Notes under the pieces: generated by a model | The model's input: only the letters and a program-made list of their open reading frames with translations | Databases searched by the model: none | Told to the model about the DNA's origin: nothing | Assembly: GCF_011316935.1 (NCBI RefSeq) | Contig: NZ_WLYS01000006.1 | Location: 62,001 to 126,000, forward strand | Direction: 5' to 3' | Length of the DNA: 64,000 nt | DNA from: Sphingobacterium chungjuense | Lineage (GTDB): Bacteria > Bacteroidota > Bacteroidia > Sphingobacteriales > Sphingobacteriaceae | Made by a program: the position numbers and the translations under genes | In this document: positions 1 through 64,000 of the stretch, one piece after another | Position numbering within the stretch: the first letter of the stretch is position 1 | Layout: each line of letters begins with the position of its first letter

Positions 1-305
1 TTTTCACAGGAACAAATTATCAAGACGCCTATGCTTCGACCAAAGAAGTTGTGGATGGGCTAACAAAGTTGGACAGGGCATTCATCATTATTTCATCGCA
101 TTTGACAGAATTGAGTGCCGAGATAAAGAGTTATCCAAATCTGAGGCTGTGTTGTATGAAAACCGATCTGGATAAAAATAATATTCCAAAATTCACCTAC
201 CGACTAGCTGATGGCGTAGCCAATGAAAAACTGGGTCTATGGCTGCTTGGACGCAGTGGTTTATTGGAATCTGTTGCAGATTTGACAGCCAAATACAACA
301 AGTGA
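1..305 (+). CDS. MutS-family ATPase, C-terminal fragment
   Basis: The frame is open from the left edge (first full codon at base 3) to a TGA at 303-305, so only about 100 C-terminal residues are present. The segment FTGTNYQDAYASTKEVVDGL and the following ISSHLTEL...FTYRLADGVANEKLGLWLL resemble the end of the MutS ATPase domain, where the FxGTN motif precedes a strand ending in a conserved SH and the protein closes with a short helical tail. In Bacteroidota many such genes encode MutS-related P-loop proteins distinct from true MutS1, and the fragment cannot separate these. The Walker motifs lie outside the window. A strong terminator follows at 408-446. Family call is fairly secure, exact role is not. 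Confidence 0.72.
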   Translation, partial: FTGTNYQDAYASTKEVVDGLTKLDRAFIIISSHLTELSAEIKSYPNLRLCCMKTDLDKNNIPKFTYRLADGVANEKLGLWLLGRSGLLESVADLTAKYNK

Positions 306-407
306 TAAAAAATATTTAAAAATAATTCGCACATCAGATAATATTGATATTCAAGTCGGCGTTATATATGTAAATTTTCATAATTTAGGTTAATAATTGG
401 TTTGGTT

Positions 408-446
408 TAAATCCCGTAGCTCCCCGCTACGGGATTTATTTTTTTA
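408..446 (+). terminator. Rho-independent terminator after MutS-like gene
   Basis: A 13-bp perfect stem (408-420 with 426-438, core ATCCCGTAGC) closes a TCCCC loop and is followed by a run of T. It would end transcription of the MutS-family gene. Confidence 0.85.
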
Positions 447-581
447 GCCCTACCCGACCAATATTTCGCATTCTACCGACTTTTGATTTTCTATGTTTTT
501 TTCCGCCGAGCAATTTCATTCATTCACCGAAAAAATCGGGCTCCTGATCTATTAGGCATTCTCTAGGCAGCATTTGCGTGC

Positions 582-589
582 TACTTTTG
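582..589 (+). promoter_or_regulatory. Putative -7 promoter element TACTTTTG
   Basis: TACTTTTG matches the Bacteroidota -7 consensus TAnnTTTG and lies 41 bases before the start of the next gene. No clear -33 TTTG element is visible at the usual distance, so this is tentative. Confidence 0.4.
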
Positions 590-630
590 AACCATAGAAA
601 CAAACAAAAAAACTTTAAAACATAGAAATC

Positions 631-1074
631 ATGAAAAAATCAATCACCTCCATCGCAGCAGCATTATTAATGATCGCTAGCTTTTCATCCTTCGCCGCAG
701 AGCCTATTCTTGTAAACGCTCCTACAGCATCGAGTAACACGTTGTCGGCATACGTTTCTTCTCTTACGGAAGGGCTAAATGACTTCAATAATATGATCTT
801 CGCTAAAGACTTCGAGTACAGTAACTCCGCGGATCGCACCGAGAAAAAATATAACCGCAGGCAATACATGCAATTTTTGAAACAAAATAAAGGACTCAAA
901 TTCGAATGTACCACGACCTATCAGGTATTGGACGAGACGGGAAACACCAGCTTAGCAAAGGTTACTATGGTGTTCCGCGACTTCACACGCGTAGACTACT
1001 TAACATTACATGCAGCCAATGGCGGTTGGAAAGTAAGCAAAGTGGTTACGACCTACCCTACCGATAAAAAATAG
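631..1074 (+). CDS. Small secreted NTF2-like protein
   Basis: A 147-residue protein with a clear Sec signal peptide (MKKS then a hydrophobic core ending near FAAEP, about residue 23). The mature part, about 120 residues, has an amphipathic helix (SAYVSSLTEGLNDFNNMIF) followed by beta-rich segments ending in VDYLTLHAANGGWKVSKVV. This order is typical of NTF2-like/lumazine-binding-like folds, in which the last strands carry a WKI/WKV motif. No enzyme motif is visible; such proteins are often small-molecule binding or structural. It stands alone, preceded by a promoter-like element and followed by a long bidirectional hairpin. Fold assignment is an inference; function unknown. Confidence 0.65.
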   Translation: MKKSITSIAAALLMIASFSSFAAEPILVNAPTASSNTLSAYVSSLTEGLNDFNNMIFAKDFEYSNSADRTEKKYNRRQYMQFLKQNKGLKFECTTTYQVLDETGNTSLAKVTMVFRDFTRVDYLTLHAANGGWKVSKVVTTYPTDKK

Positions 1075-1111
1075 ATCCGCAGAGATACCTTTAACCTACT
1101 ACCATATACAG

Positions 1112-1152
1112 CAAAAGCGCTTGATGAAACTGAATTTCATCAAGCGCTTTTG
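1112..1152. terminator. Bidirectional terminator hairpin
   Basis: An 18-bp perfect stem (1112-1129 with 1135-1152) closes a CTGAA loop between two convergent genes. A-rich and T-rich ends allow use on both strands. Confidence 0.85.
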
Positions 1153-1176
1153 TTAATCTAAAGAAGATATACGATA

Positions 1177-2178
1177 CTACTTATCCAACAATTCAGCCAG
1201 CAACGTATGCAATGCTTCGCCGGTCACATTACGCGCAACGATGATGCCGTCAGAATCAATTAGCAAGTTGGAAGGAATAAATCGAACACCATACAATGCA
1301 GGTGCTTCGGTATCCCAAAATGCTAAATCTGAAACGTGAGTCCAATCCAATTGATCATCTTCGATGGCTTTCAACCAGGATGATTTGGTACGATCTAAAG
1401 AAACTCCAAACACATCAAAGCCTTTGTCCTTATATTGTTGATAGGCTTTTACGATATTGGGATTCTCCGCACGACATGGTGGACACCAGCCTGCCCAAAA
1501 GTCTAATAGGACATAATTACCTTTTCCCAAGTGATCAAAGAAGCGCACCTGATTACCATCCGGATCGGTGGACACAAAATCAATTGCTTTATTACCAGGC
1601 AATACCGCTTCTTGCTTATCAGCCAGATCGTTTAAGATCTGTACATACTGCGTATGAGCCAAAGAGGGATCGAGCAAAGCCACATGCTCTCTAATCTCTT
1701 GCGGAGATAAATCATACGAATAGTTGCGAAACAAAGCGAAAGCCGCTACGATAGATTTCGGATCTTCTTGGATAAATTCGGCCGCCGTCAATTCACTCGC
1801 TCTCTTTTTATAACCATCGAATTGCGTTTGCCATTTCGAACCCGAAACGGTTGCTTTTCTAAAATCTTGATCCTTCCCTACCGTGATTTTAGTAGGTTGA
1901 TCATCTAAGAATACTTGCAGATCTGTACCAGAAGGTTGCAAACTCACCGCATACAATTCTGGTAGAGGGACAGCGGTAGTAAAGGCAAATTTTCCATTCA
2001 CCACCTGTGTAGAATCAACCAATTTAAAAACTTTATTGTCGTACCGCTGCAGGTAAACAGTACCCTCCTTCAGTCCTTTAATAGATCCAGAAAGTTGTAA
2101 GAGGCGATTATCCTGTGCATTTGCGCCAGCAAATGCCCCGAGCAGAATAGCAATAGATAGGATCAGTTTTGTAAACAT
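1177..2178 (-). CDS. TlpA-type periplasmic thiol-disulfide oxidoreductase
   Basis: A 333-residue exported protein. Residues 1-21 form a Sec signal (MFTKLILSIAILLGAFAGANA). The N-terminal part (about 25-120) resembles the DUF4369 beta-domain, with GSIKGLKEGTVYLQRY. The C-terminal part (about 195-333) is an AhpC/TSA-thioredoxin fold with the active site WCPPC (C232 and C235) preceded by LLDFWAGW, and a cis-proline segment near RFIPSNLLID. Bacteroidota carry many such DUF4369-TlpA proteins, thought to reduce or repair disulfides of secreted proteins or cytochromes. It is monocistronic, convergent with the gene on the left and divergent from the oxidoreductase on the right. Family call is strong; substrate unknown. 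Confidence 0.88.
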   Translation of the reverse strand: MFTKLILSIAILLGAFAGANAQDNRLLQLSGSIKGLKEGTVYLQRYDNKVFKLVDSTQVVNGKFAFTTAVPLPELYAVSLQPSGTDLQVFLDDQPTKITVGKDQDFRKATVSGSKWQTQFDGYKKRASELTAAEFIQEDPKSIVAAFALFRNYSYDLSPQEIREHVALLDPSLAHTQYVQILNDLADKQEAVLPGNKAIDFVSTDPDGNQVRFFDHLGKGNYVLLDFWAGWCPPCRAENPNIVKAYQQYKDKGFDVFGVSLDRTKSSWLKAIEDDQLDWTHVSDLAFWDTEAPALYGVRFIPSNLLIDSDGIIVARNVTGEALHTLLAELLDK

Positions 2179-2395
2179 GTGTAATTAATGATTTAGTACG
2201 TGTAGAATAGTCAGATAGATATCTTCTCTTGTTTTATTGGATACGAAGTTAGATAAAATCAAATAATCTACCAAACAGGTATACATTAATGTGACACGGC
2301 TTTAACGCAATATGCTAGACTATAAAATATGTGAAAACTATTTAGTAGCTTAACTGTTTCATAAACAACCTATTTGAATCACAAATAATTTACCT

Positions 2396-3520
2396 ATGAT
2401 TAGTTCACGTCGTCGATTTTTGCAACAACTCACCTTATCTGCCATCGCAGTACCTACGTTAAGTGCTTATCCATTCACCATTCCGGTGCAAAAAACGGAA
2501 TTAGATAGGGACAAACCCATCTTAAAAGTGGCGCTCATGGGATTGGGTGGTTATGCAGAGCGCGTAGCAGAAGCGATGCAATCTTGCAGCAGAGCAAAGA
2601 TCACGGGATTAATTAGTGGTACGCCAGAAAAACTAAATACCTGGGGCGAAAAATACCAGGTTCCGGAAGGTAGTCGCTATAATTACGAGAATTTTGACCA
2701 GATTATAAACAACCCAGAAATTGATGCCGTCTATATTATTACGCCGAATGCGTTGCATCATAGCCAGACAATTCGTGTAGCCAAAGCCGGTAAGCATGTA
2801 ATCTGTGAAAAACCGATGGCGATCAACGCACAGGAAGGACAAGAAATGGTCGATGCTTGTGCCGCGGCAGGTGTACAATTACTCGTTGGTTACCGCATGC
2901 GCTTCGAACCTAATACGTTGAAGGCAGTAGAAATGCGAGAAACAGGACAATTGGGAAAAATTAAATTTTTCCAAGGACAAACGGGCTTTAAAATTGGTGA
3001 TCCCAATCAATGGCGTGTCAACAAAGAACTGGCCGGGGGCGGCTCTATGATGGATATCGGTATTTACGCCATTAATGGTGCAAGATACATGGTGGGTGAA
3101 GATCCGATCTGGGTAACGGCGCAAGAAACGAAAACGGATTTTGAGACTTTCAAAGAAGGCGTGGATGAAACGATCCAGTTTCAATTGGGCTTTCCTAGTG
3201 GTGCGGTGGCTTCCTGTTTGTCTACTTATAATATGAATCATTTGGATCGCTTTTACTTAGTTGGTGAAAATGATTTTGTAGAAATGCAACCTTCTACCGG
3301 CTACGGCCCCATAAAAGGGCGCACGAAAAATGGCCCATTAAACCAACCACACACCGTACATCAAACCGTACAGATGGATGAGATGGCACAAATTATTTTA
3401 GATGGCAAGAAGCCCATTTTGCCAGTAGATGGGAAAGTTGGCTTGCAAGACTTGAAGATAATCGATGCGATTTATCGCGCTTGCAAAACGGGCGAGCGGC
3501 AGGAGTTGCAGTTGGGGTAA
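2396..3520 (+). CDS. Tat-exported Gfo/Idh/MocA family oxidoreductase
   Basis: A 374-residue NAD(P)-dependent sugar or polyol dehydrogenase family protein. The N-terminus SRRRFLQQLTLSAIAVP is a twin-arginine signal, implying export as a folded protein with its cofactor, as for the periplasmic glucose-fructose oxidoreductase of Zymomonas. A Rossmann domain follows from about residue 40 (VALMGLGGYAERVAEAM), with the family motif CEKPMA around residue 138 and the C-terminal substrate domain containing GGGSMMDIGIYAINGARY. The fold and motifs are complete. No sugar-specific neighbour is present, so the substrate cannot be assigned. A weak hairpin follows at 3545-3573. Confidence 0.88.
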   Translation: MISSRRRFLQQLTLSAIAVPTLSAYPFTIPVQKTELDRDKPILKVALMGLGGYAERVAEAMQSCSRAKITGLISGTPEKLNTWGEKYQVPEGSRYNYENFDQIINNPEIDAVYIITPNALHHSQTIRVAKAGKHVICEKPMAINAQEGQEMVDACAAAGVQLLVGYRMRFEPNTLKAVEMRETGQLGKIKFFQGQTGFKIGDPNQWRVNKELAGGGSMMDIGIYAINGARYMVGEDPIWVTAQETKTDFETFKEGVDETIQFQLGFPSGAVASCLSTYNMNHLDRFYLVGENDFVEMQPSTGYGPIKGRTKNGPLNQPHTVHQTVQMDEMAQIILDGKKPILPVDGKVGLQDLKIIDAIYRACKTGERQELQLG

Positions 3521-3544
3521 AAAAGAGATCAGTTAGAATAGGTC

Positions 3545-3573
3545 AAGATCTGCATTCATAAGATGCGGATTTT
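3545..3573 (+). terminator. Weak terminator-like hairpin
   Basis: An 11-bp stem with two G-U pairs (3545-3555 with 3563-3573, loop of seven) begins 25 bases after the oxidoreductase stop and ends in TTTT. Plausible but weaker than others here. Confidence 0.45.
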
Positions 3574-3699
3574 CTGGTGTGAGATACTTCCCAGCAGGTC
3601 AAACAGTTTACCGAAGCTCCCTTTAGGAGTTTACAATTAATTAACACATAGTCACCATTAACATAATCATAGATTAACCTCCTGATAACATTCTGCTTA

Positions 3700-3707
3700 T
3701 AGATTTG
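3700..3707 (+). promoter_or_regulatory. Putative -7 promoter element TAGATTTG
   Basis: TAGATTTG fits TAnnTTTG and lies 97 bases upstream of the TonB-dependent receptor start. No -33 element is obvious. Confidence 0.4.
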
Positions 3708-3804
3708 CAACATAATATTAACAATGCTTTAGCTTGAAAGTCATGCTTCCTTTAGTAGGATAAAGGAACTCAAACTTTCCGGTAAAAAGACAACAATATC
3801 TACT

Positions 3805-6561
3805 ATGCAATCTACCAAGCATTTATTTTTGGCGTTAGCCTTAGCCTTTGGCTTGTTATCTTTCGCTTCCGCACAACAACAGTATGGTATCAAAGGCGTC
3901 GTATTAGACGTGGAATCAATGAAGCCTATTGAAGGAGCCTCTGTTCGTCTACTCGAAAGAAATCGCGAGAGCGCCACAGACAAAGATGGAAACTTCTTTT
4001 TCGACCTTCCAAAAGATGGAAAAGAATATACCATCGTTGCTGGATTAATTGGTTATACACCGGATACTTTAGTAATTAAACGTGGACAGGACGATGTCGA
4101 TTTTGCCACGCTATCTCTAGTCAGCAAAAACTCCGTATTGGATGAGATCGTGATTTCTCGGAGACGCGAACGCATTAGTGAGATCGCTTTGCTGGATATG
4201 CGCCGCCAATCCAATTTAATGGTAGAATACATGGGAGCACAAGAGCTCTCCAGAAAAGGCATTTCCGACGCTGGAGCTGCCGTAAATCGTATGACAGGCG
4301 TTTCTAGACAAGAAGGCAGCAACGAGGTTTTTGTTCGTGGATTGGGCGACCGTTATAATAACACTACGTTAAACGGACTCCCGGTACCATCTAACGATCC
4401 TGAACTCAAAAACTTAGAATTAGGTTTATTCTCCGCAGACATTATTGAGTATATCACTATCGATAAAGTGTACAGCACCTATCTGCCAGGCGATTTCGCA
4501 GGTGGAAATGTAGATATTGCTTCTAAAAATTATGAAGGAAAAGGTTTTCTGGAAGTAAAGTTGGGAACCAATACGAACACTAATATCTTAAAAAACTGGA
4601 ACCGGTTTATATTGCAAGACGGCCCCAATCCATTCGGCTTTGTCAATTATGGAGTTCCAAATGATCCGTTAGGCGGCTTCAACTTCCAAAACAGCATGAA
4701 TCCAGTCAAGAAGAAACCCATTGCAGGTAACCTTGGTTTATTAGGCGGCAAATCATTCCAATTCGCCAACGGAAATAAATTAAATTTATTTGCTTCGGCG
4801 AACTATTCTAGCGATGCCTATCGTCGTGAAGGAGTAAATAGACAACTTAGTGCCGGAGGAGAAACGATCAATAACCTACTTCAGGTTCGCAGTGGATACA
4901 CGACTAACTCGACAGGAATGTTGACAGCTAATTATGCTTTCAATCCCAACCATAGTATTACTTACAACTTCTTGTTAATGAACTCCTCCGATCAATTTGA
5001 TGATACATACTTTGGAGCCTTGAGAGACATGGCAGAAGATGGCAGCGGCTTAATAAGACGTTCTACATTTATCCAAAACACCGTAACTACCAATCAATTG
5101 TTAGGTAAACACAAACTTAACGATAAGATTGATGTAAACTGGGGATTGGCATACAACCGTGTAAAAACAAAAATTCCAGATCGTATTCAGAACTTTATGC
5201 AGTACGACGATGTGAACCAGCAATATGTCTTTATTCAAAATGCGGTAACCAACAATCACCGTTACTTTCAGGATCTCACAGAAAATGAAATTGCCCTTAA
5301 TTTAGCAGCCAGCTACAAGCTGGATGATGATAAAGGTGTTTGGTCAGTCGGGTATAATGGCAAGATGAAAAAACGTGCATTCGAAGATTTTCAGGTGAAC
5401 TTCTCAGTACCACGTAATCGTCCAATAGATCCACTTAATTTAGATGAGTTTTTCAACCAAGAAAACTTTAATGCTGGCTTGTTTTCTCAATTGGGTTTCA
5501 ACGCCGACTTGCCTCAAACGTATGATGGCACGCAAAATATTCATGCACCATTTACCAACTTACAATACAACTTAACCGAAAGATTGAGTGGTACATTGGG
5601 ATTGCGTTACGAAAATATCCGTCAGGATGTAAGCTTTATGACCCAGTTGGATAGAAGCGGCACCACCAATAGCATCACCAGAAACGAAGTGCTTCCGAGT
5701 TTATTGTTGAAGTATGTCTTAAAAGACAATCAAAACCTTCGAATGGGCTTAAGCAAAACCTATACATTGCCACAATTCAAAGAGAGAGCCTTCTTTATTT
5801 ACCGAGACATCAACGAATCTAAGCAAGGTAATCCAAACCTTTATCCTTCTACAGATTACAACTTAGATCTACGTTGGGAAGCATTCCCGAAATCTTCGGA
5901 ATTGCTGTCGGCAACTTTATTTGGTAAATACATTCAAAACCCAATCAACGAAGTACTCTTAGCCTCCTCTTCTAATGATATATCCTTCGTGAACATCGGT
6001 GATTATGGTACAGTGTATGGATTGGAAGTTGAATTCAAGAAAGATCTCCTGAGCACCGATCAATTTGGTAAGCTATCATTTGGCACTAATGCGGCTTATA
6101 TCAAAACCGATCAGGTGATTGATCCCGAAAAAGTACGTCGCGAAACGCAGTTTCCATCCGGTGGTTCGTACAATATCAACTTGACCAACACACGCTCAGG
6201 ATTTACAGGTGCATCAGACTTCTTGGTCAATGCAGACCTTTCGTACTACAAAGCTTGGGGCAATGCTTCAGACATTATGGCGACCGTCGTATACAATTAT
6301 TTCTCAGACCGCCTGTATGCTTTAGGATCTGAAGGACGTGGCAACCAAATTGATCAAGGGGTAGGAACATTGGACTTTATCTTTAAATACAAATTAAATA
6401 ACCGCTTTGGTATCGATGCTAATGTATTAAATGTCACCAATCCTAGTTTCAACCGTGTGCAGGAAACGGTCGCGGGTACAGATCAAGCGGTAGCAGCACC
6501 CGTATTATTTAATTACAAAAAAGGAATTCGTTTCTCAGTAGGTGTACGATACCGCCTTTAA
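3805..6561 (+). CDS. TonB-dependent outer-membrane receptor
   Basis: A 918-residue receptor. Residues 1-23 are a Sec signal ending FASAQ. A carboxypeptidase-regulatory-like beta-sandwich (about 27-110, GIKGVVLDVESMKPIEGASV) precedes the plug (about 130-270, with EVFVRGLGDRYNNTTLNG), and a 22-strand-type barrel fills the rest, ending in a terminal strand with GVRYRL. It lacks the longer SusC layout and no SusD gene adjoins it. Instead a lipoprotein gene follows after 76 bases, and the two probably form a substrate-uptake pair: the receptor uses TonB/ExbBD energy to import a ligand delivered or captured by the lipoprotein. Ligand unknown. Receptor family is certain; pairing is inferred from position. 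Confidence 0.92.
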   Translation: MQSTKHLFLALALAFGLLSFASAQQQYGIKGVVLDVESMKPIEGASVRLLERNRESATDKDGNFFFDLPKDGKEYTIVAGLIGYTPDTLVIKRGQDDVDFATLSLVSKNSVLDEIVISRRRERISEIALLDMRRQSNLMVEYMGAQELSRKGISDAGAAVNRMTGVSRQEGSNEVFVRGLGDRYNNTTLNGLPVPSNDPELKNLELGLFSADIIEYITIDKVYSTYLPGDFAGGNVDIASKNYEGKGFLEVKLGTNTNTNILKNWNRFILQDGPNPFGFVNYGVPNDPLGGFNFQNSMNPVKKKPIAGNLGLLGGKSFQFANGNKLNLFASANYSSDAYRREGVNRQLSAGGETINNLLQVRSGYTTNSTGMLTANYAFNPNHSITYNFLLMNSSDQFDDTYFGALRDMAEDGSGLIRRSTFIQNTVTTNQLLGKHKLNDKIDVNWGLAYNRVKTKIPDRIQNFMQYDDVNQQYVFIQNAVTNNHRYFQDLTENEIALNLAASYKLDDDKGVWSVGYNGKMKKRAFEDFQVNFSVPRNRPIDPLNLDEFFNQENFNAGLFSQLGFNADLPQTYDGTQNIHAPFTNLQYNLTERLSGTLGLRYENIRQDVSFMTQLDRSGTTNSITRNEVLPSLLLKYVLKDNQNLRMGLSKTYTLPQFKERAFFIYRDINESKQGNPNLYPSTDYNLDLRWEAFPKSSELLSATLFGKYIQNPINEVLLASSSNDISFVNIGDYGTVYGLEVEFKKDLLSTDQFGKLSFGTNAAYIKTDQVIDPEKVRRETQFPSGGSYNINLTNTRSGFTGASDFLVNADLSYYKAWGNASDIMATVVYNYFSDRLYALGSEGRGNQIDQGVGTLDFIFKYKLNNRFGIDANVLNVTNPSFNRVQETVAGTDQAVAAPVLFNYKKGIRFSVGVRYRL

Positions 6562-6605
6562 CAATAACATAACATTGTCTTAAACCAAAGGACAAACCGC
6601 AAGAG

Positions 6606-6613
6606 TAATTTTG
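6606..6613 (+). promoter_or_regulatory. Putative internal -7 element TAATTTTG
   Basis: A TAnnTTTG match lies between the receptor and lipoprotein genes, 24 bases before the chosen lipoprotein start. It may give extra transcription of the lipoprotein relative to the receptor. Confidence 0.35.
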
Positions 6614-6637
6614 AAACAGAAAAAATCTATCCACGAA

Positions 6638-7828
6638 ATGAAAAACAAATTTTTGACCAATTTTAAACAAGCTGCTTTAGGAGCTGCTGTATGTTTAATC
6701 ACGATGGTTTCATGTGAAAGTGACAATAACACAGAGAGACCTTCAAACTTTACTTTGAATCGCGATGACCTCAGAGGTACGATCACTGATGGCGAAGTAG
6801 TACTTAGCTCGGGCACGTACAAATTGACAGGTAAATTAGAGGTATCTAATGGCGCAACATTAACCATCGAACCAGGTGTTGTTATTGAGGCGACAGATGT
6901 CACTACGGCACAACAAGAAATTCGTTATATTGCAGTAGGTCAGGGAGCAAAAATTAATGTAAAAGGTACAGCTACCAATCCAGTTATCATGACTGCTACT
7001 AAAAAGAGCGCTGGTGCTTGGGGCGGTTTGGTAATCTGTGGTAAAGCGCCAATCAACAAAGGACAAACAGCTACTGCGGAGGTTTCTGAGTTGACTTACG
7101 GTGGTACAGATGCTAACGACAACTCTGGTTCCGTAAGATACTTACGTTTAGAGTACACAGGTTATTCATTCAACGAAGAAAAAGAATTCAATGGCTTATC
7201 TATGTTTGGTGTAGGTAAAGGTACTACTATCGAGTACATACAAGCTTATGAAGGTTCTGACGATGGTTTCGAGTGGTTCGGTGGAACTGTAGACTCTCGT
7301 TACCTTGTAGTTCTTAACAAAAGTACCCAAGGTGCTAGCTTTGTAGCTGATGACATGTTTGACTGGACTGAAGGTTGGAATGGTACTGGTGAGTACTGGT
7401 TCGGTTTGAAAACAAACGATGGAAACAGAGGTATTGAAGCAGATAACAATAGTGTAAACCACAATGCTACACCTATATCTAACCCAACACTTCGTAACCT
7501 TACTTTAGTAGGTAACAATGGTGGTCCAGAAAATCAAGCAGTAAAAATGCGTGTTGGTACTAACGGTACTTTAGACAACGTAGTAATTGCAAACTGGGGT
7601 ACAGGATTTGATATCCAGCACGACGAAAGTATTGCTTTTGTGAATGCAGGATCTTTGAAAGCAACCAACGTAAGATTTGTGAATGTTGCTACAAAAGTAA
7701 AAGGATCAAACACTGCTGGCGGTGCTGTTGATATCAACAAAATGGTTACTGAAAATGCCAATGCAGTTGGTGCTGGCAACGGCGTAGATCAACCGGAATG
7801 GGCAAAAGGCTGGACTGTTGGTTTCTAG
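6638..7828 (+). CDS. Beta-helix-like surface lipoprotein paired with TonB receptor
   Basis: About 396 residues from the ATG at 6638; an upstream in-frame TTG at 6611 is less likely because the ATG places a normal signal before the lipobox MVSC (near residue 27). The mature protein has DGEVVLSSGTYKLTGKLEVS followed by the segment ATLTIEPGVVIEA, typical of right-handed parallel beta-helix proteins in Bacteroidota. It continues with glycine/asparagine-rich turns such as GSDDGFEWFGGTVDSRY and ends GWTVGF. No catalytic motif is evident. It follows the TonB-dependent receptor directly and is closed by a strong terminator, so the two form a unit. It likely captures ligand at the cell surface. Role inferred; annotation of homologs is often misleading. 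Confidence 0.75.
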   Translation: MKNKFLTNFKQAALGAAVCLITMVSCESDNNTERPSNFTLNRDDLRGTITDGEVVLSSGTYKLTGKLEVSNGATLTIEPGVVIEATDVTTAQQEIRYIAVGQGAKINVKGTATNPVIMTATKKSAGAWGGLVICGKAPINKGQTATAEVSELTYGGTDANDNSGSVRYLRLEYTGYSFNEEKEFNGLSMFGVGKGTTIEYIQAYEGSDDGFEWFGGTVDSRYLVVLNKSTQGASFVADDMFDWTEGWNGTGEYWFGLKTNDGNRGIEADNNSVNHNATPISNPTLRNLTLVGNNGGPENQAVKMRVGTNGTLDNVVIANWGTGFDIQHDESIAFVNAGSLKATNVRFVNVATKVKGSNTAGGAVDINKMVTENANAVGAGNGVDQPEWAKGWTVGF

Positions 7829-7851
7829 TACAATCCAAAAATATATAAGGC

Positions 7852-7892
7852 AATAGCGCCGACAGATAATTCTGTCGGCGCTATTATTTTTA
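7852..7892 (+). terminator. Terminator after receptor/lipoprotein unit
   Basis: A 15-bp perfect stem (7852-7866 with 7871-7885, core AGCGCCGACAGA) with a TAAT loop and a following ATTTTT run. Confidence 0.88.
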
Positions 7893-8001
7893 CCGCTAAT
7901 CTCTATTTCTGTATCTTTTTCAATAGATAGCCACTCCTACCCGTCCAAATTAGTTTAAGCCTAAAAAAAGTGTTAATTTGCACATAAAAAGAGGTGAACT
8001 T

Positions 8002-8643
8002 ATGAACAACTATGTGCTGCAAACAGAAGGTCTAACTTTTCGTTATGGATCGCAAAGCCCTACGCTGGCTTTCAAAGATTTCCATATCCACAAACAGCAA
8101 CATACCCTATTGCTTGGCGACTCCGGCACCGGAAAGAGCACGCTGCTCAATCTTCTGGGCGGTCTTTCTAACCCGACAAGTGGACAAGTACGCATCAACA
8201 ACGAAACTATCTACCAGCTGTCGGAATCTGCATTAGATAAATTTCGGGCGCAGAACATCGGTTTCATCTTTCAAGAAGCACATCTCTTAAAAAATCTTAC
8301 GCTCTCTGAAAACATCCGATTAGCGCAATCACTCGCTGGATACAAAGTAGATCAAGAGCAAATAGAAGCTTTGCTAGGGCAATTACAACTTGCAGAACAC
8401 ACCGCAAAACATCCCAATCAACTGAGCCGCGGACAACTGCAACGTGCTGCCATTGCACGTGCGATTATCAATCGCCCTGCGATCTTATTAGCCGATGAAC
8501 CAACGGCATCGTTGGATGATAATAATACGCAACGCGTACTGGCATTACTACGGGAAATGGCCGACACACACGGTTCTACGCTCATCATCGCGACGCATGA
8601 CAAACGCATCAAAGACGAATTCACCAACACCTACTTCCTTTAA
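8002..8643 (+). CDS. ABC transporter ATPase, LolD/MacB type
   Basis: A 213-residue ATPase starting at the ATG at 8002, which has a GAGGTG ribosome-binding-like sequence five bases upstream, unusual for this phylum; a TTG at 7978 is the alternative. Walker A is GDSGTGKST (about residues 38-46). The signature is LSRGQ rather than LSGGQ, and Walker B is ILLADEPTASLDD. This is the mechanotransmission ATPase class that works with FtsX-like permeases to move lipoproteins, peptides or effectors rather than importing small solutes. The permease gene starts 14 bases downstream and a DUF3299-like gene follows, so the three form one operon ending at the 10556 hairpin. Confidence 0.88.
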   Translation: MNNYVLQTEGLTFRYGSQSPTLAFKDFHIHKQQHTLLLGDSGTGKSTLLNLLGGLSNPTSGQVRINNETIYQLSESALDKFRAQNIGFIFQEAHLLKNLTLSENIRLAQSLAGYKVDQEQIEALLGQLQLAEHTAKHPNQLSRGQLQRAAIARAIINRPAILLADEPTASLDDNNTQRVLALLREMADTHGSTLIIATHDKRIKDEFTNTYFL

Positions 8644-8657
8644 TAGATAGCATTGAT

Positions 8658-10034
8658 ATGAGCACATTACAATTAGTTTGGAAGAATATTACTCAGCAGC
8701 TTGGTTCGGCACTATTAAGCATTTTACTGACGGCTTTTGGTGTGGCCATTTTGGTGGTGATCTATATTACGAGTGATACGTTTGAAAAGCAACTGGACAA
8801 TAACAGCAAAAACATTGACTTAGTGATCGGAGCCAAAGGCAGTCCGTTACAATTGATTCTAAGTTCCATTTATCATGTGGATTACCCGACGGGTAATATT
8901 TTACTGTCGGATGCGCTCCAATTTCGCGACAATCCCTTAGTGGATTTGGCCGTGCCCATGTCGTTGGGCGATAATTTCAATGGACATCGTATTATCGGAA
9001 CCGATAGCACTTATTTTGAGCTATATGAATTGGAAATCGCACAGGGCGGTATGTGGAACAAAAGCTTTGAAACAGTTATTGGGAGCGAAACTGCACAGAA
9101 GAACAACTTGAAAATTGGTGATCCAGTACATAGCGCGCATGGGTTAGCAGAAAATGGTCATGTGCACGATGAGCATCCATTTACTGTAGTTGGTATTTTA
9201 GCGCCTACTGGAACAGTCGTCGACAATTTGCTATTATGTGACTTAGCCAGTATCTGGGATGTACACGATATTGCACATGATGATGACCACGTGCATGCAG
9301 ATGGAGATCATGCACATAATCACGAGTCGCACGATCATGAACATGATCACGATGATCATCATCATACGATGGATGCACATGACGACGATCATGACCATCA
9401 ACACCCTGAAGAAAACGCGCACGTGCATGAGCAAGATACGGCTAGCGTACAAGTCGTGAAGAGCATCGGCGATGATGTGTACAAATCACAAGGTTTGGAG
9501 ATCACTTCTTTGCTGATCAGATACAGTAGTCCAGCTGCGATCAGCACCTTACCGCGTATGGTCAACCAATCCACTGCTATGCAAGCCGCTTCTCCTGCGA
9601 TGGAAACTACACGCTTGTTCTCCCTGTTAGGTGTAGGCATTGATTCTCTAGAAATACTGGCTTACGTAATTATGCTAATTGCCGGATTAAGTGTATTTAT
9701 TAGCTTATACAACGCGCTAAAAGAGCGGAAGTACGATCTGGCTGTCATGCGATCATTAGGTGCTGGAAAGACTAAACTTTTCACTTTAGTGATAGTCGAA
9801 GGATTAGTTATTACACTAATTGGCGGTGTGGTTGGATTATTATTAGGTCATTTGGCCTTGTATTACATCAGCACACAGACGGGACAAAGTGCCGATTTTA
9901 TCCAAGCATTGGCCGTGAGTCCAACAGAATTGTTGATTCTAGTCATTGCGGCAGCAATCGGGACCATTGCCGCTATATTACCCGCTATCAAAGCGTACAA
10001 CACAACGATATCCACCATTTTGGGTGACAAATAA
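8658..10034 (+). CDS. FtsX-like ABC permease with histidine-rich periplasmic loop
   Basis: A 458-residue permease of the MacB/FtsX type. One membrane helix lies near residues 15-38, a large periplasmic domain spans about 40-320, and three helices lie near 330-450 with the FtsX-domain motif LKERKYDLAVMRSLGAGK at about 355. Residues 203-260, within the periplasmic domain, hold 20 histidines in 58 residues alternating with Asp and Glu, for example HDHEHDHDDHHH, and a further HVHDEH lies shortly before. Such runs bind Zn, Ni or Cu. Gene order ATPase-permease-DUF3299 resembles the zinc-regulated Zrg transporter set known in Vibrio, in which a separate histidine-rich protein is present; here the histidines are inside the permease. 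The zinc link is inference; the permease family is clear. Confidence 0.88.
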   Translation: MSTLQLVWKNITQQLGSALLSILLTAFGVAILVVIYITSDTFEKQLDNNSKNIDLVIGAKGSPLQLILSSIYHVDYPTGNILLSDALQFRDNPLVDLAVPMSLGDNFNGHRIIGTDSTYFELYELEIAQGGMWNKSFETVIGSETAQKNNLKIGDPVHSAHGLAENGHVHDEHPFTVVGILAPTGTVVDNLLLCDLASIWDVHDIAHDDDHVHADGDHAHNHESHDHEHDHDDHHHTMDAHDDDHDHQHPEENAHVHEQDTASVQVVKSIGDDVYKSQGLEITSLLIRYSSPAAISTLPRMVNQSTAMQAASPAMETTRLFSLLGVGIDSLEILAYVIMLIAGLSVFISLYNALKERKYDLAVMRSLGAGKTKLFTLVIVEGLVITLIGGVVGLLLGHLALYYISTQTGQSADFIQALAVSPTELLILVIAAAIGTIAAILPAIKAYNTTISTILGDK

Positions 10035-10050
10035 CATGATAAACAACACG

Positions 10051-10542
10051 ATGAAACAGATATTTATAGCAATTCTCTTTTCTATTGCGACTTATACAGC
10101 ACAAGCGCAGATCGGTGGTGGCAATCAGTTTCCGGGTATGGAAGTACCGGATCATACACCGATGATGAATAAAACTTGGGAGGCCATCGACAAGATGATG
10201 TACAAAGTAACGACCCAAGGAAATAAGAAAATCTATACGCCAGAATATCCGCCAGTGCTTAAGGCCATGGAAAATAAACAAGTGGACTTGCCGGGCTATA
10301 TGGTACCGCTCAAAAGCGGCAGAAATCACAGTACGTTTATGATATCGGTGCTTCCACTGGCGCAATGTCAGTTTTGTGGTACAAATGGTATTCCGCCGAT
10401 GGTGGAAATCATCATGAAAAATGGCACAACGGTCAAATTCTCCGACGAACCAGTCAAACTAAGAGGCAAAATGGTCTTCAACCCAGAACCACTGAAAGGC
10501 AATTCTGAAATCCAGATTGTGGATGCCGTTGTGGTTAAATAA
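10051..10542 (+). CDS. DUF3299-like periplasmic protein
   Basis: About 163 residues from the ATG at 10051 (a possible start at 10036 adds five residues). A Sec signal ends near YTAQA. The core has DLPGYMVPL followed by MISVLPLAQCQFCGTNGIPP and a beta-segment KLRGKMVFNP. This order (PGYMVPL, a hydrophobic strand, cysteine pair, then PPMVE) is that of DUF3299 proteins. The CQFC pair could bind metal or form a disulfide. The gene starts 16 bases after the permease stop and is followed at once by a 24-bp terminator, so it is the last gene of the ABC operon. DUF3299 genes neighbour Zn-regulated ABC genes in proteobacteria, supporting a metal-related job. Function unproven. Confidence 0.68.
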   Translation: MKQIFIAILFSIATYTAQAQIGGGNQFPGMEVPDHTPMMNKTWEAIDKMMYKVTTQGNKKIYTPEYPPVLKAMENKQVDLPGYMVPLKSGRNHSTFMISVLPLAQCQFCGTNGIPPMVEIIMKNGTTVKFSDEPVKLRGKMVFNPEPLKGNSEIQIVDAVVVK

Positions 10543-10555
10543 TCGGATATTTGAT

Positions 10556-10606
10556 ACGCATAAGAAGGGGTTTTCTGCCGATGGCAGAAAACCCCTTCTT
10601 ATGCGT
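10556..10606. terminator. 24-bp terminator hairpin
   Basis: A perfect 24-bp stem (10556-10579 with 10583-10606) with a three-base loop lies between the convergent DUF3299-like and rsmE genes. It can serve both strands, though the T-run is modest. Confidence 0.82.
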
Positions 10607-10619
10607 TGTCGTGTTGTTA

Positions 10620-11339
10620 TTATCGGTTCAATACCGACACTTCAGCTGTAGCCATCAATGCCGCCGTTTCGGTACGCAGGCGGCTTTCACCCAGCGACAT
10701 CATCTGGAAGCCATCGGTCATTGCTGATGCGATTTCCTTTTCGGAAAAATCACCTTCTGGTCCTATCAAAATGAGGTAAGCAGATTGCGATGGAAAGATC
10801 GTGTTGAGATATGCCTTTTCCATATCGACGCAGTGCGCGATCGCTTTATGAACCGTCGCACTAGCGGCACGTTGTTGCTCCATAAAGTGCGCAAAAGAAA
10901 TGGCTGGATTGATCTGCGGAAGGTACGCCTTCAGCGATTGCTTCATGGCCGCTACCGCTACTTTGGTCAATCGATCCACCTTGACTTCTTTTCGCTCAGA
11001 ATGCTCACAGATAATCGGTGTAATCTCGTCTACCCCGATCTCCGTCGCTTTTTCGATAAACCACTCCAGTCGATCTATATTCTTCGTTGGTGCGATCGCG
11101 ATATGTAGGAAATAATTTCTTTTTTGAAATTCGCGTTCGTACGATAAAATCCTTAACGCGGTACGCTTTGGATGGGCATCAATGATTTCTGCTTGCAGCA
11201 GATCGCCTGCACCATTCACCAAGTGCACTGTACTGCCTATTTGCAAACGAAGCACGCGAATGGCGTGCTTGCTTTCTTCCTCCGAAAGGAGGTATTCGGT
11301 GTGCGTATGCTGCACATCTGGAGTATAGAATAACAACAT
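10620..11339 (-). CDS. rsmE: 16S rRNA (uracil-1498-N3)-methyltransferase
   Basis: A 239-residue SPOUT methyltransferase. An N-terminal PUA-like RNA-binding part (1-70, with EESKHAIRVLRL) precedes the knotted catalytic domain. Diagnostic motifs are GPEGDFSEKEI (about residue 190), whose glycines bind AdoMet, and SLGESRLRTETA near 215. Lys/Glu-rich segment WFIEKATEIGVDEITP is also typical of RsmE. It methylates U1498 in helix 44 of 16S rRNA. The start lies three bases after the CorC-like gene stop, so it is the last gene of a four-gene minus-strand run (DedA, pyrophosphatase, CorC-like, RsmE). Assignment is strong. Confidence 0.95.
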   Translation of the reverse strand: MLLFYTPDVQHTHTEYLLSEEESKHAIRVLRLQIGSTVHLVNGAGDLLQAEIIDAHPKRTALRILSYEREFQKRNYFLHIAIAPTKNIDRLEWFIEKATEIGVDEITPIICEHSERKEVKVDRLTKVAVAAMKQSLKAYLPQINPAISFAHFMEQQRAASATVHKAIAHCVDMEKAYLNTIFPSQSAYLILIGPEGDFSEKEIASAMTDGFQMMSLGESRLRTETAALMATAEVSVLNR

Positions 11340-11342
11340 AAA

Positions 11343-12662
11343 TTAATCTTCGTAATCGGAATCATCGTGTGGCTTTTCTACCAAATCTAATTTCACAAAT
11401 TCTATATTTTGCTGTGTCTTTTTCATGATGGTGAAAATATATCCCAGATCTTCACAACTATCTCCCACGTCAGGAATGCGCTCAAATACGTGGCTCACCA
11501 ATCCAGCTATCGTATCATAATCAGAGCTTTCTGGCAATTCCAAAGGCAAGAATTCATTGACATCGTGCACGTTTGCACCTGCATCTACCATAAATTCGGT
11601 ATCCGAGATACGCTCTACTAATGGCGTTTCTTCATCGTACTCATCTTGGATATCACCCACTAACTCTTCCACGATATCTTCGAGCGTCACCATACCGGCA
11701 GTACCACCAAATTCATCCAATACAAAAGCAATCTGTATACGTTTCTGCTGGAATTCGGCCATTAGATCGTTGATCTTTTTGGTTTCTGGAATGAAGTATG
11801 GCTTACGCATAATGCGCTTAAGCACCACTTCTTTTCCTTTAGCTACGATTGGAAGTAGATCTTTGGTATGCACCAAACCAATAATTTGGTCAATATTATC
11901 TTGATAGATAGGCACCCGAGAATATCCTTCTTCTGTAACTCGATTAATGAAATGTTCTGGCGTCTCATTCACTTCAGCTGCCAGGATCTTCGTGCGCGGA
12001 ACCATGATATTCTTAACAATACGCTCGTTGAAATCAAATACATTCTTGATCAGCTCGTGCTCTGATGTATTCAGGGCGCCACTTTCGCGGCCTTTTTCTA
12101 ATAGATATTGTAATTCTTCGGATGAATGGCTGACTTCATGTGCATTGACCTGAATACCAATTAGCTTGAGCAATTGGTTAGCGAAGCCATTCAAGATCCA
12201 AATGATGGGTTTGAAAACATAATAAAAAAACTGTAGCGGCAATGCGATGCGCATCGTCGTAGCTACTGGTTTTTGGATGGCGATAGATTTAGGCGCTAGC
12301 TCACCAAAAACAATGTGTAAGAATGTGATGATAGCAAAAGCTAGTACATGTCCCAAATTGGTCGCCCAGCGTCCGGTCAGTTCCACATTGAAGAAACCAA
12401 ACATGTTATTCACAATCTCTGTCATCACCTTCTCACCTACCCAACCTAAAGCCAAGGAGGCCAAGGTAATACCCAATTGAGTAGCGGCAAGGTAACCATC
12501 TAGGTGTTCGGTAATATTTTTGGCCATCGCGGCCACTTTGCTACCAGACTTTGCTTGAAGCTCAATCTGTGATGCCCGGACTTTTACGATTGCGAATTCT
12601 GCCGCAACAAAAAATCCGTTAGCAAGAACCAAGAAGATTGTCCAAAAAATATCGAGACCCAT
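11343..12662 (-). CDS. CNNM/CorC family membrane protein (hemolysin family)
   Basis: A 439-residue protein with three parts. The DUF21/CNNM membrane domain (about 1-190) includes ILVLANGFFVAAEFAIVKVR and a later helix pair. Two CBS modules (about 205-335) include IMVPRTKI and EGYSRVPIYQDNIDQIIGLV. A CorC/HlyC C-terminal domain (about 350-425) follows with DYDTIAGLV. Members affect Mg2+ or Co2+ homeostasis; the older name hemolysin is not a function claim. The gene is 13 bases downstream of pyrophosphatase and three upstream of rsmE, so it is co-transcribed. A link to Mg2+-dependent pyrophosphatase is appealing but only positional. Confidence 0.92.
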   Translation of the reverse strand: MGLDIFWTIFLVLANGFFVAAEFAIVKVRASQIELQAKSGSKVAAMAKNITEHLDGYLAATQLGITLASLALGWVGEKVMTEIVNNMFGFFNVELTGRWATNLGHVLAFAIITFLHIVFGELAPKSIAIQKPVATTMRIALPLQFFYYVFKPIIWILNGFANQLLKLIGIQVNAHEVSHSSEELQYLLEKGRESGALNTSEHELIKNVFDFNERIVKNIMVPRTKILAAEVNETPEHFINRVTEEGYSRVPIYQDNIDQIIGLVHTKDLLPIVAKGKEVVLKRIMRKPYFIPETKKINDLMAEFQQKRIQIAFVLDEFGGTAGMVTLEDIVEELVGDIQDEYDEETPLVERISDTEFMVDAGANVHDVNEFLPLELPESSDYDTIAGLVSHVFERIPDVGDSCEDLGYIFTIMKKTQQNIEFVKLDLVEKPHDDSDYED

Positions 12663-12675
12663 TTACTTTTCGTAT

Positions 12676-13218
12676 CTATTTATTACCAAACTCTTTCTTA
12701 TACAATTCAATGCTCTCTAAAATAACATTTTCTGCATAAGTTCTGCCATATAAATTTTCGATCGTCACGTTTTTATTCTCCAGAGCTTTATAGTCTTGGA
12801 AGAAACGGACAATTTCTTTCATCGTATGCGGAGGTAATTCCGAAAGATCATTGATGTAATTCACTGACATATCATGTTTAGCAACCGCAATGATCTTATC
12901 ATCTTGCTCACCACCATCTATCATGTGCATTACGCCTACAACTTTAGCTTCGATCAGACTCATTGGGTATACATCTACAGAACAAAGCACTAAGATATCT
13001 AAAGGATCTTTATCATCACAATAGGTCTGTGGGATGAAACCGTAATTCGCTGGATACATCACCGAAGAAAATAGCACGCGATCCAATTTGATTAAGCCGC
13101 TATCTTTGTCGATTTCATACTTTGCTTTTGATCCTTTTGGGATTTCGATAATTGCATTTACGGAACTAGGCAAGTCTTCGCCAGGCGATACTTGATGCCA
13201 AGGGTGTTGTGTACTCAT
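12676..13218 (-). CDS. ppa: Inorganic pyrophosphatase, family I
   Basis: A 180-residue soluble family I enzyme hydrolysing pyrophosphate to phosphate with Mg2+, driving biosynthesis forward. Characteristic segments are [15 protein letters not shown] (about 25-39), [11 protein letters not shown] (about 55-65) and [11 protein letters not shown] with the metal-binding aspartates (about 69-79). The second position of the signature is Lys (DKDPLD) rather than the commoner Ser, Gly, Asp or Asn, as seen in some homologs. Length matches the family. It sits between DedA (8-base gap) and the CorC-like gene (13-base gap) in one run. Start ATG at 13218 is supported by the conserved N-terminal HPWHQVSPG. 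Confidence 0.95.
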
Positions 13219-13226
13219 GTAATGTA

Positions 13227-13877
13227 TTAACTATTTAATTTTTTGTTTTTAAGGTCTTTGAGTCGACGTCTGAGCAACGCAATAGCGATCGGCAAGAAAG
13301 CCACTACAATCAATCCGACGATGATATATTCCACATAATTAATTACTTCAGGAAATTTTACCCCGAGGTAATAACCGGTCAATGTTAGTAAGGACACCCA
13401 CAAAAAGGCGCCAATAAAATTATATAAAACGAATTTACGGAAATTCAACTGTACTACACCCGCAAATATGGGAGCAAATGTACGTATAATTGGAACAAAG
13501 CGCCCGATAATCAGCGCAGTACCGCCCCATTTCTGGAAAAACTCTTCGGCCATCACGACATATTTGCGCTTGAATAGGATTGAGTCTTGACGCTTAAATA
13601 GCATCGGCCCGGCTCGATTACCAAACCAGTAACCGACAAAATTACCTAGTACGCCCGCGCTAAGTATTCCTAAATAAAGTGTGATAATATCTACGTCTAT
13701 TTTGCCCAAAGCGCAGAATAAACCGGCTAAAAACAACAAGTAATCGCCAGGTAAAAAGAACCCAAAAAATAGACCCGTCTCTGCAAAAACGATAAGACAA
13801 ACGATGTAAAACCCACCGTGACTAAGTAGGTATTCAGGATCCATCAATTGCTGAAATGATAATAGAAATTCTTGCAT
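13227..13877 (-). CDS. DedA family membrane protein
   Basis: About 216 residues from ATG at 13877 (an upstream TTG at 13886 would add three). It has the VTT/SNARE-associated domain: [14 protein letters not shown] (about 37-50), a membrane core, the family segment [29 protein letters not shown] (about residues 110-140) with conserved Arg and Pro residues, and a final helix followed by a basic tail [11 protein letters not shown]. DedA proteins are undecaprenyl-phosphate or phospholipid flippases in several bacteria. First gene of the run leading through pyrophosphatase, CorC-like and RsmE. Specific lipid unknown. Confidence 0.92.
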
Positions 13878-13985
13878 ATTGATCAAATTACGTCCCTAGT
13901 ATCCATCTGCACCTTGGGTTGCAGAAAGACAATTCTCCAAAATTGTAATCTGTATAATGGATGACTCGTATGGGAGGTCGGTGGC

Positions 13986-14396
13986 TTATCCATGCGTGAC
14001 TTTAGAGATGGATTCTCGTATTTCTTCAGAGATCGCTAACATATCGTCCTCAGAAAATTCCAACTTTGGCTTTTCAAAATTCAAATCCGAAATCGCATTG
14101 ATGGGCACTAAGTGGATGTGCGCGTGTGCTACTTCTAATCCGACAACAGCAATGCCCACTCGTTCGCAAGGGATTGCTTTTCTGATACCTTGTGCCACAA
14201 TTTTGGCAAACATCCACATGCCCATGTAAGCATCATCACCGATATCAAATATATAATCTGTCTCTTCTTTTGGAATCACTAGCACGTGTCCTTTGGCAAT
14301 CGGTCTTACATCAAGAAAAGCGAGAAAATCATTGCTTTCAGCCACTTTGTATGCAGGTATCTCACCAGAGACGATTTTCGAAAATATTGTAGACAT
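13986..14396 (-). CDS. HIT family nucleotide hydrolase
   Basis: A 136-residue histidine-triad protein. FSKIVSGEIPAYKVAE near the start and the catalytic HAHIHLVP (H91, H93, H95) identify the family, which hydrolyses AMP-lysine, AMP-NH2 or dinucleotide substrates; H93 or H95 would be nucleophile-side residues. It lies 200 bases downstream of greA and 108 upstream of DedA on the same strand, with a promoter-like element at 14493-14500, so it is probably transcribed on its own or with DedA. Substrate not deducible. Confidence 0.93.
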   Translation of the reverse strand: MSTIFSKIVSGEIPAYKVAESNDFLAFLDVRPIAKGHVLVIPKEETDYIFDIGDDAYMGMWMFAKIVAQGIRKAIPCERVGIAVVGLEVAHAHIHLVPINAISDLNFEKPKLEFSEDDMLAISEEIRESISKVTHG

Positions 14397-14492
14397 AACT
14401 ACTTTTAATGTATAATAAACTGGGATCTACTCATGACAACATCTCACTTTATACTTTGTTTGATATCCTCATCGCTGCCCAGCAATCATTAG

Positions 14493-14500
14493 CAAATATA
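14493..14500 (-). promoter_or_regulatory. Putative -7 element for HIT gene
   Basis: On the minus strand this reads TATATTTG, matching TAnnTTTG, 97 bases upstream of the HIT start and next to the greA terminator tail. No -33 element seen. Confidence 0.33.
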
Positions 14501-14546
14501 ACAAAAAAAAGAAAGAAGTCGGAACATGCTTGCTTGACTTCTTTCT
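14501..14546 (-). terminator. Terminator after greA
   Basis: An 11-bp stem (14510-14520 with 14536-14546, 15-base loop) is followed on the minus strand by a run of T. A second 9-bp hairpin (14564-14572 with 14580-14588) lies between it and the greA stop. Confidence 0.8.
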
Positions 14547-14605
14547 AAGTTATCGCGAGGATTTGTGCGGTTATGGCAGAACCGCACATAACCACTACTA
14601 CTTTT

Positions 14606-15079
14606 CTAGCGAGATATTTCTAAGACTTCTAGGTTCAACTCGCCCGCAGGTACCGTAACCGTAGCGACATCACCTACTTTCAATCCTAAAAGACCCTGCG
14701 CAATCGGTGACTTTACAGAGATCTTACCAGACTTGAAATCTGCTTCTGTCTCCGACACCAACTGATAGGTCATTACTGCGCCATTTTTCACGTTTTTGAT
14801 CTTCACGATCGACAGAGCCAATACCTTCGATGTATCTAGGTTGGATTCATCAATCACACGTGCTGTAGACAATACCGTTTCTAATTTGGCGATCTTAGCC
14901 TCGTGCAAACCTTGCGCTTCTTTTGCGGCATCATATTCCGCATTCTCTGAAAGATCTCCTTTGTCTCTCGCTTCGGCAATGGCATTTGCGATCTTTGTGC
15001 GTCCCTCCGTCTTCAAATACTGCAATTCTTCACGAAGCTTGACTAATCCCTCTTCCGTATAATAAGTTACTTCTGCCAT
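14606..15079 (-). CDS. greA: Transcription elongation factor GreA
   Basis: A 157-residue protein of normal GreA length. The N-terminal coiled coil (about 1-75) includes EGLVKLREELQYLK and the acidic tip DKGDLSENAEYDAAKEAQ, whose Asp/Glu pair enters the RNA polymerase secondary channel to stimulate cleavage of backtracked RNA. The C-terminal FKBP-like domain has SPIAQGLLGLKVGDVATV. The final residues LNLEVLEISR match the family end. It is downstream of the response regulator but separated by a hairpin terminator, and has its own terminator. Confidence 0.97.
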   Translation of the reverse strand: MAEVTYYTEEGLVKLREELQYLKTEGRTKIANAIAEARDKGDLSENAEYDAAKEAQGLHEAKIAKLETVLSTARVIDESNLDTSKVLALSIVKIKNVKNGAVMTYQLVSETEADFKSGKISVKSPIAQGLLGLKVGDVATVTVPAGELNLEVLEISR

Positions 15080-15122
15080 AATAAACTATCTAATTAGCAC
15101 CATGTTATTTAATAATAGACAA

Positions 15123-15170
15123 TAAAAAAGGCAAGACCATACTATCCGTAATAGGACAACATGGCCTTGC
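15123..15170 (-). terminator. Terminator after two-component operon
   Basis: Read on the minus strand, GCAAGGCCAT pairs with ATGGTCTTGC (one G-U pair, 15161-15170 with 15131-15140) and TTTTTT follows. It separates the response regulator from greA. Confidence 0.75.
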
Positions 15171-15212
15171 TCATTATCACGAAAATAATGATCCGTATCT
15201 ATAAAAGCAAAT

Positions 15213-15920
15213 TTAATCTGGAATTTCAGACGTGTCATCGACAAACTTGTAGCCCAATCCGCGGACGGTCTGCAAATACGATGGTTTGTCTGGATTTTTT
15301 TCAATTTTCTTGCGCAAGCGCACTACGTGCATATCCAACGTGCGCGTATTCACGTTGGAACTGTAGCCCCATACTGCTTCCATCAGCTCGTCGCGTGTCA
15401 CGTCCTTTCCCTTGTTCCGAAGGAAGTGTAGTAAAATGCGATTTTCTAAAATGGTCAACTCAATTTTTTTCCCATCACGTACCAAAGAGTGGATATTAGG
15501 ATGATGTTCTGTCTGTCCAAAATGATATACTTCGGCGCCGGACTTAGGCACGAAGAAGCGTACTTTATTTTCGATCATGGCTACCAATACATCCATGTTG
15601 AACGGTTTGGTGATGTAGTCACTGACGCCGTAGCTATACGCATCGATTTTATCTACATCTTGTGATTTGGCCGTCATCATGATAATGATATTTTCAAATC
15701 CTGCCTTCCGCACAGACTGGCATACTTCGATCCCCTCTTTACCTGGTAACATCCAATCCAGCAACACGATATCGGGTTGCTTAGCGAGTATTTCTTTCTC
15801 AGCTTCTAAGCCATCTCCAAGTTGCAGTACCTGATAATTTTCTGTTTGTAGCCGATGACTTACCAAAAAACGTAAGTTTTCATCATCTTCTACAACAGCA
15901 ATCGTTATTTCTTTTTCCAT
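15213..15920 (-). CDS. OmpR/PhoB-family response regulator
   Basis: A 235-residue transcription factor. The receiver domain (1-125) has the acidic pair near VVEDDENLRF, the phosphoacceptor D55 in IVLLDWMLPG, and K in DYITKPF near residue 106. The C-terminal winged helix (about 135-230) has EVWGYSSNVNTRTLDMHVVRLRKKI and the end TVRGLGYKF. It follows the histidine kinase gene by 15 bases, and that in turn follows the S9-fold lipoprotein by 13 bases. The kinase is surely its partner. Targets are unknown; two inverted repeats upstream of the operon (19525-19566) are candidate binding sites. Confidence 0.95.
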   Translation of the reverse strand: MEKEITIAVVEDDENLRFLVSHRLQTENYQVLQLGDGLEAEKEILAKQPDIVLLDWMLPGKEGIEVCQSVRKAGFENIIIMMTAKSQDVDKIDAYSYGVSDYITKPFNMDVLVAMIENKVRFFVPKSGAEVYHFGQTEHHPNIHSLVRDGKKIELTILENRILLHFLRNKGKDVTRDELMEAVWGYSSNVNTRTLDMHVVRLRKKIEKNPDKPSYLQTVRGLGYKFVDDTSEIPD

Positions 15921-15935
15921 GTGATTTTTTTGATC

Positions 15936-17597
15936 TTATTTGGGAAAGGTCAACGTAAATGTGGTGCCTTTACCCAATACACTTTCCACTCGGATTTCTC
16001 CGCCCATAAACTCCGTGATTTCTTTGCAAAAAGCTAAACCCAAGCCTATGCTACCACCTTGATTATATTGATTCTGTATACGATAAAACTTCTTAAATAT
16101 ATTTTTCAATTCATTCTTCGCAATTCCTATTCCTCGGTCGCTAAATATGATAACAAAGTTTTTCTTTGTTTGCTCTACCTCGACATGAATAAAACGATGA
16201 CCAGCTTCAGAATATTTGTAAGCGTTGTCTACCAGATTGTGAAAGACAGACGCTAAAAGAATAGGGTCAGTGTGCAATTCGTCCGTAACATCGATATTAT
16301 ATGTTAAGCTAATATCACTGTATTTGATACGACAAGCCTTAAATATCTCTTCGCAAAAGTCGTGCAAATTAATCCAATCCCCTTTATAAGGGATAGATTT
16401 GTTTTCAATTTGCGCGTAGGACAACAGCTTATTCATCAAGTTGTTGAGCTTATCTGCTTCTTGATCCAGAATACGGCCATACATTAGTCGCTCTTCGTCA
16501 GAAATTTTTTGTGCACTCTTGATATTATTCCCAGCGATCTTAATCACGCTCACTGGTGTTTTGAATTCGTGTGTCAGGTTATTGATAAAATCGTATTGCA
16601 GCCTGTACAGTCTATTGTTGTTATTAATATTACGATAAATTAGATATACTATCGATAACAGAATAAGATATAACACCGAAATACCCATCACTACCGGTAT
16701 TAACAATCGATATACCTCTTTGGTTATAAATTCTTTTGAAGAGTCAAATTTTATCTTAAAATCAGACAAGGCACCGGGCAGCGGCAGTTCGGTGGTATAA
16801 TAGGTCCTCTCCTCCATCGCCGCAGGATCGGTCAAAGGTGTAATGGATATCTTCTCATAATATCGTGGCTGCGTGTTACTCAACCGAAGTTTTTGCGGAT
16901 TGATTCGAAAAAGAAACATATCTTGCTCAAAGAAAGCATCTGGCAAGCTATCATTGAGGAGCAAGGTCTTGTATAGTAAAAGATCGCTAATGCGGGGAAT
17001 GTTGAGATATCCAATTTTGCCGGGCGAAAAGGAATAGAACACCCGATAGATTTCATCTTCTGTCAAGGTGGTAGATTCATTTACTTTCGCCAGATAATCA
17101 AAAAACTTAATAGCTGCATTATTAAAGTCACCCGCATATGGATCAGGTTCTTCCTGAAAGTTGGACTTGCTGTGCAAGCGATATTGATTATCCAAATTAA
17201 AACTAATGATCGATTTGGGATGAAAAAGCAAATTATCCCGATAGCGAACGCCACGACTTACGGTGCGCGAATTAGTTATAGTGACATCATAAAATACGAC
17301 CTCCTCTACAAAAGGATTTTTGCGAAGTGCTTGTTCTGCGTACTGCCTTGCTTGTATAGAATCCAAAAATCCCTGATAATAAGATAGCTCTGGAATACCA
17401 TTGTACAGAAATTCATTGAAGGGTTTTATCGTCGCGTCGAATACATCGGTCTTTCGATTATAGAACTCAGATTCTACGTGATTGGCAATCGTAGATCTTG
17501 CCAAACCAACGGCTACCACATAGAGTATGGTCACGATAGCCAGAAAGGCAATCAGCAAACCAAAATTCTTCTGATAGCGGACAACAGGTTGTGGCAC
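15936..17597 (-). CDS. Membrane sensor histidine kinase
   Basis: A 553-residue kinase. A first membrane helix (about 13-33), a periplasmic sensor of about 260 residues without a recognised fold, and a second helix (about 298-322, IPVVMGISVLYLILLSIVYL) lead to the HisKA domain with LTHEFKTPVSV, phospho-acceptor H343, and a HATPase domain with NLVDNAYKYS, DRGIGI and GLGLAFCKE. The periplasmic part contains repeated aromatic segments and ends in the barrel-like stretch PLPGALSDFKIKF. The gene lies between the S9-fold lipoprotein and the response regulator. The lipoprotein, placed in the envelope, is a natural candidate to modulate this sensor; that is inference from order only. Confidence 0.94.
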   Translation of the reverse strand: MPQPVVRYQKNFGLLIAFLAIVTILYVVAVGLARSTIANHVESEFYNRKTDVFDATIKPFNEFLYNGIPELSYYQGFLDSIQARQYAEQALRKNPFVEEVVFYDVTITNSRTVSRGVRYRDNLLFHPKSIISFNLDNQYRLHSKSNFQEEPDPYAGDFNNAAIKFFDYLAKVNESTTLTEDEIYRVFYSFSPGKIGYLNIPRISDLLLYKTLLLNDSLPDAFFEQDMFLFRINPQKLRLSNTQPRYYEKISITPLTDPAAMEERTYYTTELPLPGALSDFKIKFDSSKEFITKEVYRLLIPVVMGISVLYLILLSIVYLIYRNINNNNRLYRLQYDFINNLTHEFKTPVSVIKIAGNNIKSAQKISDEERLMYGRILDQEADKLNNLMNKLLSYAQIENKSIPYKGDWINLHDFCEEIFKACRIKYSDISLTYNIDVTDELHTDPILLASVFHNLVDNAYKYSEAGHRFIHVEVEQTKKNFVIIFSDRGIGIAKNELKNIFKKFYRIQNQYNQGGSIGLGLAFCKEITEFMGGEIRVESVLGKGTTFTLTFPK

Positions 17598-17610
17598 TTA
17601 GATTCCTTTT

Positions 17611-19506
17611 TTAGTGTAAATATTGTTTCAAAAAGCCTTCGATTTCCTGAAAGTATAAAGCCATATTTTCTTCGCTCTTAAAGCGGCGACCTTCCTCCTC
17701 TTTGAATATATAACGTACCGGAATGTTATTTTGCTTTAAGCGCGCTACGAACTGATTCGCATCGGTCACTGAAGTATATTTATCCTTCCCGCCTTGAAAA
17801 AACAGAACAGGCTTCTTGACCTTGCCCGCATGAAACAGCGGTGATATTGTCTTGAAAAATTCTGCTTCACGCTCAGGATTGCCGATGATCTGATAATACA
17901 TCTGCACATAAGGTTTCAAATGTGGTGGTATCTCTTTGAAATAGGTAAACAGATTGCTATAGCCCGACGAGGAAATAATACATTCGTACATCGATGGGTT
18001 GAAACTCGCGGCATGCAATGCTGAATAGCCACCAAAACCCGTCCCCATGATCGCCATACGGTTTTTATCCACCTTGCCTTCGTGAATAAGCCAAGTGACA
18101 CCGTCGGTAATATCAGACTGAATTCGACCGCCCCATTCGCGAAATCCGGCCGACCAAAAAGCTTTGCCATATCCCGTAGTGCCGCGGTAATTAATCTGAA
18201 AAACGGCATAACCGCGATTAGCTAAGAATTGTACTTCTGGATTGAAACCCCAATCGTCCCGACGACTTGGTCCATCATGCACCAGCACTACAAGCGGACA
18301 ATTTTTCTTCTTACCTTTCGGATAGGTGATAAAACCATTTATTTCTTGATTGTCGCGCGCATTGAACTTTACAAACTCCATGGGCAACATTTTCTCTTCC
18401 TTCAAATCAGGATATGACGTCATGAGCAATGTAAATTCATCTGTGCTTTTATTGTAATAATACACTTCTCCCGCTCGCACATCGCTATAAACCCGAATGA
18501 TAAAACGCTCTAAGTCGCGATCCATATCCAAAAAATCTACCGCAGAACCTTTAAAATGTCGCTGAATGATTTCATAAGTTGATTTTAGCTGAGTATCAAA
18601 AAAGCGATATTCTTTTCGACATGCACTTGTCGTGGCAAACAACTGTTGGTGCAATTGATGAGAAAAGCCCTCATTGTTCACATCTACCTGATCATCAGCG
18701 AATAATTCGCGAATCTCTTTTCCGGCAGATACATCGTATTCCACTATGGCAAACTTGTCTCTATTCTGATTGGACATGGCCACGACAGACGTGGTCGATT
18801 CACCTAAATATCCAACAGGATGCACCGAGGTCTTGAAGTCGTATACCGCGACTTCTCGAAACTGTTGTTGCTCGTTGGCTCGGTACAAAATAGATTCTTG
18901 CACACTATCGTTCGTTAGAGCCAGCCGTACCACGCCATCTGGCGAAGGTATCCAAGAAGTGATCGATCCAGGATTTTTGTATACCAACTCAGGCTTTCTG
19001 CCATCTAAAAATATCTTGTAGAGATCAAATACACTGGAGTCTCGCGTATTTAAGGAGGCGTACATTGCGCCCTGATAATCCCGAATCGGCTGCATAAATT
19101 TCAAACGACTCTTGACGGGTTCGAGCAGCGCATGAATGGAATCTGTGGCAATATCTACCGCATGCAATCGCAAGATATCGTCGGTGTAATGTGAATTAGA
19201 AAACACAATGATACTATCATTGGCCCAATTGAAATTTTGAACGTTAAGATTATCTTGATAGGTCAATTGCTTGGATTTATCCCCGTCGGATAAATCCATA
19301 ATAAAAATATTCTTACAATGATCGTGAAGACCTAAATAAGCAATCTTACTGCCATCAGGTGAAAGCTTAAAATTGCTTCGATCAGGCTTGTATATAAAAC
19401 TTTCTATTGGCAAGATCTCATTTTGCTCCGTAGCAGAGCCGCATGCCTGCACCAATAGCGACAGCATGAATAGAAAACAGATCGTATGTAAGTACCTAAA
19501 ATTCAT
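17611..19506 (-). CDS. S9-fold lipoprotein lacking catalytic Ser and His (pseudo-peptidase)
   Basis: About 631 residues from ATG at 19506, which puts a signal helix before the lipobox LVQAC; an ATG at 19530 is the alternative. The N-terminal two thirds is a WD-like beta-propeller (for example FKLSPDGSKIAYLG). The C-terminal alpha/beta-hydrolase domain has VLVHDGPSRRDDWGF and GYAVFQINYRGTTGYGK, both typical of prolyl oligopeptidase family S9. The nucleophile motif GxSxGG reads GTGFGG, so Gly490 replaces Ser. D575 is kept in GKDKYTSV, but the usual GHGF reads GRRF, so Arg607 replaces His. Two of three triad residues are gone, so hydrolysis is unlikely. It heads an operon with a histidine kinase and response regulator and may act as a sensor or binding protein. 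Confidence 0.9.
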   Translation of the reverse strand: MNFRYLHTICFLFMLSLLVQACGSATEQNEILPIESFIYKPDRSNFKLSPDGSKIAYLGLHDHCKNIFIMDLSDGDKSKQLTYQDNLNVQNFNWANDSIIVFSNSHYTDDILRLHAVDIATDSIHALLEPVKSRLKFMQPIRDYQGAMYASLNTRDSSVFDLYKIFLDGRKPELVYKNPGSITSWIPSPDGVVRLALTNDSVQESILYRANEQQQFREVAVYDFKTSVHPVGYLGESTTSVVAMSNQNRDKFAIVEYDVSAGKEIRELFADDQVDVNNEGFSHQLHQQLFATTSACRKEYRFFDTQLKSTYEIIQRHFKGSAVDFLDMDRDLERFIIRVYSDVRAGEVYYYNKSTDEFTLLMTSYPDLKEEKMLPMEFVKFNARDNQEINGFITYPKGKKKNCPLVVLVHDGPSRRDDWGFNPEVQFLANRGYAVFQINYRGTTGYGKAFWSAGFREWGGRIQSDITDGVTWLIHEGKVDKNRMAIMGTGFGGYSALHAASFNPSMYECIISSSGYSNLFTYFKEIPPHLKPYVQMYYQIIGNPEREAEFFKTISPLFHAGKVKKPVLFFQGGKDKYTSVTDANQFVARLKQNNIPVRYIFKEEEGRRFKSEENMALYFQEIEGFLKQYLH

Positions 19507-19524
19507 AAATTGCGACAGCACCTT

Positions 19525-19566
19525 TTCCAAATATTGGAATTATTTAGTGATTTGCACGAAGTGCAA
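19525..19566. promoter_or_regulatory. Two short inverted repeats upstream of pseudo-peptidase operon
   Basis: TTCCAA-ATA-TTGGAA (19525-19539) and TTGCAC-GAA-GTGCAA (19552-19566) are both 6-3-6 perfect inverted repeats within 42 bases, between divergently transcribed genes. They could be operators, possibly for the operon's own regulator. No direct evidence. Confidence 0.4.
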
Positions 19567-19627
19567 CTTTAATTTTACAGGGAAGGGAATGTTTCTTCTT
19601 TCACATCTCAGCTCGCAAAAAAAAACG

Positions 19628-19635
19628 TAATTTTG
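19628..19635 (+). promoter_or_regulatory. -7 element TAATTTTG just before DUF4286 start
   Basis: TAATTTTG matches TAnnTTTG and ends four bases before the ATG at 19640, which would give a leaderless or nearly leaderless mRNA. Confidence 0.42.
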
Positions 19636-19639
19636 AGCC

Positions 19640-19930
19640 ATGTATTTGTACAACATCTCTATCATTGTCGAAGAATCTGCACATGCTGATGCTATTAATT
19701 GGGTTACTACTACCTTTGTACCAACTCTACCAAGCCAGCACCAGCCACAGTTATTGAGCTTATTGGATTCGCCTCACGAAGGCCATACCTACTCGCTACA
19801 ACTAAAATTTGATGAGCGAGCTACGTTGGAAGATTTTAAAGCCGAATTTTTGCATCAGTTGCAGCATTATTTAGCGACTAATCACGCAGAACGCGCATTT
19901 ATCTTTGATAGTACAATGCAGTATTTGTAG
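19640..19930 (+). CDS. DUF4286 family small protein
   Basis: A 96-residue cytoplasmic protein: MYLYNISIIVEESAHADAIN, a middle HEGHTYSLQLKFDERATLEDF and an end FIFDSTMQYL fit the DUF4286 family of Bacteroidota, a ferredoxin-like small fold with no known function. There is no signal peptide or membrane helix. It stands alone between divergent and convergent genes, with a promoter-like element directly before the ATG. Family recognised from pattern; function unknown. Confidence 0.8.
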   Translation: MYLYNISIIVEESAHADAINWVTTTFVPTLPSQHQPQLLSLLDSPHEGHTYSLQLKFDERATLEDFKAEFLHQLQHYLATNHAERAFIFDSTMQYL

Positions 19931-19964
19931 CATTTCGAACCTCATTTTTGAGGTTATGGTATGA

Positions 19965-20222
19965 TCAGAGAAACTTACGCTGTGGTTTTACTCTGTACTT
20001 CTTATACCACAAAACACCTATTCCTGCACCAATAATGAACGGCATTGCCAGAAGAAAAAGGATACCATCATTCAGACCTTTTCCCTGCATATTACCTTCC
20101 TTGGTACTATTTTCTGCATTGAGCGTACACATAGCACATTGTGCTTCGCCGCGAAGCGGAATGATTGACGATGCGGCAATAGTAAACACTATAGCCAGAA
20201 CGAATTGCCTGATATAAACCAT
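19965..20222 (-). CDS. Small secreted/membrane protein with CxxC motif
   Basis: An 85-residue protein from ATG at 20222. A hydrophobic N-terminus (FVLAIVFTIAASSI) acts as signal or anchor, followed by EAQCAMCTLNAENS, a short loop and a membrane helix (GILFLLAMPFIIGAGIGVLWY) with a basic tail. Small proteins with this QCAMC-loop-membrane layout are common conserved hypotheticals in Bacteroidota. The CxxC could bind metal or be redox active. It lies 41 bases downstream of the pseudouridine synthase gene and may be the last gene of the Mla run. Longer starts overlapping that gene lack support. Confidence 0.7.
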   Translation of the reverse strand: MVYIRQFVLAIVFTIAASSIIPLRGEAQCAMCTLNAENSTKEGNMQGKGLNDGILFLLAMPFIIGAGIGVLWYKKYRVKPQRKFL

Positions 20223-20263
20223 AGGGCAAAAATAAGTAATTAAATATAGTTCGGGGAATCGGA

Positions 20264-20950
20264 TTAGAGCAAGGTGTTGAACTTTTCCCAAAATCCATCG
20301 ACTGGAACTGTCGCCTCAATACGCATTGGCTCATCCTTTACAGGATGCTCGAAAGCTAAAGCGCGAGAATGCAAACAGATGGTTCGCTGATGGCTACCTC
20401 GCGGGTAACCATACTTATTATCACCTACAATAGGACAGCCCATATACGCTAATTGCGCTCTGATTTGATGCGTACGCCCTGTCAGCGGTTTTACTTCTAA
20501 CAGATAAAAACCATTCAACTCGCCGATCACTTTATAATCTAGTTCGGCTCGGCTTCCATTTTTCACTTCGCGATCGTATGCTTTCGTAATCATTTTCTTA
20601 CGATCGCGTAGCAACCAATTCACCAATTTTGCCTCCTCTGCTGGAGGTTGATTGCGCACCACCGCCAAGTAACTTTTCTGCACCTTGCGATCGTGAAACA
20701 AGCGATTCATCCGATCCAACGCTTTACTCGTTTTTGCAAATAAGATCATGCCACTCACCGGCCGATCCAATCGATGAATCACACCTAGAAAAGCAGCCGG
20801 CTTATTGTACTTTTTCTCCAAGTATTGCTTGGTCATGTCTTCGAGCGACAAATCTCCCGTCACATCTACCTGTACGATATCACCACCACGCTTATTGATC
20901 GCGATGAGGTGATTATCTTCATAGATAACATCTTTATCCGTAATTCCCAT
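20264..20950 (-). CDS. RluA family pseudouridine synthase
   Basis: A 228-residue enzyme isomerising uridine to pseudouridine in RNA. The catalytic motif HRLDRPVSG (Asp in the centre, about residue 63) and [20 protein letters not shown] near 165 are diagnostic of the RluA family. It lacks an S4 domain, having the short RluA/RluC-core form. ATG at 20950 is chosen; a GTG at 20956 is possible. It starts 20 bases after the MCE gene stop and so probably is co-transcribed with the Mla genes, without obvious functional link. Target position in RNA cannot be told from sequence. Confidence 0.92.
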
Positions 20951-20970
20951 GAGCACTGCTATACCTTTTC

Positions 20971-21984
20971 CTACCGGCTTTTATTTGCGTTTTTAATAGA
21001 ATCTTGACGCGCTTTTTCTTCCGCCTTTGCACGTTTCTTGAAGAAACCGCGTAATAAAAAGTTGCTCTGCAAAGCTTCCATATTTTCATCGAGCTTCTCT
21101 GTGCTCAGGTTGAGGTTTCTCAGAATCTCCTTAATCTCTTCTGCCGCCGCTGGATCATTTGTCAACACGCCTATGGCATTATCCTTTTCATTTAAACGGT
21201 CGGAGACTTGATTTAGATTGACCATCAATGCATTGGCCGTCTGCGTTACACCCTGCAATTGAGATGCTGATGCTCTCAAGCTAGCAAACACGGCTGTATC
21301 CGTAGTCAAGTCATGAATCAACCCTTGCTCGCTGTTCAGTTTATTGGTCAAGGTCACGACATTTTTCATGCTGCGATCTACACTGTTCATCGAGCTCTGC
21401 ATCGAAGCCAGCGATGCTTTCAATGAGTTGGCAATGGATTCGTCTGCCAACAATGCCCCTACAGAGCCTTTCCCTTCTACGAGATTAGCAGACAGCACAG
21501 CAAAGTTTTTGGTAATTTCCAACAAGTTTTCGTTGTTGATTTGTAGCGTGTGTAGCATCGCTTCTACACCTCCAGCGGGTTTGGAGCTAATCTGGTCACC
21601 ACTTACAATAGCGGGTGCTGCAGGCGATCCGCCTTCGAGACTGATAATCGCATTACCAATCAATCCATCAGAGCCTAATGTTGCTTGTACATCTTTCCGG
21701 ATGTACTGGCTAGACTTTTCTTCAATATGCATGACCACACGCACATTTTCGACGCTTTCGAAGGCAATTTGTTTAACAATACCTACCTTCACGCCCGAAA
21801 ACCAAACATTGTTGCCGACCTTCAAACCCTTGACATCGTGAAAGTATGTAGTGACCTCTACATTTTTGCTAAATCTATTTTGTAACGTACCTAGCACCAA
21901 TATACCGGCAACTAAAATAACCAAACCTACCAAAACAAAGAGGCCGACTATTATAGAACGTTTAGTTTCTTTTGTATTGCTCAT
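20971..21984 (-). CDS. MCE-domain protein, MlaD-like
   Basis: A 337-residue inner-membrane-anchored protein. One membrane helix (about 10-32, [18 protein letters not shown]) precedes a single MCE domain (about 38-118, [21 protein letters not shown]). A long alpha-helical part follows with repeated small-residue and Asn/Leu patterns (about 140-310), which in related proteins forms a hydrophobic needle or barrel for lipid passage, and a charged tail. MlaD-type proteins hexamerise on the MlaE permease and move phospholipids between membranes. The gene is nine bases from the ATPase gene. Mla-type assignment is strong; direction of lipid movement unknown. Confidence 0.9.
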
Positions 21985-21992
21985 AGCTTATA

Positions 21993-22766
21993 TTACCTTA
22001 TAAAATTGTAATCATAAAATGGTTTGACACGGGCATCATCTGTGTCAAAAATTTCGTGGAATGTGCCTTGACGTTCAAATCGCCCGTCTAACAACATCAC
22101 CATCCGATCGCTTACCTGCTTGGCGCAAGCAAGATCATGCGTAATAATGATTGAGGAAGTGTTGTAGCGCGCTTGCACATCGTTTATTAAGTTATTTATT
22201 TCCAAGCAGGTGATAGGATCCAAGCCTGCAGTGGGTTCGTCGTACAACATAATATCTGGACGTAGAATCAATGTTCTAGCAATACCAATCCTCTTTCTTT
22301 GCCCACCACTCAATTCCGAAGGCATCTGATTGATAGCTTGCGAAAGACCGACGCCTTCTAGCACGTCTTCTACCTCTCTATCTATCTCTGCTCTGCTGAG
22401 GTTTCGCTTATTGCGCACCAAGGGAAATTCTAGGTTTTCGCGCACGGTCATACTATCGTACAGCGCACTATTTTGAAATGAAAAACCGATGCGTAACCGC
22501 AACTTTTGCAATTCTTTTTCGGAAAGCGCGGTCACTTCCTGACCCAACACACGGATTGATCCGGCATCCGGCATAAGCAGTCCGGAAATCATCTTAATCA
22601 ATACAGACTTTCCGGTACCCGATCGCCCTAACACCACCAAATTTTCTCTGTTATATAATTTAAGATCTACATCGCGCAAAATGTGTAGATCTCCGAAAGA
22701 TTTGCTCACATTGTCCACATGTATGACCACGTCTTGCGGGTCTATTACTGGCTTATTTTTTTCCAT
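21993..22766 (-). CDS. Lipid ABC transporter ATPase, MlaF-like
   Basis: A 257-residue ATPase with Walker A GRSGTGKS (about 49-56), Q-loop in GFSFQNSALYDSMTVRENL, signature LSGGQRKR (about 152) and Walker B IMLYDEPTAGLDP. The FSFQNSALYDSMTV segment is typical of MlaF/MkI-class ATPases. It energises the MlaE-like permease, whose gene stops three bases upstream, and the MCE protein gene follows after eight bases. No MlaB- or MlaC-like gene is seen in the cluster, as is usual in Bacteroidota. Confidence 0.93.
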   Translation of the reverse strand: MEKNKPVIDPQDVVIHVDNVSKSFGDLHILRDVDLKLYNRENLVVLGRSGTGKSVLIKMISGLLMPDAGSIRVLGQEVTALSEKELQKLRLRIGFSFQNSALYDSMTVRENLEFPLVRNKRNLSRAEIDREVEDVLEGVGLSQAINQMPSELSGGQRKRIGIARTLILRPDIMLYDEPTAGLDPITCLEINNLINDVQARYNTSSIIITHDLACAKQVSDRMVMLLDGRFERQGTFHEIFDTDDARVKPFYDYNFIR

Positions 22767-22769
22767 AAC

Positions 22770-23528
22770 TTATGTGAGTAATGATAATAATTGAACAATC
22801 AGCAATTCTTCAATGAACACAATAAACATGGAGGCCACCACGGCGCTATTCGCCGCCTTACCAACGCCTTCTGTCCCTTTAGAAGAAAAGTAACCGACAT
22901 AGGTACTCACAAAACCAATGGTAAAACCAAACACGAGTGCCCGAAAGGTCATCGCGAATACATCCACCATCTTGATCGTGTTGAATACTTGAGAGAAAAA
23001 ACTCAACATACTCAATTGATCCTTAGAAATAATACTGAGATAACCGCCCATTAGCCCGATCCCTGCTACATAAAAGGTAAGTACGGGAATCATGAACGTG
23101 GTCGCTAAGACGCGACTTACGATTAGAAATTTGAATGGATTCGTACCAGACACTTCCATCGCATCAATCTGCTCCGTCACGTTCATAGAGCTGAGCTCTG
23201 CACCAATCTGGGAACCAATCTTGCCCGAACCGATCAATGCCGTTACGAGTGGTGCTAACGCACGCACAATAGCGATCGATATCAAAGCAGGAATCATCGA
23301 CGATGCACCAAATTCTTCTAGCGACGGCCTCGACTGTTTTGTAAACACAAAACCTACAATAAACCCTGTTAAACTGATTAGTGGAAATGACTTCCAGCCG
23401 ATCTCATAACATTGCCTAATAAACTCTTTAAATTCAAATGGCGGACTGACCACTTCGCGAAAAAAACGCATCAAGAAACGATGGATTTTTGCAAATTCTA
23501 ATAGTAACACCCTGATCTTCTTCCACAT
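22770..23528 (-). CDS. Lipid ABC transporter permease, MlaE-like
   Basis: About 252 residues from ATG at 23528 (MWKKIRVLLLEF); an earlier start at 23576 would add an unlikely 16 residues. The permease domain (PF02405 type) has QCYEIGWKSFPLISLTGFIVG, the conserved segment IGSGKIGSQIGAELSSMNVTEQIDAMEV (about residues 100-127) and several membrane helices to the end. First gene of the run mlaE-mlaF-mlaD-pseudouridine synthase. A promoter-like TAACTTTG lies 46 bases upstream. Role: maintenance of outer-membrane lipid asymmetry or lipid transport, by homology. Confidence 0.93.
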   Translation of the reverse strand: MWKKIRVLLLEFAKIHRFLMRFFREVVSPPFEFKEFIRQCYEIGWKSFPLISLTGFIVGFVFTKQSRPSLEEFGASSMIPALISIAIVRALAPLVTALIGSGKIGSQIGAELSSMNVTEQIDAMEVSGTNPFKFLIVSRVLATTFMIPVLTFYVAGIGLMGGYLSIISKDQLSMLSFFSQVFNTIKMVDVFAMTFRALVFGFTIGFVSTYVGYFSSKGTEGVGKAANSAVVASMFIVFIEELLIVQLLSLLT

Positions 23529-23573
23529 GGAAATGAGTTGCTTTTCTAATACTGACCGAAACCAAAAACAGGT

Positions 23574-23581
23574 CAAAGTTA
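23574..23581 (-). promoter_or_regulatory. Putative -7 element for Mla operon
   Basis: Reads TAACTTTG on the minus strand, an exact TAnnTTTG match, 46 bases upstream of the MlaE-like start. Confidence 0.42.
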
Positions 23582-23715
23582 CAAACTTTTTTAGTTTCTA
23601 TGGAGCTGATCTTAATTATTCATGTATGAATTAACACATTGCATTCTTCAAATTTCACTTGAGGCTACTACACACGCTTTAAGCCACTTCCAACTTCCTC
23701 GAACTATACTGAAAA

Positions 23716-24201
23716 ATGCACCGGATATGGCGCTTAGATGAAGGAGTTACCTATACTTTTGTGGCAGTTTCTTTAGGCAGCGCAAATGTCATACCTCCGA
23801 CAATTCCAGATGAGATCTCTGCGAGAAATTTGAATAATGCGCACATAACCATTAGCACCACCGGAACAAGTGTCCTTATGTATGATAAAGAGATCATGAC
23901 TGTTAGCGGCAATGGCATCAACCGTGTGAACTTACTTTTAAGACCCTTAAAACCATTCATTAATGTTAGAATTAATGCTGCACAGACTGGTCAAAATATT
24001 ACGGCAGTCGAAGGTGCATTTCGACCGCACAATAATGGTATGACTGGCACTCTTTCAGACGAATCTCATAGCCAAAGTGGCGTTGCTTCATCAGCTCTGG
24101 TTACCCATGGTACTAACGGAGTTTTTACTGCTACATCACACCTACAAAAAATTACAAACGTAGCGCTTCTCCTACATTTTACTGGAAATAAGTTGAAGTG
24201 A
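23716..24201 (+). pseudogene. Truncated FISUMP/fimbrillin-like paralog
   Basis: A 161-codon frame matching only the middle of the lipoprotein family found at 24325, 31779 and 33759. It begins within the segment TYTFVAVSL, corresponding to the family's conserved core, keeps NRVNLLLRPLKPFINVRINAAQTGQNITAVEG, then loses similarity after about residue 115 and stops without the C-terminal FISUMP domain. It has no signal peptide or lipobox, so it could not reach the surface as its relatives do. It lies just upstream of a full copy. Best read as a remnant of a tandem duplication; a donor for recombination is possible. Whether it is translated is unknown. Confidence 0.7.
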
Positions 24202-24324
24202 TTTTCACCATACGATACACATGTATACTTTTACGTAAAAATCATCATATGGCATATTAATAAGTGCCTGCCGTGTTTAACAAAAAAAATTCACCATTGA
24301 ATTGATCTCACAAAACCTACCCAA

Positions 24325-25926
24325 ATGAATACTTCACTCAAAATGATCATAGTGCTCACTATCGCGCTCTCACTGATAGCAATGTTGCAAACATCATGTA
24401 GCAAGTCTGATTCAAATGGCCCGGAAAACTTATCTACCGCGCTTGTTCAAGTGTCTTTAGCTGGCGCTACCTACGACTCTGAAGAGACGATCGGAAATAG
24501 AGCCGCTACGCCGACAGAGGTCGCCACACAACGCAGTACCATCGCACTAAACGAGGATTTTTTGATGGTGGCCGAATTACGACCAGAAGAGCAAATGACT
24601 TCACTGAAAGATAAGGGTAAAGCCGCCATAGAAGTTACTGATCTTGATCAAAACATCCGTTATCGTTTGCTTGTCTATAATCAATCTGGAGCATTCGTCA
24701 CAGAGCGTGATTATATACGGGGTTCAGAAGCTAGTACGCCGGAATTGAAATTAGATCACGGAACTACCTACACTTTTGTTGCGATCTCCCTAAACAATAG
24801 CAATACCTTAGCCGCCACTTCCCCCGCCATAGCAACACGCACCTTAGACAATTCGCAAATTGCTGTCACTGGCGGAACTACTCAACTCATGTATTATAAA
24901 CATACGATGACGGTAACTGCCACTGATATCAATCGCCTTGACATCATCTTCAAAAACAAAAAACCCTATATTAATACAACGATAAATTCCTCACAGACAG
25001 GCTACAATATTACCGCGGTCACAGCGAATTTATCACCACATAACAATGCTATGCTTGTGCGGTTATCCGATGGCTCACATACCCGAACCGGTAGCGCAGT
25101 AAATGCCGCTCCAGCCTTCGCTCCGCTAAATAGTCAGATAGTAACAGGAGGAATTTCGATTAATGCGGCAGATAATAATACGACTACGTTTACTATTTCT
25201 AACATTACGATCGGCACGATTACCGCAACTAACCTAGTACCTTTCAACAATCTAAATGTGACCGCTGGAGTTCGGTATAACCTGATCATAAATATTGTAC
25301 CAAACGATGCAAACATAACACATCAGGGTCAAGATGCTGTGCGAATTAATGGACAAATATGGATGAAACGTAATTTGGGCGCATCCACCACACTAAATCC
25401 TGATGTAGCTCCCTTCAATAATCTCATCGGGAATTTCTATCAATGGGGTAGCTCAGCGGTAGTAGCTACTGGCACCACCGCTGCTGGCGCCATAAGCGGA
25501 TGGAGTAACAATTATACCGGCATACCGGCAAATAGATGGAATTTGGGAAGCGAAGCCTCACCTACAAAAAATACATCTTTTGATCCATGCCCCAGCGGTT
25601 TTAGAGTTCCTAGTCTTGCGGAAATGACTACTTTACTGAACTCTACACGGCATTCAGATATCGGAAACTTTTCCACCGTGGATCCATTAGGTACCGCGAA
25701 AGTATTAACCAGCCCTCGCAATGCAAATGCAAAACTAACGTTCCCATTAGCAGGAAATCGCAATTGGAACAATGGAGCAAGAGAGGTGAGAGCAGTTTCT
25801 GGCTATTTTTGGAGCTCCACTCCGGTAAACACGGATGCAAGACACTATGGTTTTCATCAAGGTCTAGAAAACATTGGCGAAAGTGTGAAGGCATGGGGAT
25901 TTAATATACGATGTATTGCCCAATAA
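24325..25926 (+). CDS. FISUMP-domain fimbrillin-like lipoprotein, copy A
   Basis: A 533-residue surface lipoprotein. The signal helix ends in lipobox LQTSC; the mature protein begins CSKSDSNG. Residues 30-330 form a fimbrillin-like beta region: ESEETIGNRAAT, DFLMVAELRPEE, RYRLLVYNQSGAFVTERDYI and TYTFVAISL. Residues about 350-533 match the FISUMP domain (named from Fibrobacter), with INGQIWMKRNLGA, GNFYQWGSS, FDPCPSGFRVPSLAEM, YFWSST and a final RCIAQ. Related to copies B and C but more diverged. FISUMP domains are suspected sugar or surface-binding modules. Stands alone, with a strong hairpin after the stop. Function unknown; adhesin or ligand-binding is inference. Confidence 0.82.
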   Translation: MNTSLKMIIVLTIALSLIAMLQTSCSKSDSNGPENLSTALVQVSLAGATYDSEETIGNRAATPTEVATQRSTIALNEDFLMVAELRPEEQMTSLKDKGKAAIEVTDLDQNIRYRLLVYNQSGAFVTERDYIRGSEASTPELKLDHGTTYTFVAISLNNSNTLAATSPAIATRTLDNSQIAVTGGTTQLMYYKHTMTVTATDINRLDIIFKNKKPYINTTINSSQTGYNITAVTANLSPHNNAMLVRLSDGSHTRTGSAVNAAPAFAPLNSQIVTGGISINAADNNTTTFTISNITIGTITATNLVPFNNLNVTAGVRYNLIINIVPNDANITHQGQDAVRINGQIWMKRNLGASTTLNPDVAPFNNLIGNFYQWGSSAVVATGTTAAGAISGWSNNYTGIPANRWNLGSEASPTKNTSFDPCPSGFRVPSLAEMTTLLNSTRHSDIGNFSTVDPLGTAKVLTSPRNANAKLTFPLAGNRNWNNGAREVRAVSGYFWSSTPVNTDARHYGFHQGLENIGESVKAWGFNIRCIAQ

Positions 25927-25938
25927 CTTTAAAACAGC

Positions 25939-25982
25939 TATGCATACCGAAGGCGTCTTTAAATACGCCTTTGGTATGCATA
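25939..25982 (+). terminator. Hairpin after copy A
   Basis: An 18-bp stem with one G-U pair (25939-25956 with 25965-25982) starts 13 bases after the stop. No T-run follows, so termination by this hairpin alone is less certain. Confidence 0.6.
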
Positions 25983-26147
25983 ACTAAATCAACATCAGTA
26001 TAATATCAAACGAAGTAAGCCTAATATACTACCATAAAATCGTACAATTCGAGAATAAATCATACATAAGGGCGCCAAGTATTAAACCTTATATTTTATT
26101 ACGTAGTCATAATAAAAGATATAATTGAAAAACTAAAACTTGGAGCC

Positions 26148-27452
26148 ATGATACGATTCTTAAATTCAACCGTTGTAGTGACTATTTTAGCCACACTTCT
26201 GAGTGTACTCCCGACCAAAAGTATATTAGCACAAGGGCAGATATCGTTCGGTATTTTTTACAACGAACTCTCCCCATACGGACATTGGAGCAATGACCCT
26301 AATTATGGAGACATTTGGTTTCCGCAAGTTGGTGGTGATTTTATGCCTTATGGTACCAATGGTTATTGGATGATGACGGAGTATGGAAATACATGGGTTT
26401 CCGACTACGATTGGGGCTGGGCGCCATTTCACTATGGCCGTTGGGTTCGCACGCCACACAGAGGATGGGGTTGGATTCCTGGATATGAGTGGGGACCAGC
26501 TTGGGTAGAATGGCGTAACGGCGGAGGCTATTACGGATGGGCACCCATGAGTCCAAATTTATATGTAGCCAATAATTTATCTATAAACTTCTGGCTTTTT
26601 GCGCCAACGCGCAGAATACACTCACGCCATATTAATCGTTATTATTCTTACGGAAACACGACGATCTATAACCGTACTACCATCGTAAATAATACGTACA
26701 TCGTAAACAATAATCGTTATTATGGTGGTCCTTCTGTCCGAAATATGGAACGTAACGTGGGTGGCCGAGTTCGTGTTAATCAAATCGCATACACTGACCG
26801 TCCTACTGCTCGCGGTGCATCGAGTAATACGGTCAATATTTATCGACCAGATCGTCCTGTAGCTAATAATGATCGAGTTAGTAGTGGCAGAGCAACAGCA
26901 TCTGGCAATGCTAGATCATCTTCAAGAAATTCATCTTCTCGTGCTGCTGCCAACAACGCCCAAAATACGGGTACGGTAAATCGCGAAGCGAGTGGCCGAA
27001 CAGCTACTCCGTCTAGTCGAGGGGCTGCTACGACGAATCCTTCTCGTGCAACAACGGTTTCTCGAGGAGCAGGCAGCACGTCACGATCTGCTGAACAAAC
27101 GACAAGTCAAAGCTCTTCTGGCAGAGCGACAAATTCGCAGCCATCGCGCGAAGCGACCAGCCCAAGAGCTACAGCTCCCACAAACACAGAGAGCCGTGCG
27201 GGTAATCGTGCGGGCGCTAGCGGCTCACAACAGAGTCCAGCAAACGCATCATCAAGTAGTGGTAGAGCTACTTCACGAGCGCAAAACACACCAGCATCGA
27301 CCTCTCGTGCAAGCACGCCAAGTCGTGGAGCAACTGCATCTGGTAGCTCAACGAGTAGAGGGTCTAGCCGCAGTTCTTCTGGTGGAGAAAGCCGTAGCTC
27401 TGAAAGCTCTTCTTCATCTGGTAGAGCATCATCAGGTAGAGCTGGTAGATAG
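26148..27452 (+). CDS. Secreted Trp/Tyr-rich protein with basic low-complexity tail (DUF6600-like)
   Basis: A 434-residue exported protein. A Sec signal ends near ILAQ (residue 29). Residues about 35-150 hold closely spaced aromatic motifs: LSPYGHWSN, YGDIWFPQV, YGNTWVSDYDWGWAPFHYGR, RGWGWIPGYEWGPAWVEW and YYGWAPM. This pattern is that of DUF6600-like proteins. A Tyr/Asn-rich linker follows, and residues about 215-434 are a low-complexity Ser/Arg/Ala/Thr/Gly tract with recurrent SSGRA, SRGA and SRAS units and almost no acidic residues. The tail should be disordered and strongly basic, perhaps binding polyanions such as nucleic acid or lipopolysaccharide. It stands alone before a terminator. 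Function unknown. Confidence 0.72.
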   Translation: MIRFLNSTVVVTILATLLSVLPTKSILAQGQISFGIFYNELSPYGHWSNDPNYGDIWFPQVGGDFMPYGTNGYWMMTEYGNTWVSDYDWGWAPFHYGRWVRTPHRGWGWIPGYEWGPAWVEWRNGGGYYGWAPMSPNLYVANNLSINFWLFAPTRRIHSRHINRYYSYGNTTIYNRTTIVNNTYIVNNNRYYGGPSVRNMERNVGGRVRVNQIAYTDRPTARGASSNTVNIYRPDRPVANNDRVSSGRATASGNARSSSRNSSSRAAANNAQNTGTVNREASGRTATPSSRGAATTNPSRATTVSRGAGSTSRSAEQTTSQSSSGRATNSQPSREATSPRATAPTNTESRAGNRAGASGSQQSPANASSSSGRATSRAQNTPASTSRASTPSRGATASGSSTSRGSSRSSSGGESRSSESSSSSGRASSGRAGR

Positions 27453-27496
27453 GGCTTCTCAAAGCAAATTCTATTTAATTAAACATCAATATCAAG

Positions 27497-27530
27497 ATGC
27501 GAGAAAGAATCTCTTTCTCGCATTCTTTTA
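27497..27530 (+). terminator. Terminator after aromatic-rich protein gene
   Basis: A 12-bp perfect stem (27497-27508 with 27512-27523) with a three-base loop, followed by TCTTTT. Confidence 0.82.
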
Positions 27531-27590
27531 TGAACACAGTAAAGTCGAAAGTATTTACTATTTTCACCTAACGTAATAAATACTGCTCGC

Positions 27591-28760
27591 ATGCCAAGAA
27601 TATCTTCTATACTGGATAATGATTTTTACAAATTTACGATGCAATTTGCCGTCGTCAAATTGTTTCCGAAAGCCAGAGCAAGATATCAATTGATTAATCG
27701 AGGTCAGCATACTTATCCTTCAGGTTTTGGCGATAAATTGCGCGAGAGAGTGCACGAAATGGCACAACTTCGCCTTACACGGCAAGAAAAAGATTTTTTT
27801 GCAAATCGATGCCCTTACATTGACCCGGCTTATTTTGATTTTTTGCAAGGATATCGTTACGATCCTGCAGAAGTTACGATCCGTCAACAAGGCGAGTCAC
27901 TTAGTATACATATCGAAGGTTATTGGTATCGTACGATACTCTGGGAAGTACCTATCATGTCACTGATCTGCGAGTTATACTATCAAATGACCGGGCAAAA
28001 GAGAATCTCTGATACAGACGTTGTACGAAACGTTAGAGACAAAATCATCAAATATGATGATTTAGACATTACCATAGCCGACTTCGGCACCCGTAGACGC
28101 CATTCATACGAAGTACACGATTTAGTTATACGTACTTTACAGTCTCATCCTTCTTCTACATTTATTGGCACGAGCAACGTTCATTTTGCAATGAAATATG
28201 AAACTCGTCCTATTGGTACGCATGCACATGAGTGGTTCATGTTTCATGCTGCAAAGTATGGCTACAAAATGGCTAATCTTCTGGGACTAGAGCATTGGTC
28301 GGAAGTGTATCGAGGAGACTTAGGTATCGCGCTATCTGACACGTATACGACAGAGGTTTTCTTTAAGCAATTTGATAAGAAATTAACAAAACTTTTTGAT
28401 GGTGTGCGGCACGATAGCGGGGATGCCATAGAGTTTGCGACCAAGACTATTCAGCATTACAAGAGTAAAGGCATCGACCCACTCTCTAAAACTATCATCT
28501 TCTCCGACGGGTTAGATTATGATAAAGTGGCTCATATAGTCGGTTTTTGTCGCGACAAAATAGGTTATTCTTTTGGTATCGGCACCGATTTCACCAACGA
28601 TGTAGGCCTGCCTCGCATGAATATTGTACTGAAGATGACGGAAGCTTTTCCTGACGATGGCGAATGGACACCTGTTATCAAATTATCCGACGAACCTTTC
28701 AAACATACCGGCGAGCAGGATGAGATCACGCTAGCCAAACACGTACTAAACATTCACTAA
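27591..28760 (+). CDS. pncB: Nicotinate phosphoribosyltransferase
   Basis: A 389-residue enzyme converting nicotinate and PRPP, with ATP, to nicotinate mononucleotide in the NAD salvage pathway. The N-terminal segment ILDNDFYKFTMQFAVVKLFP is typical of PncB, as are FGTRRRHSYEVHDL (about 165-178), GTSNVHFAMKYETRPIGTHAHEWFM with the phosphate-handling residues, and VRHDSGDAIEF near 275 in the barrel. Length is normal. The methyltransferase gene starts five bases later, so they are likely co-transcribed. Assignment is strong. Confidence 0.96.
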   Translation: MPRISSILDNDFYKFTMQFAVVKLFPKARARYQLINRGQHTYPSGFGDKLRERVHEMAQLRLTRQEKDFFANRCPYIDPAYFDFLQGYRYDPAEVTIRQQGESLSIHIEGYWYRTILWEVPIMSLICELYYQMTGQKRISDTDVVRNVRDKIIKYDDLDITIADFGTRRRHSYEVHDLVIRTLQSHPSSTFIGTSNVHFAMKYETRPIGTHAHEWFMFHAAKYGYKMANLLGLEHWSEVYRGDLGIALSDTYTTEVFFKQFDKKLTKLFDGVRHDSGDAIEFATKTIQHYKSKGIDPLSKTIIFSDGLDYDKVAHIVGFCRDKIGYSFGIGTDFTNDVGLPRMNIVLKMTEAFPDDGEWTPVIKLSDEPFKHTGEQDEITLAKHVLNIH

Positions 28761-28765
28761 TCTTT

Positions 28766-29479
28766 ATGCAACATGATCCATATGGTGAGGCACTATTAGC
28801 AGCCTATCACCAATCGTCTATACGACCACCACTTTATCTCCATACCAGCTATGGCGATAAAGATGAAATGCCGGTTGATGTGTTTTTTCGAACTGAAGAA
28901 GATTTTTCTGAATTGGAATCCATCGCATTAGCGCTTTGCGATGGTCATGTATTGGATGTTGGAGCTGGGGCAGGTGCACATGCATTGTATCTGCAATCCA
29001 GAAATTTTTTGGTAACGTCTATAGAGAAATCATCGCTTGCAGCAAGTGTTATGCAGCAACGAGGCGTGGCAGATATTGTTCAAGGCGATTTCTTTACCCA
29101 TCAAAATGCGAAATATGATACGTTATTATTTTTAATGAATGGAATAGGTATTGCAGGCACATTAGCGGGTTTTCGCACTTTATTAGAGCACTGTAAAGAT
29201 TTACTTACCGAGCGTGGCCAATTACTATTTGACACTTCTGACATTTCGTATCTGTACGATGACTTTGATATTGAAAAGCCTTCTCATTACTTTGGTGAGA
29301 TATCGTATCAGTACGAATATAGGGATCGTAAAGGCACCGAGTTCCCATGGTTGTATCTTGATCAGCAAACCCTTATTGATATAGCTAATGAAGAAGGTTG
29401 GGTAGTCCAGATACTCTTTGAAGATGATCAGGATCAATACTTAGTGAGGATGGAGCCAAGATCAATCGCGTCTTCCTGA
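28766..29479 (+). CDS. Class I SAM-dependent methyltransferase
   Basis: A 237-residue methyltransferase. Motif I is VLDVGAGAGAHALYLQ (about residues 58-73), followed by SIEKSSLAASVMQQRGV and the acidic QGDFF segment, then LLFLMNGIGIAGTL. The C-terminal half has a substrate region with aromatic residues (YQYEYRDRKGTEFPWLYL). It lies five bases after pncB, suggesting co-expression; a nicotinamide-type methyl acceptor is possible but unsupported. Substrate unknown. Confidence 0.85.
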   Translation: MQHDPYGEALLAAYHQSSIRPPLYLHTSYGDKDEMPVDVFFRTEEDFSELESIALALCDGHVLDVGAGAGAHALYLQSRNFLVTSIEKSSLAASVMQQRGVADIVQGDFFTHQNAKYDTLLFLMNGIGIAGTLAGFRTLLEHCKDLLTERGQLLFDTSDISYLYDDFDIEKPSHYFGEISYQYEYRDRKGTEFPWLYLDQQTLIDIANEEGWVVQILFEDDQDQYLVRMEPRSIASS

Positions 29480-29636
29480 TTCATCTATATATCGCGCACA
29501 AACAGTTAATTATTGTTAAATTTAGTAAAAATAAACCATTAGTAAAAACTTTGTCACTGTCAATTGGTTATGTTTATTGAAAGTAGGTAACTAGCAATAG
29601 TTATTGGATTAGTAAATATAATATAAAGGAAAAATC

Positions 29637-29987
29637 ATGAAAAAGCTTTTTTTAACAGGAATTGGTTTATTATTTGCGGTAACATTGACTTTTGCACAAA
29701 GTGCTGAATCGCAAGAAGGCGCTCGTAAAAAGGCAGCTGAGCTAACAGAGAAACTGCAACTTACTCCGGAGCAGCAGGGATCAGTCCACCAAATCATTTT
29801 AGATGGTTACAAACAAAAAGATGCACTAAAAGCGGATCAAACAATCACAGAAGATGTGAAAAAAGAGCGTTTGAAAGAAGGTGCCAAAAAGGGACATGAA
29901 AAAATTAAAGAAATCCTTACTCCAGAGCAAAAAGATCGCTATGAAGCATGGGTAAAAGAGCATAAAGCGAAACATAAAGATCACTAA
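29637..29987 (+). CDS. Small periplasmic Spy/LTxxQ-like protein
   Basis: A 116-residue exported helical protein. A Sec signal ends near TFAQ (residue 20). The mature part is charged and alpha-helical, with two LTPEQ motifs, LQLTPEQQGSVHQII (about 44-58) and EILTPEQKDRYEAW (about 90-103). This twin LTxxQ arrangement resembles Spy/CpxP stress chaperones, and many Bacteroidota have such short forms. A purine-rich AAAGGAAAAATC precedes the ATG. It stands alone and ends at a terminator. Chaperone function is inferred. Confidence 0.72.
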   Translation: MKKLFLTGIGLLFAVTLTFAQSAESQEGARKKAAELTEKLQLTPEQQGSVHQIILDGYKQKDALKADQTITEDVKKERLKEGAKKGHEKIKEILTPEQKDRYEAWVKEHKAKHKDH

Positions 29988-30004
29988 GCTCTTCAATGGC
30001 AGAT

Positions 30005-30046
30005 AAAAAGGTTATGAAACCAATGGTTTGATAACCTTTTTATTTA
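30005..30046. terminator. Terminator between Spy-like gene and serS
   Basis: An 11-bp stem (30005-30015 with 30031-30041), with an inner AAACC/GGTTT pair, and T-rich sequence after it. It can serve the plus-strand Spy-like gene and, as A-runs flank it, the convergent serS. Confidence 0.8.
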
Positions 30047-30063
30047 AAATATGCTTGTCTTGC

Positions 30064-31335
30064 TTAGTCTATATACTCAAAACCAACGTATGGAATCAAT
30101 ACAGCAGGAATTTTAATTCCTTTTTCTGTTTGATTATTTTCCAACAAGGTGGCTACAATACGTGGCAAGGCTAAAGCTGAACCGTTCAATGTATGTGCCA
30201 ATGTCATTTTACCATCTTCATTACGATAGCGTACTTTCAAACGATTGGATTGAAAAGTTTCAAAATTTGAAACGGAAGAGACTTCTAACCAACGTTGCTG
30301 CGCTGCACTATAGGTTTCCATATCGTATGTAAGTGCCGAGCCAAAACTCATATCTCCACCACACAAACGCAATACACGATAAGGCAATTCAAGTTTTTGC
30401 AGTAACGATTGTACATAGCTACTCATATCTTCGAGCGTTTCATATGATTTTTCAGCCTGCACAATTTGCACCGTTTCTACCTTATCAAATTGATGTAAGC
30501 GATTTAGTCCGCGAACATGTGCGCCATAGGAACCAGCTTCACGACGAAAACACGGCGTATAAGCGCAGTGCATAATTGGAAACTGTTCTTCTTTTAGTAT
30601 TTCATCCCGATACAGGTTGGTCAATGGAACCTCAGCCGTAGGAATCATATATAGATCATCTTGTGTGATATGATACATCTGGCCTTCTTTATCTGGCAAT
30701 TGCCCCGTTCCGTATGCAGAAGCCTCATTTACTGCATGAGGAACTTGTGTTTCTGAGTAACCTACCTTTACGGCCTCGTCTAAGAAAAAATTAATCAATC
30801 CTCTTTGTAGACGAGCTCCCTTACCAGTGTATACCGGAAAACCAGCACCTGCAATCTTAGTGCCCAACTCGAAGTCGATCAGTTTGTACTTTGCCGCCAA
30901 TTCCCAATGGGGTAAGGCATCAGCATGCATTTTTGGGATTTCGCCATGTTCTAACACAACTTCATTATCATCAGCCGATACACCGTTCGGTACGGAATGA
31001 TGCGGAAGATTGGGCAATTGTACCAATTTATCATGCAGTTCTTGCTCAACACGTGCTAATTCATCACTTAGATCTTTGAGCTTGGCTTTATGACTAGAAG
31101 TTGTCAATTTAATTGCGTCAGCCTCTTCCCTCTTGCCTTGTCGCATCAAATCTCCGATTTGTTTGGCACTGGCATTCGCTTCCGCAGCGATCGACTCCGA
31201 GCTGCTTTGTAAAGAACGACGCGATTCATCTAAAGCGATCACCTCATCTATCAAATGTAACTCTTTGAAGTTTTTCTTCTGCAATCCAGCGATTACCTCG
31301 TCCCTATTCTCACGGACATAACTTATCTGCAACAT
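30064..31335 (-). CDS. serS: Seryl-tRNA synthetase
   Basis: A 423-residue class II synthetase charging tRNA-Ser. The N-terminal long antiparallel coiled coil (about 30-100, with ALDESRRSLQSSSESIAAEA) binds the long variable arm of tRNA-Ser. The catalytic domain carries motif 2 PCFRREAGSYGAHVRGLNRLHQFDKVE (residues about 265-291) and motif 3 LNGSALALPRIVATLLENNQ near 390. Normal length and end. It stands alone between the Spy-like gene and a 443-base upstream gap. Confidence 0.97.
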   Translation of the reverse strand: MLQISYVRENRDEVIAGLQKKNFKELHLIDEVIALDESRRSLQSSSESIAAEANASAKQIGDLMRQGKREEADAIKLTTSSHKAKLKDLSDELARVEQELHDKLVQLPNLPHHSVPNGVSADDNEVVLEHGEIPKMHADALPHWELAAKYKLIDFELGTKIAGAGFPVYTGKGARLQRGLINFFLDEAVKVGYSETQVPHAVNEASAYGTGQLPDKEGQMYHITQDDLYMIPTAEVPLTNLYRDEILKEEQFPIMHCAYTPCFRREAGSYGAHVRGLNRLHQFDKVETVQIVQAEKSYETLEDMSSYVQSLLQKLELPYRVLRLCGGDMSFGSALTYDMETYSAAQQRWLEVSSVSNFETFQSNRLKVRYRNEDGKMTLAHTLNGSALALPRIVATLLENNQTEKGIKIPAVLIPYVGFEYID

Positions 31336-31778
31336 AAATATTTAATATTAATTGTCTTGTTTCTAACTCGATTCTCTTTCCCTAAAAGTGACATAGCTAT
31401 CTATCCAACAGGAAGCAATTCTAAAGTGTCGGAGTATCTCCTGAAAATCGTAGTACAAAGGTCTGAAATAAACTGTCAATTTTTAAATATATATCAAGTT
31501 ATCCAATTATAGCATCCCAATCGAGATGATCCTTACGACTTTGAAGTGTTAGACATAGCATCAATCTCTTGATTTTTTGTTACAAAAGCAATAATGATCA
31601 CACCACTGTTAAAAAGAAAAATTATATCATTAGACAAATAAACCGTAGTGCTATAGCTACAATTGAATAATAATAGATCTTTTAATAAAAAAATATTTCT
31701 TAATTGAGCTATTTTTGGATATTGTAAAGAAATTATAATTCTTAAAAAAACATCAACTTACACAAAATATACTGACTT
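31336..31778. other. AT-rich intergenic region between serS and copy B
   Basis: A 443-base AT-rich gap between divergent genes. The only element I can support is a TAnnTTTG match at 31710-31717 for copy B. No gene, tRNA or strong hairpin seen. Confidence 0.55.
31710..31717 (+). promoter_or_regulatory. Putative -7 element TATTTTTG before copy B
   Basis: Exact TAnnTTTG match ending 61 bases before the copy B ATG; no -33 match at normal spacing. Confidence 0.38.
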
Positions 31779-33419
31779 ATGAACACAACATGGAAAAAGC
31801 TTGATTACCTTATACTTCTATGTTTTAGTCTTGCTATAATATCGTGCAACAAATCCGATTCTGCGGGAATGGAAGGAACGGCAACCGTTCAAGTAGCTAT
31901 CGCAGACGCTACTTTCGAATCGGAAGAAACGATAGGCAATAGAGCAGCAACGTTAGCTGAGACTACCATACAGCGAAAAACCATTGAACTAAATAAAGAC
32001 TTCCTTATGGTGGCTGAATTACGACCAGAAGATCCAGCTTCCACTTCTTTAAAAGACGGCAATAGAGCTGCATTAGACACCTCTGCACTAGGCGACGACA
32101 TCCGCTATCGCCTATTGGTATACAATCAAGCAGGAGCCTTCGTCACCGAACGCGATTACATCCGTGGCCAGGAAGCTGCTACGGCAGCATTAGCCTTAGA
32201 CGGTGGCAGTACGTATACCTTCGTCGCCGTTTCGTTGAACCAAACCACTGCTTTGCCCGCTACGACTCCAGCGGTAGCAACGCGAACCTTAGCTAATTCG
32301 CAAATTACAGCTTCTACCGGTGCTAGTTTACTCATGTACTACCAGCATACAATGACACTAAATGGCAATGCTACTAACCGCCTAGACATCATACTAAAAC
32401 ACCGCAAACCCCAAGTAACGGTAACCATCAATTCCGCACAAACAGGCTATAATGTCACTGCGATAGAAGCCCGTTTATCGCCGCATAATGATGGAATACT
32501 GGTCAACTTATCGAATGGATCCTATACTCAAAATGGCACCACTACCCCTCGCATAGTCACGTTTAGTGCTTTGGGTAGTCAGAATATTATCAGTAATCCC
32601 ACTTCATTCAATTGGACAAGTAATAACGCAACAAGTTTCATTTTGAATAGCATTACCATAGGACCGCTGACCGCAACGAATTTGACGCCTTTTACCAATC
32701 TCAATGCCAACGCGGGTGTACGATATAATATACTATTAAACATCGTACCAAATGATCAATTTCTAACCTATCAAGGTAGACCTGCGGCTAGAATAAATGG
32801 CGTCATCTGGGCAAGGCACAATATAGGAGTAGCTACCACACTCGCTGCGGATGCTGTACCAATGACCGCAAATAGACATGGGGATTATTTTCAATGGGGA
32901 AGACTGACAAGATCTGGTACGGCTACCTCTACTGAACCCAATCCATATATCATAGACCCTCAACCCCCAAACAATGCTTGGAATGCCGGAACAGAAGCAG
33001 CACCTCTAAAGGGAGCGTCAGACCCTTGCCCAGCAGGATATAGAGTCCCAACAGTTCCTGAATTTGAAGCTCTTGCGCAAAGCACAACATTAAGTACTAT
33101 AGGCAATAGAGAAAATAGTAATACAAACTTCGCCTATGCTGCTGTAATGACAAGCAGGAGAAATAGTATGGTTAGACTCACTCTTCCAGCACAGGGATGG
33201 TTTTCAGTGGCTGCTAACTCAACGATCAGTCAAGGATTACAGTTGAGAGGGAACAATGTAATTTATTTTGCATCATATGGGCTCGGTGCCGGGACTACCT
33301 CAAGAACTGCAAACACAGCACTTAGCGCAGCAGTAGATAACCTAAATATAAATCGACGTCCTGAAGCGATAAACAATAAATTGCTTAGTACACCACTTCG
33401 ATGTGTAGGGATACAGTAA
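31779..33419 (+). CDS. FISUMP-domain fimbrillin-like lipoprotein, copy B
   Basis: A 546-residue lipoprotein with lipobox AIISC and mature start CNKSDSAGMEG. Middle beta domain: TFESEETIGNRAAT, DFLMVAELRPED, YRLLVYNQAGAFVTERDYI, TYTFVAVSLNQTTALPATTP. C-terminal FISUMP domain from about residue 340: INGVIWARHNIGV, GDYFQWGR, DPCPAGYRVPTVPEF, VRLTLPAQGW and RCVGIQ at the end. Three tracts are nearly identical in DNA to copy C while the rest is clearly diverged, so recombination between the genes is likely. The next gene on the same strand is copy C after 339 bases. Probable surface adhesin or ligand binder; function unknown. Confidence 0.82.
   Translation: MNTTWKKLDYLILLCFSLAIISCNKSDSAGMEGTATVQVAIADATFESEETIGNRAATLAETTIQRKTIELNKDFLMVAELRPEDPASTSLKDGNRAALDTSALGDDIRYRLLVYNQAGAFVTERDYIRGQEAATAALALDGGSTYTFVAVSLNQTTALPATTPAVATRTLANSQITASTGASLLMYYQHTMTLNGNATNRLDIILKHRKPQVTVTINSAQTGYNVTAIEARLSPHNDGILVNLSNGSYTQNGTTTPRIVTFSALGSQNIISNPTSFNWTSNNATSFILNSITIGPLTATNLTPFTNLNANAGVRYNILLNIVPNDQFLTYQGRPAARINGVIWARHNIGVATTLAADAVPMTANRHGDYFQWGRLTRSGTATSTEPNPYIIDPQPPNNAWNAGTEAAPLKGASDPCPAGYRVPTVPEFEALAQSTTLSTIGNRENSNTNFAYAAVMTSRRNSMVRLTLPAQGWFSVAANSTISQGLQLRGNNVIYFASYGLGAGTTSRTANTALSAAVDNLNINRRPEAINNKLLSTPLRCVGIQ
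31848..31886 (+). repeat. Tract 1 shared with copy C (33834-33872)
   Basis: Thirty-nine bases identical to 33834-33872, covering the lipobox-adjacent codons and the start of the mature protein, although the signal-peptide codons before it differ. Confidence 0.85.
32169..32306 (+). repeat. Tract 2 shared with copy C (34152-34289)
   Basis: One hundred and thirty-eight bases differ at one position from 34152-34289, while flanking sequence is clearly diverged. It codes for QEAATAALALDGGSTYTFVA and the residues after it. Confidence 0.88.
32738..32820 (+). repeat. Tract 3 shared with copy C (34721-34803)
   Basis: Eighty-three bases with two differences from 34721-34803. It codes for NIVPNDQFLTYQGRPAARIN and the start of the FISUMP domain. 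Confidence 0.85.
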
Positions 33420-33758
33420 TAGATATCCATAACTTAAACGTCGGAAAAAAATCCTGAAAATACTAGAAAGACAAGTATCAACACGAGAACAGATAATATG
33501 ACGTAAAAAAAATCATTAAAAGAGACAATAGTTTTACCAAAGATGTATCAAGGAAAGAATAGAATCTTAACATATGTTGCATTCTCAATATCAATGGTTA
33601 AAAGTGAATCCAGCAGTAGCGCGCTGTAGTTTTTTATCTACAAGAGTCAGGAAAAACTCTTAATATATTCTTTGCAAAGGGAATATGTGCGGTAGTTTTA
33701 AGTCACGCAGCAACAAAATGCACTTAAATACCATTCAACTATCTTCAAAATTAAAATT
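33420..33758. other. Intergenic region between copies B and C
   Basis: A 339-base AT-rich gap. It contains a promoter-like pair at 33671-33700 for copy C and no supported gene. I find no strong terminator after copy B, so read-through is possible. Confidence 0.5.
33671..33700 (+). promoter_or_regulatory. Putative promoter of copy C
   Basis: TTTG at 33671-33674 and TAGTTTTA at 33693-33700 (7 of 8 to TAnnTTTG) are separated by 18 bases, near the usual -33/-7 spacing, 58 bases before the start. Confidence 0.42.
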
Positions 33759-35390
33759 ATGAAAAATAGTTTGCTAAAATTTACCCAGAATATCATCTAT
33801 GCATTTCTCCCACTCTTGTTTACAGTATCGTGTAACAAATCCGATTCTGCGGGAATGGAAGGAACGGCAACCATTCAAGTGGCGATCTCAGACGTTTCGT
33901 TTGAGGCTGAAGAGACCATAGCAAACAGAGCAGCTACCACCACAGAAACTACAATCCAACGCAATACCATGGAACTGAACAAAGATTTCCTGGTGGTCGC
34001 CGAATTACATCCTGAAAATCCAAACTTATTAAAACAAGATCAGTCTAAAGCAGCTCTAGACACCACCGATTTAGCAGCTGATATTCATTATCGATTGTTA
34101 GTATATACCCAAGCTGGCGCCTTCGTCGCCGAACGAGATTATATTCGAGGACAGGAAGCTGCTACGGCAGCATTAGCCTTAGACGGTGGCAGTACATATA
34201 CCTTCGTCGCCGTTTCGTTGAACCAAACCACTGCTTTGCCCGCTACGACTCCAGCGGTAGCAACGCGAACCTTAGCTAATTCGCAAATTGTGGTAAATAC
34301 AGGAACATCTGCATTGATGTATCAAAGACAAGCACTCACCGTTAGTGGAAACGCAATCAATAGATTGGACATCGTTTTCAAACATCAAAAACCTAGCATG
34401 AACATTACGATTAATTCCACACAGACTGGCTACAATATTACCGCTATTGCTGCCACAATAACACCGCATAACAGTGGGATGACAGTCAATCTCTCCAGTG
34501 GTGCATTCACACAAAGTGGGAGTAATGCTTCTACTTCCGTTAACTATGGGACAAATATTAATTCCCAGATTATAACTACAGAAGTTAACATCAATGCCGC
34601 AAATAATAACATAACTAGATTTTCTCTTAATAGTATCACCATAGGCTCCATAACTGCAACCAATTTGGCACCATTCACAAACTTAAACGTGACAGCAGGA
34701 GTTCGGTACAATTTGATTTTAAACATCGTACCAAATGATCAATTTCTAACCTATCAAGGTAGACCTGCGGCCAGAATAAATGGCGTCATCTGGGCAAGAC
34801 ACAACGTTGGCGTAGCCACCACTGTTAATGCAGATGCAGCACCAATGACCGTAAATAGACATGGAGATTATTTTCAGTGGGGAAGATTAGCCAGATCCGG
34901 AGCGGGCAACTCCAACACTGCAAATCCTTTTTTTGCGAGTAATGCACCCGCCAACAATAGTTGGAATAGCGGTACGGAAGCAGCACCCATAAAAACCACG
35001 CTTGATCCTTGCCCTACTGGCTACAGAATACCAACAAGAGCAGAATATACCATTCTACGGAACTCTGTTACCATATCAAACTTAGGTCCTTTCACAGAAG
35101 GAGCAACTCGTTTCGATTCGGCTAAAGTGTTAACAAGCACCCGAAATTCGCAAGTGCGATTAACCCTTCCTGCACAGGGATGGCTTACGGTAAGTGGAAG
35201 CGCTCCGTATGTCGACGTAGGGATAGCAAACAGGGGGACAGTTGGCTATTACCATACTAGCTTTGGATCAAATAATCCTTTGACAATGTATTCATTTTTT
35301 AATGCTGCTAATCTCGTTGAATCAAATGGAGGAACTAATGCTGCTTTCAAAGTTGTGAGTATGAACATAAGATGTGTAGGCATACAATAA
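33759..35390 (+). CDS. FISUMP-domain fimbrillin-like lipoprotein, copy C
   Basis: A 543-residue lipoprotein with lipobox FTVSC and mature start CNKSDSAGMEG. It has the same layout as copy B: beta region with FEAEETIANRAAT, DFLVVAELHPEN, DYIRGQEAATAALALDGG, then a FISUMP domain from about residue 340 (INGVIWARHNVGV, GDYFQWGR, DPCPTGYRIPTRAEY, RLTLPAQGW, final RCVGIQ). Three short tracts match copy B almost exactly, the rest is diverged, mostly in the region after residue 190 and near the C-terminal variable loops. This looks like paralogs kept similar in patches by gene conversion. A modest hairpin follows. Function unknown. Confidence 0.82.
   Translation: MKNSLLKFTQNIIYAFLPLLFTVSCNKSDSAGMEGTATIQVAISDVSFEAEETIANRAATTTETTIQRNTMELNKDFLVVAELHPENPNLLKQDQSKAALDTTDLAADIHYRLLVYTQAGAFVAERDYIRGQEAATAALALDGGSTYTFVAVSLNQTTALPATTPAVATRTLANSQIVVNTGTSALMYQRQALTVSGNAINRLDIVFKHQKPSMNITINSTQTGYNITAIAATITPHNSGMTVNLSSGAFTQSGSNASTSVNYGTNINSQIITTEVNINAANNNITRFSLNSITIGSITATNLAPFTNLNVTAGVRYNLILNIVPNDQFLTYQGRPAARINGVIWARHNVGVATTVNADAAPMTVNRHGDYFQWGRLARSGAGNSNTANPFFASNAPANNSWNSGTEAAPIKTTLDPCPTGYRIPTRAEYTILRNSVTISNLGPFTEGATRFDSAKVLTSTRNSQVRLTLPAQGWLTVSGSAPYVDVGIANRGTVGYYHTSFGSNNPLTMYSFFNAANLVESNGGTNAAFKVVSMNIRCVGIQ
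33834..33872 (+). repeat. Tract 1 shared with copy B
   Basis: Identical over 39 bases to 31848-31886. Confidence 0.85.
34152..34289 (+). repeat. Tract 2 shared with copy B
   Basis: One difference in 138 bases from 32169-32306 (ACATATACC here, ACGTATACC there). Confidence 0.88.
34721..34803 (+). repeat. Tract 3 shared with copy B
   Basis: Two differences in 83 bases from 32738-32820. Confidence 0.85.
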
Positions 35391-35426
35391 CAGCTTGTAA
35401 AATGCAAAAATATTTATCACACCACC

Positions 35427-35448
35427 AAGGTGTCCAATTGGGCACCTT
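35427..35448 (+). terminator. Modest hairpin after copy C
   Basis: A 9-bp stem with one G-U pair (35427-35435 with 35440-35448, AATT loop) lies 36 bases after the copy C stop. No strong T-run. Confidence 0.5.
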
Positions 35449-35529
35449 TGCTGATTTAACGTCATCCCATTCCGTTTACCAAGGTCAGCCGCATTTTGTG
35501 TATACTTGTATCCACAAAATAGCAACACC

Positions 35530-36060
35530 ATGATTCGGTATTTTTTCTTCTTGCTTCTAACTTTATGCTGCACAAATAGTATGGCGCAGCCGCAAGTCAT
35601 TCGTGATTTTATCGTAAAAGAAAATCTATCGCAGAACGGCAAACTGGCTATTATTGCGGTGGATACTACCGAAAAAGCAAATGATCAAATACGAGGAAAT
35701 TTCTTATTTAGTGTCAATGGTTTCCAGCAGAATCTAAATTTTCAAGATGGTGTAGCCGTTATGGCTGATCCGGTCGAATCGTCAACGTTCGTATTTTTCA
35801 AACACAAAAATCTGGAAGACGAAGTAGGGAAATTCTACTTTATCCGCAAAACGGATAATGGGTTAAGCCCTTACAAGGTCAATGGATTGACGCTGGTGCT
35901 CTTGCCTTTGATCATTCTTTTGGTTGCTTACGCCTTCAAGCGTTTGCTTGTGGTGTTTGTGTTGATTGCTTTGGTATATGGCTACCTACATTTCTCCAAA
36001 GGCTTGGATCTTTCTCAACTATTTGAAAGCTTCTTCTTTGGTTTGCGCGGCTTATTCTAG
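35530..36060 (+). CDS. Exported protein with C-terminal membrane helices, unknown
   Basis: About 176 residues from ATG at 35530, chosen because it starts the signal peptide (MIRYFFFLLLTLCCTNSMA). The mature part is a small beta-rich domain (NFLFSVNGFQQNLNFQDGVA, FVFFKHKNLEDEVGKFYFI), followed by one or two membrane helices (about residues 120-160, LVLLPLIILLVAYAFKRLLVVFVLIALVY) and an amphipathic tail. I do not recognise a family. It converges on the TamL-like gene and shares the palindromic CTAG so that each stop codon lies on the other's, a four-base overlap. No function proposed. Confidence 0.72.
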   Translation: MIRYFFFLLLTLCCTNSMAQPQVIRDFIVKENLSQNGKLAIIAVDTTEKANDQIRGNFLFSVNGFQQNLNFQDGVAVMADPVESSTFVFFKHKNLEDEVGKFYFIRKTDNGLSPYKVNGLTLVLLPLIILLVAYAFKRLLVVFVLIALVYGYLHFSKGLDLSQLFESFFFGLRGLF

Positions 36061-38408
36061 AAGGGCATCCCCACCCCAAAATTATACTGAATAAAGCTAT
36101 AACGATCCGGCCTAAATTGTGCATTATACGCATCTTTGAAAGCTCGAGAATTGAAGAATTCTTTAATTACCCACTGATCTGATCCCGTAAACTGCGGATC
36201 TTTCACCTTTAATCCAGCATCTAGACGAATTGTAAAATAATTCATATCAAAGCGAAGACCGAAACCCGTTCCGATCGCAATCTGCTGGAAAAATCGATCT
36301 GCCCGAATTTCCCCTCCCGGATTGAGGTTGGGCGTTAGTTCGCGCAGTCGCCAAATATTACCGGCATCGATGAATGTCGCACCGTTCAATCTTGCGCCCA
36401 AAAACTTGTTCAAAATCCGAAAACGGAATTCAGCATTCGTCTCCAACTTTACTTCTCCCAACTGATCTAAGTTGCGAAGATTGACCCGTAAATCCTCTGT
36501 CAAGTCCGCCCGGCTATAGTTACCTGGCCCCAAAGTTCTGGCTTGCCATGCGCGAATACCATTCATACCGCCCGCAAAAAAGCTCTTTTCGAAGATCAAC
36601 AAGGTGGAATTGTTACCATAAGGCACCGCCAAGCCCGCATTCAGGCGAAATACAAATTGTCGATTTCCTCCCAAATGTCTATATAAGCGATAATCCGCCT
36701 CTCCCTTGATATATTGCAAGTAAGGCACTCCAAACAATAAGCGCTGACCTTGATCGTCGGTATTAAAATTAAATAGATTGCTCAGCAAGCCCAAGGTATT
36801 TCCACTCACATCCACCATACCACGGATAAAGGAGAAATTTTCGAGGCGGTTTAGCTTATTACCATTGTAAGTAATCGCGTATTGCGATCCTAATCCAAAG
36901 TACTGCCGATCATTGGTCTCTACGTACAACTGAAAGCCTTGATCACGCAGGCGCTGACTAAATGCTTCGTTCAAGCGCCCGACGCGATATTCCAGCACAA
37001 TCGGCGTATAGCTATGTAGAATATTTTCGGCCTGATGCCAAGAATAATTGAGCGTATTGATAAAGTAGCGATTCGAATACGTATTGTCTTGAAAAAAGAG
37101 TTGTAAACTTGATGAAATCGTGGTCCGCGGCAAGCCGTACCAACCCACGCTGCGCACTCGAAAGGGAGTCAACATCCGCGGAAATACAATACTGGCGCCG
37201 ATCTGAAAATCATTATTAAAGATCTTATTCGTAATGCTACCTGGCAATCTAGGATCAAATAGCACGCCGTAGCGAGCGCGTATCTCTAGCAATTCGGCTC
37301 CGCCGAATATATTGCGATGCGAATAGGTATTGGCCACATTGAAACCACTCATGCCCGAGCTAAATACGAATTCTCCCTCTATCTGGTTGCTCATCGTCGC
37401 GCGTGGCAGTAGCTCATAATGTATATCTAGCTTAGTCGAATCGACCTTCTCATAATTGATCTTGACCGAGCGAAAGCCGTTAGTTTCGAATAAGCGATTG
37501 TAGGATAACTCTTCGCGGTGCAAGCTATACGCCATGTCCTCGCGCAAGAACATATAACGCGCTAAAGGTCGTAAACGAAATTTGCCGGTTTGATCTTCAA
37601 ATTGAATCCGTCTTATAGTGTCTACCGTAGTTTTGGTGTGCACTTTTGATTGCTCATCCTGCTGGCGAATGCGCACATACACTTTATTGATGTGAAAAAT
37701 CTGATGCTGTGAAGAGTCTGGATTAGTAAAATCAATGAGCAATTTAGTTTGATTTTCGCGTCCAATGGTATCCACACCAACACGCATATACTGTCTCAAA
37801 TATTCGTAATAACCCTGATTTTTCATAGAAACATACATGCGTTCGCGTTCATCAAAAAGATGACGCTCCATGTAAGGCCCACCGATGCGCACTTGCGTAC
37901 GCGGCAATACTTCGCTCCAATAGATAGCTTCGATATTTTCATCAGCAAAACTGCGGTCAATGTCTGAAATATGATAGCGTGTACCCATATCTGCACGAAA
38001 ATCGATGGCCGCCTTCCTTTTACGAATTTGGATCTCGGGCGTCACCACCGCGTCAAAGTATCCATAAGTCTTCAAAAAACGTTGAATCTGATTGGCGGAA
38101 AGATCTACCATGGCCGAATCAAGGATTCGCGGTGGCTCGCCCACGTTCTTGATTCCTTCGGTCTTATAGCGACCATTCTTCGTGTTGAATAGATTGTAAA
38201 TCTGGAGATAGAGGCGGGAGTTGGGGCGAATGTCGTTAGCGATATAAAGCGAGGCAGGTTCTTTCAAACCAGAAGGCACACCCACGATATCGACATCTTT
38301 GACCAATGCTTGGTCTTCATCCAAATATTTCGCGGATCGGCAAGATGTGAATATTAGGGTGAAAAGCGTTATTATTGCACCTAGAATATACGTCTGATAT
38401 CTTATCAT
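36057..38408 (-). CDS. TamL-like Omp85 outer-membrane lipoprotein
   Basis: A 783-residue protein. The signal helix ends in lipobox IFTSC (about residue 22), so it should be lipid-anchored, unlike BamA or TamA. POTRA-like regions span about 30-360 (for example SANQIQRFLKTYGYFDAVV). A 16-strand Omp85 barrel fills the rest, with INGIRAWQARTLGPG (loop 6 type motif RAW near residue 610) and a final strand ending YNFGVGMPF. In Bacteroidota such lipid-anchored Omp85 proteins are called TamL and work with TamB in outer-membrane protein or lipid delivery. No tamB gene is adjacent. Start lies six bases from the divergent TrmH gene, so their promoters overlap coding DNA. Confidence 0.88.
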   Translation of the reverse strand: MIRYQTYILGAIITLFTLIFTSCRSAKYLDEDQALVKDVDIVGVPSGLKEPASLYIANDIRPNSRLYLQIYNLFNTKNGRYKTEGIKNVGEPPRILDSAMVDLSANQIQRFLKTYGYFDAVVTPEIQIRKRKAAIDFRADMGTRYHISDIDRSFADENIEAIYWSEVLPRTQVRIGGPYMERHLFDERERMYVSMKNQGYYEYLRQYMRVGVDTIGRENQTKLLIDFTNPDSSQHQIFHINKVYVRIRQQDEQSKVHTKTTVDTIRRIQFEDQTGKFRLRPLARYMFLREDMAYSLHREELSYNRLFETNGFRSVKINYEKVDSTKLDIHYELLPRATMSNQIEGEFVFSSGMSGFNVANTYSHRNIFGGAELLEIRARYGVLFDPRLPGSITNKIFNNDFQIGASIVFPRMLTPFRVRSVGWYGLPRTTISSSLQLFFQDNTYSNRYFINTLNYSWHQAENILHSYTPIVLEYRVGRLNEAFSQRLRDQGFQLYVETNDRQYFGLGSQYAITYNGNKLNRLENFSFIRGMVDVSGNTLGLLSNLFNFNTDDQGQRLLFGVPYLQYIKGEADYRLYRHLGGNRQFVFRLNAGLAVPYGNNSTLLIFEKSFFAGGMNGIRAWQARTLGPGNYSRADLTEDLRVNLRNLDQLGEVKLETNAEFRFRILNKFLGARLNGATFIDAGNIWRLRELTPNLNPGGEIRADRFFQQIAIGTGFGLRFDMNYFTIRLDAGLKVKDPQFTGSDQWVIKEFFNSRAFKDAYNAQFRPDRYSFIQYNFGVGMPF

Positions 38409-38414
38409 CCTGCC

Positions 38415-39167
38415 ATGTTATCAAAATCGCTCATTCGTTTAATTACTTCGCTGCAACATAAAAAGTTTCGTAGACAACATGGTCTATTTTGTGTGGAAGG
38501 CATCAAATCTATTTTAGAATTTGTAGACTCTGCCTACGTGGTAGATACGATACTTGCGACACCATCTGCCGCTGCAAAATTGAACAAAATCCCTGAAAAT
38601 ATAAAGCTTGTATCTGTTAATGAGGAGGAATTAAAAAAAGTGAGCTTTTTGACCAACCCACAAGGGGCGCTGGCGCTGGTGAAAATCCCTTCGAGCAACG
38701 ATATCACAATCACAGACCTACGGGGCAAACACAGCTTGGTGCTGGACGATGTGCAAGATCCTGGCAATTTAGGCACCATTGTGCGTACCGCAGAATGGTT
38801 TGGTTTCCAACAGGTGATCGCATCACTGGACACGGTAGATGTCTACAATCCAAAAGTGGTGCAAGCCACCATGGGATCTTTGGCTCGTATGCAGGTCATT
38901 TACACGGATATTGAGACTTTGATTCAAGATCAGGCGATACCATCTTATGGTGCGTTATTAGAAGGTGAATCTATTTATGAAACTGATTTTCAGCTAGAAG
39001 GGTTGATCATTTTGGGCAATGAAGGTAATGGGATTCGCCCGACCTTATTGCCACATATCACGCAAGCGGTAACCATTCCGTCTTTCGGCAAAGCCGAATC
39101 GCTCAATGTAGCGGTTGCAGCAACGGTTTTTTGTTCTGAAATTGCCCGTACGAAGCAAACATTATAA
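38415..39167 (+). CDS. TrmH/SpoU-family RNA 2'-O-methyltransferase
   Basis: A 250-residue SPOUT enzyme. An N-terminal substrate-binding domain (1-95, LQHKKFRRQHGLFCVEGIKS) precedes the knotted catalytic domain with DDVQDPGNLGTIVRTAEWFG (about 113-132), LGNEGNGIRPTLLP (about 200) and IPSFGKAESLNVAVAATVF near the end. These three motifs define the family, which methylates a ribose 2'-OH in rRNA or tRNA. Target cannot be told. Divergent from TamL with a six-base gap; the AI-2E-type permease gene follows after 72 bases. Confidence 0.94.
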   Translation: MLSKSLIRLITSLQHKKFRRQHGLFCVEGIKSILEFVDSAYVVDTILATPSAAAKLNKIPENIKLVSVNEEELKKVSFLTNPQGALALVKIPSSNDITITDLRGKHSLVLDDVQDPGNLGTIVRTAEWFGFQQVIASLDTVDVYNPKVVQATMGSLARMQVIYTDIETLIQDQAIPSYGALLEGESIYETDFQLEGLIILGNEGNGIRPTLLPHITQAVTIPSFGKAESLNVAVAATVFCSEIARTKQTL

Positions 39168-39239
39168 TCAATCAGGGGTTATTGTAAGAATATATCGTGG
39201 GGAAATACACATCTACGCTAATAATACCTATTATCTAAC

Positions 39240-40544
39240 ATGGAAAACGAAAAAAAATCATTCCCCTATTCGGTGGGGTTAGCCAGTAGTTTGCTGGCTA
39301 TGATCTTGATTATTGCTATTCTTTACTACACGAGCAGTGTCGTATTGCCATTATTGTTTTCGATATTGATTGCGATCATGCTCTATCCGCTAGCGCGGTT
39401 TTTTGAGCGCCTGCGGTTGGGGAAAGCTTTTTCTGCCATATTAGCAGTGATCGTTTCTATCGTGGTGATCTCCGGATTAGGTTGGTTCATCGTGTACGAA
39501 AGTATCGTGATTGGTCGAGATGCATCGGCTATTACCGGCAAAGTCATGTCTATGTTGGAGAATTGCGAAGCCTGGCTACAAGCCACTTTTGGTATTGAGC
39601 GCAATCAAGTCATGACGCAGTTGCGTGACCAGGGCGACAAAGCCATGGAAAACATGGGTGGCGTGCTTTCATCCACCTTTGGCTCAATCGGCAGTATGTT
39701 GGCAGCCACCGTTTTGGTACCACTATTTACTTTTTTCCTACTGTATTATCGGGTATTTTTCCGAGAGTTTTTCTTCAAAGCATTTCATTCTGTACCCAAG
39801 CAGAAAGTGCACGATACGCTTGATCGCATTTACGACGTCGTGCAAAGTTACCTCCTAGGCTTGATCACCGTGATGGGAATCGTAGCCGTCTTAAACACGA
39901 TCGGTTTAATGATTTTGGGTATTGATTACGCTTGGTTCTTTGGCACGTTAGCATCGCTATTGATGCTACTACCTTATATCGGCATCGCGATCGGCTCCAT
40001 TCTTCCTGCTCTATTCGCCTTGGCGGTGAAAGATAGTGCGTGGTACGCCGTGGGCGTTGTCGCTTGGTTTCAAGTCGTGCAGTTTTTAGAAGGCAATATT
40101 ATCACACCGAATATTGTGGGAAGCAAAGTGAGTATCAATCCACTTATGGCCATTATTGCCATTTTATTGGGTGGTATGGTTTTCGGATTGGCGGGTTTGA
40201 TTTTGGCGTTGCCGATGGTAGCCACCATCAAAGTGATCTTCGATGCTATTCCGTCGATGGAAGCGTATGGCTTTTTAATTGGTGAACCAGATAAATCCCA
40301 TTTACAGCGCAATTCTACCCAGCAGCTGCTGATGAAATGGGGCATCGTGCGTCGACCTGTTGTCAAAAAAGATAAAGTCGTGATTGAAACTGAAGTAGCC
40401 GAAGTAGAAATCGATGGGCGTAAAGAAATCACGGAGCAATCACAGGTAAAAACCACAGAAGTTGACCGCGAAGTGGTTGATCCTAAACAAGAGTTACCGA
40501 AAGAGGACGATCTGGAAACCGATTCTGATTCGAGCAAGCCATAA
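39240..40544 (+). CDS. AI-2E family transporter (PerM-like permease)
   Basis: A 434-residue membrane protein with about eight helices. An N-terminal pair (18-70) includes VVLPLLFSILIAIMLYPLARFFERL, a cytoplasmic/periplasmic domain with amphipathic segments follows, then helices with the family segment FLEGNIITPNIVGSKVSINPL (about 280-300). This motif is characteristic of AI-2E/PerM proteins. The last about 80 residues are a charged soluble tail rich in Glu, Lys and Asp, which is longer than usual. Substrates range from quorum signals to ions in different members, so the AI-2 name should not be taken literally. Confidence 0.9.
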   Translation: MENEKKSFPYSVGLASSLLAMILIIAILYYTSSVVLPLLFSILIAIMLYPLARFFERLRLGKAFSAILAVIVSIVVISGLGWFIVYESIVIGRDASAITGKVMSMLENCEAWLQATFGIERNQVMTQLRDQGDKAMENMGGVLSSTFGSIGSMLAATVLVPLFTFFLLYYRVFFREFFFKAFHSVPKQKVHDTLDRIYDVVQSYLLGLITVMGIVAVLNTIGLMILGIDYAWFFGTLASLLMLLPYIGIAIGSILPALFALAVKDSAWYAVGVVAWFQVVQFLEGNIITPNIVGSKVSINPLMAIIAILLGGMVFGLAGLILALPMVATIKVIFDAIPSMEAYGFLIGEPDKSHLQRNSTQQLLMKWGIVRRPVVKKDKVVIETEVAEVEIDGRKEITEQSQVKTTEVDREVVDPKQELPKEDDLETDSDSSKP

Positions 40545-40572
40545 AAAAATCAGGGTGGTCACTAGACCACCC
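40543..40572. terminator. Terminator spanning the RlmI-like stop
   Basis: GGGTGGTC (40553-40560) pairs with GACCACCC (40565-40572), ACTA loop. On the minus strand a T-run follows, and the stem overlaps the last codons and stop of the minus-strand gene. Convergent AI-2E gene ends just before it. Confidence 0.78.
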
Positions 40573-41746
40573 TTACTAATAATCCTTTCAAGTATTCTCC
40601 TTCGGAGAATGATGCCCGAACGGGGTGATCTTCCGGTTGGTGAAACTGATGAATAAACTGAATTTCTTTACCAGCATCCAAGGCTGCCCAAGCAATAACT
40701 TGCTTAAAGGTTTCGATATCCATGGCACCAGAGCAAGAATACGTCGCCAACAATCCGCCGCTTTCCAACAATAACAAACCGCGTCTATTCAGATCCTTAT
40801 AAGCTCTAGATGCTTTTTCTAACGTAGATCGAGATGGCGCATATTTGGGTGGATCGAGTACAATCACATCAAACTTTTGGCCTTCTTCTCCCAATTGACG
40901 CAGGTATTTGTTTACATCAGATTGTACGGGCGTATTACGTGAGGCGTCGAAACCGTTCAATCGCACATTATCTTTTAAGGTGGAGATGGCCAAAGCCGAA
41001 CTATCTACCGAGGTCACATGTGACGCGCCAGCCTGCAAGGCATTTAAGGTAAATCCGCCAGAGTAAGAGAAGCAATCCAACACCGATTTGCCCTCCACAA
41101 ACTGAGAAACTATTCGCCTATTGTCTCGCTGATCGCAATAAAACCCCGATTTCTGTCCTTCAACAATATTGATATGGTAACGAATACCATTCTCTACCAC
41201 TTCCACGTATTCTGGTGGTGTTTCACCGTAGCGTACGCCATTGTCGTCAGCCAATTGTTCGTATTCTCTAGATTTAATATCACTACGTTCGTAGATCCCT
41301 TTTGGTGCTAGCAATTGGACCAATTCGGCTACGATCAGATGCTTAATTTGATCCACGCCAGCGGCATGCACTTGTATGGAGATAAAATCACCATAGAGAT
41401 CGGCAATCAATCCCGGCACAAAGTCTGCTTCGGCAAATATTAAGCGGCAAGTGGTATTTTGGTCATTCAACAAGTGGCGACGTGCTTCCACGGCTTTTCG
41501 CACGCGATCGCGCCACCAATCTGCATCGGGCGTGCGCTCTGGATGCCATTCTAATAATCGCACGGCAACGCGAGAAGCCGAATTGAAGATGCCGTAGGCG
41601 ATAAATTCGCGCTCAACATTGAACACAGAAACCAGATCGCCCGACTTTAAATCGCTATCTTTTTGTGAGATCGCTCCCGAGAAAATCCATGGATGTAGCT
41701 GCCATGCAGCCTTATCTTTTGTCTTGTGAAGAATAATTTTTTTCAT
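40562..41746 (-). CDS. rlmI: RlmI-like 23S rRNA cytosine methyltransferase
   Basis: About 394 residues from ATG at 41746 (MKKIILHK); an earlier in-frame start is unlikely. An N-terminal PUA domain (about 1-75, LHPWIFSGAI) precedes an RlmI-type substrate region (about 100-205, VENGIRYHINIVEGQKSGFY, with the family motif QKTGF/QKSGF) and a Rossmann methyltransferase domain with VLDCFSYSGGFTLNAL, VTSVDSSALAIS and IVLDPPKYA near residue 290. These identify the RlmI/YccW class, which makes m5C1962 in 23S rRNA. The DPPKYA motif with Cys in YSCSGAM supports m5C chemistry. Hypothetical 41813 gene lies upstream. Confidence 0.93.
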   Translation of the reverse strand: MKKIILHKTKDKAAWQLHPWIFSGAISQKDSDLKSGDLVSVFNVEREFIAYGIFNSASRVAVRLLEWHPERTPDADWWRDRVRKAVEARRHLLNDQNTTCRLIFAEADFVPGLIADLYGDFISIQVHAAGVDQIKHLIVAELVQLLAPKGIYERSDIKSREYEQLADDNGVRYGETPPEYVEVVENGIRYHINIVEGQKSGFYCDQRDNRRIVSQFVEGKSVLDCFSYSGGFTLNALQAGASHVTSVDSSALAISTLKDNVRLNGFDASRNTPVQSDVNKYLRQLGEEGQKFDVIVLDPPKYAPSRSTLEKASRAYKDLNRRGLLLLESGGLLATYSCSGAMDIETFKQVIAWAALDAGKEIQFIHQFHQPEDHPVRASFSEGEYLKGLLVRVV

Positions 41747-41812
41747 ACCTACCGCAGCCTGCCTTGCTAAGCGCAAAGCCTTTATTTAGTCGGCAAAGGT
41801 AGGATATCTTTT

Positions 41813-42514
41813 TTAAACCTCATCGCAATCTACGGTGACGACACGCACAAAGAGTTCATAAAACTTTTCGGTGAGGCTACCATCATTATCATAATGATAG
41901 ATCAGATCATTCACCTGATTCCACCAACCATATGTTAGTACATAGTCAAAAGCGATTTCGTACCGTTGATCGAGCTTTATATTGGCTTCGTATTTTTTCC
42001 ACAATGCGTCTGGATACGCATTGCGTTTCATTTGCTCCTTCACTAACAAACCGTATTCTTCTAACAGTTCGTCTCCTCCTGCAACCAAGGCATTCACATA
42101 TTGTTTTACCTGCTTATTTTCCCCAAATGCACCTTTGAGTACTTCTGGATTATCTACTGCTTGAACCCGTACTTTCTGGATCGCATACGATTCTTCGATA
42201 TAACGCAGCATCGAATCGCGAGCCAAAATAAATTCCGGTGTTTGTACAATTTTCAAGCTGGAAAATTGATTTTTCATGGCCGTGTAGCTATTTTCTAACT
42301 CCGTCAAATCATCTCCATCAAAATACAACGTGGCGCGCGTCAAGAAATAGGTATCGTTTAGCACCGTGTCATTGTACCGATCGGCATCGTAATACCCTTT
42401 GTACGTACACAGATCATCACTAAAGTCCAGCACAGCTAACTTTTTCTGCGCCCATACTGGTGTACTACACAATGCTGTGAACAGCAGGACTACACTAAAC
42501 CATCCATTTTTCAT
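41813..42514 (-). CDS. Exported helical protein, unknown
   Basis: A 233-residue protein. A Sec signal ends near PVWAQ (residue 22). The mature part is mostly helical and acidic, with aromatic residues (GYYDADRYNDTVLNDTYFL, YHYDNDGSLTEKFYELF) and no cysteine motif or enzyme signature that I recognise. It lies 66 bases upstream of the RlmI-like gene on the same strand. Function unknown. Confidence 0.7.
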   Translation of the reverse strand: MKNGWFSVVLLFTALCSTPVWAQKKLAVLDFSDDLCTYKGYYDADRYNDTVLNDTYFLTRATLYFDGDDLTELENSYTAMKNQFSSLKIVQTPEFILARDSMLRYIEESYAIQKVRVQAVDNPEVLKGAFGENKQVKQYVNALVAGGDELLEEYGLLVKEQMKRNAYPDALWKKYEANIKLDQRYEIAFDYVLTYGWWNQVNDLIYHYDNDGSLTEKFYELFVRVVTVDCDEV

Positions 42515-42786
42515 CGCCCATCCATATTTACATCAAAAATACATCTTTTTCCACACAATGTTACCTTCGTTCGGCTAGCTATCAGCCCTAATGCTAAAAT
42601 ATAAACGATCCTATGTCTCAAAATAGGATTATTCACCTTATAAGCTCAAATAATCTCCAGTGAAATAAAATATTTTTCCATATTTTTAATACATTCGTAA
42701 TACCATGTTTGAAACCAATCCCAGTGTTTTTGATCACAAAACGCAGACAAGCATACTTAACCTACTAACTTATAATTAATACGATT

Positions 42787-43890
42787 ATGAATAGGCGACA
42801 ACTAATCAAACAGGCAGGATTTGCAGCAGCAGCTTTTGCGATGAGCCGCGATTTATTTGCGAGAACCAACAGCACGCACATCTCAGCACCTTCTCTCCAC
42901 AACATCATCTATCTTGGGTCTAATGAAAATCCGTACGGACCATCAAAATCAGCGCAGCAAGCTATGATGAACGCACTGCTCACGACCAATCGATATCAGT
43001 GGGTCGAAAGTAGTAAATTGGTAAAAGCCATTGCGCAAAAACATGCCGTAACGGATAAAAATGTGCTTCTCGGCGCTGGTTCCTCCGAGTTATTGGGGCT
43101 CACGACGCAATTGGCATCATTGAACAATAACACGCTCATTGCTCCTGATCCTACTTTTCGGATTTGGACAAATGCCGTTGCACATATGGGTATGAAGATC
43201 AAATGGATTCCGCTAACTGCTACGAAAGACACTGATCTCGCTGCGATGCAAGCAGCGATTAACTCTGATACGGGTATGATTTACTTGTGTAACCCAAATA
43301 ACCCGACCGGCATACCAATTCCAGATCAAGATTTACGAGATTTTATTAAAGCAGTACCACATCACATTATCATTTTGATGGATGAGGCCTACACGGAGTT
43401 TGAGGACACGACGAGTACCGTAGATATGACGCAGGAATTTCCAAATTTGGTCGTCGCGAAAACCTTCTCTAAAATCTACGGCCTCGCTGGCGCGCGGGTG
43501 GGTTATCTGCTCGGCAACGAAAAGATAATTACACAACTCGGCAATTTGCAGCCGTGGCAAAATGCAGGCGCCAGTGCGGTGAGCGTGGCAGCAGCCCTCG
43601 CTACGATACAAGATCAGGATTTTGTAACGCATTGTAGAACGGAGAATGCCAAAAGCAGAGGCATCTTTCAAAAGGGTCTAGCAGATCTTGGGCTCACGCA
43701 TACCCCATCGGTGACCAGTTTTGCGTACTTCGATACGGCCAACTATCCCGGCGGTTTTGCGGAAACACTGGAGAAAAATAATATAACTGGAGTACGAAGT
43801 TTTGAAGAAAACAGTGCTTGGAAGCGCTTAAGTATCGGTACCGCCGAAGAAATGGAACAGGTAATACGCGTACTAAAAGCAGGTGGTTAA
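42787..43890 (+). CDS. Tat-exported PLP-dependent aminotransferase, HisC-like
   Basis: A 367-residue fold-type I aminotransferase. The N-terminus MNRRQLIKQAGFAAAAFAMS has a twin arginine followed by a hydrophobic stretch, so it is probably exported folded with PLP already bound. The catalytic domain has SNENPYGPS (about 45-53), AGSSELLGL, CNPNNPTG (about 168-175), DEAYTEF and AKTFSKIYGLAGARVGY with the PLP lysine K229. These are features of histidinol-phosphate aminotransferase and relatives, but an exported location argues against histidine synthesis. No biosynthetic neighbours exist. Substrate unknown. A perfect 36-bp palindrome terminator follows. Confidence 0.88.
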   Translation: MNRRQLIKQAGFAAAAFAMSRDLFARTNSTHISAPSLHNIIYLGSNENPYGPSKSAQQAMMNALLTTNRYQWVESSKLVKAIAQKHAVTDKNVLLGAGSSELLGLTTQLASLNNNTLIAPDPTFRIWTNAVAHMGMKIKWIPLTATKDTDLAAMQAAINSDTGMIYLCNPNNPTGIPIPDQDLRDFIKAVPHHIIILMDEAYTEFEDTTSTVDMTQEFPNLVVAKTFSKIYGLAGARVGYLLGNEKIITQLGNLQPWQNAGASAVSVAAALATIQDQDFVTHCRTENAKSRGIFQKGLADLGLTHTPSVTSFAYFDTANYPGGFAETLEKNNITGVRSFEENSAWKRLSIGTAEEMEQVIRVLKAGG

Positions 43891-43896
43891 CCCAAC

Positions 43897-43932
43897 AAAA
43901 AAGGTTTCATCAGATCTGATGAAACCTTTTTT
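43897..43932. terminator. Bidirectional perfect-palindrome terminator
   Basis: A 36-bp perfect palindrome (core GGTTTCATCAGATCTGATG) flanked by A and T runs lies between the convergent aminotransferase and SusD genes. Confidence 0.9.
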
Positions 43933-43955
43933 ACAAACTGCTATGCAATAATCAA

Positions 43956-45461
43956 TTACAAATTCGGGTTTTGCTGTTGCTCTACCAATGGTATAGCAAA
44001 GATGTAATAACGACTATTTGCTTCGAATGCATTGCCATCTGGGAATCGTACCACGCGGTGTCCTTGCCCATTCACCTGTTTTTGTTCGCCGGAAGGCGTG
44101 GTGATCGTCACCTTGATCGGACTTCCTGCATCATCCAAGAAAGATTTACGCACGACCGATTTCTGGTTGCGGATAATATCTGACAAGCCAAATCCTTCGC
44201 CCCACAGCTCTTTTCGTCTTTCCAACAAAATAGCTTCTACTAAATCGCCTTCTTGGGCGGTGTATAGCGTAGCATTTCTAGCTTCACGTAAGGTATTCAG
44301 CGTATTCACGGCTTCCGCTTGTTGACCTGCACGCGCGTAACCTTCTGCCTGTATCAACCACATTTCCGACGAGCGCATGTACACGATATCGCCAATCAGA
44401 TTTTGCTTAAACTTAAACTTCTTGTATCTCAAAAAGCCTTCGCGGCCTGGCAATCCGTCCCACTCAAATAAAGCCGTACGCACATCTTGTGGTGCAAAAT
44501 GATTTTTGAAAAAAGGATCGGCCATGAAACTAAAGTAAAACGATCCCGACGAAGAAACATCTAAATAATGAAACGTATAACTCGCTGTGCTTTGATCGGT
44601 TGTTTGCAAATGTCCCCAGATCCATTCCGGATTTTGTGCATCGTTGAAACCAGCATAATACGCTTCCGCATTCATCAACGGGAATCCTTCCGCTGCATTC
44701 GCGGCAGCCGAAGCAGCCAATTCCCATTGTCCCATATTTAGATACGCACGCGCCAACAAGCCATTAGCTACATGAGCATCCACGCGATATTTTTGCGCAC
44801 TTGGACGATTATATCCTTCCAATTTCGTGATTGCATCCGTCAAATCTGCCGTAATCAAGGCATAAACCTCTTCCAAACTGGCTTTTGGCTTGCCTTGCGT
44901 ACCGGTTGTACTTGGCTCGGTATAGATTGGCACGGTCAACGCATTCTTGTCTTTCAAGTAACTAAACTGGTAATACGACGCAAAGTTTAGGTAAGCAAAA
45001 GCCCGCAATGTTTTGGCTTGACCGATCAACAGATCCTTATCTTCTTGCGTGCCTTCCGCTTGCTCAGTTTTAGCGATTACATTGTTCGTATTATCGATCA
45101 CTTTATATAGCAAAGTCCAAAAGGCATTCACCCGATTCGTCGATCTATCAAATAACTCGGTAAAGGCATAAGGATCCCGATAACCATATTTTGTGGTCAC
45201 CGCCACATCATTGGCCATCGCATCACTCGTACGCATAAACGCAGAATAACCCGGATTAGCAAAGGTGAAATACGTATCATTCAGGTAACGCCACGTTCCG
45301 TTGATCACCGTTTGGATATTGCTCGTATTCTTATAAATCTCCGTATCGGTTACCGCATCGGTCGGCATGGTATCCAACTGATCTTTACAGCCCGACAGCG
45401 CCAAGACAAAGATCGAGAGCAGGTATATTTTATATTTTTTTGCGAATAAATTCATGGTCAT
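43956..45461 (-). CDS. SusD/RagB family outer-membrane lipoprotein
   Basis: A 501-residue lipoprotein with lipobox ALSGC (residue about 25; ATG at 45455 is an equally good start). The SusD fold is shown by tetratricopeptide-like helical segments (AKTLRAFAYLNFASYYQF, ARAYLNMGQWELAASAA) and the C-terminal region with EGYARAGQQAEAVNTLNTLREAR and LLERRKELWGEGFGLSDIIR, typical of RagB/SusD. Such proteins cap the SusC barrel and capture glycan at the cell surface. It lies 12 bases downstream of susC and belongs with the GH92 enzyme upstream. Confidence 0.94.
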   Translation of the reverse strand: MTMNLFAKKYKIYLLSIFVLALSGCKDQLDTMPTDAVTDTEIYKNTSNIQTVINGTWRYLNDTYFTFANPGYSAFMRTSDAMANDVAVTTKYGYRDPYAFTELFDRSTNRVNAFWTLLYKVIDNTNNVIAKTEQAEGTQEDKDLLIGQAKTLRAFAYLNFASYYQFSYLKDKNALTVPIYTEPSTTGTQGKPKASLEEVYALITADLTDAITKLEGYNRPSAQKYRVDAHVANGLLARAYLNMGQWELAASAAANAAEGFPLMNAEAYYAGFNDAQNPEWIWGHLQTTDQSTASYTFHYLDVSSSGSFYFSFMADPFFKNHFAPQDVRTALFEWDGLPGREGFLRYKKFKFKQNLIGDIVYMRSSEMWLIQAEGYARAGQQAEAVNTLNTLREARNATLYTAQEGDLVEAILLERRKELWGEGFGLSDIIRNQKSVVRKSFLDDAGSPIKVTITTPSGEQKQVNGQGHRVVRFPDGNAFEANSRYYIFAIPLVEQQQNPNL

Positions 45462-45473
45462 TTTTTAAAAGTC

Positions 45474-48400
45474 TTACAATGCGATTTGTACTCCTCCGGA
45501 GAATGTCTTAATAGCCGGATAACGGAAATAGGTCGCGCCCTCTAAGGTTTGCTCCGGATCCATTCCTTTGTGTTTGTACAAGGTGAATAGATTTTCTCCC
45601 TGAATAAACACGCGTAGTCGGCCAATGCCGATACGGCTCATCGTCGCTTCTGAGAAGGTATAACCTACGCTCAAGTTTTTAAGACGAGCAAAGCTGCCGT
45701 CATACAAAAAGCGCGTCGATGCCGAAGTCCAGTTTAAGTTATCTGTCGTCAAGCGTGGTACATCCGTGTCACGGTTCTCTGGCGTCCAACGATTCAGCAT
45801 CTCGGCGCTCCACGCACGCCCTGGATTATTTCCATTGTGTAGCAACTGGATATAATCATTATCCAAGATCTGGCCACCCAAACTGAAACTCAATAAAGCG
45901 TTTAAGTCGAAGTTTTTGTAGGTGATGTTGTTCGTGATACCACCTACCAAAGTTGGTAATGAGCTACCTTGGATGAAGCGACCTGCATCACCATACACAG
46001 AGGTAGTTTCTTCAGTTTGTGTACCATTAGCGTCTGCTTTGTACCACAATGGTGATCCGTTCTCCGGATTGACACCAGCCCAAGTTGGTAGGTAGAAATC
46101 GTAAATCGATCCGCCTATGCGTAGCATCTTGTTACCACGAGGTATATCGTTTTCTGTTGGCAATTCGGTAATGCGGTTCTTAAAGTGTGAGAAGTTTAGA
46201 TCCAAGTTCCAACGAAAGTTTTCATTACGTACAGGAATAGTACGAATATCTACGTCGATACCTGTATTACGCATGGTTCCAATATTGGCATCATATCCAG
46301 TATACCCTGTAGATAAAGCCATCGGCATGGTGAACAATAAATCTTTACTTTGGCGATTGAAATACTCTACCGACAAGGCAATGCGGTTTTTCAAAATCGC
46401 CACATCGACTCCAGTATTGAAATTTAAGTTGGTTTCCCATTTCAATTCTGGCGTTGCCAAACGATTGGTCACCGTACCGCCCTCACCCAAGCTGTTGAGA
46501 ATAGAATATAAGCCTTGGTACGCGTAGTAAACTCCTAGATTATCATTCCCTTGACCACCGTAACTCGCTCTCCAAGTCAATTGATCTAACCAATTTTGGT
46601 CTTGTAAGAATGACTCATTAGAGATCTTCCAAGCAGCACCTAACGACCAAAATGTACCCCAGCGCGTATCAGCCGCAAAGCGAGACGAGCCGTCTGTACG
46701 GATAGATCCCGACACCAAATAGCGGTTGTCATAACCGTATTCAGCACGACCCAAGAAACTCAATAAGCGATAATCTTGACTCAAGCCAGTGAATGAATTC
46801 AGCTGCGATGCCGCTACCGGCTCATCCAAGCCTGGCAATACAAAACGTTGGCGACTACCACTCATATTCGTAGTTTGGAAGCTGTAAAATTCCTGACCTC
46901 CCAATACATTCAGGTGATGCAAACCAAATTGCTTATCATACGTCAAGATATTGTTCCATGTCTGTCCGACGGTACGTACATTACTTTTGTTTACAGATCC
47001 TAAATACTCTACTCCTCTTCCGACAGAAGGATTCACATAAAAGTGATCGTTTCTATTGATGTAATCTACACTGTACGTAGAGCGGAATTTTAGGTTATCA
47101 CTGAACACCGCTTCTAAATACGTTCTTACAGAAGCATTCTCACGTTGAATATCGTTTTTGTCTAGCGGTAAAGAAGCGGCCAAATTCGAGCGGGGAATAG
47201 CGGCACTCGGGCGATATTCTCCAAAATCCCAAATACGGTTGCCTGCGGCATCTAAGCGGTAGCTACCATCTGCCTCACGCTCAAAATAAGGATAGAAACC
47301 TGGCGTAAGTCGCGTGAAGTTGATGATGTTTGCAGTGTTGCTATCTTCCGATTGTGGAAACTGTTGCAAAGCACTGCTGGCTGCCACGTTGAAACCGGCA
47401 TTTAACCATTCGCGTGCTTTCGCATCAATATTGGCACGTACATTATACCGTTTGAATCCAGATCCAATCGCGATCCCTTGATCGTCCAGATAACCACCAG
47501 AGATAAAGTAACTGTGTTTTTCGCCACCGCCACTAATGCTCAAATCGGCTTGCGTGCGTTGACCTGTGCGCTGCAACACGTCGGTCCAGCTATCATCCCA
47601 CAACGCTTGCGCACCGGGTACCAAACGACCATCCAATCCTACCGGTTGCGGAAAACTCGATCCATAAGGATTAATCCCCAAATCTGTCACGACAGCAGCA
47701 CTGGCATTACGCGCAGCGACATCTGCCGCCAAACCATTGGATAAGTTTTTATTGCGCAACGCTTCCCAGTACAACTGGAAATAATCGTCGGTAGATAGTT
47801 GCTGATAATCTTGGATGGCGCGGTTAGACACACCTTTGGTCACGTTCAAGTTGATCGCCGCACGATCGCTAGCGCGACCTTTTTTGGTGGTCACGATAAT
47901 CACACCGTTGGCACCACGTGAGCCGTATAAAGCGCTAGAGGCAGCATCTTTCAACACGCTGATGGACTCAATATCATTGGGATTGATCGCGTTGATATCT
48001 CCTGCGTACGGGTTTCCATCCACCACATAAAGCGGATTGCTCGACGCATTGATCGAACCGATACCGCGAATACGTACGGTGGCATCAGTTCCGGGTTGTC
48101 CGGAAGCTGCGACGGCTTGTAAGCCGGGAACTTGACCTTCCAAACCTTTAGAAAGGTTAGAAATTTGTCTGTTTTCTAATTGCTTGCCATTGATTGTACC
48201 GACCGAACCAGTGATATTCTCGCGTCGCGATGTACCATAAGCCACGACCACGACTTCACCCAAATCGCGACTGGCAGCTTCTAAAGCCACATCCAATCGA
48301 CCAGCGGTAGCCGGGCGTTGCACGGTTCCGTAGCCCACGTAAGAGAATTCCAAACGAGCATCGGCTTGCTTGACTTCGATACGATAGCGGCCATCTTCTT

Positions 48401-48587
48401 GCGAAGAAACACCAAATTGTTGCCCAACAACACGTACGCTCACGCCAGCAATCGGTTGGCCGGTAAGCGATTCAGTAATCAGCCCTTCTACCACGCGTTG
48501 CTGCGCAGAAACCTGATGCGCCGGCAATATTACGAACGCCAGCAAGAGGCTGAAAATAAGGGGAATAGTAGTAATTTTTCTTTGCAT
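45474..48587 (-). CDS. SusC/RagA-type TonB-linked outer-membrane transporter
   Basis: About 1,037 residues from ATG at 48587 (MQRKITTIP); an ATG at 48596 adds three. The signal is followed by a carboxypeptidase-regulatory-like domain (about 32-110, VVEGLITESLTGQPIAGVSV) and the family plug with QISNLSKGLEGQVPGLQAV and NPNDIESISVLKDAASSALYGSRGANGVI, the SusC signature. A 22-strand barrel ends with AIKTFSGGVQIAL. It imports oligosaccharides delivered by the adjacent SusD, using TonB energy. Specificity is inferred from the neighbouring GH92 gene as alpha-mannose-type glycans. Confidence 0.96.
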   Translation of the reverse strand: MQRKITTIPLIFSLLLAFVILPAHQVSAQQRVVEGLITESLTGQPIAGVSVRVVGQQFGVSSQEDGRYRIEVKQADARLEFSYVGYGTVQRPATAGRLDVALEAASRDLGEVVVVAYGTSRRENITGSVGTINGKQLENRQISNLSKGLEGQVPGLQAVAASGQPGTDATVRIRGIGSINASSNPLYVVDGNPYAGDINAINPNDIESISVLKDAASSALYGSRGANGVIIVTTKKGRASDRAAINLNVTKGVSNRAIQDYQQLSTDDYFQLYWEALRNKNLSNGLAADVAARNASAAVVTDLGINPYGSSFPQPVGLDGRLVPGAQALWDDSWTDVLQRTGQRTQADLSISGGGEKHSYFISGGYLDDQGIAIGSGFKRYNVRANIDAKAREWLNAGFNVAASSALQQFPQSEDSNTANIINFTRLTPGFYPYFEREADGSYRLDAAGNRIWDFGEYRPSAAIPRSNLAASLPLDKNDIQRENASVRTYLEAVFSDNLKFRSTYSVDYINRNDHFYVNPSVGRGVEYLGSVNKSNVRTVGQTWNNILTYDKQFGLHHLNVLGGQEFYSFQTTNMSGSRQRFVLPGLDEPVAASQLNSFTGLSQDYRLLSFLGRAEYGYDNRYLVSGSIRTDGSSRFAADTRWGTFWSLGAAWKISNESFLQDQNWLDQLTWRASYGGQGNDNLGVYYAYQGLYSILNSLGEGGTVTNRLATPELKWETNLNFNTGVDVAILKNRIALSVEYFNRQSKDLLFTMPMALSTGYTGYDANIGTMRNTGIDVDIRTIPVRNENFRWNLDLNFSHFKNRITELPTENDIPRGNKMLRIGGSIYDFYLPTWAGVNPENGSPLWYKADANGTQTEETTSVYGDAGRFIQGSSLPTLVGGITNNITYKNFDLNALLSFSLGGQILDNDYIQLLHNGNNPGRAWSAEMLNRWTPENRDTDVPRLTTDNLNWTSASTRFLYDGSFARLKNLSVGYTFSEATMSRIGIGRLRVFIQGENLFTLYKHKGMDPEQTLEGATYFRYPAIKTFSGGVQIAL

Positions 48588-48703
48588 ATAAAACAAAAAT
48601 TTAAATGTAGATGCTAGACGAAAGGACAGAAACCAACTCTCTCAGATTAGATAAATGCCTCGCATCAGTAGATGTATTATTACGAATAGTAGTAATTTGC
48701 GAG

Positions 48704-48711
48704 CAAATATA
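48704..48711 (-). promoter_or_regulatory. Putative -7 element for susC
   Basis: Reads TATATTTG on the minus strand, an exact TAnnTTTG match, 117 bases upstream of the susC start. Confidence 0.38.
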
Positions 48712-48741
48712 ATATATAATCTATGTAAATGGTAGTCTTTT

Positions 48742-48760
48742 TAGTGTCATAAAGACACTA
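48742..48760. promoter_or_regulatory. Inverted repeat upstream of susC
   Basis: TAGTGTC-ATAAA-GACACTA is a perfect 7-5-7 inverted repeat about 30 bases upstream of the susC -7 element on the minus strand. It may be an operator. No regulator gene adjoins this locus. Confidence 0.38.
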
Positions 48761-48801
48761 TCCCCTCGAAATCAGCTCATTAAATTTTTGCAATACGAAT
48801 A

Positions 48802-48836
48802 CTATTCAGATTCGCTATTCATGCGAATCTGAATAG
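48802..48836. terminator. Hairpin overlapping GH92 stop
   Basis: A 14-bp stem (48802-48815 with 48823-48836, loop of seven) straddles the end of the GH92 gene. No T-run follows at once on the minus strand, so partial read-through into susC is possible. Confidence 0.6.
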
Positions 48837-50848
48837 GTGGCAATCCAAGGTTGATCTATACCGTATTTTGTGGGTTCTTTCGAAGTTTTGATTTCCAAGG
48901 TTCCACCCTTGGCGATTTCTTTTCTACTGATCCACAGGCGTCCTAAGTCTTTTCCATTCAACAAGATCTGCTGAATGTAACGATCAGTAGCTCCCCCAGT
49001 TCGCTTAATATGAAAGGGTTTTCCATTATTCTCCAAACGAATGGTTTCGAAAAATGGAACAGAAAGGTAATAGATCGGCTCGCCGATCAGCGGCTGATGC
49101 AGACCAATGGCTGAAAGCACCCACCAGCCCGACATGGCACCCGCATCATCATCCATCGTACGCACAAATGCTTTTGGTTCATTCTTGTAAATCCGATCAA
49201 TATGCGCGCCTATACCGCGACTATTATCATTGAAATAATATTGCACCACCGTATCTAATGCTAAGCGGTGCACCCATTCTTGGTAGCGCCACGGCGTTGT
49301 CGTTGCATTGTACAAGGTAAATGACTGCAAATCGGGCTCATTCGCCCTATTGAAATAATAGTTGTCGTAGAAATCATCCAATTGTTCGGTAAATTCCTGT
49401 TGGCCACCGGCCAAATCCACCAGTCCTTGCACATCAAAAGGCACATTCCAACGGTATTGGCGGATCGTTCCTTGATACATATTGCGGGCAGACATACGAT
49501 CCACATCACGTTTAGACAAATCTTTGAATTCTTTGTCCCAGACGGCTTTATAGCTCTGCGCGCGCTGTTTGTATACTGGATCCTTGCCTTCAAACAGTTG
49601 GTCCATGGCCCACATATCATACGCTGCTTCGAGGGCTTTATCTGGTTTGGCAAAATCGAATCGTGCAGTATCACGAATCAACGAATCTCGAATAGCCTTT
49701 AAGTGAGCATCATATCCTTTGCGTTGGGCATCGAGCAATACAACCGCAGCATGCTCCGTACGCACGGAATTGGCTGGTTCGAATGGCCCTGCAAAATCAT
49801 GCTTGCCATAACGATACAAGTCAGATAATGAGGAGGCCACCTGCTGGTAAAATGCAGGATACGCCAATTCTAACAAAGGCAATTGCGTTTTGTAATTATC
49901 CCAAACTGCCCAGCCATGTAGGCGCGGTGTTTTGCTTTGACGGATCTGACCATCTGTTGCACGATACCTGCCATCTATTTCGCTTATGCGATAAGGTGAT
50001 TGTATAGCACGATAAAATAGGGAGTAGAATAATTTTGTAAGTTCTGGATCGCCCTGTACTTGGATCGCCCCCAACCACTGATTCCAATCTTGTTGTGTTG
50101 CCTTTTTTAAATCCCCATAGGAAGTTGGCATATTCCGTTCCAAACGTGCTAAAGCGGATAGGCTGTCGACTGCGGAAAATGCAATGTTTAATGCTGCTTC
50201 TTTCGTGTCTTCTGGCAGCGTAATCCAAACCTTATTGCCTTCGATGCGCCAATCCGCTGCCAAAGTAACTTCTATAGCATAATAAATCGTGTAAGTACCT
50301 ACGTGGCAGGTAGTTTTGGCGCGCACTGCTCCTACCAGTCGATCTCCCTGTTTTTCGAAATGATTATCGACAAATGCATTGTTAAAGGTATGCGATAGAT
50401 CGATGTAAAAACCCTTTGCTCCGGCAGGAAAGCGAAAGACTTCTCGACCATAATCCTGAAAAGAAACGATCTGTGCAGAGATACCTTCCTTTGTCCCAAC
50501 TTCGTAAAAACCAGGCCCAGCATTTTCTGCATTCTTATGCAAGACTGGGATCTGCTCACCAGAACCTAAATACGGCTGAATCAACAATACGCCGCCTGCA
50601 CCTTGGCAACCTACGCCTTCCATGCGATTATGGGTAAAACCGCGGATTTCCTTGGCCAAAAATTCATAACCGGTATGTGTCGTCGGATTGGTGAGTGGTA
50701 CAATGCTGAGTTGATGAAAGGCAGACGATGCCGCCGGGGATAATTGACCATGATCGCCAGATGATCCTAGAAAAACATTGACTTGCTCGACTTGAGCAAA
50801 TACGGCATGAGCTGCTATGGATAGGTACAGCAAGAATATTTTTTTCAT
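48815..50848 (-). CDS. Glycoside hydrolase family 92 (alpha-mannosidase type)
   Basis: A 677-residue exported enzyme (signal ends near AHAVFAQ). The opening VNVFLGSSGDHGQLSPAAS and GFTHNRMEGVGCQGAGGVLL follow the GH92 pattern (a Gly-rich VNPFIGT-like start, then GFSH...G.GC). The catalytic half has NEP with E504 and TMDDDAGAMSGWWVLSAIGL with D566-D568, matching the general-acid and base regions of GH92 calcium-dependent exo-alpha-mannosidases. It is about 70 residues shorter than typical members. Located upstream of susC and susD on the same strand as a compact polysaccharide-utilization locus. Linkage specificity (1,2, 1,3 or 1,6) cannot be told. Confidence 0.82.
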   Translation of the reverse strand: MKKIFLLYLSIAAHAVFAQVEQVNVFLGSSGDHGQLSPAASSAFHQLSIVPLTNPTTHTGYEFLAKEIRGFTHNRMEGVGCQGAGGVLLIQPYLGSGEQIPVLHKNAENAGPGFYEVGTKEGISAQIVSFQDYGREVFRFPAGAKGFYIDLSHTFNNAFVDNHFEKQGDRLVGAVRAKTTCHVGTYTIYYAIEVTLAADWRIEGNKVWITLPEDTKEAALNIAFSAVDSLSALARLERNMPTSYGDLKKATQQDWNQWLGAIQVQGDPELTKLFYSLFYRAIQSPYRISEIDGRYRATDGQIRQSKTPRLHGWAVWDNYKTQLPLLELAYPAFYQQVASSLSDLYRYGKHDFAGPFEPANSVRTEHAAVVLLDAQRKGYDAHLKAIRDSLIRDTARFDFAKPDKALEAAYDMWAMDQLFEGKDPVYKQRAQSYKAVWDKEFKDLSKRDVDRMSARNMYQGTIRQYRWNVPFDVQGLVDLAGGQQEFTEQLDDFYDNYYFNRANEPDLQSFTLYNATTTPWRYQEWVHRLALDTVVQYYFNDNSRGIGAHIDRIYKNEPKAFVRTMDDDAGAMSGWWVLSAIGLHQPLIGEPIYYLSVPFFETIRLENNGKPFHIKRTGGATDRYIQQILLNGKDLGRLWISRKEIAKGGTLEIKTSKEPTKYGIDQPWIATYSDSHE

Positions 50849-51014
50849 AAATAGCTTGTCAGAAAGTATATCTACAAAGATATAAAACGCCTATTAAGTA
50901 CATGTTAATGAAACCTAAATGCGGACTATCTCCGACAAGAAATAGAGCTCCTTATCACTTTTCTCAACCTAAATAATTTTCCTATATTACACCTGAAAAA
51001 CTAAACCAACACCT

Positions 51015-51440
51015 ATGTTCGAACCATTTACATTCGTATCGTCGCTAATTGTCTTCATTTTTTTCATCATACTATGCTATAACGTCTCAACTATTAAAAA
51101 GGAATTGGTCAATCAAACCAAGTTGCAAAGTGCCATTCTCCGGAAATTGGAGTCGTGGAATGACCCAAAATCTGTACAGAGTGCCGCCGAAAGCCTACCT
51201 TTTTACTTATTCATTTACGACTCCAAAGACCGTAAGTTTTTACTTCGAAACATTAATACGAATGGCTATGAAACGCTGTCAGCGACGGCGCAGTATGCAA
51301 CGCCCATGACATCCGAAAAGTCAATCGTTCAACTGGAAATCATCCGGCAAAGTGGCATTACCAACACGATGGAAAACGTAGAACTTACGTTAAAGTCAGT
51401 GGTTGATAATCATATCGATATAGCAGATTATATAGCCTAA
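51015..51440 (+). CDS. Small single-helix membrane protein, unknown
   Basis: A 141-residue protein. A membrane helix (about 8-24, FVSSLIVFIFFIILCYN) precedes a short coiled segment (TIKKELVNQTKLQSAILRKLESW) and a cytoplasmic or periplasmic alpha/beta part (SLPFYLFIYDSKDRKFLLRNI, IVQLEIIRQSG). I do not recognise a family. It lies upstream of the Crp/Fnr gene with a 72-base gap that contains the operator-like palindrome. Any role in that regulon is only suggested by position. Confidence 0.65.
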   Translation: MFEPFTFVSSLIVFIFFIILCYNVSTIKKELVNQTKLQSAILRKLESWNDPKSVQSAAESLPFYLFIYDSKDRKFLLRNINTNGYETLSATAQYATPMTSEKSIVQLEIIRQSGITNTMENVELTLKSVVDNHIDIADYIA

Positions 51441-51464
51441 CAAAGTCACCATTTAGTATCAATA

Positions 51465-51480
51465 TTTACCATTTGGTAAA
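51465..51480. promoter_or_regulatory. FNR-box-like operator before Crp/Fnr gene
   Basis: TTTACCATTTGGTAAA is an inverted repeat TTTACC-N4-GGTAAA, the same 5+4+5 spacing as an FNR box. Its reverse complement occurs exactly at 52091-52106, upstream of the next gene. A half-similar ACCATTTAGTA lies 20 bases to the left at 51448-51458. Likely binding site for the adjacent regulator. Confidence 0.68.
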
Positions 51481-51512
51481 TGGAGTGTAGTCGATAAGCA
51501 GTATCTTTCACC

Positions 51513-52082
51513 ATGCATAAGATGATTGATTTCATTCTACAATTTGGCATCTTGAATCAACAGCAGGTTGATTTGCTGTTAAGTAAGGCGCAGACTATAG
51601 AATTGAAAAAAGAGGATTATTTTTCAGAAGCTGGAAAGATTCCAAAATATTTAGGATTTGTGATTGAAGGCGTGTTGCGCTTTTGTTATTACAATAATAA
51701 AGGCGAAGAAATCACGAACTACTTTATCGACGAGGGCAACTTTGTGGTGGACAACCAGAAGTTTGAGAGTCAAATAGCCGCTTCTGATTATATTCAAGCA
51801 GTGACCGATTGTAAAATACTAGTTTTTAGCAAAAAGGACTGGGATGAGATCTCTAACACGATTATCGGTTTCCCTCTCATTCAGGCCAATATTGTGAAGA
51901 AATGTTTGACCACGGCGATGGATCGAAGAAGTCCTTTAATTTCCGAAGATGCTACTACACGGTACTTGTCCTTCATGGAATCGTTTCCCAGCCTTCTTAA
52001 TAGAATACCCTTATCATATGTCGCTTCGTATCTAGGTATTACGCAACAATCGCTGAGTCGAATACGAAAAAACATCCGCTAG
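51513..52082 (+). CDS. Crp/Fnr-family transcriptional regulator
   Basis: A 189-residue regulator. The N-terminal cyclic-nucleotide-binding-like domain (about 20-115) has SEAGKIPKYLGFVIEGVLRFCYYNNKGEEI and lacks the Cys cluster of FNR, so no iron-sulfur sensing is expected. The C-terminal helix-turn-helix (about 150-189) has IPLSYVASYLGITQQSLSRIRKN, the usual LAxxLGxTxxxLSRxR layout. It is short for the family (about 190 residues), as in many Bacteroidota members. Flanked by two copies of the TTTACC-N4-GGTAAA palindrome, one before its own start and one before the dehydrogenase gene, so it probably controls itself and that gene. Confidence 0.9.
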   Translation: MHKMIDFILQFGILNQQQVDLLLSKAQTIELKKEDYFSEAGKIPKYLGFVIEGVLRFCYYNNKGEEITNYFIDEGNFVVDNQKFESQIAASDYIQAVTDCKILVFSKKDWDEISNTIIGFPLIQANIVKKCLTTAMDRRSPLISEDATTRYLSFMESFPSLLNRIPLSYVASYLGITQQSLSRIRKNIR

Positions 52083-52090
52083 CATTGCTT

Positions 52091-52106
52091 TTTACCAAAT
52101 GGTAAA
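52091..52106. promoter_or_regulatory. FNR-box-like operator before short-chain dehydrogenase
   Basis: TTTACCAAATGGTAAA, exact reverse complement of the palindrome at 51465-51480, lies nine bases after the regulator stop and 56 before the dehydrogenase start. It links regulator and target. Confidence 0.7.
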
Positions 52107-52161
52107 TGGCTTGCTCTCCTTGTTCCCAATCTTTGTATTACTCATTTAAAACAATAAAAAG

Positions 52162-53025
52162 ATGGAAAAGAAAATAGTTTTGATCACAGGAACAAACAGC
52201 GGCTTCGGCTGGTTAATGGCGCATAGTGTGGCTGCCCTTGGGCATCATGTATATGCAGCGATGCGGGATACGAAAGGTAAAAATGCGGATAAAGCGGCGG
52301 CATTGTCCGCGGTAGAAAATGTAACTGTCTTGGATGTTTCCATCACAGATGAGCAGAGCGTAAAGGAGGCCGTTTCTACGATCTTGTCTACTGCAGGTCA
52401 CATTGATATTCTGGTAAACAACGCTGGAACGGCCGTCCATGGTGTGACGGAAAGCTTCACATCGGAAGATCTTCAAGCCATGTTTGATGTCAATTTTTTT
52501 GCTCCTTGGCGATTTATAAAGCAGGTTTTGCCCGCTATGCGTAATCAGTCTGAGGGCTTAATCATCAATATTTCCAGTGGATTTGGTCGAATTTCCTTCC
52601 CCTTCACCTCCATGTACAGTGCTTCAAAATTTGCACTAGAAGGCATGAGTGAAGGTCTTCATTACGAACTTCGCCCATTGGGAATCGATGTGGCGATGAT
52701 CGAGCCCGGTGCTTTCCCTACCGAAATGCAACAAAAAGACAACGTAGCTTCGGATACAGCTGTATACGCAGGTTATGGCGCCATTGAAGCAATTCCTTCG
52801 AAAATGAATGCTGCGATCGGCAGCCTGATGGAGAAGCACCAGCCGAATCCACAAGCTGTGGCAGATGCTGTTGTGCATTTGATAGGATTACAATCTGGAA
52901 CAAGACCGTTGCGAACAGTCGTAGATCCGATCACTGGAAAGTTTATTGAAGCGGCAAATCAAGCTACTGCCGAAGAGTTTAAAAAAGGAATGACACTTTT
53001 TGGCCTCGGCGAATTGCTTTATTAG
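52162..53025 (+). CDS. Short-chain dehydrogenase/reductase
   Basis: A 287-residue NAD(P)-dependent oxidoreductase. The classical cofactor motif TGTNSGFG is at residues 9-16, NNAG at 86-89, a Ser in INISSG (about 138) and the catalytic YSASK at 152-156. The C-terminal extension holds FGLGELLY. The protein belongs to the classical SDR group, probably using NADP; the substrate is not deducible. It is the likely target of the upstream Crp/Fnr regulator through the shared palindrome. A perfect 48-bp palindrome follows. Confidence 0.92.
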   Translation: MEKKIVLITGTNSGFGWLMAHSVAALGHHVYAAMRDTKGKNADKAAALSAVENVTVLDVSITDEQSVKEAVSTILSTAGHIDILVNNAGTAVHGVTESFTSEDLQAMFDVNFFAPWRFIKQVLPAMRNQSEGLIINISSGFGRISFPFTSMYSASKFALEGMSEGLHYELRPLGIDVAMIEPGAFPTEMQQKDNVASDTAVYAGYGAIEAIPSKMNAAIGSLMEKHQPNPQAVADAVVHLIGLQSGTRPLRTVVDPITGKFIEAANQATAEEFKKGMTLFGLGELLY

Positions 53026-53059
53026 ATTTTAGGTCTGTAAACAAGTCATTTATGAGGTC

Positions 53060-53107
53060 ATAGCATAGCGTACTTGGTCAGTTAACTGACCAAGTACGCT
53101 ATGCTAT
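53060..53107. repeat. Perfect 48-bp palindrome after dehydrogenase gene
   Basis: Arms of 24 bases meet without a loop at GTTAAC (centre 53083/53084), an exact inverted repeat. No poly-T follows. Could be a terminator, a cruciform or a regulatory site. Confidence 0.85.
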
Positions 53108-53210
53108 TGTAGAGTGGCTTACCGCATGCCAAATAATTTGATTATTATTGCTATTAAGCTATTGTTTATACCGCAATAGCTAATCATACCAATGACATTA
53201 ATTTCTTAAA

Positions 53211-54287
53211 ATGATCTTTTCTAAACGCACTACTATTTTGACCTTATTGCTTGCCCTGTTAGGAAGTATGCGAACAGTTTCAGCACAGCAGCGATCTCAC
53301 CAAGAAATGATGTCAATATTCTTGGACATTGTCGAAAAGGAAGCCTACAAAAGCCCATCGATCAATTGGGATTCTATTCGCCCAATAGCATTGGCTCAGG
53401 CAGATACTATCCAATCGCAAGAAGACTTACGCGCATTGTTCAAAAAGATATTAAGACAACTCAAGGACTCACATTCGAGTATTCTCTATACGGAAGACGC
53501 TTCGGACACAGACGACAACGAAGTTTTAAGACAATATGCAACCGTTACCTATGAGCAAGCAGGATATCCATTCCCAGATGTAAGTGGCAGAATGATCGAA
53601 AATCGGTACGCCTATGTCAATGTGCCAGGTGTCGTCCTCGAGCATAAAAAATACATCCAACTTATGGGCGAGCAGATATCCATTCTCGATCAGCAAAATC
53701 CGAAAGCTTGGATTTTTGACGTATCTGACAACGATGGTGGTAGTATCTGGCCTATGCTGTGGCACCTTTATAATTTTATAGATCAGGAAAATATTTACTC
53801 ATTCGTAGATCGTAATGGCCAAGAACAGTTTACGACGCGTGCGATGTGGGACGAAAACAATCTGGATGAGGAGGAGTTGCTGTTTTTTGATTTGGCTGGA
53901 TTATCAGATAGCACCTTAAAGCCCATTGAGATAAAAAATAACGAGCTACCCATCTTCGTAATAACTAGCGAAAAGACAGCTAGCTCAGGTGAGTTTTTTG
54001 TAGCTGCACTGAAGGGACAGAAGAACGTGCGCGTAATTGGACAAACTACCAATGGATTAACCTCAGCCAATGAAGTATTCCCAATAAATAAACAGTATGT
54101 CATCAACCTGATGACTAGTGTGATCAAAGACCGGGAAGGAAAAGTGTATGCCATCGGCGAAGGCATTACACCAGATGTTGTTTTACCGCTGTCGTATGAC
54201 GCCACTCCTGATCATATCAAAAAATCTGACGTACGCGACAATCGCATCAAAATTGCGCTACAACATATCCAAAAAATGCATCCATAA
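53211..54287 (+). CDS. Secreted S41-family peptidase
   Basis: A 358-residue exported protease. The signal ends near TVSAQQ (residue 26). The catalytic region has WIFDVSDNDGGSIWPMLWHL (about 167-186), where the oxyanion-hole Gly pair lies, and IFVITSEKTASSGEFFVAAL, with the serine at 258 or 259, followed by GQTTNGLTSANEVFPINKQY. This matches C-terminal processing/tail-specific peptidase family S41, without a PDZ domain. The usual Lys or Gln partner is likely Q278 region. Isolated gene; substrate unknown. Confidence 0.85.
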   Translation: MIFSKRTTILTLLLALLGSMRTVSAQQRSHQEMMSIFLDIVEKEAYKSPSINWDSIRPIALAQADTIQSQEDLRALFKKILRQLKDSHSSILYTEDASDTDDNEVLRQYATVTYEQAGYPFPDVSGRMIENRYAYVNVPGVVLEHKKYIQLMGEQISILDQQNPKAWIFDVSDNDGGSIWPMLWHLYNFIDQENIYSFVDRNGQEQFTTRAMWDENNLDEEELLFFDLAGLSDSTLKPIEIKNNELPIFVITSEKTASSGEFFVAALKGQKNVRVIGQTTNGLTSANEVFPINKQYVINLMTSVIKDREGKVYAIGEGITPDVVLPLSYDATPDHIKKSDVRDNRIKIALQHIQKMHP

Positions 54288-54921
54288 TTGATTCCAAAAT
54301 CACTTATTTCCCCGCACTAAAATTCTTAAAAAAACTACTAGCTTATGGGTGTTTTACACGATCATAAGCCCTGACTATGGCAAAAAAGCCCTATAAAAGC
54401 TAGCATAGCGAAATTTGATCAAGACTATGATTTTTAGCCATTTACTCCCGTAATCTAAATAATAAAAATTAAATTATCTCATTATCAAGATAAATTAAAA
54501 GGTAAATAACAGCCCTCCAACCTAAAATCAATCTTAAAATAGGAATAGTAGTTGCTCGAAACACCCCATACCGCTACAATTAAGCAAGATACACACATAT
54601 TGTATAAAAAAAACATTCAAAAATAATTCTGCGACCGTAAAAATTAACGAAAACAAAATTCCTATAACAAAATACGTAGATAATTCGCTACATTTTTTTT
54701 TAAATGTAGCAGAATCTTAAGCGAAACTACCTAATTGTAATAGTTTTGCCCCCGATTAAAAAAACGTAAGACACCAGTTATTTTGGCGGGTAAATAATAA
54801 ACAACTACTCCAGCCGTCAGAAGGCTAATTCGTTTTAACTGCTTGCGAAAAATAGTTTATCATATAGTACAATGTTTCTTTGAACATGTACTGTACAAAC
54901 ATCAACCTTGAAAAAACAATA
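54288..54921. other. Long AT-rich intergenic region upstream of fimbrillin-like operon
   Basis: A 634-base gap. It holds a hairpin with GCTTATG (54341-54347) pairing with CATAAGC (54363-54369) and an inner GTGT/ACAC pair, a 9-bp hairpin with GCTACATTT (54687-54695) and AAATGTAGC (54702-54710), and a promoter-like element at 54741-54748. I see no supported gene of its own; the leader to the peptide gene is about 170 bases. Confidence 0.5.
54741..54748 (+). promoter_or_regulatory. Putative -7 element for peptide/fimbrillin operon
   Basis: TAGTTTTG matches TAnnTTTG and lies 173 bases before the small-peptide start, just after the hairpin at 54687-54710. Confidence 0.4.
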
Positions 54922-55092
54922 ATGAAATCAAAGTATGTAAGCCCCGTAATTGAGGTAGTATTGGTACAGATGGAAGATGATATTGTGAAATCTTCCGTAT
55001 TGCCGACCAACAAAAATGGTATGATAGAGCAGGAATGGGAACAACTGGACACCGACTATAGAACCATCGATTTAGGAGATTCACAATGGTAA
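54922..55092 (+). CDS. 56-residue conserved small protein upstream of fimbrillin-like gene
   Basis: A short gene from ATG at 54922 (an upstream ATG at 54880 in the same frame would add 14 residues but lacks support). The peptide begins MKSKYVSPVIEVVLVQMEDD and is acidic, with no signal or membrane helix. Peptides opening K-Y-x-x-P-x-E-V-x-x-V are common in Bacteroidota and often precede fimbrillin-like or secreted genes. It overlaps the next gene by seven bases: its last bases ATGGTAA hold both the next ATG and its own stop, implying coupled translation. Function unknown. Confidence 0.68.
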   Translation: MKSKYVSPVIEVVLVQMEDDIVKSSVLPTNKNGMIEQEWEQLDTDYRTIDLGDSQW

Positions 55093-56672
55093 CCCAAAAA
55101 AATTTTACAGCGATGACCAGCAGAAATCCTTTGGCAGGTGCAATTGCATTATTCGCATTGCTTACGATTGGCTCCTGTAGCAAAGAGTCGGGATCAGCAG
55201 TAAGTGGCGAAGCGAATATTACCATCGAATTATTAGGCTCTGAAATGGAATCTGAGGAGGTGAATAATTCGCGTGCAGCAACTAATACGAATGGCGAATT
55301 AGAGAAAGAGCAGACTAAGGTAATTAGCTTAGAGAATAATTTCCAATTGGTGGCTACCCTTACGCCGCGCGCAAATGCGGCCGCTACAGAAGTTAACGGC
55401 AAGGATCGCGAAGCTGCCTCTACTCAGAATAGAGCGGCAACTACGGTGAGAACACCACTAGGCACAGGCGTGAAATACCGCGTTTTAGCCTATTTAGGTG
55501 ACAACTTTGTATCAAAAATGGATTACGAAGTGGGCAAGGCTCCCAACGGCTTTGACAAATTGAGCATTGGCTCGACCTACACTTTTATTGCCTATTCGGT
55601 AAACGGTACGGCCAACTTACCAGAAGTAACCAACGGCTCTAAATTATCTACGGCCACCTTCACCAGTAGCGAAGATCTGATGTATTTTAGAAGTACCTTA
55701 AAAATTTCTTCCGGCGACAACTATCTTGGTATTATTTTAAAGCATCAGTTTAGCCAAATTACCATGACCACCCGTCTTACAGACGATACGCGGGGAGATA
55801 TTGTTTCATTGACAAATGTTCGATTTACCGGACGTGGAACCAGATCAGCTACACCACGTAAAAATGGTACGGTAAAGCTGAGCGACGGCGCACTTTCGTA
55901 TAGTACAGACACCGCTTCAGTAGCCATTAACTACCCGAATCTAGGCGGCGGATTGCGAAGCGTAACAGCTAGTCCGACTTTATTGATCTCCCCGAAAATA
56001 ACGACTACGGACGTGGTGATTGGTAATTTATTAATTAACGCCACCATCAATGGCAAGCAGGTTTCTACCGTACGCAACAACTTGGTTTTGGAAGACTTTC
56101 TAATCTCACCGTACCAAAAATATGACCTAGTACTTCAGATCAAAAACCCGTGTACAGAGCCTACAGGCGACGATACATTTGAATGGCGCAGTCAAAATGG
56201 CACGATGAAAACAAACACGTTGTATGCAAGCGGCGCAAACTATGGCTATACTTTCGATATCTATGAGTTAGATAACTCGTTCAATATGGAAATTAATGGT
56301 CAAAAACTTGCCACGAAGGAGATTCAGTTCGAATACACTACCGCCTCTAACCTGCCAAAGCGGAACGTCAAGTTTGCGGATGGAAGCATCTGGGGCCAAG
56401 GCAACGTATTTGAGATCTGGAACATCATAGGAAACAAAGATTATCCTTCTGTGAAATTAGTGATCAGCGCCAAAGGTGAAGTATCTCTCTTTGGACGAAA
56501 AAACAATACCGACAGAGCATTGTATCCAATCGTATTTTCAGACGATACCAAGTTTAACAAAATTAATTGGAATACCACTGGCCAGAATAAAGTGGTCATC
56601 ACGCAATCCGTAATCAATATCACCGTAATGCACGGTCGAGGTTATGGGGTGAAAGTTATTCCTTGCCCATAA
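55086..56672 (+). CDS. Fimbrillin-like surface lipoprotein (distant relative of copies A-C)
   Basis: A 528-residue lipoprotein with lipobox LTIGSC (start at 55086, or the ATG at 55113). The N-terminal region shows the family layout: EMESEEVNNSRAAT, an early KEQTKVISLENNFQLVATL, YRVLAYLGDNFVSKMDYEV and GSTYTFIAYSV, in line with copies A-C. The C-terminal half lacks the FISUMP domain and holds unrelated beta-rich segments (TNTLYASGANYGYTFDIYEL, IWGQGNVFEIWNIIGN). It is preceded by the 56-residue peptide gene and followed by two terminators. The same N-terminal module thus joins different C-terminal heads. Probable surface appendage or adhesin subunit; not proven. Confidence 0.75.
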   Translation: MVTQKNFTAMTSRNPLAGAIALFALLTIGSCSKESGSAVSGEANITIELLGSEMESEEVNNSRAATNTNGELEKEQTKVISLENNFQLVATLTPRANAAATEVNGKDREAASTQNRAATTVRTPLGTGVKYRVLAYLGDNFVSKMDYEVGKAPNGFDKLSIGSTYTFIAYSVNGTANLPEVTNGSKLSTATFTSSEDLMYFRSTLKISSGDNYLGIILKHQFSQITMTTRLTDDTRGDIVSLTNVRFTGRGTRSATPRKNGTVKLSDGALSYSTDTASVAINYPNLGGGLRSVTASPTLLISPKITTTDVVIGNLLINATINGKQVSTVRNNLVLEDFLISPYQKYDLVLQIKNPCTEPTGDDTFEWRSQNGTMKTNTLYASGANYGYTFDIYELDNSFNMEINGQKLATKEIQFEYTTASNLPKRNVKFADGSIWGQGNVFEIWNIIGNKDYPSVKLVISAKGEVSLFGRKNNTDRALYPIVFSDDTKFNKINWNTTGQNKVVITQSVINITVMHGRGYGVKVIPCP

Positions 56673-56677
56673 AGAGC

Positions 56678-56726
56678 ATTTTCAAAGGACCAGATCTTCT
56701 ATCAAATCTGGTCCTTTGAAAATTTT
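56678..56726 (+). terminator. Terminator after fimbrillin-like gene
   Basis: An 18-bp perfect stem (56678-56695 with 56706-56723, loop of ten) followed by TTT, six bases after the stop. Confidence 0.82.
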
Positions 56727-56744
56727 ACTCCTTTTGTATGAATT

Positions 56745-56780
56745 AGGCACTTGGTAATCGACTATCAAGTGCCTTTTTTT
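56745..56780 (+). terminator. Second terminator with strong T-run
   Basis: AGGCACTTG (56745-56753) pairs with CAAGTGCCT (56766-56774) and TTTTTT follows. It backs up the preceding hairpin on the plus strand. Confidence 0.82.
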
Positions 56781-56838
56781 GCTAACACTAACTATAGCCA
56801 TTTTTACCAACCGGTTTCCAGTATTACTGACCAAAAAC

Positions 56839-57930
56839 CTAAAACAGCCGCAATTGCCGCCCTTCTTTGGGAATGGATTCGGGTTCAGCAAAGTTGGACA
56901 TCGTGACACCCAAAAGGCGTACTTTCAATCCCTCCACATCCACTTTGTCCATTAGTTCCTGCACGAGCTCGTACATCTCTGCAGCCCGATGGATCTCTTC
57001 AAATTGGGTTTTGCTGCGCGTAATTTGTGTGAAGTCCGAAAACTTAATTTTCACGGTTACCGTTTTACCCCTTTTGTCTTTAGCATCTAACCGTTTTTCG
57101 AGTTTTTCGCACAGGATTTTTATCTCTTGCATCATCTCTCCTTTATCGGAAATGTCTGCCGAGAAAGTATCTTCTATACCGATGGATTTCGAAATACGAT
57201 TTGGACGCACGGGGCGCGTATCATTGCCGCGCACCATATGGTAAAAAAAGGTACCCGATTTACCAAAATGCCGATTGAGATCGGATTCCGAAAAACTTTT
57301 CAGGTCCGCCCCATTATGTATCCCCATACCTTTCATCTTTTGCGCCGTCACCTTCCCTACCCCAAAAAACTTGTCAATCGGCAAAGATTCTAAGAAAGGA
57401 ATCACCTTAGATGGGCCAATAAAGGTCAGCCCGTCGGGCTTTTGAAAGTCAGAGGCAATCTTGGCAATAAATTTATTGACCGAAACACCCGCAGAAGCAG
57501 TTAGATTTAGTTCCCGCGTGATCGCTTCTTTGATGGCTTTGGCAATATCGATGGCAGAGCCAATGCCCGCCTTATCTTCAGTCACGTCCAAATACGCTTC
57601 ATCCAGCGATAAAGGCTCGATGAGATCGGTATAGCGGCGAAATATCGCTCGGATATGATCCGAAACCTGCTTATACACCTCGAATCGAGGTTTGGTAAAC
57701 AATAAGTGCGGACATAATTGCAATGCCTGTCTGGACGACATCGCCGAACGTACGCCAAATTTGCGCGCTTCGTAACTTGCAGTCGCTACTACGCCACGTC
57801 CATCGGGTGAACCACCAACCGCCAATGCTTTACCACGGAATTCGGGAAAATCACGCTGCTCGATAGACGCATAGAATGCGTCCATATCGATATGAACAAT
57901 CTTACGTCGGTTTTCCGGAGCAGGTAACAT
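56839..57930 (-). CDS. dinB: DNA polymerase IV (Y family)
   Basis: A 363-residue lesion-bypass polymerase. HIDMDAFYASIEQRD (about 13-27) and SLDEAYLDVT (about 108-117) hold the catalytic acidic residues; SAGVSVNKFIAKIASDFQKPDG and GVGKVTAQKMKGMGI are the usual little finger-linker segments. The C-terminus ends QLRLF, the beta-clamp-binding motif. Length is normal. It is convergent with the fimbrillin-like gene and divergent from the 58051 gene. A TAATTTTG on the minus strand lies five bases before its ATG, so transcripts may be nearly leaderless. No LexA site was recognised. Confidence 0.96.
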   Translation of the reverse strand: MLPAPENRRKIVHIDMDAFYASIEQRDFPEFRGKALAVGGSPDGRGVVATASYEARKFGVRSAMSSRQALQLCPHLLFTKPRFEVYKQVSDHIRAIFRRYTDLIEPLSLDEAYLDVTEDKAGIGSAIDIAKAIKEAITRELNLTASAGVSVNKFIAKIASDFQKPDGLTFIGPSKVIPFLESLPIDKFFGVGKVTAQKMKGMGIHNGADLKSFSESDLNRHFGKSGTFFYHMVRGNDTRPVRPNRISKSIGIEDTFSADISDKGEMMQEIKILCEKLEKRLDAKDKRGKTVTVKIKFSDFTQITRSKTQFEEIHRAAEMYELVQELMDKVDVEGLKVRLLGVTMSNFAEPESIPKEGRQLRLF

Positions 57931-57935
57931 AACTC

Positions 57936-57943
57936 CAAAATTA
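57936..57943 (-). promoter_or_regulatory. -7 element TAATTTTG just before dinB
   Basis: Exact TAnnTTTG match on the minus strand, five bases from the dinB ATG. Confidence 0.42.
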
Positions 57944-58050
57944 CATGAAATAATCTAACCATCATCATCACCCAAAACCAAACTTTTTGCGCCTTCAGTA
58001 GTTAATAGAGCAGGTTAGCATCCTATGCAGCTCACTAAAAATAAATACAG

Positions 58051-58833
58051 ATGGAATACATACACCTGATCGAAAAAACAAGCAGCCCATTCTGGGCTTT
58101 TGCCATACACGACGGGCATCAGATAGACGATGCGCTGCTACCTTTTTTGGTAGCAGATGAGGATACACGACTGCGCGAGGAAGATCCGCAGACAGGGACT
58201 TTGGCCGAGCTGCCTTTCAATCGATTTATATCTGCTACATCACGATTTCAACTAGATCTTAATCGGATTCGGAAAGATGCGGTTTACCTGCGGCCAGAGC
58301 AAGCTTGGGGCATCCATGTGTGGGATGAAGATTTGCCGACAGATTTGGTTAATACCTTATACGAGACGCACGACAAAATGTATGAGCAGATTGATGCGCT
58401 GATTCAAGACACCATACAACAATACGGCTATTTCGTGATTTATGATATTCACAGTTACAATGCCAAGCGCAACGATCAGTTTGAAGAAATTGACACGGAG
58501 AAAAATCCCGAAATAAACTTAGGAACAGCGCATAACCAGCCCAAATGGCGTTCATTAATAGAATCCTTTATCACGTCGGTACAGCAACAAAATGTGGGCT
58601 TACCCACAGTAGATATTCGGGAGAATATCAAATTCAACGGTGGCTACTTAGCTAAGTACATCACCGATCGGTACGGTGCTTATGGCTGCGTACTTTCTAT
58701 CGAGTTTCGGAAAGATTTTATGGATGAGTGGACAGGGCAACTGTATCCTGAAAAGCTGCAAAGCTACAAACAGTTGTTATTGCACACGACCGATATGCTG
58801 CACGAATACTTTGCCAATGAAGAACGAAGCTAG
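58051..58833 (+). CDS. N-formylglutamate amidohydrolase family protein
   Basis: A 260-residue hydrolase. HDGHQIDDALLPFL (about 20-33), RPEQAWGIHVWDEDLP, DIHSYNAKRND (about 132-142) and the Arg near LSIEFRKDFMDEW are motifs of the FGase family (PF05013 type), zinc-dependent amidohydrolases cleaving N-formyl-glutamate in histidine degradation. No hut genes are nearby. Instead a DUF1704 metallopeptidase gene overlaps its end by 17 bases and a GshB-like ligase gene follows, so this copy probably acts on another amide. Start ATG at 58051 is supported by the family-like opening. Confidence 0.85.
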   Translation: MEYIHLIEKTSSPFWAFAIHDGHQIDDALLPFLVADEDTRLREEDPQTGTLAELPFNRFISATSRFQLDLNRIRKDAVYLRPEQAWGIHVWDEDLPTDLVNTLYETHDKMYEQIDALIQDTIQQYGYFVIYDIHSYNAKRNDQFEEIDTEKNPEINLGTAHNQPKWRSLIESFITSVQQQNVGLPTVDIRENIKFNGGYLAKYITDRYGAYGCVLSIEFRKDFMDEWTGQLYPEKLQSYKQLLLHTTDMLHEYFANEERS

Positions 58834-60646
58834 TATTTTAGAAGGCATATTGCAGAATATTCACACGAAAACGCCTTTTCATGTGCAATTGCCTACGAAA
58901 AACAAATTGGTGTTCAACAAGATCGTACCGTACCTTTTCGTATACCGTATCGATCAGCAGGAAGACCCCATGTTGGCCGAATTAGTGAAAACCGAGTATT
59001 CGTATCTGGCCATTCATGACGCTGATTTTCCGGTGCAAAAATGGTTAGAGCCTATTGCTCAAAAATTGGTGGAAGAGTTTGGCGGCTGCTTAATTATAGA
59101 AGCCTGGGTGGCTCCTCGGACACAGCGAAACGATGTAGATCTGCTCATTACACGAAAAAACATCCAATCGGTTGCACAGTACTTGCTGAAACACATTCAT
59201 GGGGAGCGCACGGCTTTATCCGCAGAAGTCATTACCAGCACGAAAGCAACAGGACCAGAGGATGCTTCGCCTTTGATCGATTTCAAAGAGAAGAAAAATA
59301 ACCAGGTGCAATACATCGGCTTGCGTGTAAAAGACACTTATCTGCATGGCAAACACGAAATCCTGCCGATCTTAATGCGGCAATTTCGGGAAACCTTGTC
59401 CAAAAGTTTATCGAGTACGTTTTTTGAGTTTATCCGCATCCACACCACCGCGAAGCCTACCGAATTTAAGATTACGCATCAAAGCGAAATCTCCCCTTTG
59501 GTGTGGGAGATCGACCAACAACTGGCCAAAGAAAGTCAGCGCTTTGATTTCTTGTTACTAATCACGCCCGTCAACGCTCACGAAGCTTGGCTACAGTTCA
59601 AGAAGGATAATTTTCGCAAAGCGCCTGTTTTTCAATATCGGCCGATGCCGATCGATCCAGATATCATTAAGCGGAATTTGTACAATCTGCGGATAGAAGA
59701 CTTGTACGACCCAACGATTGCCTACCTATTTCGCGACAAACGCAGAGAATTGGATGCGATGATGACCATGTTGAGCGAACGCGGCAAGGAAGGCTTTATG
59801 CTAGGCAGCTTACAGATTTTTGGCAACGTGGCCGAAAGCTTGCTGGATAAAGCCAAAGCCATCCTAACAATCACGGAGGAAGATACCGAAATACGAACCA
59901 ACGCACAAGACATCATGCAAGCGAAGGAGTTTGCAGCGCTTGCGGAGCAGGAAATTGCGTATCTAAAAGCACAACATCCGGAGTTTAACACGACGGTACG
60001 CTTGCGCGACGACGTATCTGGAGTCATGGTTAATCAAGGCGTGCTCAATATCAGCAAGCAATACAGCTTACCACGCAACCGTGCGCAAGCGCTCATACAA
60101 CATGAGGTAGGCACGCATATTGTCACGTATTTTAATGGCAAGCAGCAGCCATTTAACTTGTTTAAACTGGGTGTGCCGGGCTACGAAAAACTACAGGAAG
60201 GATTGGCCGTATTGTCCGAATACATGGTGGGCGAATTGACGAATGATCGTCTTCGCATTTTAGCTGGTCGAGTTGTGGCCGTGTATCACATGATTGCGGG
60301 TAATAAATTCGTCGACACGTTTTCTATGCTGGTCGAACGATACAATTTTAGTCACGAGACGGCTTTCCAAATGACGATGCGCGTGTATCGTAGCGGCGGA
60401 CTGACCAAAGATGCCTTGTATCTACAAGGCTTGATCGAGCTGGTAAAGTACATCAAAGACGGGCATGATATTACCTTGCTGATGATGGGAAAGATCCGGA
60501 AGGAGTATATACCTATCATCCAAGAATTGATGCTCAAAGGAATTATAAAATCCCCTTCTTTGCATCCACGATACCTTGAAAAACCTTATTTGCATAAGCT
60601 AGATGCGCTCCGGAAAAGTACTGGAATATTTAAAATGATTCAATAA
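58817..60646 (+). CDS. DUF1704 'QEGLA' metallopeptidase-like protein
   Basis: A 609-residue protein from ATG at 58817, overlapping the amidohydrolase end by 17 bases; an earlier in-frame start is less likely because it would read inside that gene. The C-terminal part has HEVGTH (H429, E430, H434), then QEGLAVLSEYM with E461, the third metal ligand. This HExxxH-plus-EGLA layout is that of DUF1704/TIGR02421 proteins, related to eukaryotic MATCAP tyrosine carboxypeptidases. The name flavohemoglobin expression-modulating is historical. Residues 1-290 hold no recognised domain. Co-transcribed with amidohydrolase and ATP-grasp ligase; substrate unknown. The motif is complete, so activity is plausible. 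Confidence 0.86.
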   Translation: MKNEASILEGILQNIHTKTPFHVQLPTKNKLVFNKIVPYLFVYRIDQQEDPMLAELVKTEYSYLAIHDADFPVQKWLEPIAQKLVEEFGGCLIIEAWVAPRTQRNDVDLLITRKNIQSVAQYLLKHIHGERTALSAEVITSTKATGPEDASPLIDFKEKKNNQVQYIGLRVKDTYLHGKHEILPILMRQFRETLSKSLSSTFFEFIRIHTTAKPTEFKITHQSEISPLVWEIDQQLAKESQRFDFLLLITPVNAHEAWLQFKKDNFRKAPVFQYRPMPIDPDIIKRNLYNLRIEDLYDPTIAYLFRDKRRELDAMMTMLSERGKEGFMLGSLQIFGNVAESLLDKAKAILTITEEDTEIRTNAQDIMQAKEFAALAEQEIAYLKAQHPEFNTTVRLRDDVSGVMVNQGVLNISKQYSLPRNRAQALIQHEVGTHIVTYFNGKQQPFNLFKLGVPGYEKLQEGLAVLSEYMVGELTNDRLRILAGRVVAVYHMIAGNKFVDTFSMLVERYNFSHETAFQMTMRVYRSGGLTKDALYLQGLIELVKYIKDGHDITLLMMGKIRKEYIPIIQELMLKGIIKSPSLHPRYLEKPYLHKLDALRKSTGIFKMIQ

Positions 60647-60725
60647 GTAACATAGTTTATCTCATTTCGTATCGTGTCAAACAGCTTCGACCGAAATGCC
60701 ATTTATCTACTATTATAATTTCCAT

Positions 60726-61730
60726 ATGAAAATAGCATTTGTAATCAATCAGACTCACAAAGAAGAGGCTTATTACACTACGACTTCACTGGCATTGAAA
60801 GCGCTAGAGCGCGGACATGAAGTATTCTACATCGGGTTGGCCGATTTCTATTACGACCCAGAAATCGTCGTTGGCGCACATGCGCGGCAGGTATCGCCAC
60901 ACGAAAATATCGAAGCCGAATCAGATTTTATTCATCTGGTACGCGAAGCAGAAAAGACCCTAATTAATCTCAATCAGATTGATGTACTTTGGCTACGCTT
61001 TGATGCGGCCGACGAAATGATCGCGCGCCCGTGGGCTGCGGCGGCCGGCTTGCAGTTTGCCGAATTGGCACAGCAACAAGGAGTTTTCGTGATCAACAAT
61101 CCCGAAGCACTTACCCGCGCCAGCAACAAGTTGTATTTGGAAAATTTTGACGAAAGCATCCGCCCGAAAACCATCGTAACGCGTAACTACACGGATGTTC
61201 AAAATTTCTTCGACAAGAACAACGAGAAAATCATCCTAAAGCCATTGAAAGGTTCGGGTGGTAAGAATGTCTTCCTCATCAACAAAGAAAGCGCTCAAAA
61301 CCTGAAGCAAACGGTAGAAGCCATCGCGCGTGATGGCTATATCATCGCACAAGAATATCTACCGGAAGCTAGCAAAGGCGATCTTAGGTTTTTCCTATTG
61401 GATGGTGAGCCGATCGAAATTGATGGTAAATATGCCGCCGTGCGACGCGTGCAACCCGAAAATGAAATACGTAGCAATGTGCATCAAGGCGCTACGATGC
61501 ATGCTGCCGAAATCGATGAAGACACGCTTAAGGTCGTTAAACTTGTGGCCGACCAATTAGTCAAAGACGGGATGTATTTGGTAGGTTTGGATATCGTAGG
61601 CAGCAAGATTATGGAAATCAATGTGTTCAGCCCAGGCGCTTTGCAACAAGCATCTGAACTGACTGGCCAAGATTTTATTTCCGTCATTATCAAAGACATC
61701 GAGCATAAAATTCACGATCGTAAAAAGTAA
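60726..61730 (+). CDS. ATP-grasp ligase, glutathione synthetase (GshB)-like
   Basis: About 334 residues from ATG at 60726 (MKIAFVIN); an ATG at 60696 would add ten. The N-terminal domain has INNPEALTRASNKLYLENF, the ATP-grasp core has IILKPLKGSGGKNVFLINK (Lys of nucleotide binding near residue 170) and KGDLRFFLLDGEPI, and MEINVFSPGALQQASELTG near residue 300 resembles the GshB metal-binding region. GshB-like ATP-grasp enzymes ligate glycine or other amines to carboxylates. It starts 79 bases after the DUF1704 gene, and the secreted unknown at 61733 starts two bases later, so all are in one unit. Ligase substrate unknown. Confidence 0.88.
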   Translation: MKIAFVINQTHKEEAYYTTTSLALKALERGHEVFYIGLADFYYDPEIVVGAHARQVSPHENIEAESDFIHLVREAEKTLINLNQIDVLWLRFDAADEMIARPWAAAAGLQFAELAQQQGVFVINNPEALTRASNKLYLENFDESIRPKTIVTRNYTDVQNFFDKNNEKIILKPLKGSGGKNVFLINKESAQNLKQTVEAIARDGYIIAQEYLPEASKGDLRFFLLDGEPIEIDGKYAAVRRVQPENEIRSNVHQGATMHAAEIDEDTLKVVKLVADQLVKDGMYLVGLDIVGSKIMEINVFSPGALQQASELTGQDFISVIIKDIEHKIHDRKK

Positions 61731-61732
61731 GC

Positions 61733-62677
61733 ATGAAAGAATGGAGACTGGTCATTGTATTGGCATGTAGTGTACTTATGATGGGAAGGAATGCCGATGC
61801 GCAAACCTTAATCATGAATGAAGCTACACCGCAACACCAAATGATTGCTGGTTCAAAGGTGAGCTTAGCCGCTGCCGAGGCATTTGAGCCTGCCACGAGT
61901 TTTATCGGTCTTCAAAATCTGGAAAATCAACGTACCATTATGGTACTCGAGATTGCCACACCTTACTCACAATATATTGCGCAAGCTATTCCCATGGTGA
62001 TCAACAATGATAAATCGACCATGGTAGAGCATGCGCAATATATGATTAATGATCTGCCAGCTCGATTATATGTGGGCACACAGAAAGGAGATTCTGACAC
62101 CGCACTTTTTCAACGTATTTTTCTGGTAATGGGCAATGATCACGAAACCATTGCCTTGAACTGCCATTATCCCTATGAAGAAGGTGCCGCGTTGGATAGT
62201 ACGATTATGCAAACCATCTTATCGGTACGCTATCATCCCGATGTCGTGGTAGATCCGTTGAAAAACATGGGCTTTACCATCAGTACGTCAGGCACTTCGT
62301 TTCGTTTCAGCCGAAAAGCGGGCTCGGCTTTGCAGTATATGCAGGACGAGAAGAATAATTGGACGCCAGCGGCCTTTTTCATTGACCGGAAATCGTTACC
62401 CCACCAAGTGACCGACAAAACAGCATTTATCCTCCAGCAGGTGCAGGCTATTTTTGAGGTAGATTCGGTGTTATTCGCACGTCCTTTGACTTCAGGAGAT
62501 TCGCCTGCCGAAGAAGTGATGGCCAATCTACGCAGCAAGCGAAGTGGAGAGATTACGCAAGCTTATTTTATTACCCGATTCGACACCAATAGAGCCTATT
62601 CTATGATCGGCTATAATGTCAGCGCTCGGGCTATGGAAGAGATGAAGACCATCTTTCGAAGCTTAGAAGTGCAGTAA
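61733..62677 (+). CDS. Secreted protein of unknown function in ATP-grasp cluster
   Basis: A 314-residue exported protein. A Sec signal ends near NADAQ (residue 23). The mature part is mixed alpha/beta with FIGLQNLENQRTIMVLEIATPYS, IALNCHYPYEEG, and RAMEEMKTIFRSLEVQ at the end, resembling periplasmic proteins with repeated small domains, but I recognise no family. The ATG lies two bases after the ATP-grasp stop, giving tight coupling. Function unknown; location and coupling tie it to the same pathway. Confidence 0.72.
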   Translation: MKEWRLVIVLACSVLMMGRNADAQTLIMNEATPQHQMIAGSKVSLAAAEAFEPATSFIGLQNLENQRTIMVLEIATPYSQYIAQAIPMVINNDKSTMVEHAQYMINDLPARLYVGTQKGDSDTALFQRIFLVMGNDHETIALNCHYPYEEGAALDSTIMQTILSVRYHPDVVVDPLKNMGFTISTSGTSFRFSRKAGSALQYMQDEKNNWTPAAFFIDRKSLPHQVTDKTAFILQQVQAIFEVDSVLFARPLTSGDSPAEEVMANLRSKRSGEITQAYFITRFDTNRAYSMIGYNVSARAMEEMKTIFRSLEVQ

Positions 62678-62703
62678 TATTACCGCAACAAAAATTCTTT
62701 CCC

Positions 62704-62711
62704 TAATTTTG
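62704..62711 (+). promoter_or_regulatory. -7 element TAATTTTG before hydrolase gene
   Basis: TAATTTTG ends four bases before the ATG at 62716, the same distance as at 19628-19635, so transcription of the hydrolase may begin at or near its start codon. Confidence 0.42.
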
Positions 62712-62715
62712 GCAT

Positions 62716-64000
62716 ATGTATAAGATTTTTCTATTTCTGGGCTTTTTTCTATATGCGCAGTTTTCTTCTGCGCAGTCTGCGGACGAAAAGGTAAACCGCG
62801 CATTATATAATCAGATTGAGTATTTGTTTAATACGCAGCAGGCGGACTCCATCTATCAGTTAGCCAACACGACTTTCAAAGCGCAGATCTCTGAAGAGCA
62901 GTTAAGCACGATGTTGCAACAGCTGTACGCGCTGGGTAATATCAAGAATGCCGAAGTGGTGAAGTTTGAGCGTGGTATTGCTAGTTATCGATTGGATTTT
63001 GATACCGAGCGTCTTTTGTTGGTTCTAGGGGTAGATAGTACCAACCGTTACCATACGATCTCGTTTCTGCAGTATAAAGAAGATCCGAAAGTAGCAGCCG
63101 CCAAAGAAGCCGCGCTGGCCGATACGTCTGCGTCGGTGGAGACCATGGATCCATTTGAGTTTAAGCTGCAAAATATTGCCAAAAGCTACACGCAAAAAGC
63201 GAATGCGCGCTCCTTAGCGATTGGCATCATCCATCGGGGGAAAGTAATGAAATACTTTTATGGAGAAACGGAAAAAGGCAACAAAACCTTGCCAACGGAG
63301 GAAAGCATTTATGAAATCGCATCGGTAACCAAGACATTCACTGCAACGCTTTTAGCGGATTTAGTCGAGCGGCAAGTCATTAGTTTAGATGATAGCATCG
63401 TAAAATTCCTACCGGATTCAGTGGCAAAAAATCCCGCACTACAAAAGATCACTTTCCGCAGCTTGGCCAACCATACCTCAGGATTGCCACGTTTGGCAGA
63501 CAACTGGAATACGGCCGGATCATTTGTAGAAGCAGAACCTTATGCGCACTATGATCGCAAAGCTCTTTTCACGTATTTGCGCCACGCCAAACTGGATCAT
63601 GAGCCCGAAACGGAATACGCATATAGTAACTTAGGCTATGGTTTATTGGGCGAACTAATCGCTATTATCTCGAAAAAACCTTTTGACACCTATCTGAAAG
63701 AAACGCTTACTTCGCCGCTACACATGCGCACAACAGAATTAAAGGTGGATCCTAAAAACCCGAACGCGCTTAAGGTATATGAGGCTGGTGTAGCAGTACC
63801 GATGTGGAATTTTCAAGCTATGGCGGGCGCTGGAGCAATCAAATCTACCATTAATGATATGCTTCGCTACGCGATTACGCAGGTAGCCGCACCTGAAAAT
63901 GCGATCCAACGCGCTATGGCAGCTACCAAATTATTTACTTTCTATATACCAGAAGACAATATGGATATCGGCTTAGCATGGCATACCGATTTGGTGGAAG
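62716..64000 (+). CDS. Beta-lactamase-fold serine hydrolase, 3' truncated
   Basis: Open frame from ATG at 62716 to the right edge, about 428 residues visible. A Sec signal (MYKIFLFLGFFLYAQFSSAQ) is followed by an N-terminal domain (about 25-115) of DUF3887 type, with a helix LYNQIEYLFNTQQADSIYQ. The beta-lactamase-like domain (about 150 onward) has SVTKTFT with the active serine and lysine, and YSNLGYG with the tyrosine, matching class C/PBP4-like hydrolases, while the KTG-type motif lies beyond the edge. Likely a peptidase or esterase, not an antibiotic-resistance gene by itself. Preceded by a promoter-like element. Confidence 0.85.
   Translation, partial: MYKIFLFLGFFLYAQFSSAQSADEKVNRALYNQIEYLFNTQQADSIYQLANTTFKAQISEEQLSTMLQQLYALGNIKNAEVVKFERGIASYRLDFDTERLLLVLGVDSTNRYHTISFLQYKEDPKVAAAKEAALADTSASVETMDPFEFKLQNIAKSYTQKANARSLAIGIIHRGKVMKYFYGETEKGNKTLPTEESIYEIASVTKTFTATLLADLVERQVISLDDSIVKFLPDSVAKNPALQKITFRSLANHTSGLPRLADNWNTAGSFVEAEPYAHYDRKALFTYLRHAKLDHEPETEYAYSNLGYGLLGELIAIISKKPFDTYLKETLTSPLHMRTTELKVDPKNPNALKVYEAGVAVPMWNFQAMAGAGAIKSTINDMLRYAITQVAAPENAIQRAMAATKLFTFYIPEDNMDIGLAWHTDLVE

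Follow-up and report, generated by a model that had tools for sequence, protein, structure and literature searches.

Catalytic loss in a protease is usually regarded as a single old event. In animals, DPP6 and DPP10 are inactive proteins of the S9 fold which have become partners of a membrane protein, a potassium channel. In bacteria, there are lipoproteins that act on a sensor kinase encoded in the same operon: QseG binds and activates the kinase QseE (PMC6075780, PMC12691602), and LpqB modulates the sensor kinase MtrB (PMC13189361). In this study, we have explored an operon of Sphingobacterium chungjuense, lying in a window of 64,000 nucleotides (the whole stretch of DNA that was analysed), in which an S9-fold lipoprotein lacking two of its three catalytic residues is encoded together with a histidine kinase and a response regulator. 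Its features are the following.

17611..19506, minus strand: S9-fold (prolyl-oligopeptidase fold, POP) lipoprotein of 631 amino acids, catalytically dead (G490/D575/R607)
19441..19443, minus strand: Cys22, acceptor residue of the lipobox (LVQAC)
18421..19419, minus strand: N-terminal beta-propeller region, about residues 30-362
17614..18411, minus strand: alpha/beta-hydrolase domain, about residues 366-631
18037..18039, minus strand: Gly490 (GGT) at the position of the nucleophile Ser, in the motif GTGFGG (488-493)
17782..17784, minus strand: Asp575 (GAT, in GGKDKY), the triad Asp, kept in 139/140 orthologs
17686..17688, minus strand: Arg607 (CGC, in GRRF) at the position of the catalytic His
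15936..17597, minus strand: membrane histidine kinase of 553 amino acids, HisKA with His343 and HATPase_c
16698..17492, minus strand: sensor region of the kinase (approximately residues 36-300), predicted to be periplasmic
15213..15920, minus strand: OmpR/PhoB-type response regulator of 235 amino acids, Response_reg and Trans_reg_C (Pfam), receiver Asp55
19563..19580, minus strand: 18-base element CTGTAAAATTAAAGTTGC in the S9 promoter region, at -74 from the ATG (family consensus cTGTAaTaTAAATGTTAC)

The S9 reading frame, which opens with an ATG at 19506 and gives the full 631 amino acids, matches PF00326 (Pfam) with an E value of 1.2e-39. Its AlphaFold2 model, built with 51 orthologs as input, has a mean pLDDT of 90.8 and a pTM of 0.89; residues 43 to 363 are chiefly strands, and among PDB structures the acylaminoacyl peptidase 5l8s comes closest (Foldseek E 1.5e-38, TM 0.78). 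By its catalytic-domain sequence and its POP fold (propeller plus alpha/beta hydrolase) the protein is a homolog of peptidase family S9, and by the absence of the Ser-Asp-His triad and of the GxSxGG motif it does not qualify as an active peptidase of that family. The first-pass annotation had already described Gly490 in GTGFGG, Arg607 in GRRF, the remaining Asp575 and the short distances of 13 and 15 bases to the kinase and the OmpR-type regulator, and our reading of the frames agrees with it in every detail. The substitution at Gly490 is specific to the S9 gene of the operon, because the nucleophile Ser is present in all six other alignable S9 proteins of the same genome. The residue equivalent to Cys22 is a Cys in all 140 full-length orthologs aligned, which makes a lipid anchor in the envelope almost certain for this protein. 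A by-eye comparison with signals known from other Bacteroidota showed no acid-rich signal for surface export after this Cys, and for this reason the protein is predicted, as the likely orientation, to face the periplasm.

On the minus strand, the S9 gene is followed after 13 bases by the kinase, and the kinase after 15 bases by the regulator. These two proteins have what is expected of a HisKA/OmpR two-component system, namely a phospho-acceptor His, an ATPase domain, a receiver Asp and a winged-helix domain. The sensor region of the kinase gave no relative in Pfam or, by profile search, in the PDB, and at the sensitivity used it was not found outside Sphingobacteriaceae among 345 Bacteroidia genomes. 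When the full kinase model was searched with Foldseek, the top matches fell on its cytoplasmic part; in NCBIfam, the regulator comes closest to MtrA, at a level below the cut-off. The regulator is followed by a greA-like gene (14606-15079, minus strand), which is found near the regulator only in genera g1, g4, g16, g17 and g19. On the other side, S9 of Sphingobacterium has its intergenic region in common with a small divergent DUF4286 gene (19640-19930, plus strand; PF14114, E 1e-13); many other genera have a different, secreted-looking protein in this divergent position.

The partnership between S9 and the kinase is widespread in the family. A match to S9 was found in 291/301 Sphingobacteriaceae genomes and the sensor region of the kinase, which is single-copy, in 296/301; at every examined S9 locus with enough flank, the kinase lies directly downstream on the same strand. 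The operon has the make-up of an accessory-lipoprotein three-component system, with a lipoprotein, a kinase and a regulator encoded together throughout a clade. One genus, g11 (five genomes of 1.7-2.0 Mb; L241-L245), has the kinase and the regulator without S9, and the gene preceding its kinase is divergent. This speaks against a strict need of the kinase for S9, which is therefore a strongly conserved but non-obligatory partner. About eleven other genera have this kinase next to an S9 protein with an intact Ser-Asp-His triad, from which it follows, at the level of sequence comparison, that the pairing is older than the catalytic loss. Outside Sphingobacteriaceae, the nearest S9 homologs examined all have intact motifs (GxSYGG ... 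EGHGF), and none of them has such a kinase in its vicinity. The first-pass annotation had suggested that the lipoprotein lost its protease action and may have become a peptide sensor for the kinase. The triad is gone and the adjacency is family-wide, and a sensor partner is still the explanation that we favor, but the pairing predates the loss and did not originate with it. As an observation that would count against its idea, the annotation had also named S9 homologs which adjoin the kinase with Ser and His in place, and such homologs occur in those eleven or so genera but in 0/54 of the Sphingobacterium orthologs.

The alignment of homologs, which had been proposed as a check on whether the loss is conserved, gave a uniform answer in Sphingobacterium, with Ser and His both absent in 54/54 full-length orthologs. 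Among all 140 full-length orthologs, 112 are without Ser and His, three are without Ser only, one has Ser without His, and 24 have the triad intact; within genus g21, the triad is intact in some proteins, half lost in others and fully lost in others again. To place these states we used a tree of 113 S9 proteins, with the active-site columns left out and 20 intact outgroup proteins as root. Most of its early branches carry intact proteins, and under an irreversible model it requires about 11 losses of Ser and about nine of His, the exact number being uncertain as our S9 trees are quick ones. There are nine independent pairs on well-supported branches, and in independent pairs the loss of His never runs against the loss of Ser. 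A single shared loss of Ser was rejected (p-AU 3e-74 for the tree with the Ser-less proteins as one clade). It is therefore safe to say, on the grounds of these trees, that the catalytic residues of S9 were lost many times. Taken together, our comparisons show an intact S9 peptidase paired with the kinase in early Sphingobacteriaceae and a pairing retained since, with the nucleophile and the His lost about ten separate times, one of these losses dating to the common ancestor of Sphingobacterium and g4, its sister genus. In all Ser-bearing orthologs the Ser codon is AGY, which is one transition from Gly, the usual replacement. One protein inside a dead clade, L137 from genus g15, carries Ala in place of the catalytic His and has Ser back at position 490 (GGSFGG), probably through a back-substitution by chance.

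We also looked at traits that could tie S9 to the kinase. In partial Mantel comparisons, the distances between S9 proteins correlate with those of the kinase sensor region (r 0.50, permutation p 0.001, conditioned on the kinase catalytic region and the regulator), with those of the kinase catalytic region (0.35) and with those of the regulator (0.21); by domain, the partial correlation with the sensor region reaches 0.53 for the propeller, as against 0.30 for the hydrolase domain. As a sign of a link between S9 and the kinase this is suggestive only, because fast-evolving regions may correlate for other reasons and the catalytic part of the kinase correlates too. The region upstream of S9 is also conserved. 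The 18-base element is found in 134/141 S9 loci across the family, though the upstream neighbour gene varies by genus, and its motif likelihood is 319, as compared to 47-54 for shuffled sequences, for which fewer starts were run. In the source genome the exact element occurs only at S9 (near matches number 21, against 18 for a reversed-pattern control); in 12 other genomes its commoner form has one site each, before S9, with one extra site in one genome. Searches of the source genome and these 12 gave no target list for a regulon, and the element is absent before the kinase of g11, the genus without S9. It may be a candidate autoregulatory binding site.

Based on these comparisons, we consider it fairly probable that the S9 protein acts as an accessory periplasmic sensor or modulator of the kinase, in a three-component system for envelope sensing. 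In such a system, the fold of the lipid-anchored S9 protein would retain a ligand-binding cavity between the propeller and the hydrolase domain; a ligand from the envelope or from outside, or the state of the envelope, would alter its contact with the periplasmic domain of the kinase, and the kinase would phosphorylate the OmpR-type regulator. Binding alone would be the signal and cutting would be needless, and the operon may control its own expression via the 18-base element upstream of S9. That the ligand could be a peptide is a guess suggested by the family. In favor of an accessory sensor, the lipobox Cys would put S9 in the envelope, where the predicted sensor region of the kinase lies; the shared operon means shared expression and is not proof of contact between the two proteins. 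The repeated losses lend weight to the view that the partnership can do without catalysis, since intact S9 forms adjoin the same kinase and catalysis appears to have been lost later, many times. A possible history would then be one recruitment of a peptidase as partner of the kinase, followed by about ten conversions to a non-catalytic receptor with binding rather than cleavage as the signal, a proposal that we make tentatively and with slightly more doubt than confidence.

The state of the dead copies bears on several other explanations. Comparisons of closely related S9 genes from dead lineages give dN/dS values of about 0.015-0.07 (simple Nei-Gojobori counts, with dS partly saturated), those for the kinase being similar, and from these counts the dead S9 copies are under strong purifying selection. 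We give almost no credence to the possibility that S9 is a pseudogene in decay or the product of a sequencing error: in two Sphingobacterium genomes (G142, G184; L189, L190) the S9 frame is broken ahead of an open kinase frame, through real loss or assembly error, but the absence of Ser and His throughout the genus, dN/dS of about 0.02-0.07 and the confident model all contradict it, and for the S9 gene of the window it is refuted by conservation and dN/dS. Dead genera show higher conservation in the hydrolase domain than in the propeller (0.69 vs 0.51 in Sphingobacterium, for example), and nearly all dead copies retain His410, Pro413, Arg441, Gly488/492/493 and Asp575. The loss seems to be restricted to the nucleophile and its His, which fits a fold and pocket retained for binding. 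The same retention (fold, Asp575, His410, Tyr446 and the Gly cage in most dead copies) could be read as the mark of a protein which is still an enzyme, hydrolysing peptides or esters via a different nucleophile or mechanism. We find this highly improbable, as positions 489 and 490 and the His site all vary (Gly, Asn or Arg at 490; R/K/N/T/F/A and others at the His position) and the motif holds no conserved substitute nucleophile. A shifted nucleophile at 489 was rejected, this position being variable (T/A/S/N/G/K).

Two further explanations leave S9 a binding protein and remove its role as a sensor for the kinase. S9 could be the output of the system, an envelope binding or chaperone-like protein and the main target of the two-component genes; the conserved upstream element, near-unique to the operon in 12/12 genomes searched, would suit this, and so would a genus (g11) that has the kinase without S9. 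Nevertheless, lasting linkage to the kinase and the regulator in nearly every genome of a family is not required of an output gene, and the distance correlation is highest with the sensor region, so that we hold this explanation to be rather unlikely. Alternatively, an intact S9 would destroy a signal peptide of the kinase and a dead S9 would hold it, as a decoy or substrate trap, without contacting the kinase. Such buffering agrees with the presence of both intact and dead S9 beside the same kinase and with the retained surroundings of the active site, but it appears improbable to us: the two forms would differ in their effect on the level of the signal, yet about ten lineages lost catalysis with the operon layout visibly unchanged.

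With intact, half-lost and dead orthologs in sister genera that have the same kinase, the general question of whether enzymes turn into receptors through a loss of catalysis with binding retained is directly testable. If S9 is an accessory sensor as we propose, its repeated conversions would represent a replicated natural experiment in which the kinase reads ligand binding, not cleavage. An S9-fold protein would also join the accessory lipoproteins acting on sensor kinases, and a function would be indicated for an operon found in nearly all sampled Sphingobacteriaceae genomes.

There are clear likenesses and differences between this locus and the described systems. With the S9 members of acylaminoacyl-peptidase type (MEROPS/Pfam; PDB 5l8s) the protein has the whole two-domain fold in common; unlike them, it has its Ser and His replaced, a lipid anchor and two-component genes in its operon. 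As in the enterobacterial QseG-QseE-QseF system, with its accessory outer-membrane lipoprotein, a lipoprotein is encoded in one operon with a membrane kinase and a regulator, the distinction being that contact has been experimentally shown for QseG and would have to be supposed for S9. In the actinobacterial three-component system MtrA-MtrB-LpqB, a lipoprotein of the operon likewise modulates the sensor kinase, but LpqB is encoded last and in a different phylum, while S9 is encoded first; LpqB is not, to our knowledge, a former peptidase. Neither the QseG nor the LpqB family is among the Pfam and NCBIfam matches of S9, which are dominated by S9 and alpha/beta-hydrolase relatives. The reuse of an inactive S9 fold is common to DPP6/DPP10 and to the protein described here, which differs in being bacterial and in that its losses are recurrent within one family. 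We found no published pairing of S9 with a two-component system in the open literature, subscription journals and preprints lying largely outside that scope. The novelty of the locus lies in a proposed accessory protein of a kinase which derives from an S9 peptidase and has repeatedly lost catalysis.
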